The notes under the pieces are model-generated. The model did not search any database, was not told where the DNA came from, and saw only the letters and a program-made list of their open reading frames with translations. The position numbers were made by a program, and so were the translations under genes. A DNA stretch of 44,685 nt from Candidatus Accumulibacter contiguus (lineage in GTDB: Bacteria > Pseudomonadota > Gammaproteobacteria > Burkholderiales > Rhodocyclaceae), in the NCBI RefSeq assembly GCF_012940005.1, contig NZ_SPMX01000078.1:1-44685 (forward strand), given 5' to 3'. This document shows positions 1 to 44,685 of the stretch, one piece after another. The first letter of the stretch is position 1. Every line of letters begins with the position of its first letter.

Positions 1-1
1 G

Positions 2-181
2 CTCCAAGCGTGGGGATGTGAGCTATTTAAAAGTGCACGCCAGTCACGGCGTACTCTAATCTCTTTGTGGCATCGGATGATCGAGCTGTTTACAAGTTAT
101 CTCATCCCTTCTTGGGAGGTGTTGTGGAAGGCAATTGCAAAGGGTTACTCGGCCGGTACGCTAGAGATAGACACGTCGTAG
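2..181 (+). CDS. 3' end of an unrecognised gene (partial)
   Basis: An open frame enters from the left edge and runs 59 codons to a TAG at 179-181. The readable C-terminus is rich in aromatic and aliphatic residues (for example SLWHRMIELFTSYLIPSWEV, then WKAIAKGYSAGTLEIDTS), which looks like protein rather than random translation. I do not recognise the family, and the frame could be chance because only 180 bases are visible. Base composition is less GC-rich than the rest of the window. Confidence 0.3.
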   Translation, partial: LQAWGCELFKSARQSRRTLISLWHRMIELFTSYLIPSWEVLWKAIAKGYSAGTLEIDTS

Positions 182-481
182 ATCTTTGCTCGTTCGTATG
201 GTGTTTTTTTTGTACCCGGTTTATTACTTAGTGTGATTGTTAATATAAATTTTTATTTCCGTGAAAAAAAGTCGGAAGCATTACTTCTGCAAAAAACGTA
301 ATCTGCAAATGCAAATTTGCATTTTATTTTAGGAGTTATCCGAAGTGATTTATTATGCCGGGAACTGCTGACGACTTCTCACTTACAGCAGAAGGCATCT
401 GTTTCCAGCTGGTCGCCGGGCATTACGACCTATCTGGCATCAGAAAACTGCAATTAACAGGGGGTAGAAACATCGCCCCGC
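182..481. other. AT-rich intergenic stretch without a supported gene
   Basis: This 300-base stretch lies between the left-edge partial frame and the 3' end of the AraC-type gene. It is clearly more AT-rich than the rest of the window, with an eight-T run near 204-211 and several A/T runs. It holds an 18-bp perfect palindrome at 307-324. A short + frame starting at 355 runs into the antisense of the regulator gene and has no family resemblance, so I do not call it. Confidence 0.5.
307..324. promoter_or_regulatory. 18-bp perfect palindrome
   Basis: AAATGCAAATTTGCATTT is a perfect inverted repeat with no spacer, preceded by a further GCAAAT half-unit. It sits in AT-rich DNA next to a purine-rich AGGAG (331-335). 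Such symmetry fits a dimeric regulator site or a short hairpin. No gene start is convincingly placed next to it, so its target is unknown. Confidence 0.35.
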
Positions 482-1492
482 TCAAAATTTCATACGCAAC
501 GCTGCCGGCGTCGTACCGAACCAGCGGAGACAGGCCCGGCTTAGCGATCGCTGTTCGCTGTAACCGAGCAGAATTGCCACTTCCGACAAGGGCAGGGCGG
601 GTTGAGCCAGGAACTCGCGCGCCTGGCTCCGTCGAACGCGATCAAGGATTTCGGAGAAGCTGATTTGTTGCTCCTCTAGACGCCGTTGCAGCGTACGCTC
701 GTTCATTGCCAGTTGCTGGGCGATGCTATCCAGGCTGCAGTCGCCATTGGCCAGTTGGCGTGCGATCAGTTCTTCGATTTGTTGGACAAGATCAAGTGGA
801 TTGCGTCGAATCAGGTTAGCCACAAAACGCTCGACGGCAACGCGAACATGTGGATTTCCGCTGTCCAGCACCTGTTCGAGGAGTGCTTGGGGAACAATCA
901 CGCCGTTACCAGACTGCTGGCACGCCACTTCACATTCAAAGAATTCTTGGTAGCGTGAAAGGGATACGCTGGGAGGGTGCTGAAACACCACCTGCCAGTC
1001 AGCGCCAATATCCCCTCTAAGCATGCGTAGGGTCTGGATCAGTAACAAACAGCACATTTCCACAGACTGCCGATGCGCTCCGCAAATTTCCGGAGGCAGT
1101 TCGTAACGCAGCCATATGAGTTCCTCGGCGGGCCCGGCTTCCATCCGAAGCGAGGTGCGTGCTACGTGGTAAGGCAGATTGCGCGCGATCGCAATCAGAG
1201 CACTGCCCACGGTGTCAGCGCGACGGGCGACCATTGCGATGGGGCCGAGAGCCGAATAATCCTGGCGTTGTGCGAGGAGCATGCCAAAGTCGGGCGCCCC
1301 GAGCTGTGCTGCCGCGTTCTCGAGCAGGCTCACTGTGGCGGACATGCTGATCGTCGCTTCCGGTTGCGCGAGCATTTGTGTAGTCAGCCCAACGTCACGA
1401 AGCAATACTTCGGCGTCGCCACCGAGTTCCTTGACGAGTTCGGTAAAACCGGTGAGCGCACGAGCGCGCACCAACAGAAGAGAAGTATTCAT
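482..1492 (-). CDS. AraC-family transcriptional regulator (OruR/ArgR-like)
   Basis: A 336-aa regulator. Residues ~15-200 match the 'arabinose-binding domain of AraC, N-terminal' type found in OruR-like regulators. The C-terminal ~85 residues are an AraC double helix-turn-helix: CSLDSIAQQLAMNERTLQRR forms the first HTH and LSEVAILLGYSEQRSLSRAC the second, ending with the usual FxRWFGTTPAALR. I chose the ATG at 1492 (MNTSLLLVRARAL) rather than a TTG at 1528, because the homologous region begins there and the longer form would run into the operator-like repeats. It is divergent from the arylsulfatase gene with a 171-base gap, so it probably controls that gene and the cluster behind it. The ligand cannot be read from the sequence; neighbouring sulfatase and periplasmic proteins suggest a sulfate ester or hydrophobic compound. 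Confidence 0.88.
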   Translation of the reverse strand: MNTSLLLVRARALTGFTELVKELGGDAEVLLRDVGLTTQMLAQPEATISMSATVSLLENAAAQLGAPDFGMLLAQRQDYSALGPIAMVARRADTVGSALIAIARNLPYHVARTSLRMEAGPAEELIWLRYELPPEICGAHRQSVEMCCLLLIQTLRMLRGDIGADWQVVFQHPPSVSLSRYQEFFECEVACQQSGNGVIVPQALLEQVLDSGNPHVRVAVERFVANLIRRNPLDLVQQIEELIARQLANGDCSLDSIAQQLAMNERTLQRRLEEQQISFSEILDRVRRSQAREFLAQPALPLSEVAILLGYSEQRSLSRACLRWFGTTPAALRMKF

Positions 1493-1510
1493 GTGCGCAT
1501 GATTAGTGAA

Positions 1511-1552
1511 ATGTCGTCGAATGTCCAATCGATGTCGTCTATTGTCCTATCC
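1511..1552. promoter_or_regulatory. Tandem 21-bp direct repeats, AraC-type operator candidate
   Basis: Two adjacent 21-base units (1511-1531 and 1532-1552) agree at 17 of 21 positions. Each starts ATGTCGTC and contains TGTCC about ten bases on, so conserved blocks fall on the same helix face. AraC-family proteins typically bind two half-sites as direct repeats with about 21 bp centre-to-centre spacing. The repeats lie 19-60 bases upstream of the regulator's ATG and 112-153 upstream of the sulfatase ATG, so they could serve autoregulation and sulfatase activation. The role is inferred. Confidence 0.55.
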
Positions 1553-1663
1553 CGAAGACCTATTCCGGAACAGCATTCCACTTGGTAAATTCCACACTAC
1601 AGTCTATTGTGAACCTTGGGTTAAATCCTTCGGTATCACGACATTCGGCTATTGGAGCAAGCG

Positions 1664-4165
1664 ATGAAAAAGCAGTTATTCGGGTTGGCAGTATCCTGTA
1701 TTGCTTCTCTCGGCCTCATGGGCCTTGCTTCGGCGCAACAGGTCACCGGCGTGCTGGGCTCGCCCAGCGCTACCACGACCATCAGCGGCAAGCAGCTGCC
1801 GCCGCCCGACCCGAAGTTCGGCGGGGTGATCAAGGACAGGGCTTCGGAGTCCACAGCATGGTGGCCGCCACGCGTCGTTCCGCCGAAGCGTGCACCCAAC
1901 GTGCTGCTCATCATGACCGATGACGACGGCTTCGGCTCGCCCAGCACCTTCGGCGGCGTGATCCCGACCCCGGCGCTGGACCGCATCGCGAAGAGCGGCC
2001 TGCGTTACACGAACTTCCATTCCACGTCGCTCTGCTCGCCGACGCGCGCGGCGCTGATTACCGGGCGCAACCACCACTCGGTGGGCTTCGGCGTGGTGGG
2101 CGAGATCGCAACCGGCTTCCCTGGCTATGACTCGATCATCCCGATCGAGAAGGGCACGATCGGCACGATCCTGAGGGACAACGGCTACGCAACCTCATGG
2201 TTCGGCAAGGATCACAATACGCCCTTCTTCGCGAACAGCCAGGCCGGGCCGTTCGAGCAATGGCCGAACGGCATGGGTTTCGAGTACTTCTACGGCTTCG
2301 TCGGCGGCGACGCCAGCCAGTGGCAGCCGAACCTGTTCCGCAACACGACGCCGATCTTCCCGTTCCAGGGCAACCCTGGCTGGAACCTGCAAACGGCGAT
2401 GGCCGACGAGGCAATCCAGTACATGCGACAGTCGAAGGCGCTGGCACCGGAGAAACCCTTCTTCGTCTACTACGTGCCCGGCGCCACGCACGCACCGCAT
2501 CATCCGACGCCGGAGTGGATCGACAAGATCAGCGCGATGCACCTGTTCGACGACGGCTGGGAGAAGCTGCGCGAGACGATCTTTGCCAACCAGAAGCGGC
2601 TCGGCATCATGCCCGCCAACGCTCAGCTGACGCCGTGGCCTGACGGACAGGACATCTACAACGGCGCCAAGCTGCCGCGCTGGGACTCGCTGAGCTGGGA
2701 AGAGAAAAAGCTGTTCATCAAGCAGGCGGAGGTCTATGCGGCCTATCAGGCCTACGCCGACAACGAGATCGGCCGTGTCATCCAGGCCGTCGAGGACATC
2801 GGTCAGCTCGACAACACGCTGATCATCTACATCAGTGGCGACAACGGGGCGAGTGCCGAAGGCATGGTGAACGGTACGCCCAACGAGTTCACGACCTTCA
2901 ACGGCATCGCGGTGCCGGTCAAGGACCAGTTCCTCTGGTACGAGTTCTGGGGGTCCGACCGCACCTTCCCGCACTATTCGGCGGCGTGGGCCTGGGCCTT
3001 CGACACGCCGTTCAAATGGATGAAGCAGGTACCGTCGCACTTCGGCGGCACAGCACAAGGCATGGCGATCTCGTGGCCCGGTCACATCGGCGATCCAGGC
3101 GGCATCCGCCGCCAGTTCCACCACGTCATCGACATCGTGCCGACCATCCTCGAAGCCACTGGTATCCCGGCGCCGCAGACGATCAACGGCGTCAAGCAGC
3201 TGCCGATCGAAGGCACGAGCCTGGCCTACACCTGGAACAAGGCCAGCGCCAACGCGCCAACCAAGCACACGACGCAGTACTTCGAGATGCTCGGCAACCG
3301 CGCCATCTACCATGACGGCTGGGTTGCGGCGACGACACCGGTAACGCTGCCCTGGGAGCTCTCCACCAAGCCGCCGCCGGATGTGATCACCGGCTACAGG
3401 TGGGAGCTCTACAACGTGATGGACGATCCCACGCAGAACAACGACCTCGCGGCGAAGATGCCTGACAAGCTCAAGCAGATGCAGAACATCTTTTATCTGG
3501 AGGCAGCAAAGTACAACGTTCTGCCGCTCGACAACACGACGCTGGCGCGCTGGAACGCGCCGAAGCCGAGCCTGACCGCCGGACGCACGGAGTTCACCTA
3601 CTCGGGCACGCTGGCCAACGTGCCCGGCAGCACGGCGCCGCACATCCTGAACAAGTCGTACACCATTACCGCCCAGGTCACCATCCCTGCGGGTGGTGCC
3701 GAAGGCATGATCGTCACCCAGGGTGGCCGTTTCGGTGGCTACGGGCTGTTCCTGAGCAAAGGCGAACTCGGGATCGGCCGGGGCAAGGTGGTGTTCCTCT
3801 ACAACCTGCTCGACCTGAAGCGTACCATCTGGGAGGGGCCGGAACTGAGCCCGGGCAAACACACCATCGTCTTCGACTTCAAGTCCGCCGAGCCGGGTCT
3901 GGGCAAGGGCGGCACCGGCGTGCTCAGCGTGGACGGCAAGGAAGTGGCGCGTAACTCGATGCCCAACTCCACGCCGATCACCTTTGCCGAGGACGAGACC
4001 TTCGACGTCGGTCTCGACACACGCACCGGCGTCGCGATGATCGAATATCGCTACGATTCCCCGTTCAAGTTCACCGGCACGATCGACAAGCTGACCTTCA
4101 AGCTCGAACCGGAGCAGCACGCGGCGGCCGCGTCAGGGACGGCCAAGAATGCGCAAAAACGCTAA
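1664..4165 (+). CDS. Exported arylsulfatase
   Basis: An 833-aa sulfatase of the alkaline-phosphatase superfamily, predicted to hydrolyse sulfate esters in the periplasm or outside the cell. The ATG at 1664 has GGAG seven bases upstream and gives a clean signal peptide (MKKQLFGLAVSCIASLGLMGLASAQQ); a TTG four codons earlier is less likely. The metal-binding start PNVLLIMTDDDGFG is at ~residue 78. The formylglycine motif C-S-P-T-R has its cysteine at ~124, followed by ALITGRNHHSVG. A second metal-site motif is SGDNGAS at ~391. The last ~200 residues form a beta-rich C-terminal domain typical of long bacterial arylsulfatases. A formylglycine-generating enzyme or equivalent is needed for Cys maturation and is not in this window. 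It heads a + strand cluster and is divergent from an AraC-type regulator. The true substrate is unknown. Confidence 0.93.
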   Translation: MKKQLFGLAVSCIASLGLMGLASAQQVTGVLGSPSATTTISGKQLPPPDPKFGGVIKDRASESTAWWPPRVVPPKRAPNVLLIMTDDDGFGSPSTFGGVIPTPALDRIAKSGLRYTNFHSTSLCSPTRAALITGRNHHSVGFGVVGEIATGFPGYDSIIPIEKGTIGTILRDNGYATSWFGKDHNTPFFANSQAGPFEQWPNGMGFEYFYGFVGGDASQWQPNLFRNTTPIFPFQGNPGWNLQTAMADEAIQYMRQSKALAPEKPFFVYYVPGATHAPHHPTPEWIDKISAMHLFDDGWEKLRETIFANQKRLGIMPANAQLTPWPDGQDIYNGAKLPRWDSLSWEEKKLFIKQAEVYAAYQAYADNEIGRVIQAVEDIGQLDNTLIIYISGDNGASAEGMVNGTPNEFTTFNGIAVPVKDQFLWYEFWGSDRTFPHYSAAWAWAFDTPFKWMKQVPSHFGGTAQGMAISWPGHIGDPGGIRRQFHHVIDIVPTILEATGIPAPQTINGVKQLPIEGTSLAYTWNKASANAPTKHTTQYFEMLGNRAIYHDGWVAATTPVTLPWELSTKPPPDVITGYRWELYNVMDDPTQNNDLAAKMPDKLKQMQNIFYLEAAKYNVLPLDNTTLARWNAPKPSLTAGRTEFTYSGTLANVPGSTAPHILNKSYTITAQVTIPAGGAEGMIVTQGGRFGGYGLFLSKGELGIGRGKVVFLYNLLDLKRTIWEGPELSPGKHTIVFDFKSAEPGLGKGGTGVLSVDGKEVARNSMPNSTPITFAEDETFDVGLDTRTGVAMIEYRYDSPFKFTGTIDKLTFKLEPEQHAAAASGTAKNAQKR

Positions 4166-4228
4166 CGGCTATCGGTCATGCAAACCGGGGCGTCGGGACG
4201 AGCGCCAACGTATTATCGCGGCCATGCC

Positions 4229-4555
4229 ATGAAAGGGGCGATGATCTTCGCTGCAGTCGGTGAAGCATCAACTGGCTTGGCGTTGCTGATCGTTCCGGCT
4301 CTGGTCGGGCGGCTTTTGCTGGGCGAGGAGTTGACCGGCATCGCCATCCCGGTCGCCCGGGTGGCGGGCATCGCGCTGGTCGGGTTGGGGATGGCCTGCT
4401 GGCCAGGCACCCCACGCGCCGGCATGTTGACCTACAGCGCAGCCGTCACACTGTATCTCGCCTACCTCGGCTTCACGGGCAGTTCGACCGGCCCGCTGCT
4501 GTGGCCGGCGGTCGTTCTGCACATCATCCTGACGGCGTTGTTGATTTGGGGATAA
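4229..4555 (+). CDS. Small integral membrane protein
   Basis: A 108-aa hydrophobic protein with about three to four membrane segments: AMIFAAVGEASTGLALLIVP, then IPVARVAGIALVGLGMAC, then a LTYSAAVTLYLAYLGF stretch and a final LLWPAVVLHIILTALLIWG. The ATG at 4229 (MKGAMIF) is preferred over an upstream ATG at 4178, because the extra residues are polar and unlike the rest. No enzymatic motif is visible. It lies 63 bases after the sulfatase on the same strand, so it may be cotranscribed. Function unknown. Confidence 0.65.
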   Translation: MKGAMIFAAVGEASTGLALLIVPALVGRLLLGEELTGIAIPVARVAGIALVGLGMACWPGTPRAGMLTYSAAVTLYLAYLGFTGSSTGPLLWPAVVLHIILTALLIWG

Positions 4556-4603
4556 TTGAACCGCCGTTGATCGCTTGTTCCATGTATGACTTCCGCTTAT
4601 GCG

Positions 4604-4619
4604 GGGAATCCGGATTCCC
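4604..4619. repeat. 16-bp palindrome in a probable dispersed-repeat remnant
   Basis: GGGAATCCGGATTCCC is a perfect palindrome in the gap between the small membrane protein and the SYLF gene. It is followed by a second pair of complementary blocks (CCCGGCTTCGCGGG). The wording resembles the common proteobacterial 'GGAATCC...TTCGCGGG' intergenic repeats. It may act as a transcript-processing or attenuation hairpin. Only one copy was noticed here. Confidence 0.35.
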
Positions 4620-4734
4620 GCTGGGTGCCCGGCTTCGCGGGACGACCGGATTGATTGGGGGGGCCATGTTGAAACATCGACGTCTGTTCAAGGACGGACG
4701 GGGTCCATCCACAGACTTTATTGGAGAAAGTACC

Positions 4735-5358
4735 ATGAAAAATCGCTTGTCACCGCTTGCAATCGCCCTTTGTCTCACCGCGCCGCTGGCCACTGCCGCC
4801 GAGTTCTCCTGGGATCCGCTGCAGGATGTCGAGAACGTCCTGCCCGCGGGGGTGCCCAACGAAGGCAAGATCATCCAGGCCCGGCACCAGGTCCGGGAAA
4901 TGGCTCAGGATGCGCTGGCCACGCTGTACGAAATTCAACCCGGCGCACAGCGCGCCATAGCGAATGCCGCAGGCTACGCGGTGTTCAGCACCTTCGGGAT
5001 CAAGCTCTTCTTTGCCGGCGGCACGACAGGCAAGGGCATGGTCGTCAACCAGCGCACCAGCCGCCAGACCTTCATGCAGATGGCGCAGGTGCAGGGCGGG
5101 CTGGGATTCGGCGTCAACAAGAATCGCCTGATCTTCGTTTTCGCCACCGAACAGGCCTTGCGGAACTTCATCAACCAAGGCTGGGAGTTCGGTGCCCAGG
5201 CCAACGTCTCGATGATGGCCGACGGTCAGGGCGGCATGTTCTCCGGAGCCGCCTCAGTCGCCCCCGGCGTCTATCTCTACCAGTTGACCGAAACCGGTCT
5301 CTCCGCCACGCTCACCGTGTCGGGTACCAAGTTCTTCAAGGATTCCACTCTCAATTGA
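4735..5358 (+). CDS. SYLF/YSC84-type lipid-binding protein, exported
   Basis: A 207-aa protein with a signal peptide (MKNRLSPLAIALCLTAPLATAA) followed by a SYLF (DUF500/YSC84) domain. Recognisable blocks include NAAGYAVFSTFGIKLFFAGGTTGKG, the long-Gly segment VQGGLGFGVNKNRLIFVF, and the C-terminal VAPGVYLYQLTETGLSATLTVSGTKFFKD. In eukaryotes SYLF domains bind phosphoinositides; bacterial members are exported and of unknown function. The start at 4735 has GGAGA eight bases upstream. Longer in-frame extensions (from 4501) overlap the previous gene and lack a ribosome site. It lies in the sulfatase cluster, 179 bases after the membrane protein and ~180 before the DUF2092 gene. Confidence 0.85.
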   Translation: MKNRLSPLAIALCLTAPLATAAEFSWDPLQDVENVLPAGVPNEGKIIQARHQVREMAQDALATLYEIQPGAQRAIANAAGYAVFSTFGIKLFFAGGTTGKGMVVNQRTSRQTFMQMAQVQGGLGFGVNKNRLIFVFATEQALRNFINQGWEFGAQANVSMMADGQGGMFSGAASVAPGVYLYQLTETGLSATLTVSGTKFFKDSTLN

Positions 5359-5540
5359 GTTTCGGGAGCGTTTCCGAAGTTCAGTGCATGGCGGGTGTCA
5401 TGAATTGCCAACCGTCTTCATGAACCAATCGCAGGAGAATCAATCGAGATGAAAATACGTGCTCCAGCGGCGTCGACCGCAATGCAAGAATGCAGCGTAC
5501 ATCCGTGGCAATGTCGCCTCGGGCTAACTGGAAGATAGAC

Positions 5541-6353
5541 ATGCCAAAAAGAAAGCCAAATCCATTTGCACGTTTGTTCGGCGGTGCCGTGCTTGCCGCC
5601 ACAGTCCTCTTCGGCGGCGCTGCCGTGGGCCAGGAAAAGCCCGCCGAAGCGCCAGCGACTGCACCCGTGCAGCAGTTCAAGGACGAACGCGCACTCAACC
5701 TGCTGAAAGGCATGAGCGATACGCTGGCCAAAGCGCAAACCCTGAACGTCAAGGTGCGCAGCCTGATTCCCTTTGCCACTCCCTCCGGGCAGCAGATCAG
5801 TCTGTTCGGGGCTTCGCGCGTGGCGATGCAACGGCCCGACAAGTTGTTCGTCGAGTCCCGTGGCGAGCTCTTCCCGCACAACCTCTATTTCAATGGCAAG
5901 ACGGTGACGGCCATCGGCATCGAAAAGCGGTTCTATGCGCAGCAGCCAGCAGCGGCGAGCACGGTTGAGGCGTTGCTCGAGAAGGAACACCCAGGTTCGG
6001 ATGCGCTGGCGCCTTTCGTCGATCTGCTCGTTGCCGACCCCTTCACCCGACTCACCCAGGATCTTTCGAGTGCGCTGCTGGTTGGTCAATCGACCCTTGA
6101 TGCGGTCAACACTGATCATTTGGCATTTTCCGGTGCCGGGGTCGACTGGGAAATCTGGATCGGCACCAAGGACAAGCTGCCGCGCCTGATGGTCGTGCAT
6201 TATCGGGGCGGGGAACGTCAGCCAACCTTCACGACGACATTCTCGGACTGGAAACTTGGTGCGCCGATCGCGGCCCAGACTTTCAACGCCAACATCCCGA
6301 AGGATGCGGTGAAGATCGACTTCAAGCTTCCCATCCTTCAGCAATCCAAATGA
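5541..6353 (+). CDS. DUF2092 periplasmic protein
   Basis: A 270-aa predicted periplasmic protein. The start ATG at 5541 follows GGAAG with six-base spacing and gives a signal peptide (MPKRKPNPFARLFGGAVLAA, cut near AVGQE). An ATG-containing extension from 5490 has no ribosome site. The mature part matches the DUF2092 pattern: an early helix with LLKGMSDTLAKAQTLNVKVR, then beta-strand pairs such as VAMQRPDKLFVESRG and LYFNGKTVTAIGIEKRFYAQ, and a C-terminal FSDWKLGAPIAAQTFNANIP. The fold is expected to resemble LolA/LolB-type outer-membrane lipoprotein carriers, which also act on lipids. It lies between the SYLF gene and the Gly/Tyr-rich protein gene, so the group may handle a hydrophobic ligand. 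No catalytic residues are evident. Confidence 0.8.
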   Translation: MPKRKPNPFARLFGGAVLAATVLFGGAAVGQEKPAEAPATAPVQQFKDERALNLLKGMSDTLAKAQTLNVKVRSLIPFATPSGQQISLFGASRVAMQRPDKLFVESRGELFPHNLYFNGKTVTAIGIEKRFYAQQPAAASTVEALLEKEHPGSDALAPFVDLLVADPFTRLTQDLSSALLVGQSTLDAVNTDHLAFSGAGVDWEIWIGTKDKLPRLMVVHYRGGERQPTFTTTFSDWKLGAPIAAQTFNANIPKDAVKIDFKLPILQQSK

Positions 6354-6373
6354 GCGGCCAAAGGAGCAATGCG

Positions 6374-6841
6374 ATGAAACAGATCAAGATACTCGCCCTG
6401 GGAATCGCCGCCACTGCCGGCGCACTCGTTCCCCTGGCCGATGCCAACGCCTGGGTTGCAGCAGGTCGTGGTTATGGCGGCCGCGGATTTGTTGCGGCTG
6501 GTGGCTACCACGGCGCCTATTACCATCCCGCTTACCACCCTGCCGGATGCTACGGCTGCGGCGCGGCGGCCGGTGCCGTCGCCGGGATGGCGATTGGCGC
6601 CGCGGTTGCCAGCGCGGCGCGACCCACCACGGTCGTCGTCGCCCAACCCGCTTACGTGGCTACGCAGCCGGTTTATGTCGCCCAGGGCAATGTGCCGATC
6701 GGCACCCAATACGCGGCGTTGCCGTCCGGAGCGCAGAGCATGGTGATAAATGGCGTGAACTATTACCAGAGCGGACCGACCTGGTACAAGCCGTATTTCG
6801 GATCAAGCGGTGTCTACTACGAGGTGGTACCGGCACCGTGA
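6374..6841 (+). CDS. Exported Gly/Tyr-rich protein (DUF6515-like)
   Basis: A 155-aa exported protein. AAGGAG at 6361 precedes the ATG at 6374, only 20 bases after the DUF2092 stop, so the two are very probably cotranscribed. It has a signal peptide (MKQIKILALGIAATAGALVP), a Gly/Tyr/His-rich low-complexity part (GGRGFVAAGGYHGAYYHPAY), a CYGCG pair of cysteines, and a Gly-zipper-like hydrophobic stretch (AGAVAGMAIGAAVASAA). The C-terminus has the pattern VINGVNYYQSGPTWYKPYF. That last segment recalls DUF6515-type proteins often encoded beside DUF2092 and sulfatase genes. The family assignment is from memory and the function is unknown. Confidence 0.7.
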   Translation: MKQIKILALGIAATAGALVPLADANAWVAAGRGYGGRGFVAAGGYHGAYYHPAYHPAGCYGCGAAAGAVAGMAIGAAVASAARPTTVVVAQPAYVATQPVYVAQGNVPIGTQYAALPSGAQSMVINGVNYYQSGPTWYKPYFGSSGVYYEVVPAP

Positions 6842-6898
6842 CATACAACTCCCGGCCGCACAGCGGCTGGGGATTTCTTGTCAGGAAGGGAAACTGTC

Positions 6899-7015
6899 GT
6901 GTGGTGGATCAGCTATCGTGGCGAAGGCCGTCACGGTCTCGAGAACGTCGGCGTATTCAACGATGACGGCACACCGCGGCAGAAGCATCCCTTGCTGCTC
7001 GACGACTCGCTGTGA
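6899..7015 (+). pseudogene. Short coding remnant of an unknown gene
   Basis: A 38-codon frame starting GTG at 6899, with AGGAAGGG about ten bases upstream, ends at TGA 7013-7015. The peptide reads VWWISYRGEGRHGLENVGVF followed by NDDGTPRQKHPLLLDDSL. This resembles an opening beta-propeller-like strand rather than random GC-rich translation, but it stops abruptly and the following DNA carries no continuation I can recognise. It may be the decayed 5' end of a gene or a genuine small protein. Confidence 0.3.
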
Positions 7016-7334
7016 ATGGCGGTCAAAAAGCGCGTAATTCTGGCGCAGCGTTTTTTCCAGGCCCGAAAAATGCTTTCGCGCTGCACCGAAGAAGCGCTTT
7101 GTAGCCGAGTCAAGGGCAGGCTGCGGCCTTATGCAGCCTGGCGAAGCGCACCTTTTACGCGGCGTAGGAGCGATATGCTGGGCGTGCCAGTAAATAGTGT
7201 CTGGCAGAACAAGCCGTTTCTTGGACAGTCGGGGGCGTTCAGCGGCGCAAAAAATTGTGCGCGAATGCATTCTCCTTGCACTCGCTCGACTTTTCGTATG
7301 CGGTATGCGGACACGAACATCCGGATGTCTGTGC
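7016..7334. other. Intergenic stretch with no supported gene
   Basis: This stretch of about 320 bases separates the sulfatase cluster (+) from the convergent hydrolase gene (-). A short frame from ATG 7016 runs into the antisense of the hydrolase and has no domain-like pattern. A hairpin CAGGCTGC (7117-7124) / GCAGCCTG (7133-7140), eight base pairs with an eight-base loop, is the only structure I see. It lacks a T run and is a weak terminator candidate. Confidence 0.4.
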
Positions 7335-8249
7335 TTAGACGGCCAGCAGCATGCCACCGACGTCTTTCAGCGTTCCGACTCGGATCAGGTCGCGGACCAG
7401 CCATTGCGCCAGCACCTCGTTGCTGTGGTTCAGATAACGTGCGTTGACACTCTGGCAGAAGCTGAGGCTGGCGAGGAAGTCCGGGAGATCGGCGCGCAGC
7501 AGTTGCCGTCTCTCCAGCAAGGCAAAAGCAAGAATGACCCGGAGGGCATGTCTGGCCAGCAGCTCGACATTCTGTTCGAAGGTGGCCAGCCGCTGGTAGG
7601 CGCGCTCGAAGGCATCGGCCACCTCGACGAAAGGCGCACCGTGGCCGGGGATCACCCCATCGATCGGCAGGCGCGCCAGTACGTCGAGCGTTTCACGCGC
7701 GGCCTTCAGACCCCCCGCATCCTCCGGATGGCCCAGCAGTTCCGAGAAAATCACCCCGAAGCCGTTGCGCCACAGGGCATCACCGGAGATCAGCAGGCGC
7801 CGCTCCGGGTTGTGAAAGGCCAGCGCATCCATGTCATGGCCGGGAACCGCAATCGCACGCCAGTTGAGCCCGCCGAGTTCGACTTCATCGCCGGCAGCGA
7901 TCGTTGCATCATGGCAAAAGCGCGCGCCCGACTGGCCGAGCGGCGAGAGCAGCAAGGCCTCTTCGTCCCACTCGGCAATCGTCGCGTCGATACCCTGGGG
8001 AACGATGACCTGGCAGCCGAAGGCGCGGGTCACTGCCGCATTGCCCCCGATATGGTCGGAATGCGAGTGGGTATTCAGCAGTCGCGTCAGGCGGCGACCG
8101 GCCAGCGCGTGTTCGAGCAGAGCGACCGTCTGTGCGGCATGCGTCACGTAGCCACTGTCGATCAGCGCCGCCTGCTCTCCTTCGAGGAAGACGATGTTGT
8201 TCGACGACAGCCAGCCGCGTTCAAGAACCAGCAGGCTATCGGGAAGCAT
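7335..8249 (-). CDS. Metallo-beta-lactamase-fold hydrolase
   Basis: A 304-aa MBL-fold enzyme. The zinc motif T-H-S-H-S-D-H-I-G-G lies at ~residues 59-68. Further metal ligands are in AVPGHDMDALAFHNP (~134), LLISGDALW (~151) and VIPGHGAPF (~200). The C-terminal ~80 residues form the helical cap seen in glyoxalase II-like and lactonase-like members. The ATG overlaps the stop of the upstream DUF1289 gene (TGATG), so it is translationally coupled as the last gene of the leucine-degradation operon. A CoA-thioester or lactone substrate would fit that context, but the substrate is not readable from the sequence. Confidence 0.85.
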   Translation of the reverse strand: MLPDSLLVLERGWLSSNNIVFLEGEQAALIDSGYVTHAAQTVALLEHALAGRRLTRLLNTHSHSDHIGGNAAVTRAFGCQVIVPQGIDATIAEWDEEALLLSPLGQSGARFCHDATIAAGDEVELGGLNWRAIAVPGHDMDALAFHNPERRLLISGDALWRNGFGVIFSELLGHPEDAGGLKAARETLDVLARLPIDGVIPGHGAPFVEVADAFERAYQRLATFEQNVELLARHALRVILAFALLERRQLLRADLPDFLASLSFCQSVNARYLNHSNEVLAQWLVRDLIRVGTLKDVGGMLLAV

Positions 8250-8440
8250 CAGTCTGGATCTGGCGAGTCGTTGTTCGGAAAGGCGTCATAGATTGGCTCG
8301 CGGCGCAGTTCCTCGACGACGATTCCTTGCGTGATCAGCGAGACCGGCAGCGGCGGACGACCGCAGCCAAGGCAGTAACCGGAATCCGGGTCGGGCATGC
8401 AGATGCCGACGCAGAAATATTCTTCTTCAGATTCGTTCAT
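8249..8440 (-). CDS. DUF1289 small Cys-rich protein (copy A)
   Basis: A 63-aa protein with the DUF1289 cysteine pattern C-x3-C-x8-C-x2-C: FCVGICMPDPDSGYCLGCGR, cysteines at residues 10, 14, 23 and 26. This resembles a small metal- or Fe-S-binding knuckle, though its function is unknown. I start it at MNESEEEYF (8440) because the family begins only a few residues before the first Cys. The region after the knuckle is acidic and unlike the W/R-rich tail of the neighbouring copy B, so the two have diverged. It is coupled to the MBL-fold gene (overlapping stop/start) and lies two bases after copy B. Confidence 0.75.
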   Translation of the reverse strand: MNESEEEYFCVGICMPDPDSGYCLGCGRPPLPVSLITQGIVVEELRREPIYDAFPNNDSPDPD

Positions 8441-8442
8441 GA

Positions 8443-8691
8443 TCAACGATCGCAATCCGCGCGGAAATCACCACCCGACGCACAGCCTTCCGGGTCGTGT
8501 TCGAACCGCCGATGCTCGACGGCCAGTAGAATCCGCAGGCGCTGGTCATCGGAGGCGCGGCTCCAGACGGCAATTTCCTCGATCGTCCGGAAGCAACCCA
8601 GACAGCAGCCGGTTTGCTCGTCCATCCGGCAGACATTGATGCACGGCGAGGCAAGCGTTTGCGTCACGACCGTAGCTGCAGCAGCGCTCAT
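8443..8691 (-). CDS. DUF1289 small Cys-rich protein (copy B)
   Basis: An 82-aa DUF1289 protein with cysteines at 17, 21, 30 and 33 ([20 protein letters not shown]). It is followed by the standard family helix [20 protein letters not shown]. Its ATG at 8691 overlaps the HMG-CoA lyase stop (ATGA), so it is translated from the leucine operon; longer upstream frames lie inside mvaB. DUF1289 genes are small, widespread in Proteobacteria and uncharacterised. The tandem of two divergent copies at the end of one operon is unusual. Confidence 0.82.
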
Positions 8692-9611
8692 CGGGTGTTC
8701 TGCCTGGCGAGCAAGGCGCGCGCCACTTTCGACGCCGGTTCGCGGCCCAGGTGATGCGCAATGAACTGGCTGGCGACCAGCAATTTTTCCATATCGACTC
8801 CGCATTCAATGCCCAGGCCCTGCAGTAAATGGACGACATCCTCGCTGGCGACGTTGCCGCTGGCGCCGACGGCATAAGGGCAGCCGCCGAGTCCGGCGAT
8901 CGAACTGTCAAACACCGCCATGCCGAGTTCGAGCGAGGCGTAGATGTTGGCAATGGCCATCCCGTAGGTGTCATGGTAATGCCCCGCCAGCTTCTCGATC
9001 GGCACCACCGCCGCGCAGGCCTGGATCATTCGCTGGATCGATGCCGGCGTGCCGGCACCGATGGTATCGCCGAGAGAGACTTCGTAGCAACCCATTTCGA
9101 GGAGTCGCTCGGCGACCCACGCGCTTTTCACCGGATCGACGGCGCCTTCGTAGGGGCAGGCGACGACGCACGATACATAGCCGCGTACCTTGACCTCGAG
9201 TGCGCTGGCGGCATCGACGACGGCAGCGAAGCGCTTCAGGCTCTCGGCGATGCTGCAGTTGATGTTCTTCCGCGAGAAGGTCTCCGAGGCCGCAGCGAAA
9301 ATCGCGACTTCCTGCGCGCCGGCTTCGACGGCCGCGTCGAAACCCTTGAGGTTGGGGGTCAACACCGGGTAGGAGGGCTGCGGCCAACGTCGCGGGCTCG
9401 CCAGCAAGGCGCGCAGCACCTCGGCGCTGTCGGCCATCTGCGGCACCCACTGCGGCGAGACGAAAGAGGTGGCCTCGATGGCCGACAGTCCGGCATCGGC
9501 AAGACGTTCGATCAGTTCGACCTTGATCGCCGTCGGAACGATCGCTTGCTCATTCTGCAAGCCGTCGCGTGGCCCGACCTCGACCAGTTTCACTCGCTGT
9601 GGCAGGGTCAT
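8688..9611 (-). CDS. mvaB: Hydroxymethylglutaryl-CoA lyase
   Basis: A 307-aa enzyme that cleaves HMG-CoA to acetoacetate and acetyl-CoA, the last step of leucine degradation. The N-terminus carries [13 protein letters not shown], with the R-D pair that binds substrate and metal. [16 protein letters not shown] and the core [20 protein letters not shown] follow, then the catalytic-loop signature [20 protein letters not shown] near residue 260 with the reactive cysteine. Length is normal for the family. Its ATG overlaps the stop of the carboxylase alpha gene (ATGA), as expected for an operon. Confidence 0.95.
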
Positions 9612-11638
9612 GGCTCGACCTCGAAATCGACCAGTTCGGCAGCATCGGCGACCTGGTCGCCGGCGGCGTAGTGGAAGGCCTGGACGCGGCCGTTCTTCGG
9701 CGCGGTAATCGTGTGTTCCATCTTCATTGCTTCGAGAATCAGGAGCGGCGCGCCCTTGTCCACCCGCTGTCCGACCGCGGCCAGCAAAGCGATGACCTTG
9801 CCCGGCATCGGTGCGGTCAGACCACCGCCATGCGCCCCTCCTGCTTCGACGAGGTGCAACGGATCGTCGCGCAGGATGACGTAATTGGTGCCATTGAGAA
9901 AAACGTGGCGTTCCTGCTTTTCGGTGACCGCGACGACACTCGCCACCAGGCGTCGATCGTCGAGTTCGACCGCCAGTTGCCCGGCAAACTGGCCGCTGTC
10001 GAGGATGCGGCCGCGCGCGAGGACCGACTCGTTGCCGAGAGTCAAGCGCCAGCCATCGGCGGCGTAGGCGACGATGACTTCATGCCGGGTATCCCCGCTA
10101 CGGTAGGTGAGCGTGCGTCGCGGCTGGATGTTCAGACGCCAACCGTCGTGCAGACTCCACGGCGACCAGGGGTCGCCCGAGTGGCTGGCCCTGGCGAGCG
10201 CTGCCGCGTATTCGCGCAGCAAACCGGCGACGGCGGCGACGAAGAAGACGCTGCTCGGAGGATCGCTTTGTGCCGGAAAGAGGAAGTCGCGGCTGCGCTC
10301 GATCAGAGCGGTATCGAGATCGGCGTTGGCAAAAGCCGGGCAGGCCACCAGCCGTGAAAGGAAGTCGATGTTGGTACTGACCCCGACGATGCGGTAATCG
10401 GCCAGCGCCTGCCGCATGCGCGCCAGCGCTGCATGCCGGTCGACGTCCCAGACGATCAGCTTGGCAATCATCGGGTCGTAGTAAGGCGTGATCTCGTCAC
10501 CCTGTTCGATTCCGGTATCGACGCGGACGTTGAGGCTCTCGGCAGGCCGCGCCAGATGCAGCAGGCGGCCCGTCGATGGCAGGAATTCCTGGTCAGGATT
10601 CTCGGCGTAGATGCGCGCTTCCAGCGCGTGCCCGCGAATGTCGAGCTGTGCCTGGCGCAGCGGCAGGGGCTCGCCGCTGGCGACGCGCAACTGCCACTCG
10701 ACGAGATCCTGCCCGGTGATCATCTCGGTCACCGGATGCTCGACCTGCAGGCGGGTGTTCATCTCCATGAAATAGAAGCTGCCGTCCTGCGCGAAGGTAT
10801 CGCTGGCGATGAACTCGACGGTACCGGCGCCGACGTAACCGACCGCCAGGGCAGCGTCAACGGCGGCCTGGCCCATGGCGGCGCGGCGCGCCGGCGTCAT
10901 TCCTGGTGCCGGCGCCTCTTCGAGCACTTTCTGGTGGCGGCGCTGCACCGAGCAGTCGCGTTCGAAGAGATGCAGGCAATTGCCCTGCGTATCGGCAAAA
11001 ATCTGGATCTCGATGTGCCGCGAACGGCGCAGGTATTTTTCGATCAGCACCTGCTCGGAGCCGAATGACGAAATCGCTTCGCGCTGGCACGAGGCCAGCG
11101 CGGCGGCGAAATCGTCGCTCCTTTCGACCAGACGCATGCCCTTGCCGCCCCCGCCGGCAGCCGCCTTGATCAGCACCGGATAGCCGATGGCGTCGGCCTG
11201 AGCGTGCAGGAAAACGGGTTCCTGCTCATCACCGTGGTAACCCGGAGTCAGGGGAACGCCGGCAGCGGCCATCAGCGTCTTGGCGGCGGACTTCGAACCC
11301 ATGGCGCGAATTGCCGCGGCTGGCGGGCCGATGAAAACGACCCCGGCGGCCGCACAGGCATCGGCGAAGCGGTCATTCTCGGAGAGAAAGCCATAGCCCG
11401 GATGCACCGCCTGTGCGCCGGTACGCCTGGCGGCGTCGAGTATCCGATCGGTGCGCAGATAGGATTCGCGAACCGCAGCCGGACCGATGCACACCGCCTC
11501 GTCGGCGAGGCGCACGTGCCGGGCGTTGGCATCGGCTTCGGAAAAAACGGCGACGCTGCGCACCCCCATGCGGCGGGCGGTACGGATCACGCGACAGGCA
11601 ATCTCGCCGCGATTGGCAATCAGAATCTTGGTAAACAT
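9608..11638 (-). CDS. mccA: Methylcrotonyl-CoA carboxylase, biotin-carrying alpha subunit
   Basis: A 676-aa subunit that carboxylates biotin and carries it to the beta subunit. Domains in order: biotin carboxylase N-domain ([20 protein letters not shown]), ATP-grasp with the glycine-rich loop [14 protein letters not shown] (~160), BC C-domain ([20 protein letters not shown] type), a linker/BT domain, and a C-terminal biotinyl domain with EAMKMEH, the biotinylated Lys near residue 638. I chose the ATG at 11638, matching the conserved family start; an ATG ten codons upstream only adds unrelated residues. The neighbouring beta subunit, hydratase and lyase identify it as the methylcrotonyl-CoA rather than the acetyl- or propionyl-CoA enzyme. 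Confidence 0.93.
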
Positions 11639-11695
11639 TGCACAAAACCTTTCGCTCGCTGCAAGCATGCGGACCGTATCCGGGTGGCCGCCATT

Positions 11696-12493
11696 TCAGT
11701 CGGCCACCCAGTTGGGCTGCCGCTTTTCGAGAAACGCCGCCAGACCTTCCCTGCCTTCGGGGCTGGCACGAACGCTCGTAATCCGCTGTGCCGTCTCTTC
11801 GATGGTCTCTTCGTCGATCGGCTGGCCGGCAACGATGCGAATCAGCGCCTTGCACTCGGCTTGCGCGCGCGGGCCGTTGGCGAGCAGACTGTCGAGGATC
11901 TCGGCGATCGCATCGTCGAGTTGCTCCTCACCGGGAACGAGTTCGTGCAACAGGCCAATCCGGTAGGCCTCGGCAGCCGAAAAGCGCTCGGCAGTCAGCA
12001 TGTAGCGACGGCTGTAGCGCTCGCCGATCGCCGCCAGCACGTACGGGCTGATCACTGCCGGCACGATTCCCAGCTTCACTTCGCTGAGCGCAAACACCGC
12101 ATCGTAGGTTCCGATCGCAATGTCGCAGGCGGCGATCAGCCCGACGCCACCGCCGTATGCCGGGCCCTGCACGCGCGCCAGCGTCGGCTTCGAGAGTTCG
12201 TTGAGCGTCGACAACAACTCCGCCAGCCTTTTCGCGTCGAGCAGGTTTTCCTCGGGAGTGCAGTCGGCGACACGCTTCATCCAGTTCAGATCGGCGCCGG
12301 CGCAGAAGCTTTTTCCGGTCGACGACAGCACGACGGCGCGAACACGCGCGTCCGCCTCGAGTTCGCGCAGGCCTTCGGTGATCTCGGCGATCAGTTGCTC
12401 ATCGAAAGCGTTGTGCCGCTGCGCCTTGTTCAGCGTCAGGATGCCGACGTTGCCGTCGATTTCGGTGAGAATCGATTGATACTCGCTCATCAT
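11696..12493 (-). CDS. Methylglutaconyl-CoA hydratase (enoyl-CoA hydratase family)
   Basis: A 265-aa crotonase-fold enzyme. The oxyanion-hole segments are KSFCAGADLNWMKRV (~65-80) and GPAYGGGVGLIAACDIAIGT (~108-127). The catalytic region SEVKLGIVPAVISPYVLAAI follows. Position between the two methylcrotonyl-CoA carboxylase subunit genes identifies the step: hydration of 3-methylglutaconyl-CoA to HMG-CoA (LiuC-type). The ATG at 12493 is immediately followed by a second ATG; AAGGGG just upstream fits either. It lies six bases after the mccB stop and 57 before mccA. Confidence 0.9.
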   Translation of the reverse strand: MMSEYQSILTEIDGNVGILTLNKAQRHNAFDEQLIAEITEGLRELEADARVRAVVLSSTGKSFCAGADLNWMKRVADCTPEENLLDAKRLAELLSTLNELSKPTLARVQGPAYGGGVGLIAACDIAIGTYDAVFALSEVKLGIVPAVISPYVLAAIGERYSRRYMLTAERFSAAEAYRIGLLHELVPGEEQLDDAIAEILDSLLANGPRAQAECKALIRIVAGQPIDEETIEETAQRITSVRASPEGREGLAAFLEKRQPNWVAD

Positions 12494-12499
12494 GACCCC

Positions 12500-14119
12500 T
12501 TACATGCGGAAAATGCCGAACTTTGTCGCTTCGGCGTCGGCGTTCAGCGCCGCCGACAGACCGAGTCCGATCACCCGCCGGGTATCGGCCGGGTCGATCA
12601 CGCCGTCGTCCCAGAGGCGGGCGCTGGCGTAGTAGGGATGACCCTGCAATTCGTACTGTTCGCGGATCGGCGCCATGAAGGCCTCTTCGTCGTCAGCACT
12701 CCAGGCTTTGCCGGCGGCTTCGAGGCCATCGCGCCTGACGGTTGCCAGCACCTTCGCCGCCTGCTCGCCGCCCATCACCGAAATGCGTGCATTCGGCCAC
12801 ATCCACAGGAAACGCGGCGAGTACGCCCGACCACACATGCCATAGTTGCCGGCACCAAAGGAACCGCCGATGACCACCGTGAACTTCGGCACCCTGGCGC
12901 AGGCGACGGCGGTCACCATCTTGGCACCATCGCGGGCGATGCCGCCGTTTTCGTACTTGCGGCCGACCATGAAGCCGGTGATGTTCTGCAGGAAGAGCAG
13001 CGGGATGCCGCGCTGCGCGCAGAGTTCGATGAAATGCGCAGCCTTCAGCGAAGATTCCGAGAACAGGATGCCGTTGTTGGCGACGATGCCTAGCGGATAG
13101 CCCCAGAGGCGTGCGAAACCGCAGACGATCGTCGTCCCGTAGCGTGCCTTGAATTCGTCGAAGTCGGAGCCATCGACGATGCGGGCGATGATCTCGCGAA
13201 CGTCGAAGGGCTTCCTGGCGTCGGTAGGGATCACGCCATACAGTTCTTCGGCCACGTAGACCGGCTCACGCGGTTCGGCGAGGCTCAATGGCGGATGCTT
13301 GCGCCAGTTGAGGTTGCCGACGATGCGGCGGGCGATCGCCAGCGCATGCGCGTCGTTTTCCGCGTAGTGATCGACGACGCCGGAAATGCGCGTATGTACA
13401 TCGGCGCCGCCGAGATCCTCGGCAGTCACCACCTCGCCGGTCGCTGCCTTGACCAGCGGCGGCCCGCCGAGAAAGATCGTTCCCTGGTCCTTGACGATGA
13501 TCGACTCGTCGGACATCGCCGGCACGTAGGCACCGCCAGCGGTACACGAACCCAGCACGGCGGCGATCTGCGGGATGCCGGCCGCCGAAAGATTGGCCTG
13601 ATTGTAGAAGATGCGGCCGAAATGTTCCTTGTCGGGAAAGACCTCGTCCTGCATCGGCAGGAAAGCGCCTCCCGAATCGACCAGATAGATGCACGGCAGG
13701 CGGTTCTCGCCGGCGATCTCCTGCGCGCGCAGGTGTTTCTTGACCGTCAGCGGGTAATAGGTGCCGCCCTTCACCGTCGCATCGTTGGCAACGATCATGC
13801 ACTCGACGCCATGGACGCGGCCGATGCCGGTGATCAGCGAGGCCGCCGGCACCTCGAAAGGATGGGCCTCGCCATACATGCCATAGGCAGCGAGTTGTGA
13901 CAGCTCCAGGAAAGCCGAACCGGGATCGATCAGCGCATTGACCCGCTCACGCGGCAGCAGCTTGCCGCGTGCCAGGTGCTTCTGGCGTGCCGCTTCCGGA
14001 CCGCCGAGAGCGATTCGGTCGACCGTCGTACGCAAGTCGGCGACGACGCTGCGCATCGCTTCGACGTTGGCCTGGAAGTCGTCGCTGCGAGGATTGAGCT
14101 GCGTTTGCAGAACTGGCAT
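12500..14119 (-). CDS. mccB: Methylcrotonyl-CoA carboxylase, carboxyltransferase beta subunit
   Basis: A 539-aa carboxyltransferase of normal family length. It carries the two crotonase-like halves: the N-half contains [20 protein letters not shown] and [19 protein letters not shown], the C-half contains [20 protein letters not shown] and [20 protein letters not shown], the acyl-CoA-binding signature of the MCC beta type. The [16 protein letters not shown] block near residue 450 completes the set. Its ATG overlaps the stop of a 33-codon upstream frame (TGATG), which suggests translational coupling. An isovaleryl-CoA dehydrogenase gene, the usual next gene upstream, is absent here. Confidence 0.94.
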
Positions 14120-14220
14120 CAGAAACCTCCGCTGGCCAGCCAGCGCTCGACTGGTTTCTCCGAAGCCAGGTCGCCATAGGGGGAGGTGAAGTCGAAATAG
14201 AACTCGATTGGCTGCGACAT
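14119..14220 (-). pseudogene. 33-codon relic of a 2-hydroxychromene-2-carboxylate isomerase-like gene
   Basis: A complete short frame: ATG 14220, 33 codons, TGA at 14119-14121. The first ~22 residues, [20 protein letters not shown], match the characteristic N-terminus (FYFDFxSPYxYLAS) of DsbA-fold 2-hydroxychromene-2-carboxylate isomerase/KGT-type proteins. The rest ([13 protein letters not shown]) does not continue the family, which is normally ~200 aa. GGAGA is correctly spaced upstream (eight bases), and the stop overlaps the mccB start. It looks like a deletion product kept as a translated leader. Whether it regulates mccB translation is speculative. Confidence 0.55.
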
Positions 14221-14353
14221 GAATGCTTCTCCTGCTTTGGGTGAATGTCGGTGATCCCTTGCCTGTTCCGCTCAGATGAGGATCATAGCGCCTGACAGCG
14301 ATCAGGACTGCAGCGATGTGTCAAATCGCTCCATCTGGATCGCGGGTTTTTAA

Positions 14354-14547
14354 TGTGAAAGTCGCGTATGCGACTCACGAATCTCCCCTCCCCCCTCGCG
14401 GGGGCGCAGGCGGGGTTTCGCGGAGCACCGCTCCGCGCCGCCGCAGCCGGCCCGCGATGCAGCGCGGGCCGTGGAAGGGGTCGAGGGAGAGGGAAACGGT
14501 CATGACTTTCATGATCGGGGGTGCCTGGAAAAGTCATGACCGTTAGC
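14354..14547. repeat. Dispersed two-hairpin repeat, copy 1
   Basis: This is the longest of three copies in the window. It begins TGTGAAAGTCGC with a short hairpin AGTCGC-GTAT-GCGACT, then ACGAATC and a C-rich/G-rich block (CTCCCCTCCCCCCTCGCGG), a longer GC-rich insert, and a right-hand hairpin with arms CGGTCATGACTTT (14497-14509) and AAAGTCATGACCG (14530-14542) around a conserved ATCGGGGGTG. It ends GTTAGC, overlapping the stop codon of the mechanosensitive channel gene. It probably forms a strong RNA hairpin and could terminate transcription. No coding capacity. Confidence 0.75.
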
Positions 14548-16075
14548 GAAACCCGAAAAACGCGCGCATCTTGCCCAGGATGCTCTGGGCACGCAGCGAA
14601 ACCTCGGTGCTCGCGCGCCCCAGATGGTCCTCTTGAAACCGGGCCAATTCCCGTTCGCGGGTGGCGACAATGCGCGCGATTTCCTCGGCAATTTCGGGGC
14701 GTGAACGGATCACCTGCTCGAAGTTTGCCTGGTCCAATCGGTAGCATTGCGCGTAACTCCTGGCGATCAATGTGGCGCGGCGTGGCTCTCCAGTCATCAT
14801 CCCGATCTCGCCGAACACCTCGCCCGGCTCCAGAGTGGCGACATGGCGGCGGCTTTGCGCGGGACCTTCGATCCAGACATCGACTTCCCCTTCGGCCAGC
14901 AGGTAGAGCGAATCCCCTGCCACGCCCTGACGAATGATCACCTCCCCGTTGGCAAACGGAGTGTAGGTCAGACCTTCGGCCAGGATCGCAAGCTCGCCCT
15001 CGGTCAGCCCGCTGAACAGATCGACAGAGCGGAGAACTGCCTGGCGACGTTGCCGGTCGCGTGCCTGGCTCTGCTCGCGGCGCTGTTGCGAATCGATGAC
15101 CATATGCACGCTGTGCTCGGTGATCGCGAACTCGATCTCGGCGCGCTGCAAAGCAGCGAACAGGCACATCCTGACCGCGGAATCGGTAGGGGAATCGGGG
15201 CCAGGGTCCACCAACCAATAGCGTAGCGCATAACGGCCGAATCCAGAACCGAACTCCATCAGCACACAACCCGGCTCGGGCTCTTTGGCGACATTCGCGA
15301 TGTCAGCCGCCGTCACCGCCGCTACGGCGATCTCGATCACACGTCCCGGCGGGATCGAGCAATGCACGTTGAACCACAGCCAGCGCCGCCACTCCGGTTG
15401 CCTTTGGCCAGGACTCGAAATGACGGTAAACGGGTTTTTCATCAAGACGCTGTTGGGAAAGACCACGGTTTCGCCGTCGCGTGTCTCCACCGCCGTGTAA
15501 CGCCAGCGGATTTCGGAGATTCGACCCGAGACGCTGCCGATGCTGATCCAGTCGCCGATCTTGAGCGAACTTTCCAACTGCAGCAGCAGCCCTCCCATGG
15601 TGTTGCCCAGCGTATCCTGCATCGAGAAGGCAACGACCGCCGTGATCAGCGCCGAGGTCGTGACCAGGCTCGCCAGATCCATGCCGGCAAGACGCAATCG
15701 CACCAGAACCCAGGCGATGTATCCGACAAAAATCAACAGGTCCTCGATGATTCTTGGCGTGCGCAGGCGGATCAACGGGAAGGTCAGGCGGAACAGCAGC
15801 AACCCGGTCAAATGGATCATGATCAGACCGGAACCCAGGACGAAGATCTCGTGGACGATCTCTGCCCCGCTGTGTAGACCGAAGGCTTCGAGCACGGCCG
15901 AGACGAACTTGCCAAGAAGGCAAAATACGTACAGTTCCAGCGAGTTGATGATCACCCGCCGATCGGCGCGCAGGAAACGCAGAAGAAGGAGCCCCAACCC
16001 AAAAGTAAAACCAAGCGCCCAGGGCAGTTCCGGGCGCCAGAAATAGCCGACCGCGGTTTCCCATAGCTGCAGCAT
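14543..16075 (-). CDS. MscS-family mechanosensitive channel with C-terminal cyclic-nucleotide-binding domain
   Basis: A 510-aa protein. The first ~165 residues hold about four membrane helices. The pore helix and beta domain read LASLVTTSALITAVVAFSMQ and then DTLGNTMGGLLLQLESSLKI, GDWISIG, and the beta-domain end ETVVFPNSVLMKNPF, the standard MscS signature. After the MscS cytoplasmic domain, residues ~345-470 form a cNMP-binding fold: FSGLTEGELAILAEGLTYTP, GDSLYLLAEGEVDVW and a phosphate-binding cassette GEVFGEIGMMTGEPRRATLI. The cassette keeps Glu and Arg, so cyclic-nucleotide binding is plausible. Such MscS-CNB fusions are known as bCNG-type channels, usually gated by ligand more than by tension. 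The stop codon lies inside repeat copy 1. Confidence 0.9.
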   Translation of the reverse strand: MLQLWETAVGYFWRPELPWALGFTFGLGLLLLRFLRADRRVIINSLELYVFCLLGKFVSAVLEAFGLHSGAEIVHEIFVLGSGLIMIHLTGLLLFRLTFPLIRLRTPRIIEDLLIFVGYIAWVLVRLRLAGMDLASLVTTSALITAVVAFSMQDTLGNTMGGLLLQLESSLKIGDWISIGSVSGRISEIRWRYTAVETRDGETVVFPNSVLMKNPFTVISSPGQRQPEWRRWLWFNVHCSIPPGRVIEIAVAAVTAADIANVAKEPEPGCVLMEFGSGFGRYALRYWLVDPGPDSPTDSAVRMCLFAALQRAEIEFAITEHSVHMVIDSQQRREQSQARDRQRRQAVLRSVDLFSGLTEGELAILAEGLTYTPFANGEVIIRQGVAGDSLYLLAEGEVDVWIEGPAQSRRHVATLEPGEVFGEIGMMTGEPRRATLIARSYAQCYRLDQANFEQVIRSRPEIAEEIARIVATRERELARFQEDHLGRASTEVSLRAQSILGKMRAFFGFR

Positions 16076-16272
16076 CAGTATTTCTCCGAGAGGGTTTCGT
16101 TCCGGTCTGCTTGCCAGTTCCCGCCGCAGCAGACGGCGCGGGAATCGGGTTACCCGAGTTCGACGATTTTGCGCCTAAGTAATTGATTATGATAGGTTAG
16201 ATTGTTATGTAGTGGCGCATTTAAAGCCTTAAAGTTCAATAACTTATCTGCCATCCGTCGAACTTGGGGGGG

Positions 16273-16824
16273 TTACGGTTCAAATAGTGAATCTTCCGTG
16301 ATGGCTACCAAACATTCTTCGATGGCCAAGTCGGAATAAATATTCACCCACTCGCCGGTATGGCGCATGTATGACATATTGAATCGCTCTCTTCCGGTAT
16401 ATTCCAGTCGGGAGAATTTCGCTTCAAAAAACGGCACCATTGCATCCGGGTGTGGGACGCAATACTTCGCACAAAAGTAAAAATAATGGCGATACCACTT
16501 GGTATAAATATCGGCGATATAGTTGTGCTGAAATTGGTCTGGCGCAGGCGGAGACTGGATATACTTCGGCTTCAGAACCGTCTCGACGACAGCAATTCCC
16601 GGCATAAGTTGCCCAAGCCATTGATTACAAATAGTTCCCAAATTGCATGCACAGGTTTGGTGCGTTAATTGTCAATATAAATCAACATGTTAAATCAGGC
16701 CGGGAATTGCTGTCTCGACGAGTTCGTCCGCTTTTTGTTGCAAATCGGCCTTTACCTGCGCTGACACCTTGGGTGCGACAGGTTTGGGCGGGCTGAAAAC
16801 CCACGCTTTTCGAATATTAGCCAT
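16273..16824 (-). pseudogene. Small conserved hypothetical gene interrupted by a MITE-like insertion
   Basis: The 5' part begins at ATG 16824 behind a strong GGAGGAGAT ribosome site and encodes MANIRKAWVFSPPKPVAPKV and on to KADELVETAIPGLI, ending at TAA 16690-16692. The 3' part lies in the same frame (16587 down to 16273) and encodes VVETVLKPKYIQ through WYRHYFYFCAKY and FNMSYMRHTGEWVNIYSDL. Removing the 127-bp insertion plus one 5-bp duplication joins GAACTCGTCGAG to ACGGTTCTGAAG as ELVETVLK and gives a continuous 139-codon gene. The inserted 132 bases keep the frame but add TAA and TGA stops. A TTG (16641) or ATG (16605) inside the insertion could still start a truncated C-terminal protein. 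The family, which I recall only as ~140-aa hypothetical proteins, has no known function. Confidence 0.75.
16588..16714. mobile_element. 127-bp MITE-like element with 16-bp terminal inverted repeats
   Basis: The ends are GACAGCAATTCCCGGC (16588-16603) and its exact complement GCCGGGAATTGCTGTC (16699-16714). Immediately outside each end is TCGAC (16583-16587 and 16715-16719), a 5-bp target-site duplication. The interior is AT-rich and non-coding, unlike the surrounding gene. The length, perfect inverted repeats and duplication fit a non-autonomous miniature transposable element moved by a DDE transposase elsewhere in the genome. No second copy was noticed in this window. Confidence 0.85.
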
Positions 16825-17035
16825 ATCTCCTCCTGCATCTCAATCCTGAACTTCTGTGCTTCTGGGAATTTTTCCTGCATGTGAATAATAAAGTGTGGAT
16901 TCAAATGCCGTGATCGAAGTCTGAATCTCTTTCATCCCCCAGGGTTCTGGCGATTTTCCGGGATCACAGACGGGATGCACAGGCTACCGCGGAGCGATTC
17001 CGCAGCAGCGCGGCTTCGGGTTTCACCCCAGCGCT

Positions 17036-18349
17036 TCAGCTCTCGACCCGATACTCCGCCGACCGCGCGTGCGCCGGCAGGCCCTCCCCATACGCCAGCG
17101 TTGCCGCGATGCGGCCCAGGGTTTTCGAACCGGCCTGTGACACCCGGATCAGGCTGGTCCGTTTCTGGAAGTCGTACACCCCCAGCGGTGACGAGAAGCG
17201 GGCGCTGCCGGACGTCGGCAGGACGTGGTTGGGGCCGGCACAGTAGTCGCCGAGAGCCTCCGAAGTGTAAGGGCCGATGAAGATCGCACCGGCATGCTGA
17301 ATCTTGTTCACCCAGGCTTCGGCATCGACCAGCGAGAGTTCGAGGTGTTCGGGTGCGATGCGGTTGGCGATGCGGCAGGCTTCGTCGAGATCGCGCACCT
17401 GGATCAGCGCGCCGCGATTTTCGAGTGCTGCACGAATGACCCGCTGACGCGGCATCGTTGGCAGTAGTGCGTCGAGCGAAGCGGCAACGCGGTCGAGGTA
17501 ATCGGCATCCGGACAGATCAGGATCGACTGCGCGAGTTCGTCGTGTTCGGCTTGCGAGAAAAGGTCCATGGCTACCCAGTCGGGGTCGGTCTGCCCATCG
17601 CAAATGACGAGTATTTCCGACGGACCGGCGACCATGTCGATGCCGACGACGCCAAAGACACGGCGCTTGGCGGCGGCGACATAGGCGTTGCCGGGGCCGA
17701 CGATCTTGTCTACCTGGGGAATGGTCTCTGTACCGTAGGCGAGAGCGGCGACCGCCTGCGCGCCGCCGATGGTGAAGACGCGATCGACGCCGGCCAATGC
17801 CGCAGCGGCGAGAACCAGCGGGTTGTTCTCGCCAGCCGGCGTCGGCACGACCATGATCAGTTCCCTGACCCCGGCGACACGCGCCGGAATCGCGTTCATC
17901 AGCACGGAAGAGGGGTACGAGGCCTTGCCGCCGGGGACGTAGAGGCCGACGCGGTCGAGCGGCGTCACCTTCTGGCCCAGCATCGTGCCGCGCGTTTCCT
18001 CGCTTTCGTCTTCGTATTGCCAGCTCTGCAGAGGCTGCCGCAGGTGGTAGCTGCGCACGCGCTCGGCAGCGGCTTCGAGCGCCTGGCGCTGTGCTGGTGG
18101 CAGGCTGGAGAGTGCCTGCTGCAGTTTGTTCTGAGAGAGTTCGAGTTCGGCCATCGAATGGACCCTCAGGGCATCGAAACGCCGGGTGTACTCGATCACT
18201 GCGGCGTCGCCGTGTGCTTTCACCTCGGAGAGGATGCCGGCGACCGTCTGTTCGACGCAGGCATCCTGCGCCGCCTCGAAGGCCAGCAGCGCATCGAGGC
18301 GGGCCTGGAAGTCGGCGTCCGTGCTGGATAGGCGCTTGATCTCAATCAT
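17036..18349 (-). CDS. hisD: Histidinol dehydrogenase
   Basis: A 437-aa enzyme that oxidises L-histidinol to L-histidine with two NAD+ and zinc. Signature blocks: [20 protein letters not shown] (~131), [20 protein letters not shown] (~215), [14 protein letters not shown] and [16 protein letters not shown] (with the zinc-site Q-x2-H), and near the C-terminus the active-site region [13 protein letters not shown] and [20 protein letters not shown]. Length is normal. The ATG overlaps the end of hisG by eight bases, so the two are cotranscribed. In many betaproteobacteria hisC-hisB follow; here an AT-rich stretch and an unrelated small gene follow instead. Confidence 0.95.
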
Positions 18350-18998
18350 TGGTCGATGACTCCGTGACTTCGGCGATGGCTTCGAGAATCGGCGCCAGCA
18401 TTTCGCGTTTCAGCTTGAGTGCGGCCTGATTGACGATCAGCCGCGACGAGATGTCCATGATGTGCTCGCAGGCGAGCAGATTGTTGGCTTTCAGCGTATT
18501 GCCGGTGGACACCAGGTCGACGATGGCATCGGCAAGTCCGGCCAGCGGTGCCAGTTCCATCGACCCGTAGAGCTTGATCAGGTCGACATGTACGCCCTTG
18601 GCCGCGAAGTGTTCGCGGGCAATATTGACGTACTTGGTCGCCACCTTGAGGCGCGCGCCCTGGCGCACGGCGTGCGCGTAGTCGAAACCGGCGGGTACGG
18701 CGACCATCATCCGGCACCTGGCGATCTTCAGGTCGATCGGCTGGTAGAGACCTTCACTGCCGTGCTCGAGCAAAACGTCCTTGCCGGCGACGCCGAGGTC
18801 GGCGGCACCGTATTGCACATAGGTCGGGGTATCGGTGGCGCGGACGATGACCACGCGGACATTTTCCCGATTGGTCGGGATGATCAAGCGGCGCGAGGTC
18901 TCTGGATCCTCGAGCGGCTCGATCCCGGCGGCTGCCAGCAGGGGCAGAGTCTCGTCAAAAATCCGGCCCTTCGATAGAGCAATGGTGATGCCGTCCAC
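18342..18998 (-). CDS. hisG: ATP phosphoribosyltransferase, short (HisZ-dependent) form
   Basis: A 218-aa catalytic subunit for the first step of histidine synthesis (ATP + PRPP to phosphoribosyl-ATP). The start is GTG at 18998 ([20 protein letters not shown]), with AGGGA about seven bases upstream; an ATG 20 codons earlier adds an unrelated Arg-rich segment. Recognisable motifs are [14 protein letters not shown] (~65) and the PRPP-binding stretch [20 protein letters not shown] (~155). It lacks the ~80-residue C-terminal regulatory domain of the long E. coli form, so it should need HisZ, which is not in this window. Confidence 0.93.
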
Positions 18999-19328
18999 GG
19001 CCTTTTCCCTGCGCGACAAAGCCCGCATTCTACCGCAATGCAGCGGCCGGAGCGGCACACGCGAGAGTCAGTCGGCAAGGGAAGGAACGAGGCGAGGTGC
19101 CCTTCGCTGCTTTCCTGAAGCGGGCAGTATTGCCCTGAAGGGTTAGAGTTTAGGCATAAATGGCGTATTATTCGGGCGCCGTGGCGCAAGCAGGGGGAAA
19201 GCCTGCAGAAAAGCAAGAGTTATGCAGCGCACGCGGTCACGATGGCGCTGGATCTGGTCGTTCCTTTGGAGAGTTCCCAGGGGGCAACCGGGGTATTCAG
19301 CTGCCGCAAACACCGGAGGAGCACTCAG
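18999..19328. other. Divergent intergenic region, hisG / membrane protein
   Basis: About 330 bases between divergent genes, so it should contain both promoters. I see a small hairpin GGGCA-GTAT-TGCCC near 19121-19134 flanked by two CCTGAAG copies, and an AT-rich TTAGAGTTTAGGCATAAAT segment near 19143-19161. No RNA gene or protein-like frame is supported. A GGAGGAG just before 19329 is the ribosome site of the downstream gene. Confidence 0.4.
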
Positions 19329-20780
19329 ATGGACCAACTGCATCTTTACATCAACCTTGGACTGATTCTGGCCTTCGTCGCCGGCAATGCCTTTTTTGTC
19401 GGTTCGGAGATCGCCATTTCCTCGGCCCGCCGCAGCCGCATCAGGCAATTGTCAGAGGAGGGCGATCGGCGCGCAGCACGGGTCGAGATGCTGCACAATG
19501 AGCCGGAACGTTTCTACTCGGTGACCCAGGTCGGCATCACCCTGGTTTCCCTGGGCCTTGGCGCCGTCGGTATGGAGACGATCAGCACGCTGACCGATTC
19601 GACCTTCGTCTCGACCTTTGCCCTGTTCGGCGACAGCGAAGCCCTCGTCAAGGCAGCACACACGGTCTCGTACGTCTTCGCCTTTATCGTCATTTCGTTT
19701 CTGCATGTGGTCGCCGGCGAGCTGGCGCCCAAGGTGCTGGCCTTTCACAAGGCCGAGCAGATGAGCATGGCGGTTGGCGGCATCATCAACATTCTTTACC
19801 TCACCTTCCGGCCGCTGATCTACATCATGAAGCTGTCTTCAGACGCGTTGCTGCGGCTTTTCGGGCAGCGGAATCTCGAAGGCGAAGGCCATAGCCACTT
19901 CACGATGTCGGTCGAGGAAATCCGCATGATTCTCTCGGCGAGCGAGAAGGATGGGACACTGGCGCCGGAGGAAACGGAGATGATCCGCGGGGTGTTCAAA
20001 CTCGACGAGCACACGGTGCGCGAGGCCATGATCCCGCGCACGCGCATCCGGGCCCTGGCGCAGGAAGATACCTTGGCCGACGCCCTGCGTGTCTTCCGCG
20101 ACGTGCCACACGCACGCTTCCCGGTGTACGACAAGAGCCTGGACCGGATCACTGGCGTGGTCGCCATCAAGGAATTGCTGACGGTGATGGCCGAGAGTAC
20201 CGGCCAGACGCTCGAAGAAGTCAGTCACCGTCCAGTCGGTGACTTTGTGCAGGCGCCGTACGTCGTTCCCAACAGCAAGTTGCTGAGCGACCTGCTCAAG
20301 GACTTCAAGCGCACCCGGCAGCAGATGGCGGTGGTGATCGACGAGTATGGCGGCACCGAGGGCATCATCACGCTCGAAGACATCCTCGAGGAAATCGTCG
20401 GCGACTACGAGGATGAATTCACTCGCCAGGCGAGGCGAGTCAGGAAACTGATTGGCAGTCAGTATGAAATCGACGCCTCGATGCGGGTTTCCGATCTCGA
20501 CGTCCTGCTTGATTTCCCGTTCCCGACTGATGACGACTACGTCACCCTCGCGGGATTGTTCTACAAGAGGCACGGCAGCGTGCCGAAAGTCGGCGATACC
20601 GTCCAGCTGGAAGGCGGCCAACTGACGGTGCTCGAGATGGACAACCATCGGATCACCCTGTTGAAGTTCGAAGATACCGCCGTTGGAGACGATGGGGTCG
20701 TCCGTCTGGTCGAAAACTCTTCGGCAGCAGATGCCAGTTTGCCATCCACGGACGAGTCGCACGCAACGAATGACCGCTAG
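19329..20780 (+). CDS. CNNM/CorC-type membrane transporter-associated protein (HlyC/CorC family)
   Basis: A 483-aa inner-membrane protein. Domains in order: a DUF21/CNNM membrane domain (~residues 5-190; LILAFVAGNAFFVGSEIAIS, LGLGAVGMETISTL, VSYVFAFIVISFLHVVAGEL), a CBS pair (~215-335; VREAMIPRTRIRALAQED, FPVYDKSLDRITGVVAIKEL, MAVVIDEYGGTEGIITLEDI), and a C-terminal CorC/HlyC domain (~350-430; YEIDASMRVSDLDVLLDFPF). The family is linked to Mg2+/Co2+ homeostasis, and the label 'hemolysin' is historical. I chose the ATG at 19329 with GGAGGAG upstream; an in-frame extension from 19242 has no membrane or family signal. Confidence 0.92.
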   Translation: MDQLHLYINLGLILAFVAGNAFFVGSEIAISSARRSRIRQLSEEGDRRAARVEMLHNEPERFYSVTQVGITLVSLGLGAVGMETISTLTDSTFVSTFALFGDSEALVKAAHTVSYVFAFIVISFLHVVAGELAPKVLAFHKAEQMSMAVGGIINILYLTFRPLIYIMKLSSDALLRLFGQRNLEGEGHSHFTMSVEEIRMILSASEKDGTLAPEETEMIRGVFKLDEHTVREAMIPRTRIRALAQEDTLADALRVFRDVPHARFPVYDKSLDRITGVVAIKELLTVMAESTGQTLEEVSHRPVGDFVQAPYVVPNSKLLSDLLKDFKRTRQQMAVVIDEYGGTEGIITLEDILEEIVGDYEDEFTRQARRVRKLIGSQYEIDASMRVSDLDVLLDFPFPTDDDYVTLAGLFYKRHGSVPKVGDTVQLEGGQLTVLEMDNHRITLLKFEDTAVGDDGVVRLVENSSAADASLPSTDESHATNDR

Positions 20781-20827
20781 CCAGTGACGACGGCTTGCCG
20801 GGCTCGTCGCAGCGATTCCCGCGGTTG

Positions 20828-23065
20828 CTAGCGAACGCAATCGACCGAGTAGACCGGCTTGCCGTCGACGATTGCCTTGACCAGGCCATGGACGTCGGTC
20901 TCGAAGCCAGGGAAACGCTCGTTGAAATCGCGCGCGAATTGCAGGTAGCGAACGATCGTGGCGTTGAAGCGCTCGCCCGGGATCAACAGGGGAATTCCCG
21001 GTGGGTAGGGAGTCAGCAGGGTGCTGGTGATCCTTCCCTCCAGATCGTCGATCGGAACGCGGTCAATCTCGCGATGTGCCATACGGGCAAAAGCATCGGT
21101 CGGCTTCATTGCCGGCTCCATGTCCGAGAGGTACATGCGAGTGGTCAGATGCGCGACATCGTTGGCCGCGTAGATGCCGTGGATCTGCTTGCAGAGGTCT
21201 TTCAGCCCGCATTTCTCGTAGCGCGGATTCTTGGCCAGGAACTCCGGCATCACCTTCCACAAGGGCATGTTCTGGTCGTAACCATCCTTGAACTGCTGCA
21301 GTTCGGTGACCAGCGTGTTCCAGCGACCCTTGGTGATGCCGATGGTGAACATGATGAAGAAGGAATAGAGACCACATTTCTCGACAATGATGCCGTGCTC
21401 GGCCAGGTACTTGGTGACGATCGCCGCCGGAATTCCCCAATCGGCGAAGTCTCCATCGACATCGAGTCCCGGCGTAATGACCGTTGCCTTGATCGGGTCG
21501 AGCATGTTGAAGCCTTCGGCGAGCATGCCGAAGCCGTGCCAACGTTCGCCGGGCTTGAGGATCCACGCCGAGCGGTCTTCGAGGCCTTCTTCCGACAGGT
21601 CTTCCGGGCCCCAGACCTTGAACCACCAGTCGGCACCCCATTCCTTTTCGACCTTGCGCATCGTGCTGCGGAAGTTGAGCGCTTCGGCTATTGATTCGTC
21701 CACCAGTGCGGTGCCGCCGGGGGCTTCCATCATCGCTGCCGCGACGTCGCAGGAGGCGATGATCGCGTACTGCGGCGAGGTCGAGGTGTGCATCAGGTAC
21801 GCTTCGTTGAAGACATCGCGGTCGAGTTTGCGCCCTTCGGAATCCTGGACGAGAATCTGCGAGGCTTGCGAGAGACCGGCCAGCAGCTTGTGCGTCGACT
21901 GCGTCGAAAAGATCATCGCATCCTTGCAGCGCGGGCGATCAGCGCCGATGGCATGGTAATCGCCGTAGAAATCATGGAAAGCCGCGTGCGGCAGCCAGGC
22001 TTCGTCGAAGTGCAGGGTATCGATCACGCCATCGAGCATTTCCTTGATTTCTTCGACATTGTAGAGGATGCCGTCGTAGGTGCTCTGGGTGATGGTGAGT
22101 ACGCGCGGTTTGGCGGCGACCGCGCGCGCGAAGGGATGCGCCGCGATCTTCTTCTGGATGTTCTCCCAGCGGAACTCTTCTTTCGGTATCGGTCCGATGA
22201 TCCCGTAGTGGTTGCGGGTCGGCATCAGGAAGACCGGGATGGCACCGGTCATGATGATCGAATGAAGAATCGATTTGTGGCAGTTGCGATCGACGACGAC
22301 GACGTCGCCTGGCGCGACGGTCGAATGCCAGACGATCTTGTTCGAGGTCGAGGTGCCGTTGGTGACGAAAAACAGGTGGTCGGCATTGAAGATTCGCGCC
22401 GCATTGCGCTCCGAGGCGGCGACCGGACCGGTGTGGTCGAGTAACTGACCGAGTTCCTCGACGGCGTTGCAGACATCGGCGCGCAGCATGTTCTCGCCGA
22501 AGAACTGGTGGAACATCCGCCCGACCGGACTTTTCAGGAAAGCGACACCGCCCGAGTGACCGGGGCAGTGCCAGGAATACGATCCGTCCTCGGCATAGTG
22601 CGTCAAGGCGCGGAAGAAGGGTGGCGCCAGGCTCTCCAGGTAGGCCTTGGCCTCGCGGACCACGTGGCGGCCGATGAACTCGGAAGTATCCTCGAACATG
22701 TGAATGAAGCCATGCAACTCGCGCAGCACGTCGTTCGGGATGTGCCGGGAGGTGCGCGTTTCGCCGTACAGGAAGATCGGGATGTCCTCGTTGCGGCAGC
22801 GAATCTCCTTGACGAAGGCACGCAGACTGCCGACGGTCTGGTCGGCCTTGCCGTGTCTGAAGTCTTCATCGTCGATGGACAGAATGAAGGCCGAGGCGCG
22901 GCTTTGTTGCTGGGCAAACGAAGTCAGGTCACCATAACTGGTCACGCCGAAGACTTCAAAGCCCTTCTTCTCGATCGCCTTGGCCAGCGCGCGAATCCCG
23001 AGCCCGCCGGTGTTTTCCGAACGGTAGTCTTTGTCGATGACGATGACCGGGAAATTGAAATGCAT
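20828..23065 (-). CDS. Orn/Lys/Arg decarboxylase, AdiA-like (probable arginine decarboxylase)
   Basis: A 745-aa PLP-dependent decarboxylase of fold type I. It has an N-terminal response-regulator-like wing domain (~1-130; FPVIVIDKDYRSENTGGLGI), a PLP domain with TNGTSTSNKIVWHSTVAPGD, LHFDEAWLPHAAFHDFYGDY and the Schiff-base lysine at ~393 in STHKLLAGLSQAS, and the family C-terminal domain ending at YPPGIPLLIPGERFN. Length and the N- and C-terminal blocks fit the acid-type arginine decarboxylase AdiA more closely than the lysine or ornithine enzymes, but substrate specificity cannot be settled by eye. Products would be agmatine, cadaverine or putrescine plus CO2. No antiporter gene is adjacent. 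The order mrp-dcd-decarboxylase on one strand suggests a conserved housekeeping block. Confidence 0.9.
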   Translation of the reverse strand: MHFNFPVIVIDKDYRSENTGGLGIRALAKAIEKKGFEVFGVTSYGDLTSFAQQQSRASAFILSIDDEDFRHGKADQTVGSLRAFVKEIRCRNEDIPIFLYGETRTSRHIPNDVLRELHGFIHMFEDTSEFIGRHVVREAKAYLESLAPPFFRALTHYAEDGSYSWHCPGHSGGVAFLKSPVGRMFHQFFGENMLRADVCNAVEELGQLLDHTGPVAASERNAARIFNADHLFFVTNGTSTSNKIVWHSTVAPGDVVVVDRNCHKSILHSIIMTGAIPVFLMPTRNHYGIIGPIPKEEFRWENIQKKIAAHPFARAVAAKPRVLTITQSTYDGILYNVEEIKEMLDGVIDTLHFDEAWLPHAAFHDFYGDYHAIGADRPRCKDAMIFSTQSTHKLLAGLSQASQILVQDSEGRKLDRDVFNEAYLMHTSTSPQYAIIASCDVAAAMMEAPGGTALVDESIAEALNFRSTMRKVEKEWGADWWFKVWGPEDLSEEGLEDRSAWILKPGERWHGFGMLAEGFNMLDPIKATVITPGLDVDGDFADWGIPAAIVTKYLAEHGIIVEKCGLYSFFIMFTIGITKGRWNTLVTELQQFKDGYDQNMPLWKVMPEFLAKNPRYEKCGLKDLCKQIHGIYAANDVAHLTTRMYLSDMEPAMKPTDAFARMAHREIDRVPIDDLEGRITSTLLTPYPPGIPLLIPGERFNATIVRYLQFARDFNERFPGFETDVHGLVKAIVDGKPVYSVDCVR

Positions 23066-23174
23066 TCAGGGATCCAGTATCAGGAGTCGGTTGGCTGGGG
23101 GGCGGCGACAAGCGCAGCACAGTTGATTTGCCTGCATGCCTCGGTACCTTGCGGTGTGTGGCGTCGCATGCCCA

Positions 23175-23741
23175 TCAGATCTTCGGCAAGGTCACGCCCA
23201 TCTGGCCCTGATACTTGCCGCCACGATCCTTGTACGATATTTCACATTCCTCGTCGGATTCGAAGAACAGAACCTGCGCGATGCCTTCATTGGCGTAAAT
23301 CTTGGCGGGCAGTGGCGTCGTATTCGAGAACTCGAGCGTTACATGGCCTTCCCACTCGGGTTCAAAAGGCGTGACGTTTACGATGATGCCGCAACGTGCA
23401 TAGGTACTCTTCCCGAGGCAGACTGTCAGGACGCTGCGCGGAATGCGGAAATACTCGATGGTCCGCGCCAGGGCAAAGGAGTTCGGCGGGATGATGCAGA
23501 AATCGTTCTTGACCTCGACGAACGAATTCGGATCGAAGTTCTTCGGGTCAACGATCGTCGAATTCAGATTGGTGAACAGCTTGAATTCGTTCGAACAGCG
23601 AATGTCGTAGCCGTAGCTGGAGGTGCCGTAGGAAACGATGCGGCGACCATCGATCTCGCGCACCTGATTCGGCTCGAAAGGTTCGATCATGCCGTGCTCT
23701 GCCGCCATGCGGCGGATCCACCTATCCGATTTGATTGACAT
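23175..23741 (-). CDS. dcd: dCTP deaminase
   Basis: A 188-aa enzyme that deaminates dCTP to dUTP for dTMP synthesis. Signature residues: [20 protein letters not shown] (~33-52), the catalytic SxxxRxG-type region [20 protein letters not shown] (~104-123, with S and R), and [20 protein letters not shown] with the catalytic glutamate at ~138. The C-terminus [15 protein letters not shown] is typical. Length equals the E. coli-type enzyme (193). It lies ~110 bases before the decarboxylase on the same strand and follows mrp across repeat copy 2. Confidence 0.95.
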
Positions 23742-23866
23742 TGCCGCTTACCCCAACACACCGCTGATCCAGGAAAGGCTCTCATTCTACGGTGTCCAGG
23801 CAACAGAAGGAACTGCTGTCGAGAGCGCTGCAGTTCTCGTACTTGCGGTCTCGTGCACGCTGTTTG

Positions 23867-23980
23867 ATGTGAAAGTCGCGTCAGCGACTCACGAATCCAG
23901 CCCTGAGCCTTGTCGAAGGGCTCCCCTCCCCACTATGACTTTCATGATCGGGGGTGCCTGGAAAAGTCATGACCGTTAGC
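23867..23980. repeat. Dispersed two-hairpin repeat, copy 2 (with nested short repeat)
   Basis: This copy starts ATGTGAAAGTCGC with hairpin AGTCGC-GTCA-GCGACT and ACGAATC. It then carries an extra AGCCCTGAGCCTTGTCGAAG block (23899-23922), itself a common proteobacterial dispersed repeat, and continues with a C-rich stretch. The right half is ATGACTTTCATGATCGGGGG, TGCCTGG, AAAAGTCATGACCGTTAGC. The left arm of the right hairpin is partly lost (ACTATGAC instead of CGGTCATGAC). It lies between the dcd start and the mrp stop. Confidence 0.72.
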
Positions 23981-24064
23981 TGCCCTTGCCGGCAGGCGTG
24001 TGGCAAGGCTCAGATGGCTCAAATGCAGGACGGCCCGGCCCCGTCGCTGCCGGAGGAAGGCCGT

Positions 24065-25157
24065 TCAAGTGTTCTGTACGACGATACTCGGAAACTTTGC
24101 ACTCATGTCCCTGGCGCGCTCGGCAACCTTGACCGCCAGGCGGCGCGCAATCGTCCGATAAATCTCGGCAGCGCGCGATTCCGGTGCACCGACCACTGTC
24201 GGCTTGCCGGAGTCGGTCAGTTCGCGAATCGAGAGTTCCAGTGGCAGGGCGCCGAGGAACTCGGTGTCGTAGTCCCGGCACATCTGCTCGCCGCCGCCCT
24301 GACCGAAAATGTATTCCTCGTGTCCACACTGCGTGCAGATGTGGATGCTCATGTTTTCCACCAGGCCGAGAATCGGGATGCCGACCTTCTCGAACATCTT
24401 TAGTCCCTTGCGCGCGTCGATCAGGGCGATGTCCTGTGGGGTGGTGACGATGACCGCACCGGTGACCGGGACCTTCTGTGCCAGCGTCAGCTGCGTGTCG
24501 CCGGTTCCTGGCGGCAGGTCAACCACCAGATAATCGACATCCTGCCAGTTGGTCTGCTTGAGCAATTGTTCGAGCGCCTGGGTGACCATCGGCCCGCGCC
24601 AGACCATCGGTGAATCGACGTCGATCATGAACCCGATCGACATCGCCTGCAGGCCATGCGCCCATAGTGGATCCATCGACGTACCATCCTGTGATTCCGG
24701 TTTCTGTCCGGCCAGGCCGAGCATCTGCGGCTGTGAAGGACCGTAGATGTCGGCGTCGAGCAGACCCACGCTGGCCCCTTCCTGGGCCAGCGCCAATGCC
24801 AGATTCACCGCCGTCGTGCTCTTGCCGACGCCCCCCCTTGCCGGAGGCGATGGCGATGATGTTCTTGACGCCGGGCAGCGGCTTCAGGCCACGCTGAACG
24901 GTGTGCGCGACGATCTTGACCGTGACATTGACACTGACATTGCCGACTCCGGGGATGCTCCTGAGCTTTGTGAGCACCGCGCGCCGAATGTCGTCCAGCT
25001 GGGTTTTTGCCGGATAACCCAATTCGATATCGAGCGCGAGGTCGGCGCCGTCGATCCTGATGTTCCTGGCGGAACGTGTGGAGACAAAATCCTTTTGGGT
25101 ATTGGGATCGATCAACTCCTTGAGTGCCGCCTGTACGGCTTCAGTCGTTACAGCCAT
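24065..25157 (-). CDS. mrp: Mrp/ApbC-type Fe-S cluster carrier ATPase, broken by a +1 frameshift
   Basis: If the frame is restored this is a 363-aa P-loop ATPase of the Mrp/NBP35/ApbC family, which delivers Fe-S clusters to apoproteins. The N-terminal ~95 residues are a DUF59/MIP18-like domain (LKELIDPNTQKDFVSTRSAR). The ATPase follows with a deviant Walker A, DADIYGPSQPQMLGLAGQKP, PPGTGDTQLTLAQKVPVTGA and ENMSIHICTQCGHEEYIFGQ, with the CxxC for cluster binding. The sequence reads AAG, seven G in total, then CGTCGGCAAG; GKGGVGKST needs six. The extra base is in the C7 run at 24831-24837. Upstream product would be ~115 correct residues then out-of-frame protein. Sequencing error is the likeliest cause, since mrp is usually needed. 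Confidence 0.85.
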
Positions 25158-25323
25158 TGGTCAAAGCTCCTGTGGTGGATACCAGAGTAATTTAGTAAAG
25201 TTTAACCGAAATATCGGCAAAGCACACGCAAGCCCGCGATGCCGGGTGCAGTAGTTCGGCAGTTGGCAGACCGGAGGGAAACTATGGATCGACTAGCGCC
25301 GGAAGCAGACCAGCGGCGCTTGA

Positions 25324-26190
25324 TCAGAAGATCGCGGGCTGGCTGTGGTAGCGAACCCAGTCTCGCCATGTGGCGAATACCGTCGGATCGAGTGCAGCGA
25401 TTACCGGGCGTCGCCAGACATCATCCGCGTTGTAGTCATCCTGTGCAAGGGTACACATCTGGCCGCCGGCTTCGCGCAGGATCAGGCTGCCGGCGGCGTA
25501 GTCCCAGAGCATCTGGCCGCCATGCAGATAGAGATCGAGCCGACCCGCGGCGAGGTTGCACCAGTCGAGTGTCGAGCTGCCGAAATTGCGCTGTGAGTAA
25601 AAAGGCGGGCTGACTGCGATTCGGTCAGCCAGTGGCTTCGGGATCCGTTTGAAGTCTACTCCCCCGACGGCGCGACGGATATCCGCGGTCACCTGGCGCA
25701 AGGGCAGGCGGCGGCCATTGAGGTAGGCGCCATTGCCTTCACGGGCATAGAACATTTCGTCGGTGATCGGATTGTAGGTCACCGCCAGGCGTGCGCGCCG
25801 CGCACTCATCCAGGCGATGGAAACGGCAAAGCAGGGCAGCCCGTTGATGAAATTGGTGGTGCCGTCAATCGGGTCGATACACCACAGCCCGTGCTCGTCG
25901 GTGCTGCCGTCTTGCCAACCGGCTCGTTGCACCGCCGGTGTCATTTCTTCGCCAATGATCGGGCAGGCGTGGATCTCGGTCAGACGCCCCATGAGAAAAT
26001 GCTGCGCAGCGAGGTCGGCTTCCGAGCACAGCGAACCATCGTCCTTGCGTTGTCCATGACTGACGCGCAGGAAACGCGGAATGATCTCGCGTTGCGCCAC
26101 CTCGCGGACCACCGCGACGCTGGCGTCGAGCATGCGCTTCAGCTTGGCGTCAGTGATCGCCGGCGTGCCTGCGCCTTCTTCATCGCACAT
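25324..26190 (-). CDS. Inositol monophosphatase family protein
   Basis: A 288-aa metal-dependent phosphatase. Family motifs are clear: the metal-binding glutamate pair in CPIIGEEMTP (~77), the core WCIDPIDGTTNFINGLPCFA (~104), and the C-terminal metal site MLWDYAAGSLILREAGGQMC (~223). Substrates of this family range from inositol phosphate to PAP and histidinol phosphate, and the substrate here is not determined. It lies six bases after the thioredoxin-like gene, on the same strand, so the two are probably cotranscribed. The start (ATG, MCDEEGAG) overlaps nothing and length fits. Confidence 0.9.
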   Translation of the reverse strand: MCDEEGAGTPAITDAKLKRMLDASVAVVREVAQREIIPRFLRVSHGQRKDDGSLCSEADLAAQHFLMGRLTEIHACPIIGEEMTPAVQRAGWQDGSTDEHGLWCIDPIDGTTNFINGLPCFAVSIAWMSARRARLAVTYNPITDEMFYAREGNGAYLNGRRLPLRQVTADIRRAVGGVDFKRIPKPLADRIAVSPPFYSQRNFGSSTLDWCNLAAGRLDLYLHGGQMLWDYAAGSLILREAGGQMCTLAQDDYNADDVWRRPVIAALDPTVFATWRDWVRYHSQPAIF

Positions 26191-26196
26191 GCTGAA

Positions 26197-26748
26197 TCAG
26201 TTGCGCCACTTGATCGAGCAACCCATGCTGGCGGTCTGCTCGTGTGGGCCGCGACCGGTTTCGGCAACCAGGCGCATTGCCTCGACCAGTTCGCGTCGGG
26301 CATCGGGAGGGGCCGGCAGACGGCCGCTGGCGTCCAGACGTCCACGATACTGTAATTGCAGATGGCGGTTGAAGCCGAAGAAGTCCGGCGTGCACACCGC
26401 TTTGTAGCTGCGAGCCACATCCTGGGTGGCGTCAAGCAGATAGGGAAAGGGGAAATGCAGATCCCTGGCCACCCGTTGCATGTTTTCAAAGGAGTCTTCC
26501 GGGTATTCGGCCGGATCATTGCTCATGATGGCTGCGACGCCGATACCCAGAGCCTGTAGCGCGCGCGCGTCGCGGCAAATGCGGTCGATGATCGCCTGGA
26601 CATAGGGGCAGTGGTTGCAGATGAACATCAGTAGCAACCCGTTCGGACCACGCAGGCTGGCGAGGGTTTGCCGGGAACCATGGGTATCCTCGAGTTCGAA
26701 GTCAACGGCCTGCCAGCCAAAGTCACAAACCGGGGGGGTGAGCGCCAT
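26197..26748 (-). CDS. Thioredoxin-like protein (AhpC/TSA-type, CNHCPYV)
   Basis: A 183-aa thioredoxin-fold protein. The redox motif C-N-H-C-P-Y-V lies at ~residues 45-51, after LASLRGPNGLLLMFI. The following region FPFPYLLDATQDVARSYKAV and CTPDFFGFN is typical of the 'thioredoxin family protein' group near AhpC/TSA. I start it at MALTPPVCDF (26748), seven codons inside the longest frame, because the fold starts there. It lacks a signal peptide, so it is cytoplasmic. The partner is unknown. It is divergent from rsmE with a ~56-base gap. Confidence 0.85.
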   Translation of the reverse strand: MALTPPVCDFGWQAVDFELEDTHGSRQTLASLRGPNGLLLMFICNHCPYVQAIIDRICRDARALQALGIGVAAIMSNDPAEYPEDSFENMQRVARDLHFPFPYLLDATQDVARSYKAVCTPDFFGFNRHLQLQYRGRLDASGRLPAPPDARRELVEAMRLVAETGRGPHEQTASMGCSIKWRN

Positions 26749-26792
26749 AAAGAAGATGCCTCCAAACAACGACCATCGAACAGCGAAACTCT

Positions 26793-26798
26793 TATAAT
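26793..26798 (+). promoter_or_regulatory. -10 box of a probable leaderless rsmE transcript
   Basis: TATAAT lies six bases before the GTG start of rsmE at 26805, where transcription from this box would itself begin. No ribosome-binding purine run lies between. No good -35 hexamer is visible at the expected 26770 region, so the promoter call is moderate. Confidence 0.45.
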
Positions 26799-26804
26799 AC
26801 CACG

Positions 26805-27566
26805 GTGAATGGTCCCCGCTTTCATTGCCCGATGCCGCTTGCGGCCGGCGAGCGCGTAGATTTGCCCGAACGGGTTGCGCATCATGCGGTCAAGGTGCTG
26901 CGTCTGCGTCGCGGCGATGCGGTCATGCTCTTCAACGGGGCCGGTGGCGAATATCCGGCCCGGATTGTTGGCATCGAGCAAACCAGGGTCAGCGTCGATG
27001 TGCAGGGCTGGATGGCGACGGAACGAGAATCACCGCTATCGATCACGCTGGTGCAGGCGCTGCAGGCTGGCGAAAAAATGGACTTGACGATACAGAAGGC
27101 CGTCGAACTCGGCGTCGGCCGAATCGTCCCGGTGATTTCACGGCGCAGTGTGCTACGTCTCGAAGGTGAGCGCGCGCTGCGCCGAGTAGCGCATTGGCGC
27201 GGGGTGGTCGCAGCAGCCTGTGAACAGTGCGGCCGCAACCGGTTGCCCGAAGTGGCCATGCCGGAGAGCCTCGAATACTGGCTGGCGCGCAAGCCCGAGC
27301 CAGGTTCCCTGCGCCTGATGCTGGTGCCGGAAGGTGGACAGTCATTTGCGAAACTTTCGGAGCCGCCATCGGGCAACTCCGTTGAACTGTTGATCGGCGC
27401 CGAGGGTGGCCTGGCACCTGAGGAAACGTACCTTGCAGCGTTGTCCGGCTTTCAGCCGGTGCGCTTCGGGCCGCGTATCCTGCGCACCGAAACCGCTGGC
27501 CTGGCTGCCTTGGCAGCAATCCAGTATTTGTGGGGTGACTTGAAGGAGGAGACGACTGATGTTTGA
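26805..27566 (+). CDS. rsmE: 16S rRNA (uracil-1498-N3)-methyltransferase
   Basis: A 253-aa SPOUT methyltransferase that methylates U1498 of 16S rRNA. The N-terminal PUA-like part reads PRFHCPMPLAAGERVDLPER and VLRLRRGDAVMLFNGAGGEY. The SPOUT part has QKAVELGVGRIVPVISRRSV, EQCGRNRLPEV, the SAM-binding knot LLIGAEGGLAPEE and RFGPRILRTETAGLAALAAI. It uses a GTG start (NGPRFHCP), chosen because the family begins precisely there. There is no Shine-Dalgarno sequence upstream, so it is possibly leaderless. It overlaps the start of pap by eight bases and therefore is the first gene of rsmE-pap-argA-yggX. Confidence 0.93.
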   Translation: MNGPRFHCPMPLAAGERVDLPERVAHHAVKVLRLRRGDAVMLFNGAGGEYPARIVGIEQTRVSVDVQGWMATERESPLSITLVQALQAGEKMDLTIQKAVELGVGRIVPVISRRSVLRLEGERALRRVAHWRGVVAAACEQCGRNRLPEVAMPESLEYWLARKPEPGSLRLMLVPEGGQSFAKLSEPPSGNSVELLIGAEGGLAPEETYLAALSGFQPVRFGPRILRTETAGLAALAAIQYLWGDLKEETTDV

Positions 27567-29268
27567 ATCAGCAGAACTGGGACACAAGATCGACAAGGAA
27601 ACATTCAAGGTAGAGGAGCCCAAGCTGCGCGCTGCGCTGCTCGAAACGCAGTTCCAGTTGCGCGAGAACGGCAGCTTCCCCGTGATCATTCTGATCAGCG
27701 GCGTAGATGGTTCGGGTAAAGGTGAAACCATCAATGTCCTCTACGAATGGATGGATCCACGTTACCTCTCGACGCATGCCTTTTATGCGCCGACAGCCGA
27801 AGAGCGCGCTCACCCCTCGATGTGGCGTTACTGGCGGGCGCTGCCACCGAAAGGGCGGATCGGGATTTTCGCCGGTTCATGGTATTCACATCCGATCGCC
27901 GAGCGGATTGGCAACAGCCTCTCACGATCCGATTTCGATCAGCGCATGGATCAGCTCAATCGCTTCGAGGCGATGTTGGTCAATGAGGGTGCGCTGGTGC
28001 TCAAGTTCTGGATACATCTTTCCAAGGATGCGCAGCGCGAGCGCCTGAAAGCGATCGAGGCAAACCCGCTGACCCGCTGGCGGGTCACCAAGACCAGTTG
28101 GGATCGCCTGAAGACCTACGACAAGATGCAGGAAGTTGCCGGCCACCTGTTGCGTACGACGAATACGCCCTGGGCACCGTGGATCATCGTCGAGGGAACC
28201 GACGACCGTTATCGCTCGCTGACCGTCGGCAAAACGATTCTCGACTCGCTACAGAAGCGGCTGGCCGACAAGCGCGACCAGAATTCTCCGGTAGCTCCAC
28301 CCTTCTCGCCACGTATCGACCGTCTCGACGTGCTGAGTTCACTGGACATGACGCAAAGCCTGACGAAAAAGGTGTACGAAACCGAGCTTTCGACCTGGCA
28401 GGGGCGTCTGGCGGAACTGATGCGCCACCCAGAGTTCAAGAAGCGGGCCCTGATTCTCGCTTTTGAAGGTTCGGACGCGGCCGGCAAGGGCGGTGCCATC
28501 CGGCGGGTGATGTCGGCGATGGATGCGCGCCAGTATCAGATCATCCCGGTCGCCGCACCGACCGAAGAGGAGCGTGCACAACCCTATCTGTGGCGATTTT
28601 GGCGGCATATGCCGCGGCTCGGACGAGTGGCCATTTTCGACCGCACCTGGTATGGGCGCGTGCTCGTCGAGCGGGTCGAAGGATTCTGCAGCGAGGCGGA
28701 CTGGTTGCGTGCCTATTCGGAGATCAATGATTTCGAGCACGACCTCTGGCATGCCGGCGGCATCGTCGTCAAATTCTGGCTGCAGATCAGCGACGAGGAG
28801 CAACTCAAGCGCTTCGAGGAACGCGCCAAGATCGAACACAAGCGCTTCAAGATTACCGAGGAAGACTGGCGCAACCGCGAGAAGGCCGCTGCCTATCATG
28901 AAGCGGTCTGCGACATGATCGACCGGACCAGTTCCGGCACCGCGCCGTGGACGATCGTCGAGTCCAACGACAAGTTGTTTGCCCGGATCAAGGTTCTGCG
29001 AACGATCTGCGAACGTCTGGAAAAGGAACTCAAAGTCGAGCCGATGAAAGAGCCGAGGGTTTTGATTGCAAGAGCGCCCAAGGCCGAGGTGGCGAAGGAG
29101 GCAGAAGCCAAGGATGTCAAGGAGGAACACGAATCGAAGGTCGAGCATGCCAAGCAGACGAAAACCCAGCGGGCGAATGCGTTGAGGGCCGAGAAAGCGA
29201 GAGCGGCGAAAGAGGCGAAAGAGGCGAAAGCCGTGGAGGCCGGAGAGAAGGCGAGACCCGTCGCTTGA
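27559..29268 (+). CDS. pap: Polyphosphate:AMP phosphotransferase (two-domain PPK2), with a Lys/Ala/Glu-rich tail
   Basis: A 569-aa enzyme transferring phosphate from polyphosphate to AMP, making ADP. It has two fused PPK2 domains. The first P-loop is GVDGSGKGET (48-57), with the lid GSWYSHPIAERI (~106). The second is EGSDAAGKGGAI (303-314), followed by FDRTWYGRVLVERVEGF, the R-T-W-Y-G-R lid typical of the active domain. Canonical Pap proteins are ~500 aa; here ~75 extra residues at the C-terminus are Lys/Glu/Ala-rich with repeats like AKEAKEAKA and are likely helical or disordered. With polyphosphate kinase and adenylate kinase it lets cells regenerate ATP from polyphosphate. The ATG overlaps the rsmE end and argA starts one base after the stop. 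Confidence 0.93.
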   Translation: MFESAELGHKIDKETFKVEEPKLRAALLETQFQLRENGSFPVIILISGVDGSGKGETINVLYEWMDPRYLSTHAFYAPTAEERAHPSMWRYWRALPPKGRIGIFAGSWYSHPIAERIGNSLSRSDFDQRMDQLNRFEAMLVNEGALVLKFWIHLSKDAQRERLKAIEANPLTRWRVTKTSWDRLKTYDKMQEVAGHLLRTTNTPWAPWIIVEGTDDRYRSLTVGKTILDSLQKRLADKRDQNSPVAPPFSPRIDRLDVLSSLDMTQSLTKKVYETELSTWQGRLAELMRHPEFKKRALILAFEGSDAAGKGGAIRRVMSAMDARQYQIIPVAAPTEEERAQPYLWRFWRHMPRLGRVAIFDRTWYGRVLVERVEGFCSEADWLRAYSEINDFEHDLWHAGGIVVKFWLQISDEEQLKRFEERAKIEHKRFKITEEDWRNREKAAAYHEAVCDMIDRTSSGTAPWTIVESNDKLFARIKVLRTICERLEKELKVEPMKEPRVLIARAPKAEVAKEAEAKDVKEEHESKVEHAKQTKTQRANALRAEKARAAKEAKEAKAVEAGEKARPVA

Positions 29269-29269
29269 G

Positions 29270-30589
29270 ATGTCCAAGGACTTGAGCGCTGGCCAGTTCG
29301 TCGCCTGGTTTCGGTCGGTTGCGCCGTACGTCAATCTCTTTCGCGGCAAGACCTTTCTGATCGCTTTTGGCGGCAAGGCGATCGCCGGACAACTGGCGCG
29401 TACGCTGGCCTATGATGTGAATCTGCTGGCCGCGCTCGGCGTGCGCCTGGTGCTGGTGCATGGCGCGCGGCCGCAGATCGAAAAATTGATGCGCGAGAGA
29501 GGCCTGCAGTCGGTCTACCATGGCAATTATCGTGTTACCGACACCAAAGCAATCAATTGCGTGATTGACGCGGTGGGCAGCATCTACGTTGAAATCGAGG
29601 CTCTGCTTTCGCAGGGTCTCGCCGACACACCGATGGCCAACAGCACGATTCGGGTCGTTGGCGGCAATTTCATTACCGCCAAGCCGGTCGGGGTCGTCGA
29701 TGGCGTCGATCTGCAGTACTCTGGGCAGGTACGCAAGATCGACGCCGAGGGTATCCGTGCGCAACTCAGCCTCGGCAACATCGTCCTCCTGTCATGCATC
29801 GGGTCAAGCCCGACCGGGGAGATCTTCAACCTGGCGATGGAGGAGGTGGCCGAGGCGGTCGCCACCTCGCTGCTGGCCGACAAGCTGATTTTTCTGAGCG
29901 ATAGCCGAGGTGCCACCGACATCGATGGCGCCTTGCTCGATGAACTGACCGTCGAGGCCGCCGAGCGGCTGATCAAGCTCGGCGACTGGTTGTCGACCGA
30001 CCTCAAGCGCTACCTTCCCTGCGCGGTGCGGGCCAGCCGGGCAGGCGTCGGGCGTGTGCACCTGCTCGGCTACGACGAAGACGGTACCCTGCTGCGCGAA
30101 CTCTTCACGCACGACGGGGTGGGCACGGTGATCACCCAGGAGTCACTTGAACAGTTGCATGATGCCGGGCCAGACGACATCGGCGGTCTGGTGGCGCTGA
30201 TCGAGCCGCTCGAAGCCGATGGCACGCTGGTGCGTCGCTCGCGCGAGTTGCTCGAAAGGGAGATCACGCGTTTCTCGGTGGTTGAACACGATGGAGTGAT
30301 TGTTGGCTGTGCCGCGCTTTACCCCTACGGCGAAGGACAGGCCGAGCTGGCCTGCCTGGCCGTGCATCCTCACTATCGTCGCTGGGGTTATGGTGCCCTG
30401 CTGATGAAGCGGATCGAGGCGCAAGCACGCGTGGCTGGTGTCAATCGTCTGTTTGTTCTCACCACGGCGACCTCGCAGTGGTTCAAGGAACGTGGTTTCA
30501 CCGTCCGCCAGATTGATGAGTTGCCAGCCGAGAAAAGGCTGGTCTACAACCTGCAACGGCGTTCCATGGTGTTGATGAAGGAGCTGTAA
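29270..30589 (+). CDS. argA: Amino-acid N-acetyltransferase (N-acetylglutamate synthase)
   Basis: A 439-aa enzyme that acetylates glutamate with acetyl-CoA as the first step of arginine synthesis. It has an amino-acid-kinase-like regulatory domain (~25-285; FLIAFGGKAIAGQLARTLAY, VLVHGARPQIEKLMRERG, NITTAKP-like region NFITAKPVGVVDGVDLQ) and a C-terminal GNAT domain (~300-439; VEHDGVIVGCAALYPYGEGQ, ELACLAVHPHYRRWGYGALL, the R-x-x-G-x-G/A acetyl-CoA loop). Length matches the classical ArgA. It begins one base after the pap stop, so is cotranscribed, and shares the operon with yggX. Confidence 0.94.
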   Translation: MSKDLSAGQFVAWFRSVAPYVNLFRGKTFLIAFGGKAIAGQLARTLAYDVNLLAALGVRLVLVHGARPQIEKLMRERGLQSVYHGNYRVTDTKAINCVIDAVGSIYVEIEALLSQGLADTPMANSTIRVVGGNFITAKPVGVVDGVDLQYSGQVRKIDAEGIRAQLSLGNIVLLSCIGSSPTGEIFNLAMEEVAEAVATSLLADKLIFLSDSRGATDIDGALLDELTVEAAERLIKLGDWLSTDLKRYLPCAVRASRAGVGRVHLLGYDEDGTLLRELFTHDGVGTVITQESLEQLHDAGPDDIGGLVALIEPLEADGTLVRRSRELLEREITRFSVVEHDGVIVGCAALYPYGEGQAELACLAVHPHYRRWGYGALLMKRIEAQARVAGVNRLFVLTTATSQWFKERGFTVRQIDELPAEKRLVYNLQRRSMVLMKEL

Positions 30590-30676
30590 AGCGTGGCAAG
30601 GGCTGCCCTTGCACGCGCCACAGCGCCGAAAGTTCGTCTCGGCGAAATTCCACAAGGTTTATAAGGAGTGGTTTGA

Positions 30677-30949
30677 ATGGCAAGAATGGTCAATTGTGTC
30701 AAGCTCGGTCGCGAGGCTGAAGGTCTTGACTTTCCTCCATCCCCCGGAGATCTGGGCAAGCGGATTTTTGAATCGGTATCCAAGGAAGCATGGCAGCAAT
30801 GGGTGCGCATGCAGACCATGATCATCAACGAGAACCGACTCAACCTGGCCGATGCCGCACATCGCAAGTATCTGGCCGAGCAGATGGAGAGGCACTTCTT
30901 CGGTAGCGGTGCCGACAAGGTACAGGGCTACGTGCCGCCCGGTGCCTGA
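30677..30949 (+). CDS. yggX: Fe(II)-trafficking / oxidative damage protection protein
   Basis: A 90-aa YggX-family protein: [20 protein letters not shown], then [20 protein letters not shown], and [20 protein letters not shown] close the family signature, including the conserved single Cys7. It is thought to protect Fe-S clusters and handle labile iron. AAGGAG lies ten bases before the ATG. It follows argA after 87 bases, a neighbour pair common in betaproteobacteria. The C-terminus (VQGYVPPGA) is of normal length. Confidence 0.95.
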
Positions 30950-31015
30950 GTATTGACCGGTGCAGTCCGGTCTTCGGACAGCGACTGAACCGCTGGCTTC
31001 TGCTGTTCGGGTTAC

Positions 31016-31135
31016 TATGAAAGTCGCGAGCGACTCTCGAATCTCCCCTCCCCCCTCGCGGGGGGAGGGGTTGGGGGAGAGGGGAAACGGTCATGACTTT
31101 CAACATCGGGGGTGTCTTGCAAGGTCATGACCGTT
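31016..31135. repeat. Dispersed two-hairpin repeat, copy 3
   Basis: It begins ATGAAAGTCGCGAGCGACTC, where the first hairpin is AGTCGC-GA-GCGACT (loop shorter than in copies 1-2), then CGAATCTCCCCTCCCCCCTC and GCGGGGGGAGGGG. The right hairpin is CGGTCATGACTTT (31088-31100) / AAGGTCATGACCG (31121-31133) around CAACATCGGGGGTGTCTT. One U-G pair replaces an A-U pair, so the stem is kept while the sequence changed. It ends eight bases before the rpiA stop. Confidence 0.75.
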
Positions 31136-31142
31136 TGGCCGT

Positions 31143-31805
31143 TCAGTCGGCGGTCAGCGTCTTCACCCCGGCAGCCGTACCAAGCAGGCAGACATCCGCC
31201 GGACGGCAGGCGAAAAGGCCGTTGCTGACCACGCCGACGATCTGGTTGATGCGGGTCTCCAGCTCGACCGCGTCGACAATCGCGAGTCCGCCGAGGTCGA
31301 CAATCAGGTTGCCGTTGTCAGTGACGAAACCTTCGCGCCAAAGCGGTTTGCCGCCGATCCGCGCAAGTTCGCGTCGGACGTGGCCCAGGGCCATCGGAAT
31401 GACCTCGACAGGCAGCGGGAAAGTGCCGAGCTTCGGCACCAGTTTCGATGCATCGGCAATGCAGACAAATTTTTGTGCGACGGCGGCGACGATCTTCTCT
31501 CGCGTCAGCGCGCCACCACCACCCTTGATCATCTGCATCGATGTATTGATCTCGTCGGCACCGTCCACATAAACCGGCAGGTACTCCACGTCGTTGAGTT
31601 CGAAAACGACAATGCCGTAGCCCTCGAGTCGCTTCCTCGTCGCCACGGAACTCGCCACTGCCCCCCGGATTCGGTCTCTGATCGCGGCCAGCTCATCGAT
31701 GAAGCAGTTGGCGGTCGAGCCCGTCCCGACGCCGACGATTTCTCCCTCGACCACATGCGCGATCGCCGCGCGGGCGACCGCTTTCTTGAGTTCATCCTGG
31801 ATCAT
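31143..31805 (-). CDS. rpiA: Ribose-5-phosphate isomerase A
   Basis: A 220-aa RpiA. Motifs: [19 protein letters not shown] (~25-43), the catalytic [20 protein letters not shown]-type block ([20 protein letters not shown], ~80), [20 protein letters not shown] (~100) and [20 protein letters not shown] near the C-terminus. I start at [15 protein letters not shown] (31805), the family's usual start; longer frames to 31841 or 31913 add unrelated residues. It acts in the non-oxidative pentose phosphate pathway. It lies 3' to the acyltransferase gene on the same strand, with a 144-base gap. Confidence 0.93.
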
Positions 31806-31949
31806 GGCGGGTTTCGGCTTCCGGGAATTGAATGACGACATTGTAACGATAGCAAATTTGCGCCAGTGGGTCGATGCAGCCAAAGCCGGAGATCTTCCCT
31901 GTGAGCGGCACACCTGCCGAAATATTGCTCGAGGACCGTTGCGGGAAGG

Positions 31950-33920
31950 TCATTTTTCCAAGGCAACATCGATGAAATTGGCAGACTCCCGGACATAAGA
32001 GGCTCTGAAGTGATTGAAGTCTCTGTAGGCGGGTTTGCCGTCCGCAGCAAAGGCCCGGCAATCGAGCTTTGGACAAAGATGGGCAACTGGATCAATCAAT
32101 ATCGCTCCGGCCTCCGTAGCGATTTTCGAGAGCCGTATTCGCAATTGTTCCTGATCACTGGCAAGCGGCACTCGTTCTGGCAATGGCTTGACCTTCAGGT
32201 CAGTCAGGCGGCTGCCTTCGAAGAAATTCCGTGGCTCGAATTGCCCGCCGCTGGCATTATCCAGAATGAAATACACTCGCTTGCGAGTCGATATCGACTT
32301 GATCAAATTTTCCAGCTTGCCGATTTCCTTGTCGATGTCAATATCTTCGGAGTAATTTGCTCCGGATTTGAGCAGGTAGAGATTCCAGGCCGCGCCGATA
32401 ACCACCGAACTGATTTCCGGATTCAGGACAAGTTTTCCCACTCGCTCCCTGAAATCCTGGCACCTTTCGACATGATAGCTATTGACCTGGGCACTGCCAG
32501 GAACCGGCGCACACCCTGGACTAGTCAGGAATACAACCGAGCTGTACTTTCTCGAATCGCCATCCAGCAAGCGGACGACTCGCGGTGAATACTGCTCGAT
32601 ATGCGAGTCACCAACGAACAATACCTTCTTTTCACCCGCTTCCCTGGCTTTTACTGGCACCCCGGCAAGGCTTGTCTTGTTGAGACCTGCAGGATATTCC
32701 CAGTCGTCCAGAGCTTCCAGAATCAGTTCGATGGCCCGGTTATCGTGCCGCGGACGCAGCAGTTCAGAGTAGGTGGCGAATCCAGCCAACATCAGGATCA
32801 CCATGATCGCGACCAACACAATCGTAGTCACTCTTCCCCCAGCTCTGGCCTGCTTTTCTATGAAGCGATACGTCAGATAGGAAAGCACGAAACTGAGGAC
32901 AACGAGCAGCATTCTCGTTCCACTGGGTGGCATTCGTCCTTTGACTATCCAGGCCAGCGAGAGGAGCAGCCAATGCCACAAATACAATGGATAACTGATC
33001 AGCCCGATCCATACCATGCCGCGACTGCTCAGGAATTTTCGATTCAACCAGGCATTTGGCCCGGCTGCGATCACGAGAAAGGTTCCCATCGTGGGAAGTA
33101 AAGCCCACCAACCTGGGAATGTGGCTTTCTTGTTCAGAAGCGCCACACCAAGAACGATCAATACCAGCCCGACGGCTGACGGCCAATTGGACCTTGCTAC
33201 CAGATATTTCGACCGATGCAGCCCCAGATAAGCAAGGATTCCGCCGGCCATCAATTCCCAAAACCGTGACCATGGCGAGTAGAACGCTGCGACGGGGTCA
33301 ACCCGGACAATCAGGATGTTGGCTGCGAACGATCCAACGGCAACCAGGATGGTGATTCCCAGGAAATTATGTCTTTGTCTCCAGACCACAGCGAGCAGAA
33401 GTGGCCAAACAATATAGAACTGCTCTTCAATGCCCAGGGACCACAAATGTAGAAATGGCTTGGTATAGGCGTCACCGTCAAAGTAGCCCGCCTCATGCCA
33501 AAGAACAAAATTGGAGACGAATCCCGCACCAGAAACAATGTGCAGACCCAGTTGCTTGTATTCGTCCACCAATAGAACCACCCAGCCGAGAATCCAGCCT
33601 GTGGCTAATACAAGAGCCAGGGCAGGAAATATCCTGCGAATTCTTCGCGAATAGAATTCGGCGAAACTGAAAGTGTCTCTTTCCAGGTTGCCGAAGATGA
33701 TCGTGCTGATCAGATAACCGGAAACAACGAAGAAGATATCAACGCCAGCGAAACCGCCGGGAAGGGTTCTCGGGAAGGCATGAAATGCAACCACCAGAAG
33801 CACCCCCAAGGCACGTAACCCGTCAATGTCGGGACGATATGCGGGATGTGCCAGCTGTTGAGCGGGAGTTGTTGCCGCTATTGCGTGGAATGGTGTGGTC
33901 AGCGTAGTGGTATTTGCCAA
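31950..33920 (-). CDS. Membrane O-acyltransferase (OafA/YrhL type) with SGNH domain
   Basis: About 650 aa. The N-half is an acyltransferase-3 membrane domain opening with [39 protein letters not shown] and [14 protein letters not shown], and containing around ten membrane helices. The C-half is an SGNH-type domain with [17 protein letters not shown] and a terminal DFNHF (D-x-x-H). The pair indicates transfer of an acetyl or other acyl group to a surface sugar, such as O-antigen or peptidoglycan. The start is unresolved: the longest frame reads through a tRNA gene, so it must start after 33996. TTG 33920 is a candidate without a clear ribosome site, and other non-ATG starts are possible. Base composition is visibly less GC-rich than its neighbours, suggesting recent transfer. 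Confidence 0.85.
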
Positions 33921-33996
33921 AGGGTGGACGGCAGATGCCGCCCGCTGCGAGGCGGCACGGATAGCTGGGGCAATGCAGGAATTCCGGACCAGAGCT

Positions 33997-34073
33997 TGGC
34001 ACGCCCGAGACGATTCGAACGTCCGACCCCTGCCTTCGGAGGGCAGTACTCTATCCAACTGAGCTACGGGCGC
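33997..34073 (-). tRNA. tRNA-Arg (anticodon CCG)
   Basis: A 77-base tRNA with the CCA end encoded. Acceptor GCGCCCG pairs with CGGGCGT (one G-U), discriminator G, then CCA. The anticodon stem is CTGCC/GGCAG around CTCCGAA, giving anticodon CCG (reads CGG). The T arm is GGACG-TTCGAAT-CGTCT. The typical false protein reading of such a gene ([20 protein letters not shown]) explains the long N-terminal extension of the acyltransferase frame. The acyltransferase starts within ~80 bases 3' of it. Confidence 0.96.
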
Positions 34074-34188
34074 GTGCAGAGGTGAAAGCTTAACCGCTTT
34101 GCTCGGGCTAGTCCACCCTGGCACTGTTGGTCCGTGTCAAACAGCGGTACAATTCGCCATCCAACCCTCAGACCATTAAGGATTTGGC

Positions 34189-34635
34189 ATGGCCCAACAA
34201 CAACACTCTTCCAGGTCGATTCTGATCATCACCATCATCGTCGCCGTCGTTCTGATCATCGTCATCTGGCCGCTTTCCATGATCGGCAAAGGCAGCGTCA
34301 CGACCGCTGCTGGCGATGAGCCGGAAGTCCGTATTCAGCCGGTGGCAAAGCTGGAACTGGCGAAAGCCGCTGCGGTCAAGAGCGACGGCAAGCCGCGCGA
34401 TGGAGCCACCGTCTATAATTCGGTATGCATGGCCTGCCATGCCAGTGGCGCAGCCGGCGCTCCGAAAGCAGGCGACAAGGCGGCCTGGGCGCCACGGCTT
34501 GCAGCCGGCACGGCGGCGCTGGTCAAGAACGCCATCAACGGCAAGAATGCAATGCCGGCCAAGGGCGGTAATCCCGACCTGAGCGAAGCCGAGGTCAAGG
34601 CTGCGGTCGAGCACCTGATCGGTCTCGCCAAGTAG
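34189..34635 (+). CDS. Membrane-anchored cytochrome c5-family protein
   Basis: A 148-aa class I c-type cytochrome. Residues ~11-31 (ILIITIIVAVVLIIVIWPLS) form an uncleaved membrane anchor. The haem motif C-M-A-C-H at ~80 is followed by GAPKAGDKAAWAPRLAAGTA. The axial Met is expected in AINGKNAMPAKGGNPDLSEA (~115). This c5-type layout (KYE and MPxKGG) is common in betaproteobacterial periplasmic electron carriers, which feed terminal oxidases or denitrification enzymes. AAGGA precedes the ATG. It converges with the rep helicase gene. Confidence 0.9.
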   Translation: MAQQQHSSRSILIITIIVAVVLIIVIWPLSMIGKGSVTTAAGDEPEVRIQPVAKLELAKAAAVKSDGKPRDGATVYNSVCMACHASGAAGAPKAGDKAAWAPRLAAGTAALVKNAINGKNAMPAKGGNPDLSEAEVKAAVEHLIGLAK

Positions 34636-34638
34636 AGT

Positions 34639-34668
34639 CAGGCTGTCCGGCGGCACGCAGGCAGCCTG
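34639..34668. terminator. Hairpin between convergent cytochrome and rep genes
   Basis: CAGGCTG (34639-34645) pairs with CAGCCTG (34662-34668) around a 16-base GC-rich loop. It lies in the ~50-base gap of two converging genes, where a bidirectional terminator is expected. There is no clear T run, so confidence is low. Confidence 0.3.
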
Positions 34669-34685
34669 TACGCCCTTGCCCCGGA

Positions 34686-36690
34686 CTATTTGCCTTTGTT
34701 CAGCATCGCCTTGAGCGCGGAAAAGCGCTCGGCGTTGCCTGCCCTGTCCGGCGTGGTTTCGCTCTTGCCACCAGAAAAGCGCAGATCCTCGCTACCCATC
34801 TCGGCGATGAAGCGCGACGCTTGACAGGCAATCACTTCCCGACCCTGCTGGCGCTTCTCGGCATAGCTCAGGTGCAGCGATCGCTGGGCGCGCGTGATTC
34901 CCACGTACATCAGGCGACGCTCTTCCTCGACGCGGTTTTCGGCCTCGGCTTCGCGGTGCGGCAGAACGCCTTCCTCGATACCGATCAGGAAGACATGCTT
35001 GAACTCCAGACCCTTGGCCGCATGCAAGGTAGACAGCTGCACGGCGTCGACGCCGGCATCCTTTTTGTCGAGCATGTTGATCAGCGCGATGGTCTGGGTG
35101 AGGTCCAGTAGCGTTTTCTGCTCCTCATCGCCCTTCCTGCCCAGCCACTGGCAGAACTCCTGAACGTTCCCCCATTTGATCTGCGCAGCGCGCGCTTCAT
35201 CCTGATCGTACAGCCAGGCCTCATAAGCGATCGCGGTGAGCAGACCGGTGATCACCTGCCCTGCCGGTTCTCGCTCGGCGCGTGCCTGCAGGCGATGGAT
35301 GAATTCGCAGAACTCGAGCAGGGGCGCCAGCTGGCGTGCCTGAACGCGTTGCACAAAGCCTTGTTCAACAGCGGCAGCGAAGAGTGAAATCCGGCGTTCG
35401 CCGGCATAGCTGCCGAGCGCCTGCAGGGTGCTGCTGCCGACGCCACGCCGGGGCGTGTTGACGGCGCGGAGGAAGGCCGGGTCGTCGTCATGGTTGGCCA
35501 GCAGGCGCAGGTAGGAAGTGATGTCCTTGATCTCGGCCTTTTCGAAGAAGGATTGGCCGCCAGACAATAGATAGGGGACGCGCTGATTACGCAGGAATTT
35601 CTCGACGGCACGTGCCTGGAAGTTGCCGCGGTAGAGGATCGCATAGTCACGGAATGCGCCCTGATGCTGAAAGCGGTGCGCCTGCAGTTTCATGACCACC
35701 GACTCGGCTTCCCTTTCCGTGTCCTGGCAGGCGTTGACGGTGATCGGATCGCCGTGCCCAAGCTCGGACCACAGCTTCTTGTCGAACAGCTTCTCGTTGT
35801 GCGAGATCAGGGCGTTTGCTGCCTTGAGGATACGTACCGTCGAGCGGTAGTTCTGTTCGAGCTTGATCAGCCTGAGGTTCGGGTAGTCGCGCGGCAGACC
35901 GCGCAGATTGGCAACGTCGGCACCACGCCAGCCATAGATCGCCTGATCGTCGTCGCCGACCGCCGTAAAAGCGGCGCGTGCTCCGGCCAGTAGCCTCAGC
36001 AATTGATACTGGCTGGCATTGGTATCCTGGTATTCATCGATCAGCAAATAACGCAGGCGGTTTTGCCACTTGTCGCGTACTGCCGAATGGTTCTCGAAGA
36101 GCGCGACGGGCAGAGCGATCAGGTCATCGAAATCGACGGCCTGGTATGCCTGGAGGGTTGCCGAATAGCTTGCGAAAGCTTTCGCGGCAAGAGATTCGCT
36201 CTCGTTCCGGGCATTCTTGCGCGCCTGGTCAGGCGAGACCAGCGCGCTTTTCCAGTTCGAAATGAGCGACTGCAGCTTGCGGATGGTGGCCTTGTCGACA
36301 CTGCCGGCAAGCTCTGAAACGATACCGAAGCAGTCGGTCGAATCGAGAATCGAGAAGCTCGGCTTGTAACCAAGAGCAGCAGCCTCTTCGCGCAGGATGC
36401 GCACCCCGAGCGCATGGAAGGTCGAAATCGTCAGCCCCCGCGAAGGCTTGTCGGCGAGCAGCTTGCTGACCCGCTCCTGCATTTCCCGTGCCGCCTTGTT
36501 GGTAAAAGTGATCGCGGCGATGTTGCCGGGACTGAAGCCGCAGGACTCGATCAGGTAGACGATCTTTTCGGTGATCACACGCGTTTTTTCCCGATCCGGC
36601 GCCGGCCAGGACCAGCAGCGGACCGTCGAGGTAGCGGATGGCTTCGCGTTGCGGAGGGTTGAGGACGGAGATGGGGGAGATCGCGGACAT
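34686..36690 (-). CDS. rep: ATP-dependent DNA helicase Rep, broken by a +1 frameshift
   Basis: With the frame restored this is a 667-aa SF1A 3'-5' helicase very close in length and motifs to E. coli Rep (673). It opens MSAISPISVLNPPQREAIRY and LVLAGAGSGK(T). Motifs downstream include ITFTNKAAREMQERVSKLLA, the Walker B LLIDEYQDTN, AVGDDDQAIYGWRGADV (III), KLEQNYRST (IV), QLSTLHAAKGLEFKHVFLIG (V) and YVGITRAQRSL (VI). Rep unwinds DNA during replication restart. The break is in Walker A: GGA, then six A in a row, CGCG (T6 at 36584-36589), where GKTRV needs five A. As written, translation shifts after GSGK, so only ~35 correct residues precede the shift. A GTG at 36578 opens the remaining 630-residue frame without its P-loop. 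Likely a sequence error. Confidence 0.88.
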
Positions 36691-36909
36691 CGCGGAAAAG
36701 AACTGAAGCGGGGCGCGATTCTAACATGCGCCGATTTCTGAAAACCTTCGTCGTTGGCACGGGTTTGCCATCGCGGGGGGGATGCCTGTAAAATCCGGGC
36801 GGCCTCCAGAACACCCGGCTAGCACCGTGGATCATCAGGAAGGCCTGTTATATGGGCGATCGGGGCCTTTCCCGACCGCATTCGCAAACGAGTATCAAGG
36901 GGGTAGTGC

Positions 36910-37470
36910 ATGGCTGAGCAGAAGCTGGGTAATCCGGCCGTTGTAGGTCTGGCAGGATTTGGCCTGACGACAATGGTGTTGCAGTTTCACAACGTGGGAT
37001 GGATGGGATTGGGTCCGGTCGTCTGGCTGGGGCTGATTTTTGGGGGCCTGGCGCAGATGATCGCCGGGCTGCAGGAGATGAAGACCGGCAACAATTTCGG
37101 CTATTGCGCCTTCACGGGTTATGGCTGTTTCTGGATCGCTCTGGTGCTGCTCCTGATCGGTAACCACTACAATATCTATACTTCCAGCAAGACTGACGTC
37201 GGCTGGTTCCTGGTGGCCTGGACACTCTTCACGGCGATCCTGTGGATTGGTTCCATGCGCGTCAGCAGCGCGCTGGCACTGACCTTCACCCTGTTGCTGA
37301 TCGGTTTCATTCTGCTCGACCTGGCACACTTCGGCTATCCCGATCTGACCGTCGTCGCCGGCTATGAACTGATGGTGACCGCAGCGATGGCGTGGTACAT
37401 CATGGCGCACATCATCTATGCCGATTTGTTTGGCCGGGACGTCCTTCCGGTTGGCAAGCCCTGGATTTAA
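36910..37470 (+). CDS. Acetate uptake transporter, GPR1/FUN34/YaaH (SatP) family
   Basis: A 186-aa integral membrane protein with six predicted helices. It begins with the family signature NPAVVGLAGFGLTT at residues 8-21, then GLGPVVWLGLIFGGLAQMIA, GNNFGYCAFTGYGCFWIALV and, near the end, MVTAAMAWYIMAHIIYADLF. The family imports acetate or succinate by proton symport or as a channel, which would fit a fatty-acid-fed lifestyle. AGGGGG lies seven bases before the ATG. It is followed after 86 bases by an exported Cache-domain protein gene on the same strand. Confidence 0.9.
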   Translation: MAEQKLGNPAVVGLAGFGLTTMVLQFHNVGWMGLGPVVWLGLIFGGLAQMIAGLQEMKTGNNFGYCAFTGYGCFWIALVLLLIGNHYNIYTSSKTDVGWFLVAWTLFTAILWIGSMRVSSALALTFTLLLIGFILLDLAHFGYPDLTVVAGYELMVTAAMAWYIMAHIIYADLFGRDVLPVGKPWI

Positions 37471-37556
37471 GGCTGATGGAGTCCTCCGATGGACGCCATC
37501 GAGTGACCATCGTGCTGACGTTCCATACCTCTGAACAGAAGAAGGAGAAGCGTGAA

Positions 37557-38111
37557 ATGAAGTTCGCAACAACGATTGGATTGATGGGAATGCTGCTGGC
37601 CTGCGGCGTTGCCCGCGCCGCGGCACCGACCGAAGCCGATGTGGCCAGTGCCGAAGAGACGGTCAACAAAGTGCGCGCAGCCGCCAGGCTCCTGCACGAA
37701 AAGGGCTCGTCGGCCTATGCCGATTTCAATCAGAAGGATGGCAAATGGGTGTGGAAGGATAGTTATGTGTTCGTCTTCGACTGCCGCAAGGACCGGATGA
37801 TCGCGCATCCAATGCGCCCTGACCTGGTCGGCAAGCCGATCCTGCAGATTACCGACAACGCCGGCAAGTACATCTTCAAGGAACTCTGCAAGGCCGGCAG
37901 CGAACCGCGCGGTGGCTGGGTAGAGTACAGTTGGCCGAAACCCGGTGCCGGACGACTGTCTCGTAAAATATCTTACGCCACGACCGCCGATATCTCGTTC
38001 GCCACCGGAATCCAGGTCAGCGCCGGTATTTACGATGAGGGGATCACCCTCCCTGAACTCGCCAAGGTTCTCGAAAAAATGTCCGATCCTGCCAAGTATC
38101 CGGCCCTGTAG
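37557..38111 (+). CDS. Exported single-Cache-domain protein
   Basis: A 184-aa protein with a signal peptide (MKFATTIGLMGMLLACGVAR, cut at ARAAA), followed by a single Cache-2-type domain: VRAAARLLHEKGSSAYADFN, WVWKDSYVFVFDCRKDRMIA, HPMRPDLVGKPILQITDNAG, GGWVEYSWPKPG and ISYATTADISFATGIQVSAG. Cache domains bind small carboxylates or amines outside the cell, normally as part of chemoreceptors. This one has no membrane or signalling domain, so it may be a periplasmic ligand carrier. I start at ATG 37557, with AAGGAG upstream; the extension to 37392 lies in the previous gene. It follows the acetate permease gene and ends at two strong hairpins. Confidence 0.85.
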   Translation: MKFATTIGLMGMLLACGVARAAAPTEADVASAEETVNKVRAAARLLHEKGSSAYADFNQKDGKWVWKDSYVFVFDCRKDRMIAHPMRPDLVGKPILQITDNAGKYIFKELCKAGSEPRGGWVEYSWPKPGAGRLSRKISYATTADISFATGIQVSAGIYDEGITLPELAKVLEKMSDPAKYPAL

Positions 38112-38122
38112 TCGTTGCAGCA

Positions 38123-38152
38123 GCAGAGACCCCGGCGAGCCGGGGTCTCTGC
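38123..38152 (+). terminator. Strong hairpin terminator
   Basis: GCAGAGACCCCGG (38123-38135) and its exact complement CCGGGGTCTCTGC (38140-38152) form a 13-bp stem with loop CGAG, 11 bases after the Cache-protein stop. The tail is only TT, so it works best as a stem-driven or bidirectional terminator. Confidence 0.75.
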
Positions 38153-38181
38153 TTCACCCCTCGACATCCACTCTTTCAAGA

Positions 38182-38219
38182 CTGCGGCCCAGGTGTTCAT
38201 TCGAACATCCGGGCCGCAG
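38182..38219 (-). terminator. Long hairpin terminator
   Basis: CTGCGGCCC at 38182-38190 pairs with GGGCCGCAG at 38211-38219, and the inner segments extend it to a 17-position stem with two mismatches and loop ATTC. It lies just downstream of the 3' end of the Ser-rich small gene (stop at 38233, - strand), so it most likely terminates that transcript. Confidence 0.65.
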
Positions 38220-38232
38220 GGGGTACGACTAC

Positions 38233-38445
38233 TCAAGCAGAGGTGTTGATGCGGGTCCCGACGGTTTGGCCGTTGAGATTGACCGTTGGAGCCGGTGCTT
38301 TGACGGCAGTGCCGCCATCGTCCGCATCCCCATCATTCCTGACATCACGCCCTGCCCGTTGCGTCTCGGCAGCTTCCGCCTGAGGCTTGACTGCCGGGCT
38401 ATACGACGAAGCGCTACTACTCGAACCGATTGAACTGACAGACAT
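38233..38445 (-). CDS. Small Ser-rich hypothetical protein
   Basis: A 70-aa protein, MSVSSIGSSSSASSYSPAVK, then an acidic/Ala/Pro-rich middle (AEAAETQRAGRDVRNDGDAD) and VNLNGQTVGTRINTSA at the end. It has no signal peptide or membrane segment and is predicted to be largely disordered. GGAG with seven-base spacing precedes the ATG. Short proteins with a Ser-rich head and a terminal 'GQxVGTxINxSA' recur in Rhodocyclales as far as I recall, but no function is known. It is flanked by its own terminator and is divergent from rmuC. Confidence 0.65.
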   Translation of the reverse strand: MSVSSIGSSSSASSYSPAVKPQAEAAETQRAGRDVRNDGDADDGGTAVKAPAPTVNLNGQTVGTRINTSA

Positions 38446-38642
38446 AGGCTATCTCCGGTGAGGCAAAGCTGGTGCGAAGTGCACCACTGATCATAACGGC
38501 AAACTTGCAGGATGCTTGAGTTTTTTCAGTACCACCTGAGTCCTGGAAGCCGATTACACTGTCGCCGCAACCCCAGGCACAGCGGCTGCAACATGGATCA
38601 AGAAGGCAGATCTCGCCATTAGCTCAAGAAAAGGAACCCTGT

Positions 38643-40265
38643 ATGGATAGTCTCCCCTGGCTAACGGCGGTGATCGGCCTGCTGGTCGGCGTGCTAATGG
38701 TCTGGCTGGGCACCCGCAGCCGCACGTCCGGCGCCAGCGATCAAGGTCAGGGAGGGCTTGCTGTCGAACTCGCCACCTCGAGAGAAAGACTTCGTGCGCT
38801 CGACGCCGATCGCCTGCAACTGATCAGTGCGCAGGAAGAGTTGAAGGCACAGGCCGTCGAGTTGCGGGATGCACTCGATGACGCATGCAACGAGCGTGCC
38901 CAGCTCAGCGAGCGTGCCTTGCGTGTGCGGGTGCTTGAGGAAAAGCTCGCGGAAGTCGAACGGGTGCTGGCGGAAACGCACCGGCAGGCCGCCGACCTGC
39001 GCGAGGACTTCGGCCGCGTCAATGCAGAGATCAAGGCCGAACGGGCGACCGTTGCCTCGCTACGCAGCGAGTTGCAAAGCGAAAAGACACAACGTGCAGC
39101 GGCTGAGCTGCGCGCCAGTCGTCTTGCGAGCGAACTTGCCGAACTTACTACCCGCCTCGACACCGAGCGCAGTCAGGGCGAAGAAAAACTCAACCTGCTC
39201 CTGCAGGCCAGGGAAGCCCTTGCCAACCAGTTCAAGAGCCTGGCCAACGACATCCTCGAAGAAAAGGCCAAGCGCTTCACCGAGCAGAACCAGCTCAACA
39301 TCGGCCAGTTGCTGGAGCCGCTGAAAACAAAATTGCAGGAGTTCCAGGGCAAGGTCGAAGAGGTCTACGTGCAGGAAGGCAAGGACCGTACCGCCCTCGC
39401 CGAGCAGGTGCGGCAACTCATGGAACTCAATCACTCGCTGAGTCAGGATGCCAGAAACCTGACGCGGGCGCTCAAGGGTTCAGGAAAGGTGCAGGGCAAC
39501 TGGGGCGAACTGGTGCTCGAGCGTGTCCTCGAAGCCTCCGGCTTGCGCAAGGGCGAGGAATACGACGTACAGGAGAGCCATCAGCGCGACGACGGCACGC
39601 GCGCGCAGCCTGACGTCGTCGTGCATCTGCCCGAGGATCGCCACCTCGTGGTCGATGCCAAGGCATCGCTGACCGCCTACGAAGACTACGCCACAGCCGA
39701 AGACGAGAGCGAGCGCCAGGCCGCCATCAAGCGTCACCTCGATTCCGTCCGCGCGCATATCAAAGGCCTCTCGGACAGGAACTACCAAGTGCTCTACGGC
39801 CTGAAATCGCTCGACTTCGTATTGATGTTCGTCCCCATCGAGCCCGCTTTCATGCTCGCCATCACTCATGATCGCGAGTTGTTCATGGATGCCTGGCAGA
39901 AAAACGTGCTGCTGGTCAGTCCTTCGACGCTGTTGTTCGTCGTTCGCACGGTTGCGCACCTCTGGCGGCAGGAAGCGCAAAGCCGCAACGCACAGGAAAT
40001 CGCCAAGCGCGGTGCGGAGCTTTATGACAAACTGGTCGGTTTTGTCGAAGACCTGGAATCTCTCGGAAATCGCCTCAAGCAGGCGCAAAGGGATTATGAC
40101 GCAGCGCACGGCAAACTCACCGGCGGACGCGGCAACCTCATCCGTCAGGCCGAAATGCTCAAGCAGTTGGGCGTCAAGCCGAGCAAGACGCTGCCGGCGG
40201 GATTGGTCGAAATCGCCGGGGAAGTCCCCGGCGAAGCAGCGGCGGTAGTGGCGATTGCGAGCTAG
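38643..40265 (+). CDS. rmuC: DNA recombination protein RmuC
   Basis: A 540-aa protein. An N-terminal membrane helix (LTAVIGLLVGVLMVWLGTRS) is followed by a long coiled coil (~35-220, heptad-rich, e.g. ERLRALDADRLQLISAQEEL). The RmuC nuclease-like domain follows: LKGSGKVQGNWGELVLERVL, EASGLRKGEEYDVQ, the D/E-x-K core LVVDAKASLTAYEDY, and FVPIEPAFMLAITHDRELFM. The family limits inversions at short inverted repeats in E. coli. Length is slightly longer than average. It converges with the serralysin gene, the two stops eight bases apart. Confidence 0.93.
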   Translation: MDSLPWLTAVIGLLVGVLMVWLGTRSRTSGASDQGQGGLAVELATSRERLRALDADRLQLISAQEELKAQAVELRDALDDACNERAQLSERALRVRVLEEKLAEVERVLAETHRQAADLREDFGRVNAEIKAERATVASLRSELQSEKTQRAAAELRASRLASELAELTTRLDTERSQGEEKLNLLLQAREALANQFKSLANDILEEKAKRFTEQNQLNIGQLLEPLKTKLQEFQGKVEEVYVQEGKDRTALAEQVRQLMELNHSLSQDARNLTRALKGSGKVQGNWGELVLERVLEASGLRKGEEYDVQESHQRDDGTRAQPDVVVHLPEDRHLVVDAKASLTAYEDYATAEDESERQAAIKRHLDSVRAHIKGLSDRNYQVLYGLKSLDFVLMFVPIEPAFMLAITHDRELFMDAWQKNVLLVSPSTLLFVVRTVAHLWRQEAQSRNAQEIAKRGAELYDKLVGFVEDLESLGNRLKQAQRDYDAAHGKLTGGRGNLIRQAEMLKQLGVKPSKTLPAGLVEIAGEVPGEAAAVVAIAS

Positions 40266-40273
40266 CAGCGAGA

Positions 40274-43200
40274 TCAGACAAACTCGATACCCGATTGGTA
40301 CAAACCCACGAGATTGATTTTGGTCGCGTTTAGCGAGGTTTCGGCAGCCAGCACACCCAGGCTGGACGGTGTATAGGCACCGCTGTCGAGCAGGCCGGTA
40401 AGGGATGCCAAGGCATCGGCAGGAGGTGCGCTGCCGACCACATTGGTATAGAGCAACTGCACCACCGCCTGGTGGCTGGCGCCTGCGCCGAGCCGGACGT
40501 CCAGCGCCAGCTGCATCAGGTCTTGGTAGGACATGCCACGATCGAGCAGGCCGAGCCCGATGCCGACATAGGCCTGGTTATTGACCGCGGCTGCGCCGAA
40601 TACCGCCCCCAGGATCTTGGCAGTGGTGCCGGCATGTCCAGCGATATCGAGAGCCACGTTGTGGTCGGCAAAATGCAGACGTTCGACGTTGTACAGGAGG
40701 TCACTGCCATCGCTGCCGGAAGTGTCGCGTACCGCCCAGCCACCGTTCACCACGCCCAGGTCATAGCGCTTGGCAGAGCCGCTGTAGAAGGCAGTGTCGA
40801 TGCCGTCGCGGCCATCGAACGAATCGTTGCCTGAACCACTGGCAAACTTGTCGTCGCCGGAGGTGCCGCTGCTCACGATCCGCGGGAAGGCGTTGATACT
40901 GTAGGCGCCCGTGCCGGAATCAAAATCGGACACGGCGAGGTAGACCATGCCGCTGCTCTGCGCGGTAAAGGTGATTTCGGAATTGAGGGAGCCCAGGCTG
41001 TCGTCGTCGTAGGCTATTGCCGTGCCATTCGCGTCAAGCAGCACGAGGTAGGGATCGGCCAGACCGGTGCTCTTCAGGTCTACCGAATACTGCACGCCAG
41101 CAACCGTGGACAGACCAAATAGGTCGATGTCGCTGGGTACGCCGATGCTGCCGCTGACCCCTGCGCCACCGCTCACCAGGCGGCCGGCGCTTGCCGTCGA
41201 GCCCAGGTAATCGTCGGCCGGCACGGTGGCGGAAATGCTGTAGGTGCCGGTGGCCTCGGCATAGTCATAGGCCGCCAGATAGTAGGTGCCCGGGACGGAT
41301 GGGGTGTAGTAGATTCGTGAATCCAGCGGCAGCGGACCACCGTCGTCATCGTAGGTGATCAGTGTCGCGTCGGGCAGTAGGCCGTAGAGCAGCAGATACG
41401 GATCAACCGCACTGGTGAGCGGGCTGACCATGTCGAAGCGGTAGGTGACCCCGGCGCTCAGATTCACCTTGAACAGATCGCCGTCGCTGCTGTTGTCGAT
41501 GTAGGCATTCAGTGCCGAACCGTCGATCGTGACTACCCCCGTGGTATTCACGCTCAATGGATAATCGTCGGTCGATGGCGCAGCTGCGGTAGAGAAGTTC
41601 CATGAACTTGTGTCGCGAAGGCCGGCGTAGGGGTTGCCCGAGGCATCGTGGAAGGCGTTGACATCGACATTGACGTAGAAGCTGCTGCCTGCTGGCAGGT
41701 TCTCGCCCGGGTTGATGGTGACGCGATTGCCCGAAATACGGACTGCCGCACTGTCGTCGGCATGGATCTCGCGTACCAAGGTGCCGTTGCTGTTGTAGAT
41801 CCGGATGCTGCCGCTATCGGCCAGCACTGTTTCGCTGAAGTCGAGCACGAGATCGGCACTGATGCTGACAGCCTGCGTATCGTCCGCCGGCGTCCGGTTG
41901 ACCAGGGTGGGCGCCACCGAATCAGCGGTCGTGGCCCGCAGGGTGTAGCCGCCGGTACCGATCTCGTAGTCGAGAACTGCCAGATAGTACGAGCCGGTCG
42001 TCAACGCGGTGTAGCTGATGCGCGCGTTGCCGGAGCCGCCGCTGTCGTCGTCGAAGGCCACCTGCGTGATGGCCGGGCTGAACAGCGCGAGGAATGGATC
42101 GGCCAGTCCCCCAGCTCTGCGCTGCAGCTCGAAAGTGTAATTGACGCCAGCCAGCAACTCCACCCGGAACAGGTCCTGGTCGTCAGGCACTTCGATCACC
42201 CCCGATGCACTTGCGCCATTGACGACGACCAGACCTGGCGTGTCGGTGCTGTAGGGATAGTCGTCGGTCACCGTGGTGGTGCCGGTGCTGAAGTTCCAGG
42301 CGGTGGCCGCCAGCATGCCAGGGTGGTTGTTCCCGGCCAGGTCGCGGAAGGCGCCTGCCTCGATGGTGACGGTGTAGTTGGCGCCGACGGCCAGGTCGGC
42401 CGTTGGATTGATCGTCACCGTGCTGTTGTCGATCGTGACCTGGCTGGTGTCGGTTACTGCGATCGTTCGCAGTTGGCCTTGTGCATCGCGGATGTGGAGG
42501 TTGCCGCTGCCGGTGCGCACGGTTTCATTGAACACGATCACCAGGTTGGCGCCGCGAGACACGTTGCCGCTGTCGTCAGCCGGTGTGAGCGATACGATCT
42601 GCGGGGCGGAGGTATCGGTACTGCCGGTGCTGAAGTTCCAGCGGGTCGATCCGCTGATGCCGGCAAAAGCGTTGTCCGCGAGGTCGGTGAACGCGCCGGC
42701 CGACAGGGTGATGTAGTAAGCGTGACTGGCCAGCAGATCGCTGCCAGGATCGACGGTGACACTGCTGCCGTTGATGCGCACTTGCGCAGTATCCCCGGCG
42801 TTGATGCTGCGCGCCAGGCTGCCGTCGCTGTTGTAGATACTGATCGTGCCGTTGCCGGCCTTGATGGCCTCGTTGAAGCTGAGCACCAGATTCGTACCGA
42901 CGGCGACATTGTTGCCGTTGTCCGACGGATTCAGGCCCACGAGTTGTGGCGCGGTGGTGTCGCTGTCGGGTGACAACTGGTCGAGCGTACGCGTGCTATC
43001 GGCGAACTGGAAACGTTCTACTTCGCTGATCCGGTCGCTGCCACTGGCCGTGCCGCTGATGGTCAGCACGCCGCCGCCGCTGCTGATGGTGTAGCTGGCG
43101 AAGCTGCCCTCGAACACCGCGGTGTCGGTACCGTCGCCGCCATAGAGCTGGTCGTTGCCGGTGCCGCCAACCAGCGTGTCGTCTTCGGTACCGCCATACA

Positions 43201-44164
43201 GTTCGTCATTGCCGGCATCGCCTCGCAACAGGTTGGCTACGTCATTGCCGGTGATCACATCGTTGCCGCCACCCCCCTCGGCGTTCTCGATCGTCGTGTT
43301 GTACGCGATCGCAATGTTGTTGCTCATGTCGTTGCTTGACGAGAAGGCGCCCGCGTGCAGGTCGATGCGGCTGGGCGTGGACCAGCCGCTCAGGTTCAGC
43401 GTGTCCAGGCCACCCGAGTCGTAGATGCTCAGGATCGGGTGCGCATTGCGCGCGAAATCATAGATCGCACTGGTGCTGTCGATGATGGTGCTGCCGAAGC
43501 CGTAGATGGTATTGTCCAGGCGCGTGCTGCTGGAGACACCATAGATCGTCTGGATCGCCATGATGTCGTTGAGCATCGGCGTCTGTGCCGAGTAGGTCTG
43601 TCCATCGCTGCCCGTCCAGTCAGCCTGCATCACCTCGGACGAGTAGTAGGGCGCCGCGTAGCGCGGGCCGAAGTAGGACATCACCGACAGTACCACGCTG
43701 TCCTGGTACGACGAGGGCGCCCAGTTGCCATCGCCGTTGTAGTCACCCATGTGGTTCAGACCCAGGGCATGCCCGAGTTCGTGGATGAAGGTATCGAAGC
43801 CATAGCCGCCGATCACCGGCGTGATCAGGTCCGCTTCGGTGCTGTTGAACCAGGCGCTGCCGGTTGTTGGGTAGTAGGCGTGGGCGAAGCCGATGTTGGC
43901 GGTGGTGTAGCCAAACTCGATGTGGGTGGCGCCCGGCGTACCCTGCACGAAATTCGGGGTGATCAGATCATCCCAGGTAAGCAGCGCCAGGGTCATCATC
44001 GACTGCTGGCTACCGTTGAATGAGCGGAAAGCGGCCGCCTCCCCCTGCGAGTACATGCCCGTGGCGGTAGCCGGGAATGCGTAGCTGATGCTGCTGCCAG
44101 CCCACTTCTGGCCCGAGTTGAGCTGGTTCAGTACCTCGGTCAGGGTCCAGTTCGCAGTGGCCAT
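40274..44164 (-). CDS. Large modular serralysin-type RTX metalloprotease
   Basis: A 1296-aa secreted protease. I start at MATANWTLTEVLNQL (44164) with AAAGGGG upstream, 12 codons inside the longest frame. The M10 domain (~1-270) has the zinc motif H-E-L-G-H-A-L-G-L-N-H at 128-138 and a Met-turn region VLSVMSYFGPRYA. RTX calcium repeats (NAEGGGGNDVITGNDVANLL, GTGNDQLYGGDGTDTAVFEG) lie at ~292-346. Three Ig-like (Big_5) domains start at ~402, ~516 and ~749 (TAPQLVGLNPSDNGNNVAVG type), and three PPC-like domains start at ~635, ~865 and ~983 (DDYPYSTDTPGLVVVNGASA). A final RTX/DUF4214-like tail (~1100-1296) ends GLYQSGIEFV. There is no N-terminal signal peptide, so export should use a type I system recognising the C-terminus; none is encoded here. 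Confidence 0.9.
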   Translation of the reverse strand: MATANWTLTEVLNQLNSGQKWAGSSISYAFPATATGMYSQGEAAAFRSFNGSQQSMMTLALLTWDDLITPNFVQGTPGATHIEFGYTTANIGFAHAYYPTTGSAWFNSTEADLITPVIGGYGFDTFIHELGHALGLNHMGDYNGDGNWAPSSYQDSVVLSVMSYFGPRYAAPYYSSEVMQADWTGSDGQTYSAQTPMLNDIMAIQTIYGVSSSTRLDNTIYGFGSTIIDSTSAIYDFARNAHPILSIYDSGGLDTLNLSGWSTPSRIDLHAGAFSSSNDMSNNIAIAYNTTIENAEGGGGNDVITGNDVANLLRGDAGNDELYGGTEDDTLVGGTGNDQLYGGDGTDTAVFEGSFASYTISSGGGVLTISGTASGSDRISEVERFQFADSTRTLDQLSPDSDTTAPQLVGLNPSDNGNNVAVGTNLVLSFNEAIKAGNGTISIYNSDGSLARSINAGDTAQVRINGSSVTVDPGSDLLASHAYYITLSAGAFTDLADNAFAGISGSTRWNFSTGSTDTSAPQIVSLTPADDSGNVSRGANLVIVFNETVRTGSGNLHIRDAQGQLRTIAVTDTSQVTIDNSTVTINPTADLAVGANYTVTIEAGAFRDLAGNNHPGMLAATAWNFSTGTTTVTDDYPYSTDTPGLVVVNGASASGVIEVPDDQDLFRVELLAGVNYTFELQRRAGGLADPFLALFSPAITQVAFDDDSGGSGNARISYTALTTGSYYLAVLDYEIGTGGYTLRATTADSVAPTLVNRTPADDTQAVSISADLVLDFSETVLADSGSIRIYNSNGTLVREIHADDSAAVRISGNRVTINPGENLPAGSSFYVNVDVNAFHDASGNPYAGLRDTSSWNFSTAAAPSTDDYPLSVNTTGVVTIDGSALNAYIDNSSDGDLFKVNLSAGVTYRFDMVSPLTSAVDPYLLLYGLLPDATLITYDDDGGPLPLDSRIYYTPSVPGTYYLAAYDYAEATGTYSISATVPADDYLGSTASAGRLVSGGAGVSGSIGVPSDIDLFGLSTVAGVQYSVDLKSTGLADPYLVLLDANGTAIAYDDDSLGSLNSEITFTAQSSGMVYLAVSDFDSGTGAYSINAFPRIVSSGTSGDDKFASGSGNDSFDGRDGIDTAFYSGSAKRYDLGVVNGGWAVRDTSGSDGSDLLYNVERLHFADHNVALDIAGHAGTTAKILGAVFGAAAVNNQAYVGIGLGLLDRGMSYQDLMQLALDVRLGAGASHQAVVQLLYTNVVGSAPPADALASLTGLLDSGAYTPSSLGVLAAETSLNATKINLVGLYQSGIEFV

Positions 44165-44285
44165 GATGAGCCCCTTTGCTGAGTTATGGAAAACCAACAA
44201 GCAGCGCCTTCTCCGCCTGCTCTTCTGGTGAGGCGCGACATCCAGTCCGGGTCGCGCTATTCCATTTTACTGACCCGTTGGGGAG

Positions 44286-44300
44286 TTGTCATGATGACAA
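44286..44300. promoter_or_regulatory. Perfect 15-bp palindrome upstream of the terminal transposase-like gene
   Basis: TTGTCATGATGACAA is a perfect palindrome with central G. About 45 bases on, TGATAATTGTCA (44344-44355) pairs with TGACAATCATTA at 44296-44307 at 10 of 12 positions, so a longer stem is possible. It lies between divergent genes (serralysin - and the transposase-like frame +) and could be an operator for either, or the left-end structure of an insertion sequence. Confidence 0.35.
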
Positions 44301-44427
44301 TCATTACGGGGTGCGAACGAAAGTGTTGGGCGAGTCCCGCTCTGATAATTGTCAGCGACGTGAGCAAACGTAAGGAAATTAGCGGAGAGTTGCGATAGAG
44401 TAGGGAACCCATCCACGGAGAGAAGCC

Positions 44428-44685
44428 ATGCCTAAGATTTCCCACATCGAACCTTGCGATTCCAGAGACTTGGTGGCCCGTTTGGAGGCTAATCCAAAGA
44501 TACTGGCGAAAGTGCTAGAGATGCTGGAGTTGGTGGAGAACGCCGAAGGGGATCTGCGTCGGGCCGATGAAGCCGAGCGCCGCGTGATAGAAATTCTCCG
44601 CGGGACGGGCCAGGAGATTCTGACGGGATGGGCCGAGCAGGTTGCTGAGGCGGTGACAGCCGAGGTGCGGGCCGCTGAGCCGGTC
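44428..44685 (+). CDS. N-terminal part of a probable transposase, cut by the window edge
   Basis: A frame of 86 codons open to the right edge: MPKISHIEPCDSRDLVARLE, then ANPKILAKVLEMLELVENAE and ERRVIEILRGTGQEILTGWA. GGAGAG lies 7-12 bases before the ATG. The N-terminal helical part resembles ISKra4-type transposases of the kind that carry a 'GQEILxxWA' segment early. The catalytic domain lies beyond the window, so the family call is tentative. Confidence 0.5.
   Translation, partial: MPKISHIEPCDSRDLVARLEANPKILAKVLEMLELVENAEGDLRRADEAERRVIEILRGTGQEILTGWAEQVAEAVTAEVRAAEPV

Follow-up and report, generated by a model that had tools for sequence, protein, structure and literature searches.

The window analysed here, a stretch of 44,685 nucleotides from Candidatus Accumulibacter contiguus, contains a small gene whose reading frame is interrupted by a short sequence with inverted ends, and this raises the question of what the inserted sequence is, what moved it there and whether it has relatives elsewhere. 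We consider it highly probable that it is a 123-bp non-autonomous MITE which entered a DUF3024 gene through a 9-bp staggered cut, most likely moved in trans by a DDE transposase from an IS family with 9-bp target duplications in which CAGCARTTCY is the end of most members. The element represents a new family of MITEs, although not a new type of element, and a likely parental IS family is identified.

Element boundaries and target duplication

The MITE copy, to which no strand is assigned, occupies positions 16590–16712 of the window, its ends having been set by comparison with three further copies in the same genome (C56, C72 and C133). Its 123 bp are bounded by perfect 14-bp terminal inverted repeats (TIRs) reading CAGCAATTCCCGGC, at 16590–16603 on the plus strand and, at the opposite end, at 16699–16712 on the minus strand, and are flanked by two copies of the 9-bp target duplication (TSD) TCTCGACGA at 16581–16589 and 16713–16721, likewise without strand. 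The original prediction had rightly recognised inverted repeats and a flanking duplication, but its 127-bp element with a 16-bp TIR (16588–16714) and a 5-bp TSD was wrong; the other copies differ in the outer bases and have 9-bp TSDs, which rules out the longer repeat and places the ends at 16590 and 16712. The TIR appears to extend 2 bp further ("GA...TC") simply because TCTCGACGA has TC as its first and GA as its last two bases. The insert of 132 bp (123 + 9) is the same under the corrected ends, and the restoration of the reading frame therefore holds despite the correction. The element encodes nothing, being too short at 123 bp for a transposase gene, and the G+C content of the elements is 37–42 %, compared with 60 % for the window.

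The inverted repeats and the duplication are not a product of chance. The combination of a 14-bp inverted repeat and an exact 9-bp duplication on its flanks, at a length of 60–400 bases, occurs once in the window and in none of 100 first-order Markov sequences. The 16-mer, with up to three mismatches allowed, has four matches in the window where 0.52 are expected, two of them being the element's own ends, one an IS end at 357–372 and one a site with three mismatches; over the whole genome, with up to two mismatches, there are 20 matches compared with one for the reversed control.

The interrupted DUF3024 gene

The interrupted gene (16273–16824, minus strand) is recognised by its PF11225 match, its frame and the intact site in relatives; without the insert it has 139 codons, and two in-frame stops lie within the element. 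The part 3' of the insert matches DUF3024 (PF11225) with an E value of 3.5e-14 and 53.4 bits, above the curated cut-off of 24.9. The flanks, when joined in a script, restore the frame as had been predicted and read through 139 codons, and the rejoined frame aligns over its full length, with small gaps, to a 138-aa plasmid protein of Oscillatoria nigro-viridis (WP_015179781). Homologues of the gene include two without the insert, namely this Oscillatoria protein and one in another genome of the same genus (G001), where the uninterrupted junction reads DELVETVL. In a comparison of the C-terminal piece with 28 genomes of the genus, matches at E ≤ 0.001 were obtained solely in the genome studied here and in G001, and no relative of the piece was found in viral contigs. 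The G001 gene lacks its middle (L141 1500–1775) and, given this loss, the genus may be able to do without DUF3024.

The stops that the element was claimed to bring into the gene frame are present, a TAA at 16692–16690 and a TGA at 16674–16672, and translation in that frame would reach the TAA 20 bases into the element. We infer that the gene has become null or, at most, retains a 5'-truncated form, which for the host amounts to the loss of one gene. It is unlikely, we think, that the broken gene still works by restarting translation within the element to give a shortened DUF3024 protein. The ATG at 16605 and the TTG at 16641 noticed earlier do lie in frame inside the element, and the post-insert part is an open frame that by itself spans positions 22–106 of the 112 in the profile, such that a product restarted at the ATG would keep nearly the whole of it; however, a simple scan detected no promoter-like site in the element, no clear ribosome-binding site is seen by eye ahead of this ATG, and a recent insertion would equally leave the downstream frame open.

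Copies in the same genome

A search of the genome with the element gave five matches, four of them full length (the window, C56, C72 and C133) and one truncated (C18). Exact 9-bp TSDs flank all four full copies (TCTCGACGA, GGGAAATGT, AGTATTTGT and TGCAAGAAT), and one end each of C72 and C133 reads CAGTAATTCCCGGC instead of CAGCAATTCCCGGC. The window copy is 95.1 % identical to C56, 82.1 % to C72 and 81.3 % to C133, and the four fall into two pairs, window/C56 at 95.1 % and C72/C133 at 99.2 %, with 80.5–82.1 % between pairs. The 99.2 % identity of the latter pair suggests activity not long ago. The truncated copy (L030 2641–2720) consists of the right half only and, by eye, adjoins the 3' part of a PIN-domain-like gene; the 9-mer on its right flank has no second occurrence in that contig. 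A search of a further 27 genomes of the genus gave no match to the MITE at E ≤ 0.001, nor was there any in the plasmid collection or in viral contigs.

The presumed parental IS family

If the MITE moves in trans, a transposase acting on similar ends should be sought, and a family of DDE transposases with such ends does exist. In the same genome, an IS of 1665 bp (C96:136759–138423) carries CAGCAGTTCCCGGCATAA at both ends, identical to the MITE TIR at 13 of 14 bases, and its transposase gene is broken by frame breaks and stops. At the left end, 23 of its initial 28 bases, those of the TIR counted, are shared with MITE copy C56; beyond the TIR the two do not clearly match (16/31 bases at the left end, 13/31 at the right). 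Three more right ends of this IS, all partial, lie at C96:136205, at C102:1502 and at the start of the window itself, where positions 1–370 (plus strand) are the right end of an approximately 1.67-kb IS cut by the contig edge, 99 % identical to positions 1298–1665 of the C96 IS. This window copy includes the C-terminus of the transposase (tblastn, E 4e-6) and the terminal repeat CAGCAGTTCCCGGC as its end motif (357–370, minus strand). By tblastn and profile, transposase matches in this genome lie in C96, C102 and the window, as broken or partial genes only, and no intact IS with exactly the MITE ends was found in it, the C96 copy being broken and the other three partial as assembled.

Two side observations concern these copies. 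Positions 371–379 of the window read ACGACTTCT, equal to the nine bases before the left end of the IS on C96 (L062 2251–2260, C96:136750–136759), and the right flank of the C96 IS differs from it; the shared flank reflects either IS copies misjoined in the assembly or recombination between copies. Moreover, the transposase frame in L062 2260–3924 and L075 367–1502 is broken, by eye, often near A runs, one of which the two copies have in common; the cause could be decay, a programmed shift or an error of sequencing.

The transposase has homologues in Legionella israelensis (WP_058501406, annotated as hypothetical) and in Gloeothece (WP_013335080, annotated as an ISNCY family transposase). In NCBIfam the only matches, to IS4 and IS1634, fall below the cut-off; with Pfam the Legionella protein has no match and the Gloeothece protein sub-cut-off matches to DDE_Tnp_1 and DDE_Tnp_1_assoc. 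A three-protein profile at E ≤ 1e-20 matches nine of 369 genomes of the class, including the one studied here, and no relative of the transposase was found in viral contigs.

We examined 28 transposase-bearing loci for their ends, and CAGCARTTCY is the usual end, shared by most members. Both ends and flanks were readable in 18 loci (including L143, and L099 with weaker ends), several of which share an organism and are thus not 18 independent cases; in the other ten an end, both ends or a flank is missing (L155, L156, L157, L164, L159, L162, L174, L176, L144 and L075). An exact 9-bp TSD flanks 11 of the 18 (L154, L158, L168, L170, L171, L172, L173, L175, L147, L145 and L143), a count from an end-pair search biased towards duplications, the bias being of most consequence for L158 with its off-consensus right end. 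One further IS (L163) shows eight of nine TSD bases, and six have no flank match (L166, L161, L100, L146, L062 and L099). In L159 (G446), where the gene start is cut by the contig edge and only one end is readable, the exact CAGCAATTCCCGGC lies about 200 bp past the transposase stop. Some members are short and retain a partial transposase, namely L168 1090–2120 (G473) of 1031 bp, which has its own exact 9-bp TSD, and L161 1409–1867 (G256) of 459 bp; it is possible that L168 represents a step towards a MITE.

A single IS family, so far poorly classified, is indicated by the ends, the duplication length and the transposase alike, and it hereby gains a usual terminal signature, CAGCARTTCY with a 9-bp duplication. 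We presume that this ISNCY-like family is the parent of the MITE. Judging from the shared ends and the duplications, an ISNCY-like transposase supplied in trans would cut at the CAG ends of the element, and the target would be cut with a stagger of 9 bp. The same three shared properties make a test of trans-mobilisation straightforward.

The ISAs1 family has CAG-type ends, and one might ask whether the MITE was moved instead by another DDE transposase of this genome, for example of the ISAs1 or IS4 family, with CAG ends and 9-bp duplications. The genome does hold seven DDE_Tnp_1_assoc and 24 DDE_Tnp_1 matches; however, the seven DDE_Tnp_1_assoc loci (L063, L067, L068, L070, L071, L072 and L081) contain no exact TIR save the MITE copy itself in L081, and just one unpaired TIR-like site, in L063, when up to two mismatches are allowed, in a check that covered these seven, with L070 cut by a contig end, and part of the 24 DDE_Tnp_1 loci. 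We therefore rejected the ISAs1 family as parent, the seven loci carrying no paired ends of the MITE type, and regard the broader alternative as very unlikely. Together with the copies elsewhere and the insert-free homologues of the gene, the existence of a DDE transposase family with similar ends supports the MITE reading of the original prediction.

Comparison with known elements

IS of the ISNCY type from Anabaena, Calothrix, Nostoc, Gloeothece and Legionella israelensis share CAG-TTC type termini with the MITE, and encode a transposase of about 425–465 aa whereas the MITE encodes nothing. Copies from Anabaena, Calothrix (2) and Nostoc have exact 9-bp duplications like those of the MITE; none is seen at those from Gloeothece and L. 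israelensis.

In contrast to the present case, at least one published bacterial MITE is described without a parental IS having been found: for the hupL MITE of Thiomargarita nelsonii, the relevant passages of PMC4853749 report no likely parental IS in ISfinder, and the authors suggest an origin from a PD-(D/E)XK (Yhg-A) transposase, while the ends of our MITE point to a DDE IS family. As described there, the hupL element is, like ours, short and gene-free, with inverted ends, a flanking duplication and many copies, one of them in a gene; it differs in having a 19-bp inverted repeat and a 10-bp direct repeat (PMC4853749) rather than a 14-bp TIR and a 9-bp TSD. A 187-nt MITE in sbp of Microcystis aeruginosa PCC 7806 also interrupts a gene; it has imperfect 9-nt ITRs and is ascribed by the authors to an ISL3-type transposase (PMC11448079). 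Our MITE was not found in the open-licence PMC literature among the matches listed, where the exact TIR strings match only unrelated papers.

Similar MITEs in other genomes

One point of interest is whether the MITE as such may have moved from one class to another. Further copies of the ends, at similar spacing, are present not only in the same genome but in four others. A scan of a genome collection, stated to comprise 84,980 species, for both ends 80–110 bases apart returned six stretches in these four genomes, two in Thiocystis violacea, one in Lamprocystis purpurea, one in a Chromatiaceae MAG and two in a Planctomycetota MAG, and further copies were then found in the Thiocystis and Chromatiaceae MAG genomes. 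Including our four, there are 14 full elements (four from Thiocystis, one from Lamprocystis, three from the Chromatiaceae MAG and two from Planctomycetota), of which 11 have exact 9-bp TSDs, one matches at eight of nine bases and two have none. All are 122–125 bp long, a constancy that is only partly free given the scan window of 108–138. Those of Thiocystis, Lamprocystis and the Chromatiaceae MAG, of 122–124 bp, are similar to our MITE, and the twelve proteobacterial elements align nearly gap-free; the Planctomycetota elements resemble ours in the TIR only.

These twelve elements also bear on the idea that the sequence is a structured RNA or a regulatory repeat acting on transcripts, repeats of such a type being known as Correia-, ERIC- or REP-like. 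The strand does fold through its TIRs (DNA fold z of -2.9, with 3 of 200 shuffles equally good), and this idea is compatible with the MITE reading. However, the window has no Rfam match at the gathering threshold, the consensus fold of the twelve contains TIR pairs only, none with both sides changed, and the 9-bp duplications show transposition; we hold it to be extremely improbable.

For the interiors, compared with the TIRs removed against 400 shuffles and with the partner reverse-complemented as a control, our copies and three of the four Thiocystis copies gave z of 2.1–3.8 (12 comparisons, in each of which between 0 and 13 of the 400 shuffles scored as high). With the Chromatiaceae MAG our copies gave 2.7–3.4 for its copies C38 and C198 and 0.5–1.3 for C62; with Lamprocystis they gave 0.3–1.6, and with one Planctomycetota copy -0.4 to 0.4. 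Values of 5.4–9.3 were reached by four pairs among Thiocystis, Lamprocystis and the Chromatiaceae MAG, and the Lamprocystis element is tied to our copies only via Thiocystis. In some pairs involving our copies the reverse-complemented control came near the forward score (own_W/Thio_C26, -6 vs -5; own_C56/Chrom_C38, -7 vs -6), so that part of the similarity to the gammaproteobacterial elements is what would be expected of two inverted A+T-rich ends.

Let us consider, nevertheless, that the MITE might form a separate lineage which has moved between beta- and gammaproteobacteria as a unit of nearly fixed length (122–124 bp) with a homologous interior. Its plan, a 14-bp TIR and a subterminal TTGATT-type motif in the same place, would then be maintained because the ISNCY-like transposase has to be bound, and the element would be a long-lived parasite of the IS rather than a recent deletion product in each genome. 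We offer this scenario tentatively and with some doubt, having lowered its odds because of the control scores just described. It is mildly unusual to find the element in betaproteobacteria as well as gammaproteobacteria, and the similar elements of Chromatiaceae suggest a MITE that has either spread horizontally or persisted for a long time. In the Chromatiaceae MAG (G221), the body of the suspected IS was not found; four of its contigs (L148, L149, L150 and L151) break off 53, 121, 54 and 54 bases into an element that ends in exactly CAGCAATTCCCGGC, which fits, as expected, a multi-copy IS whose body went unbinned.
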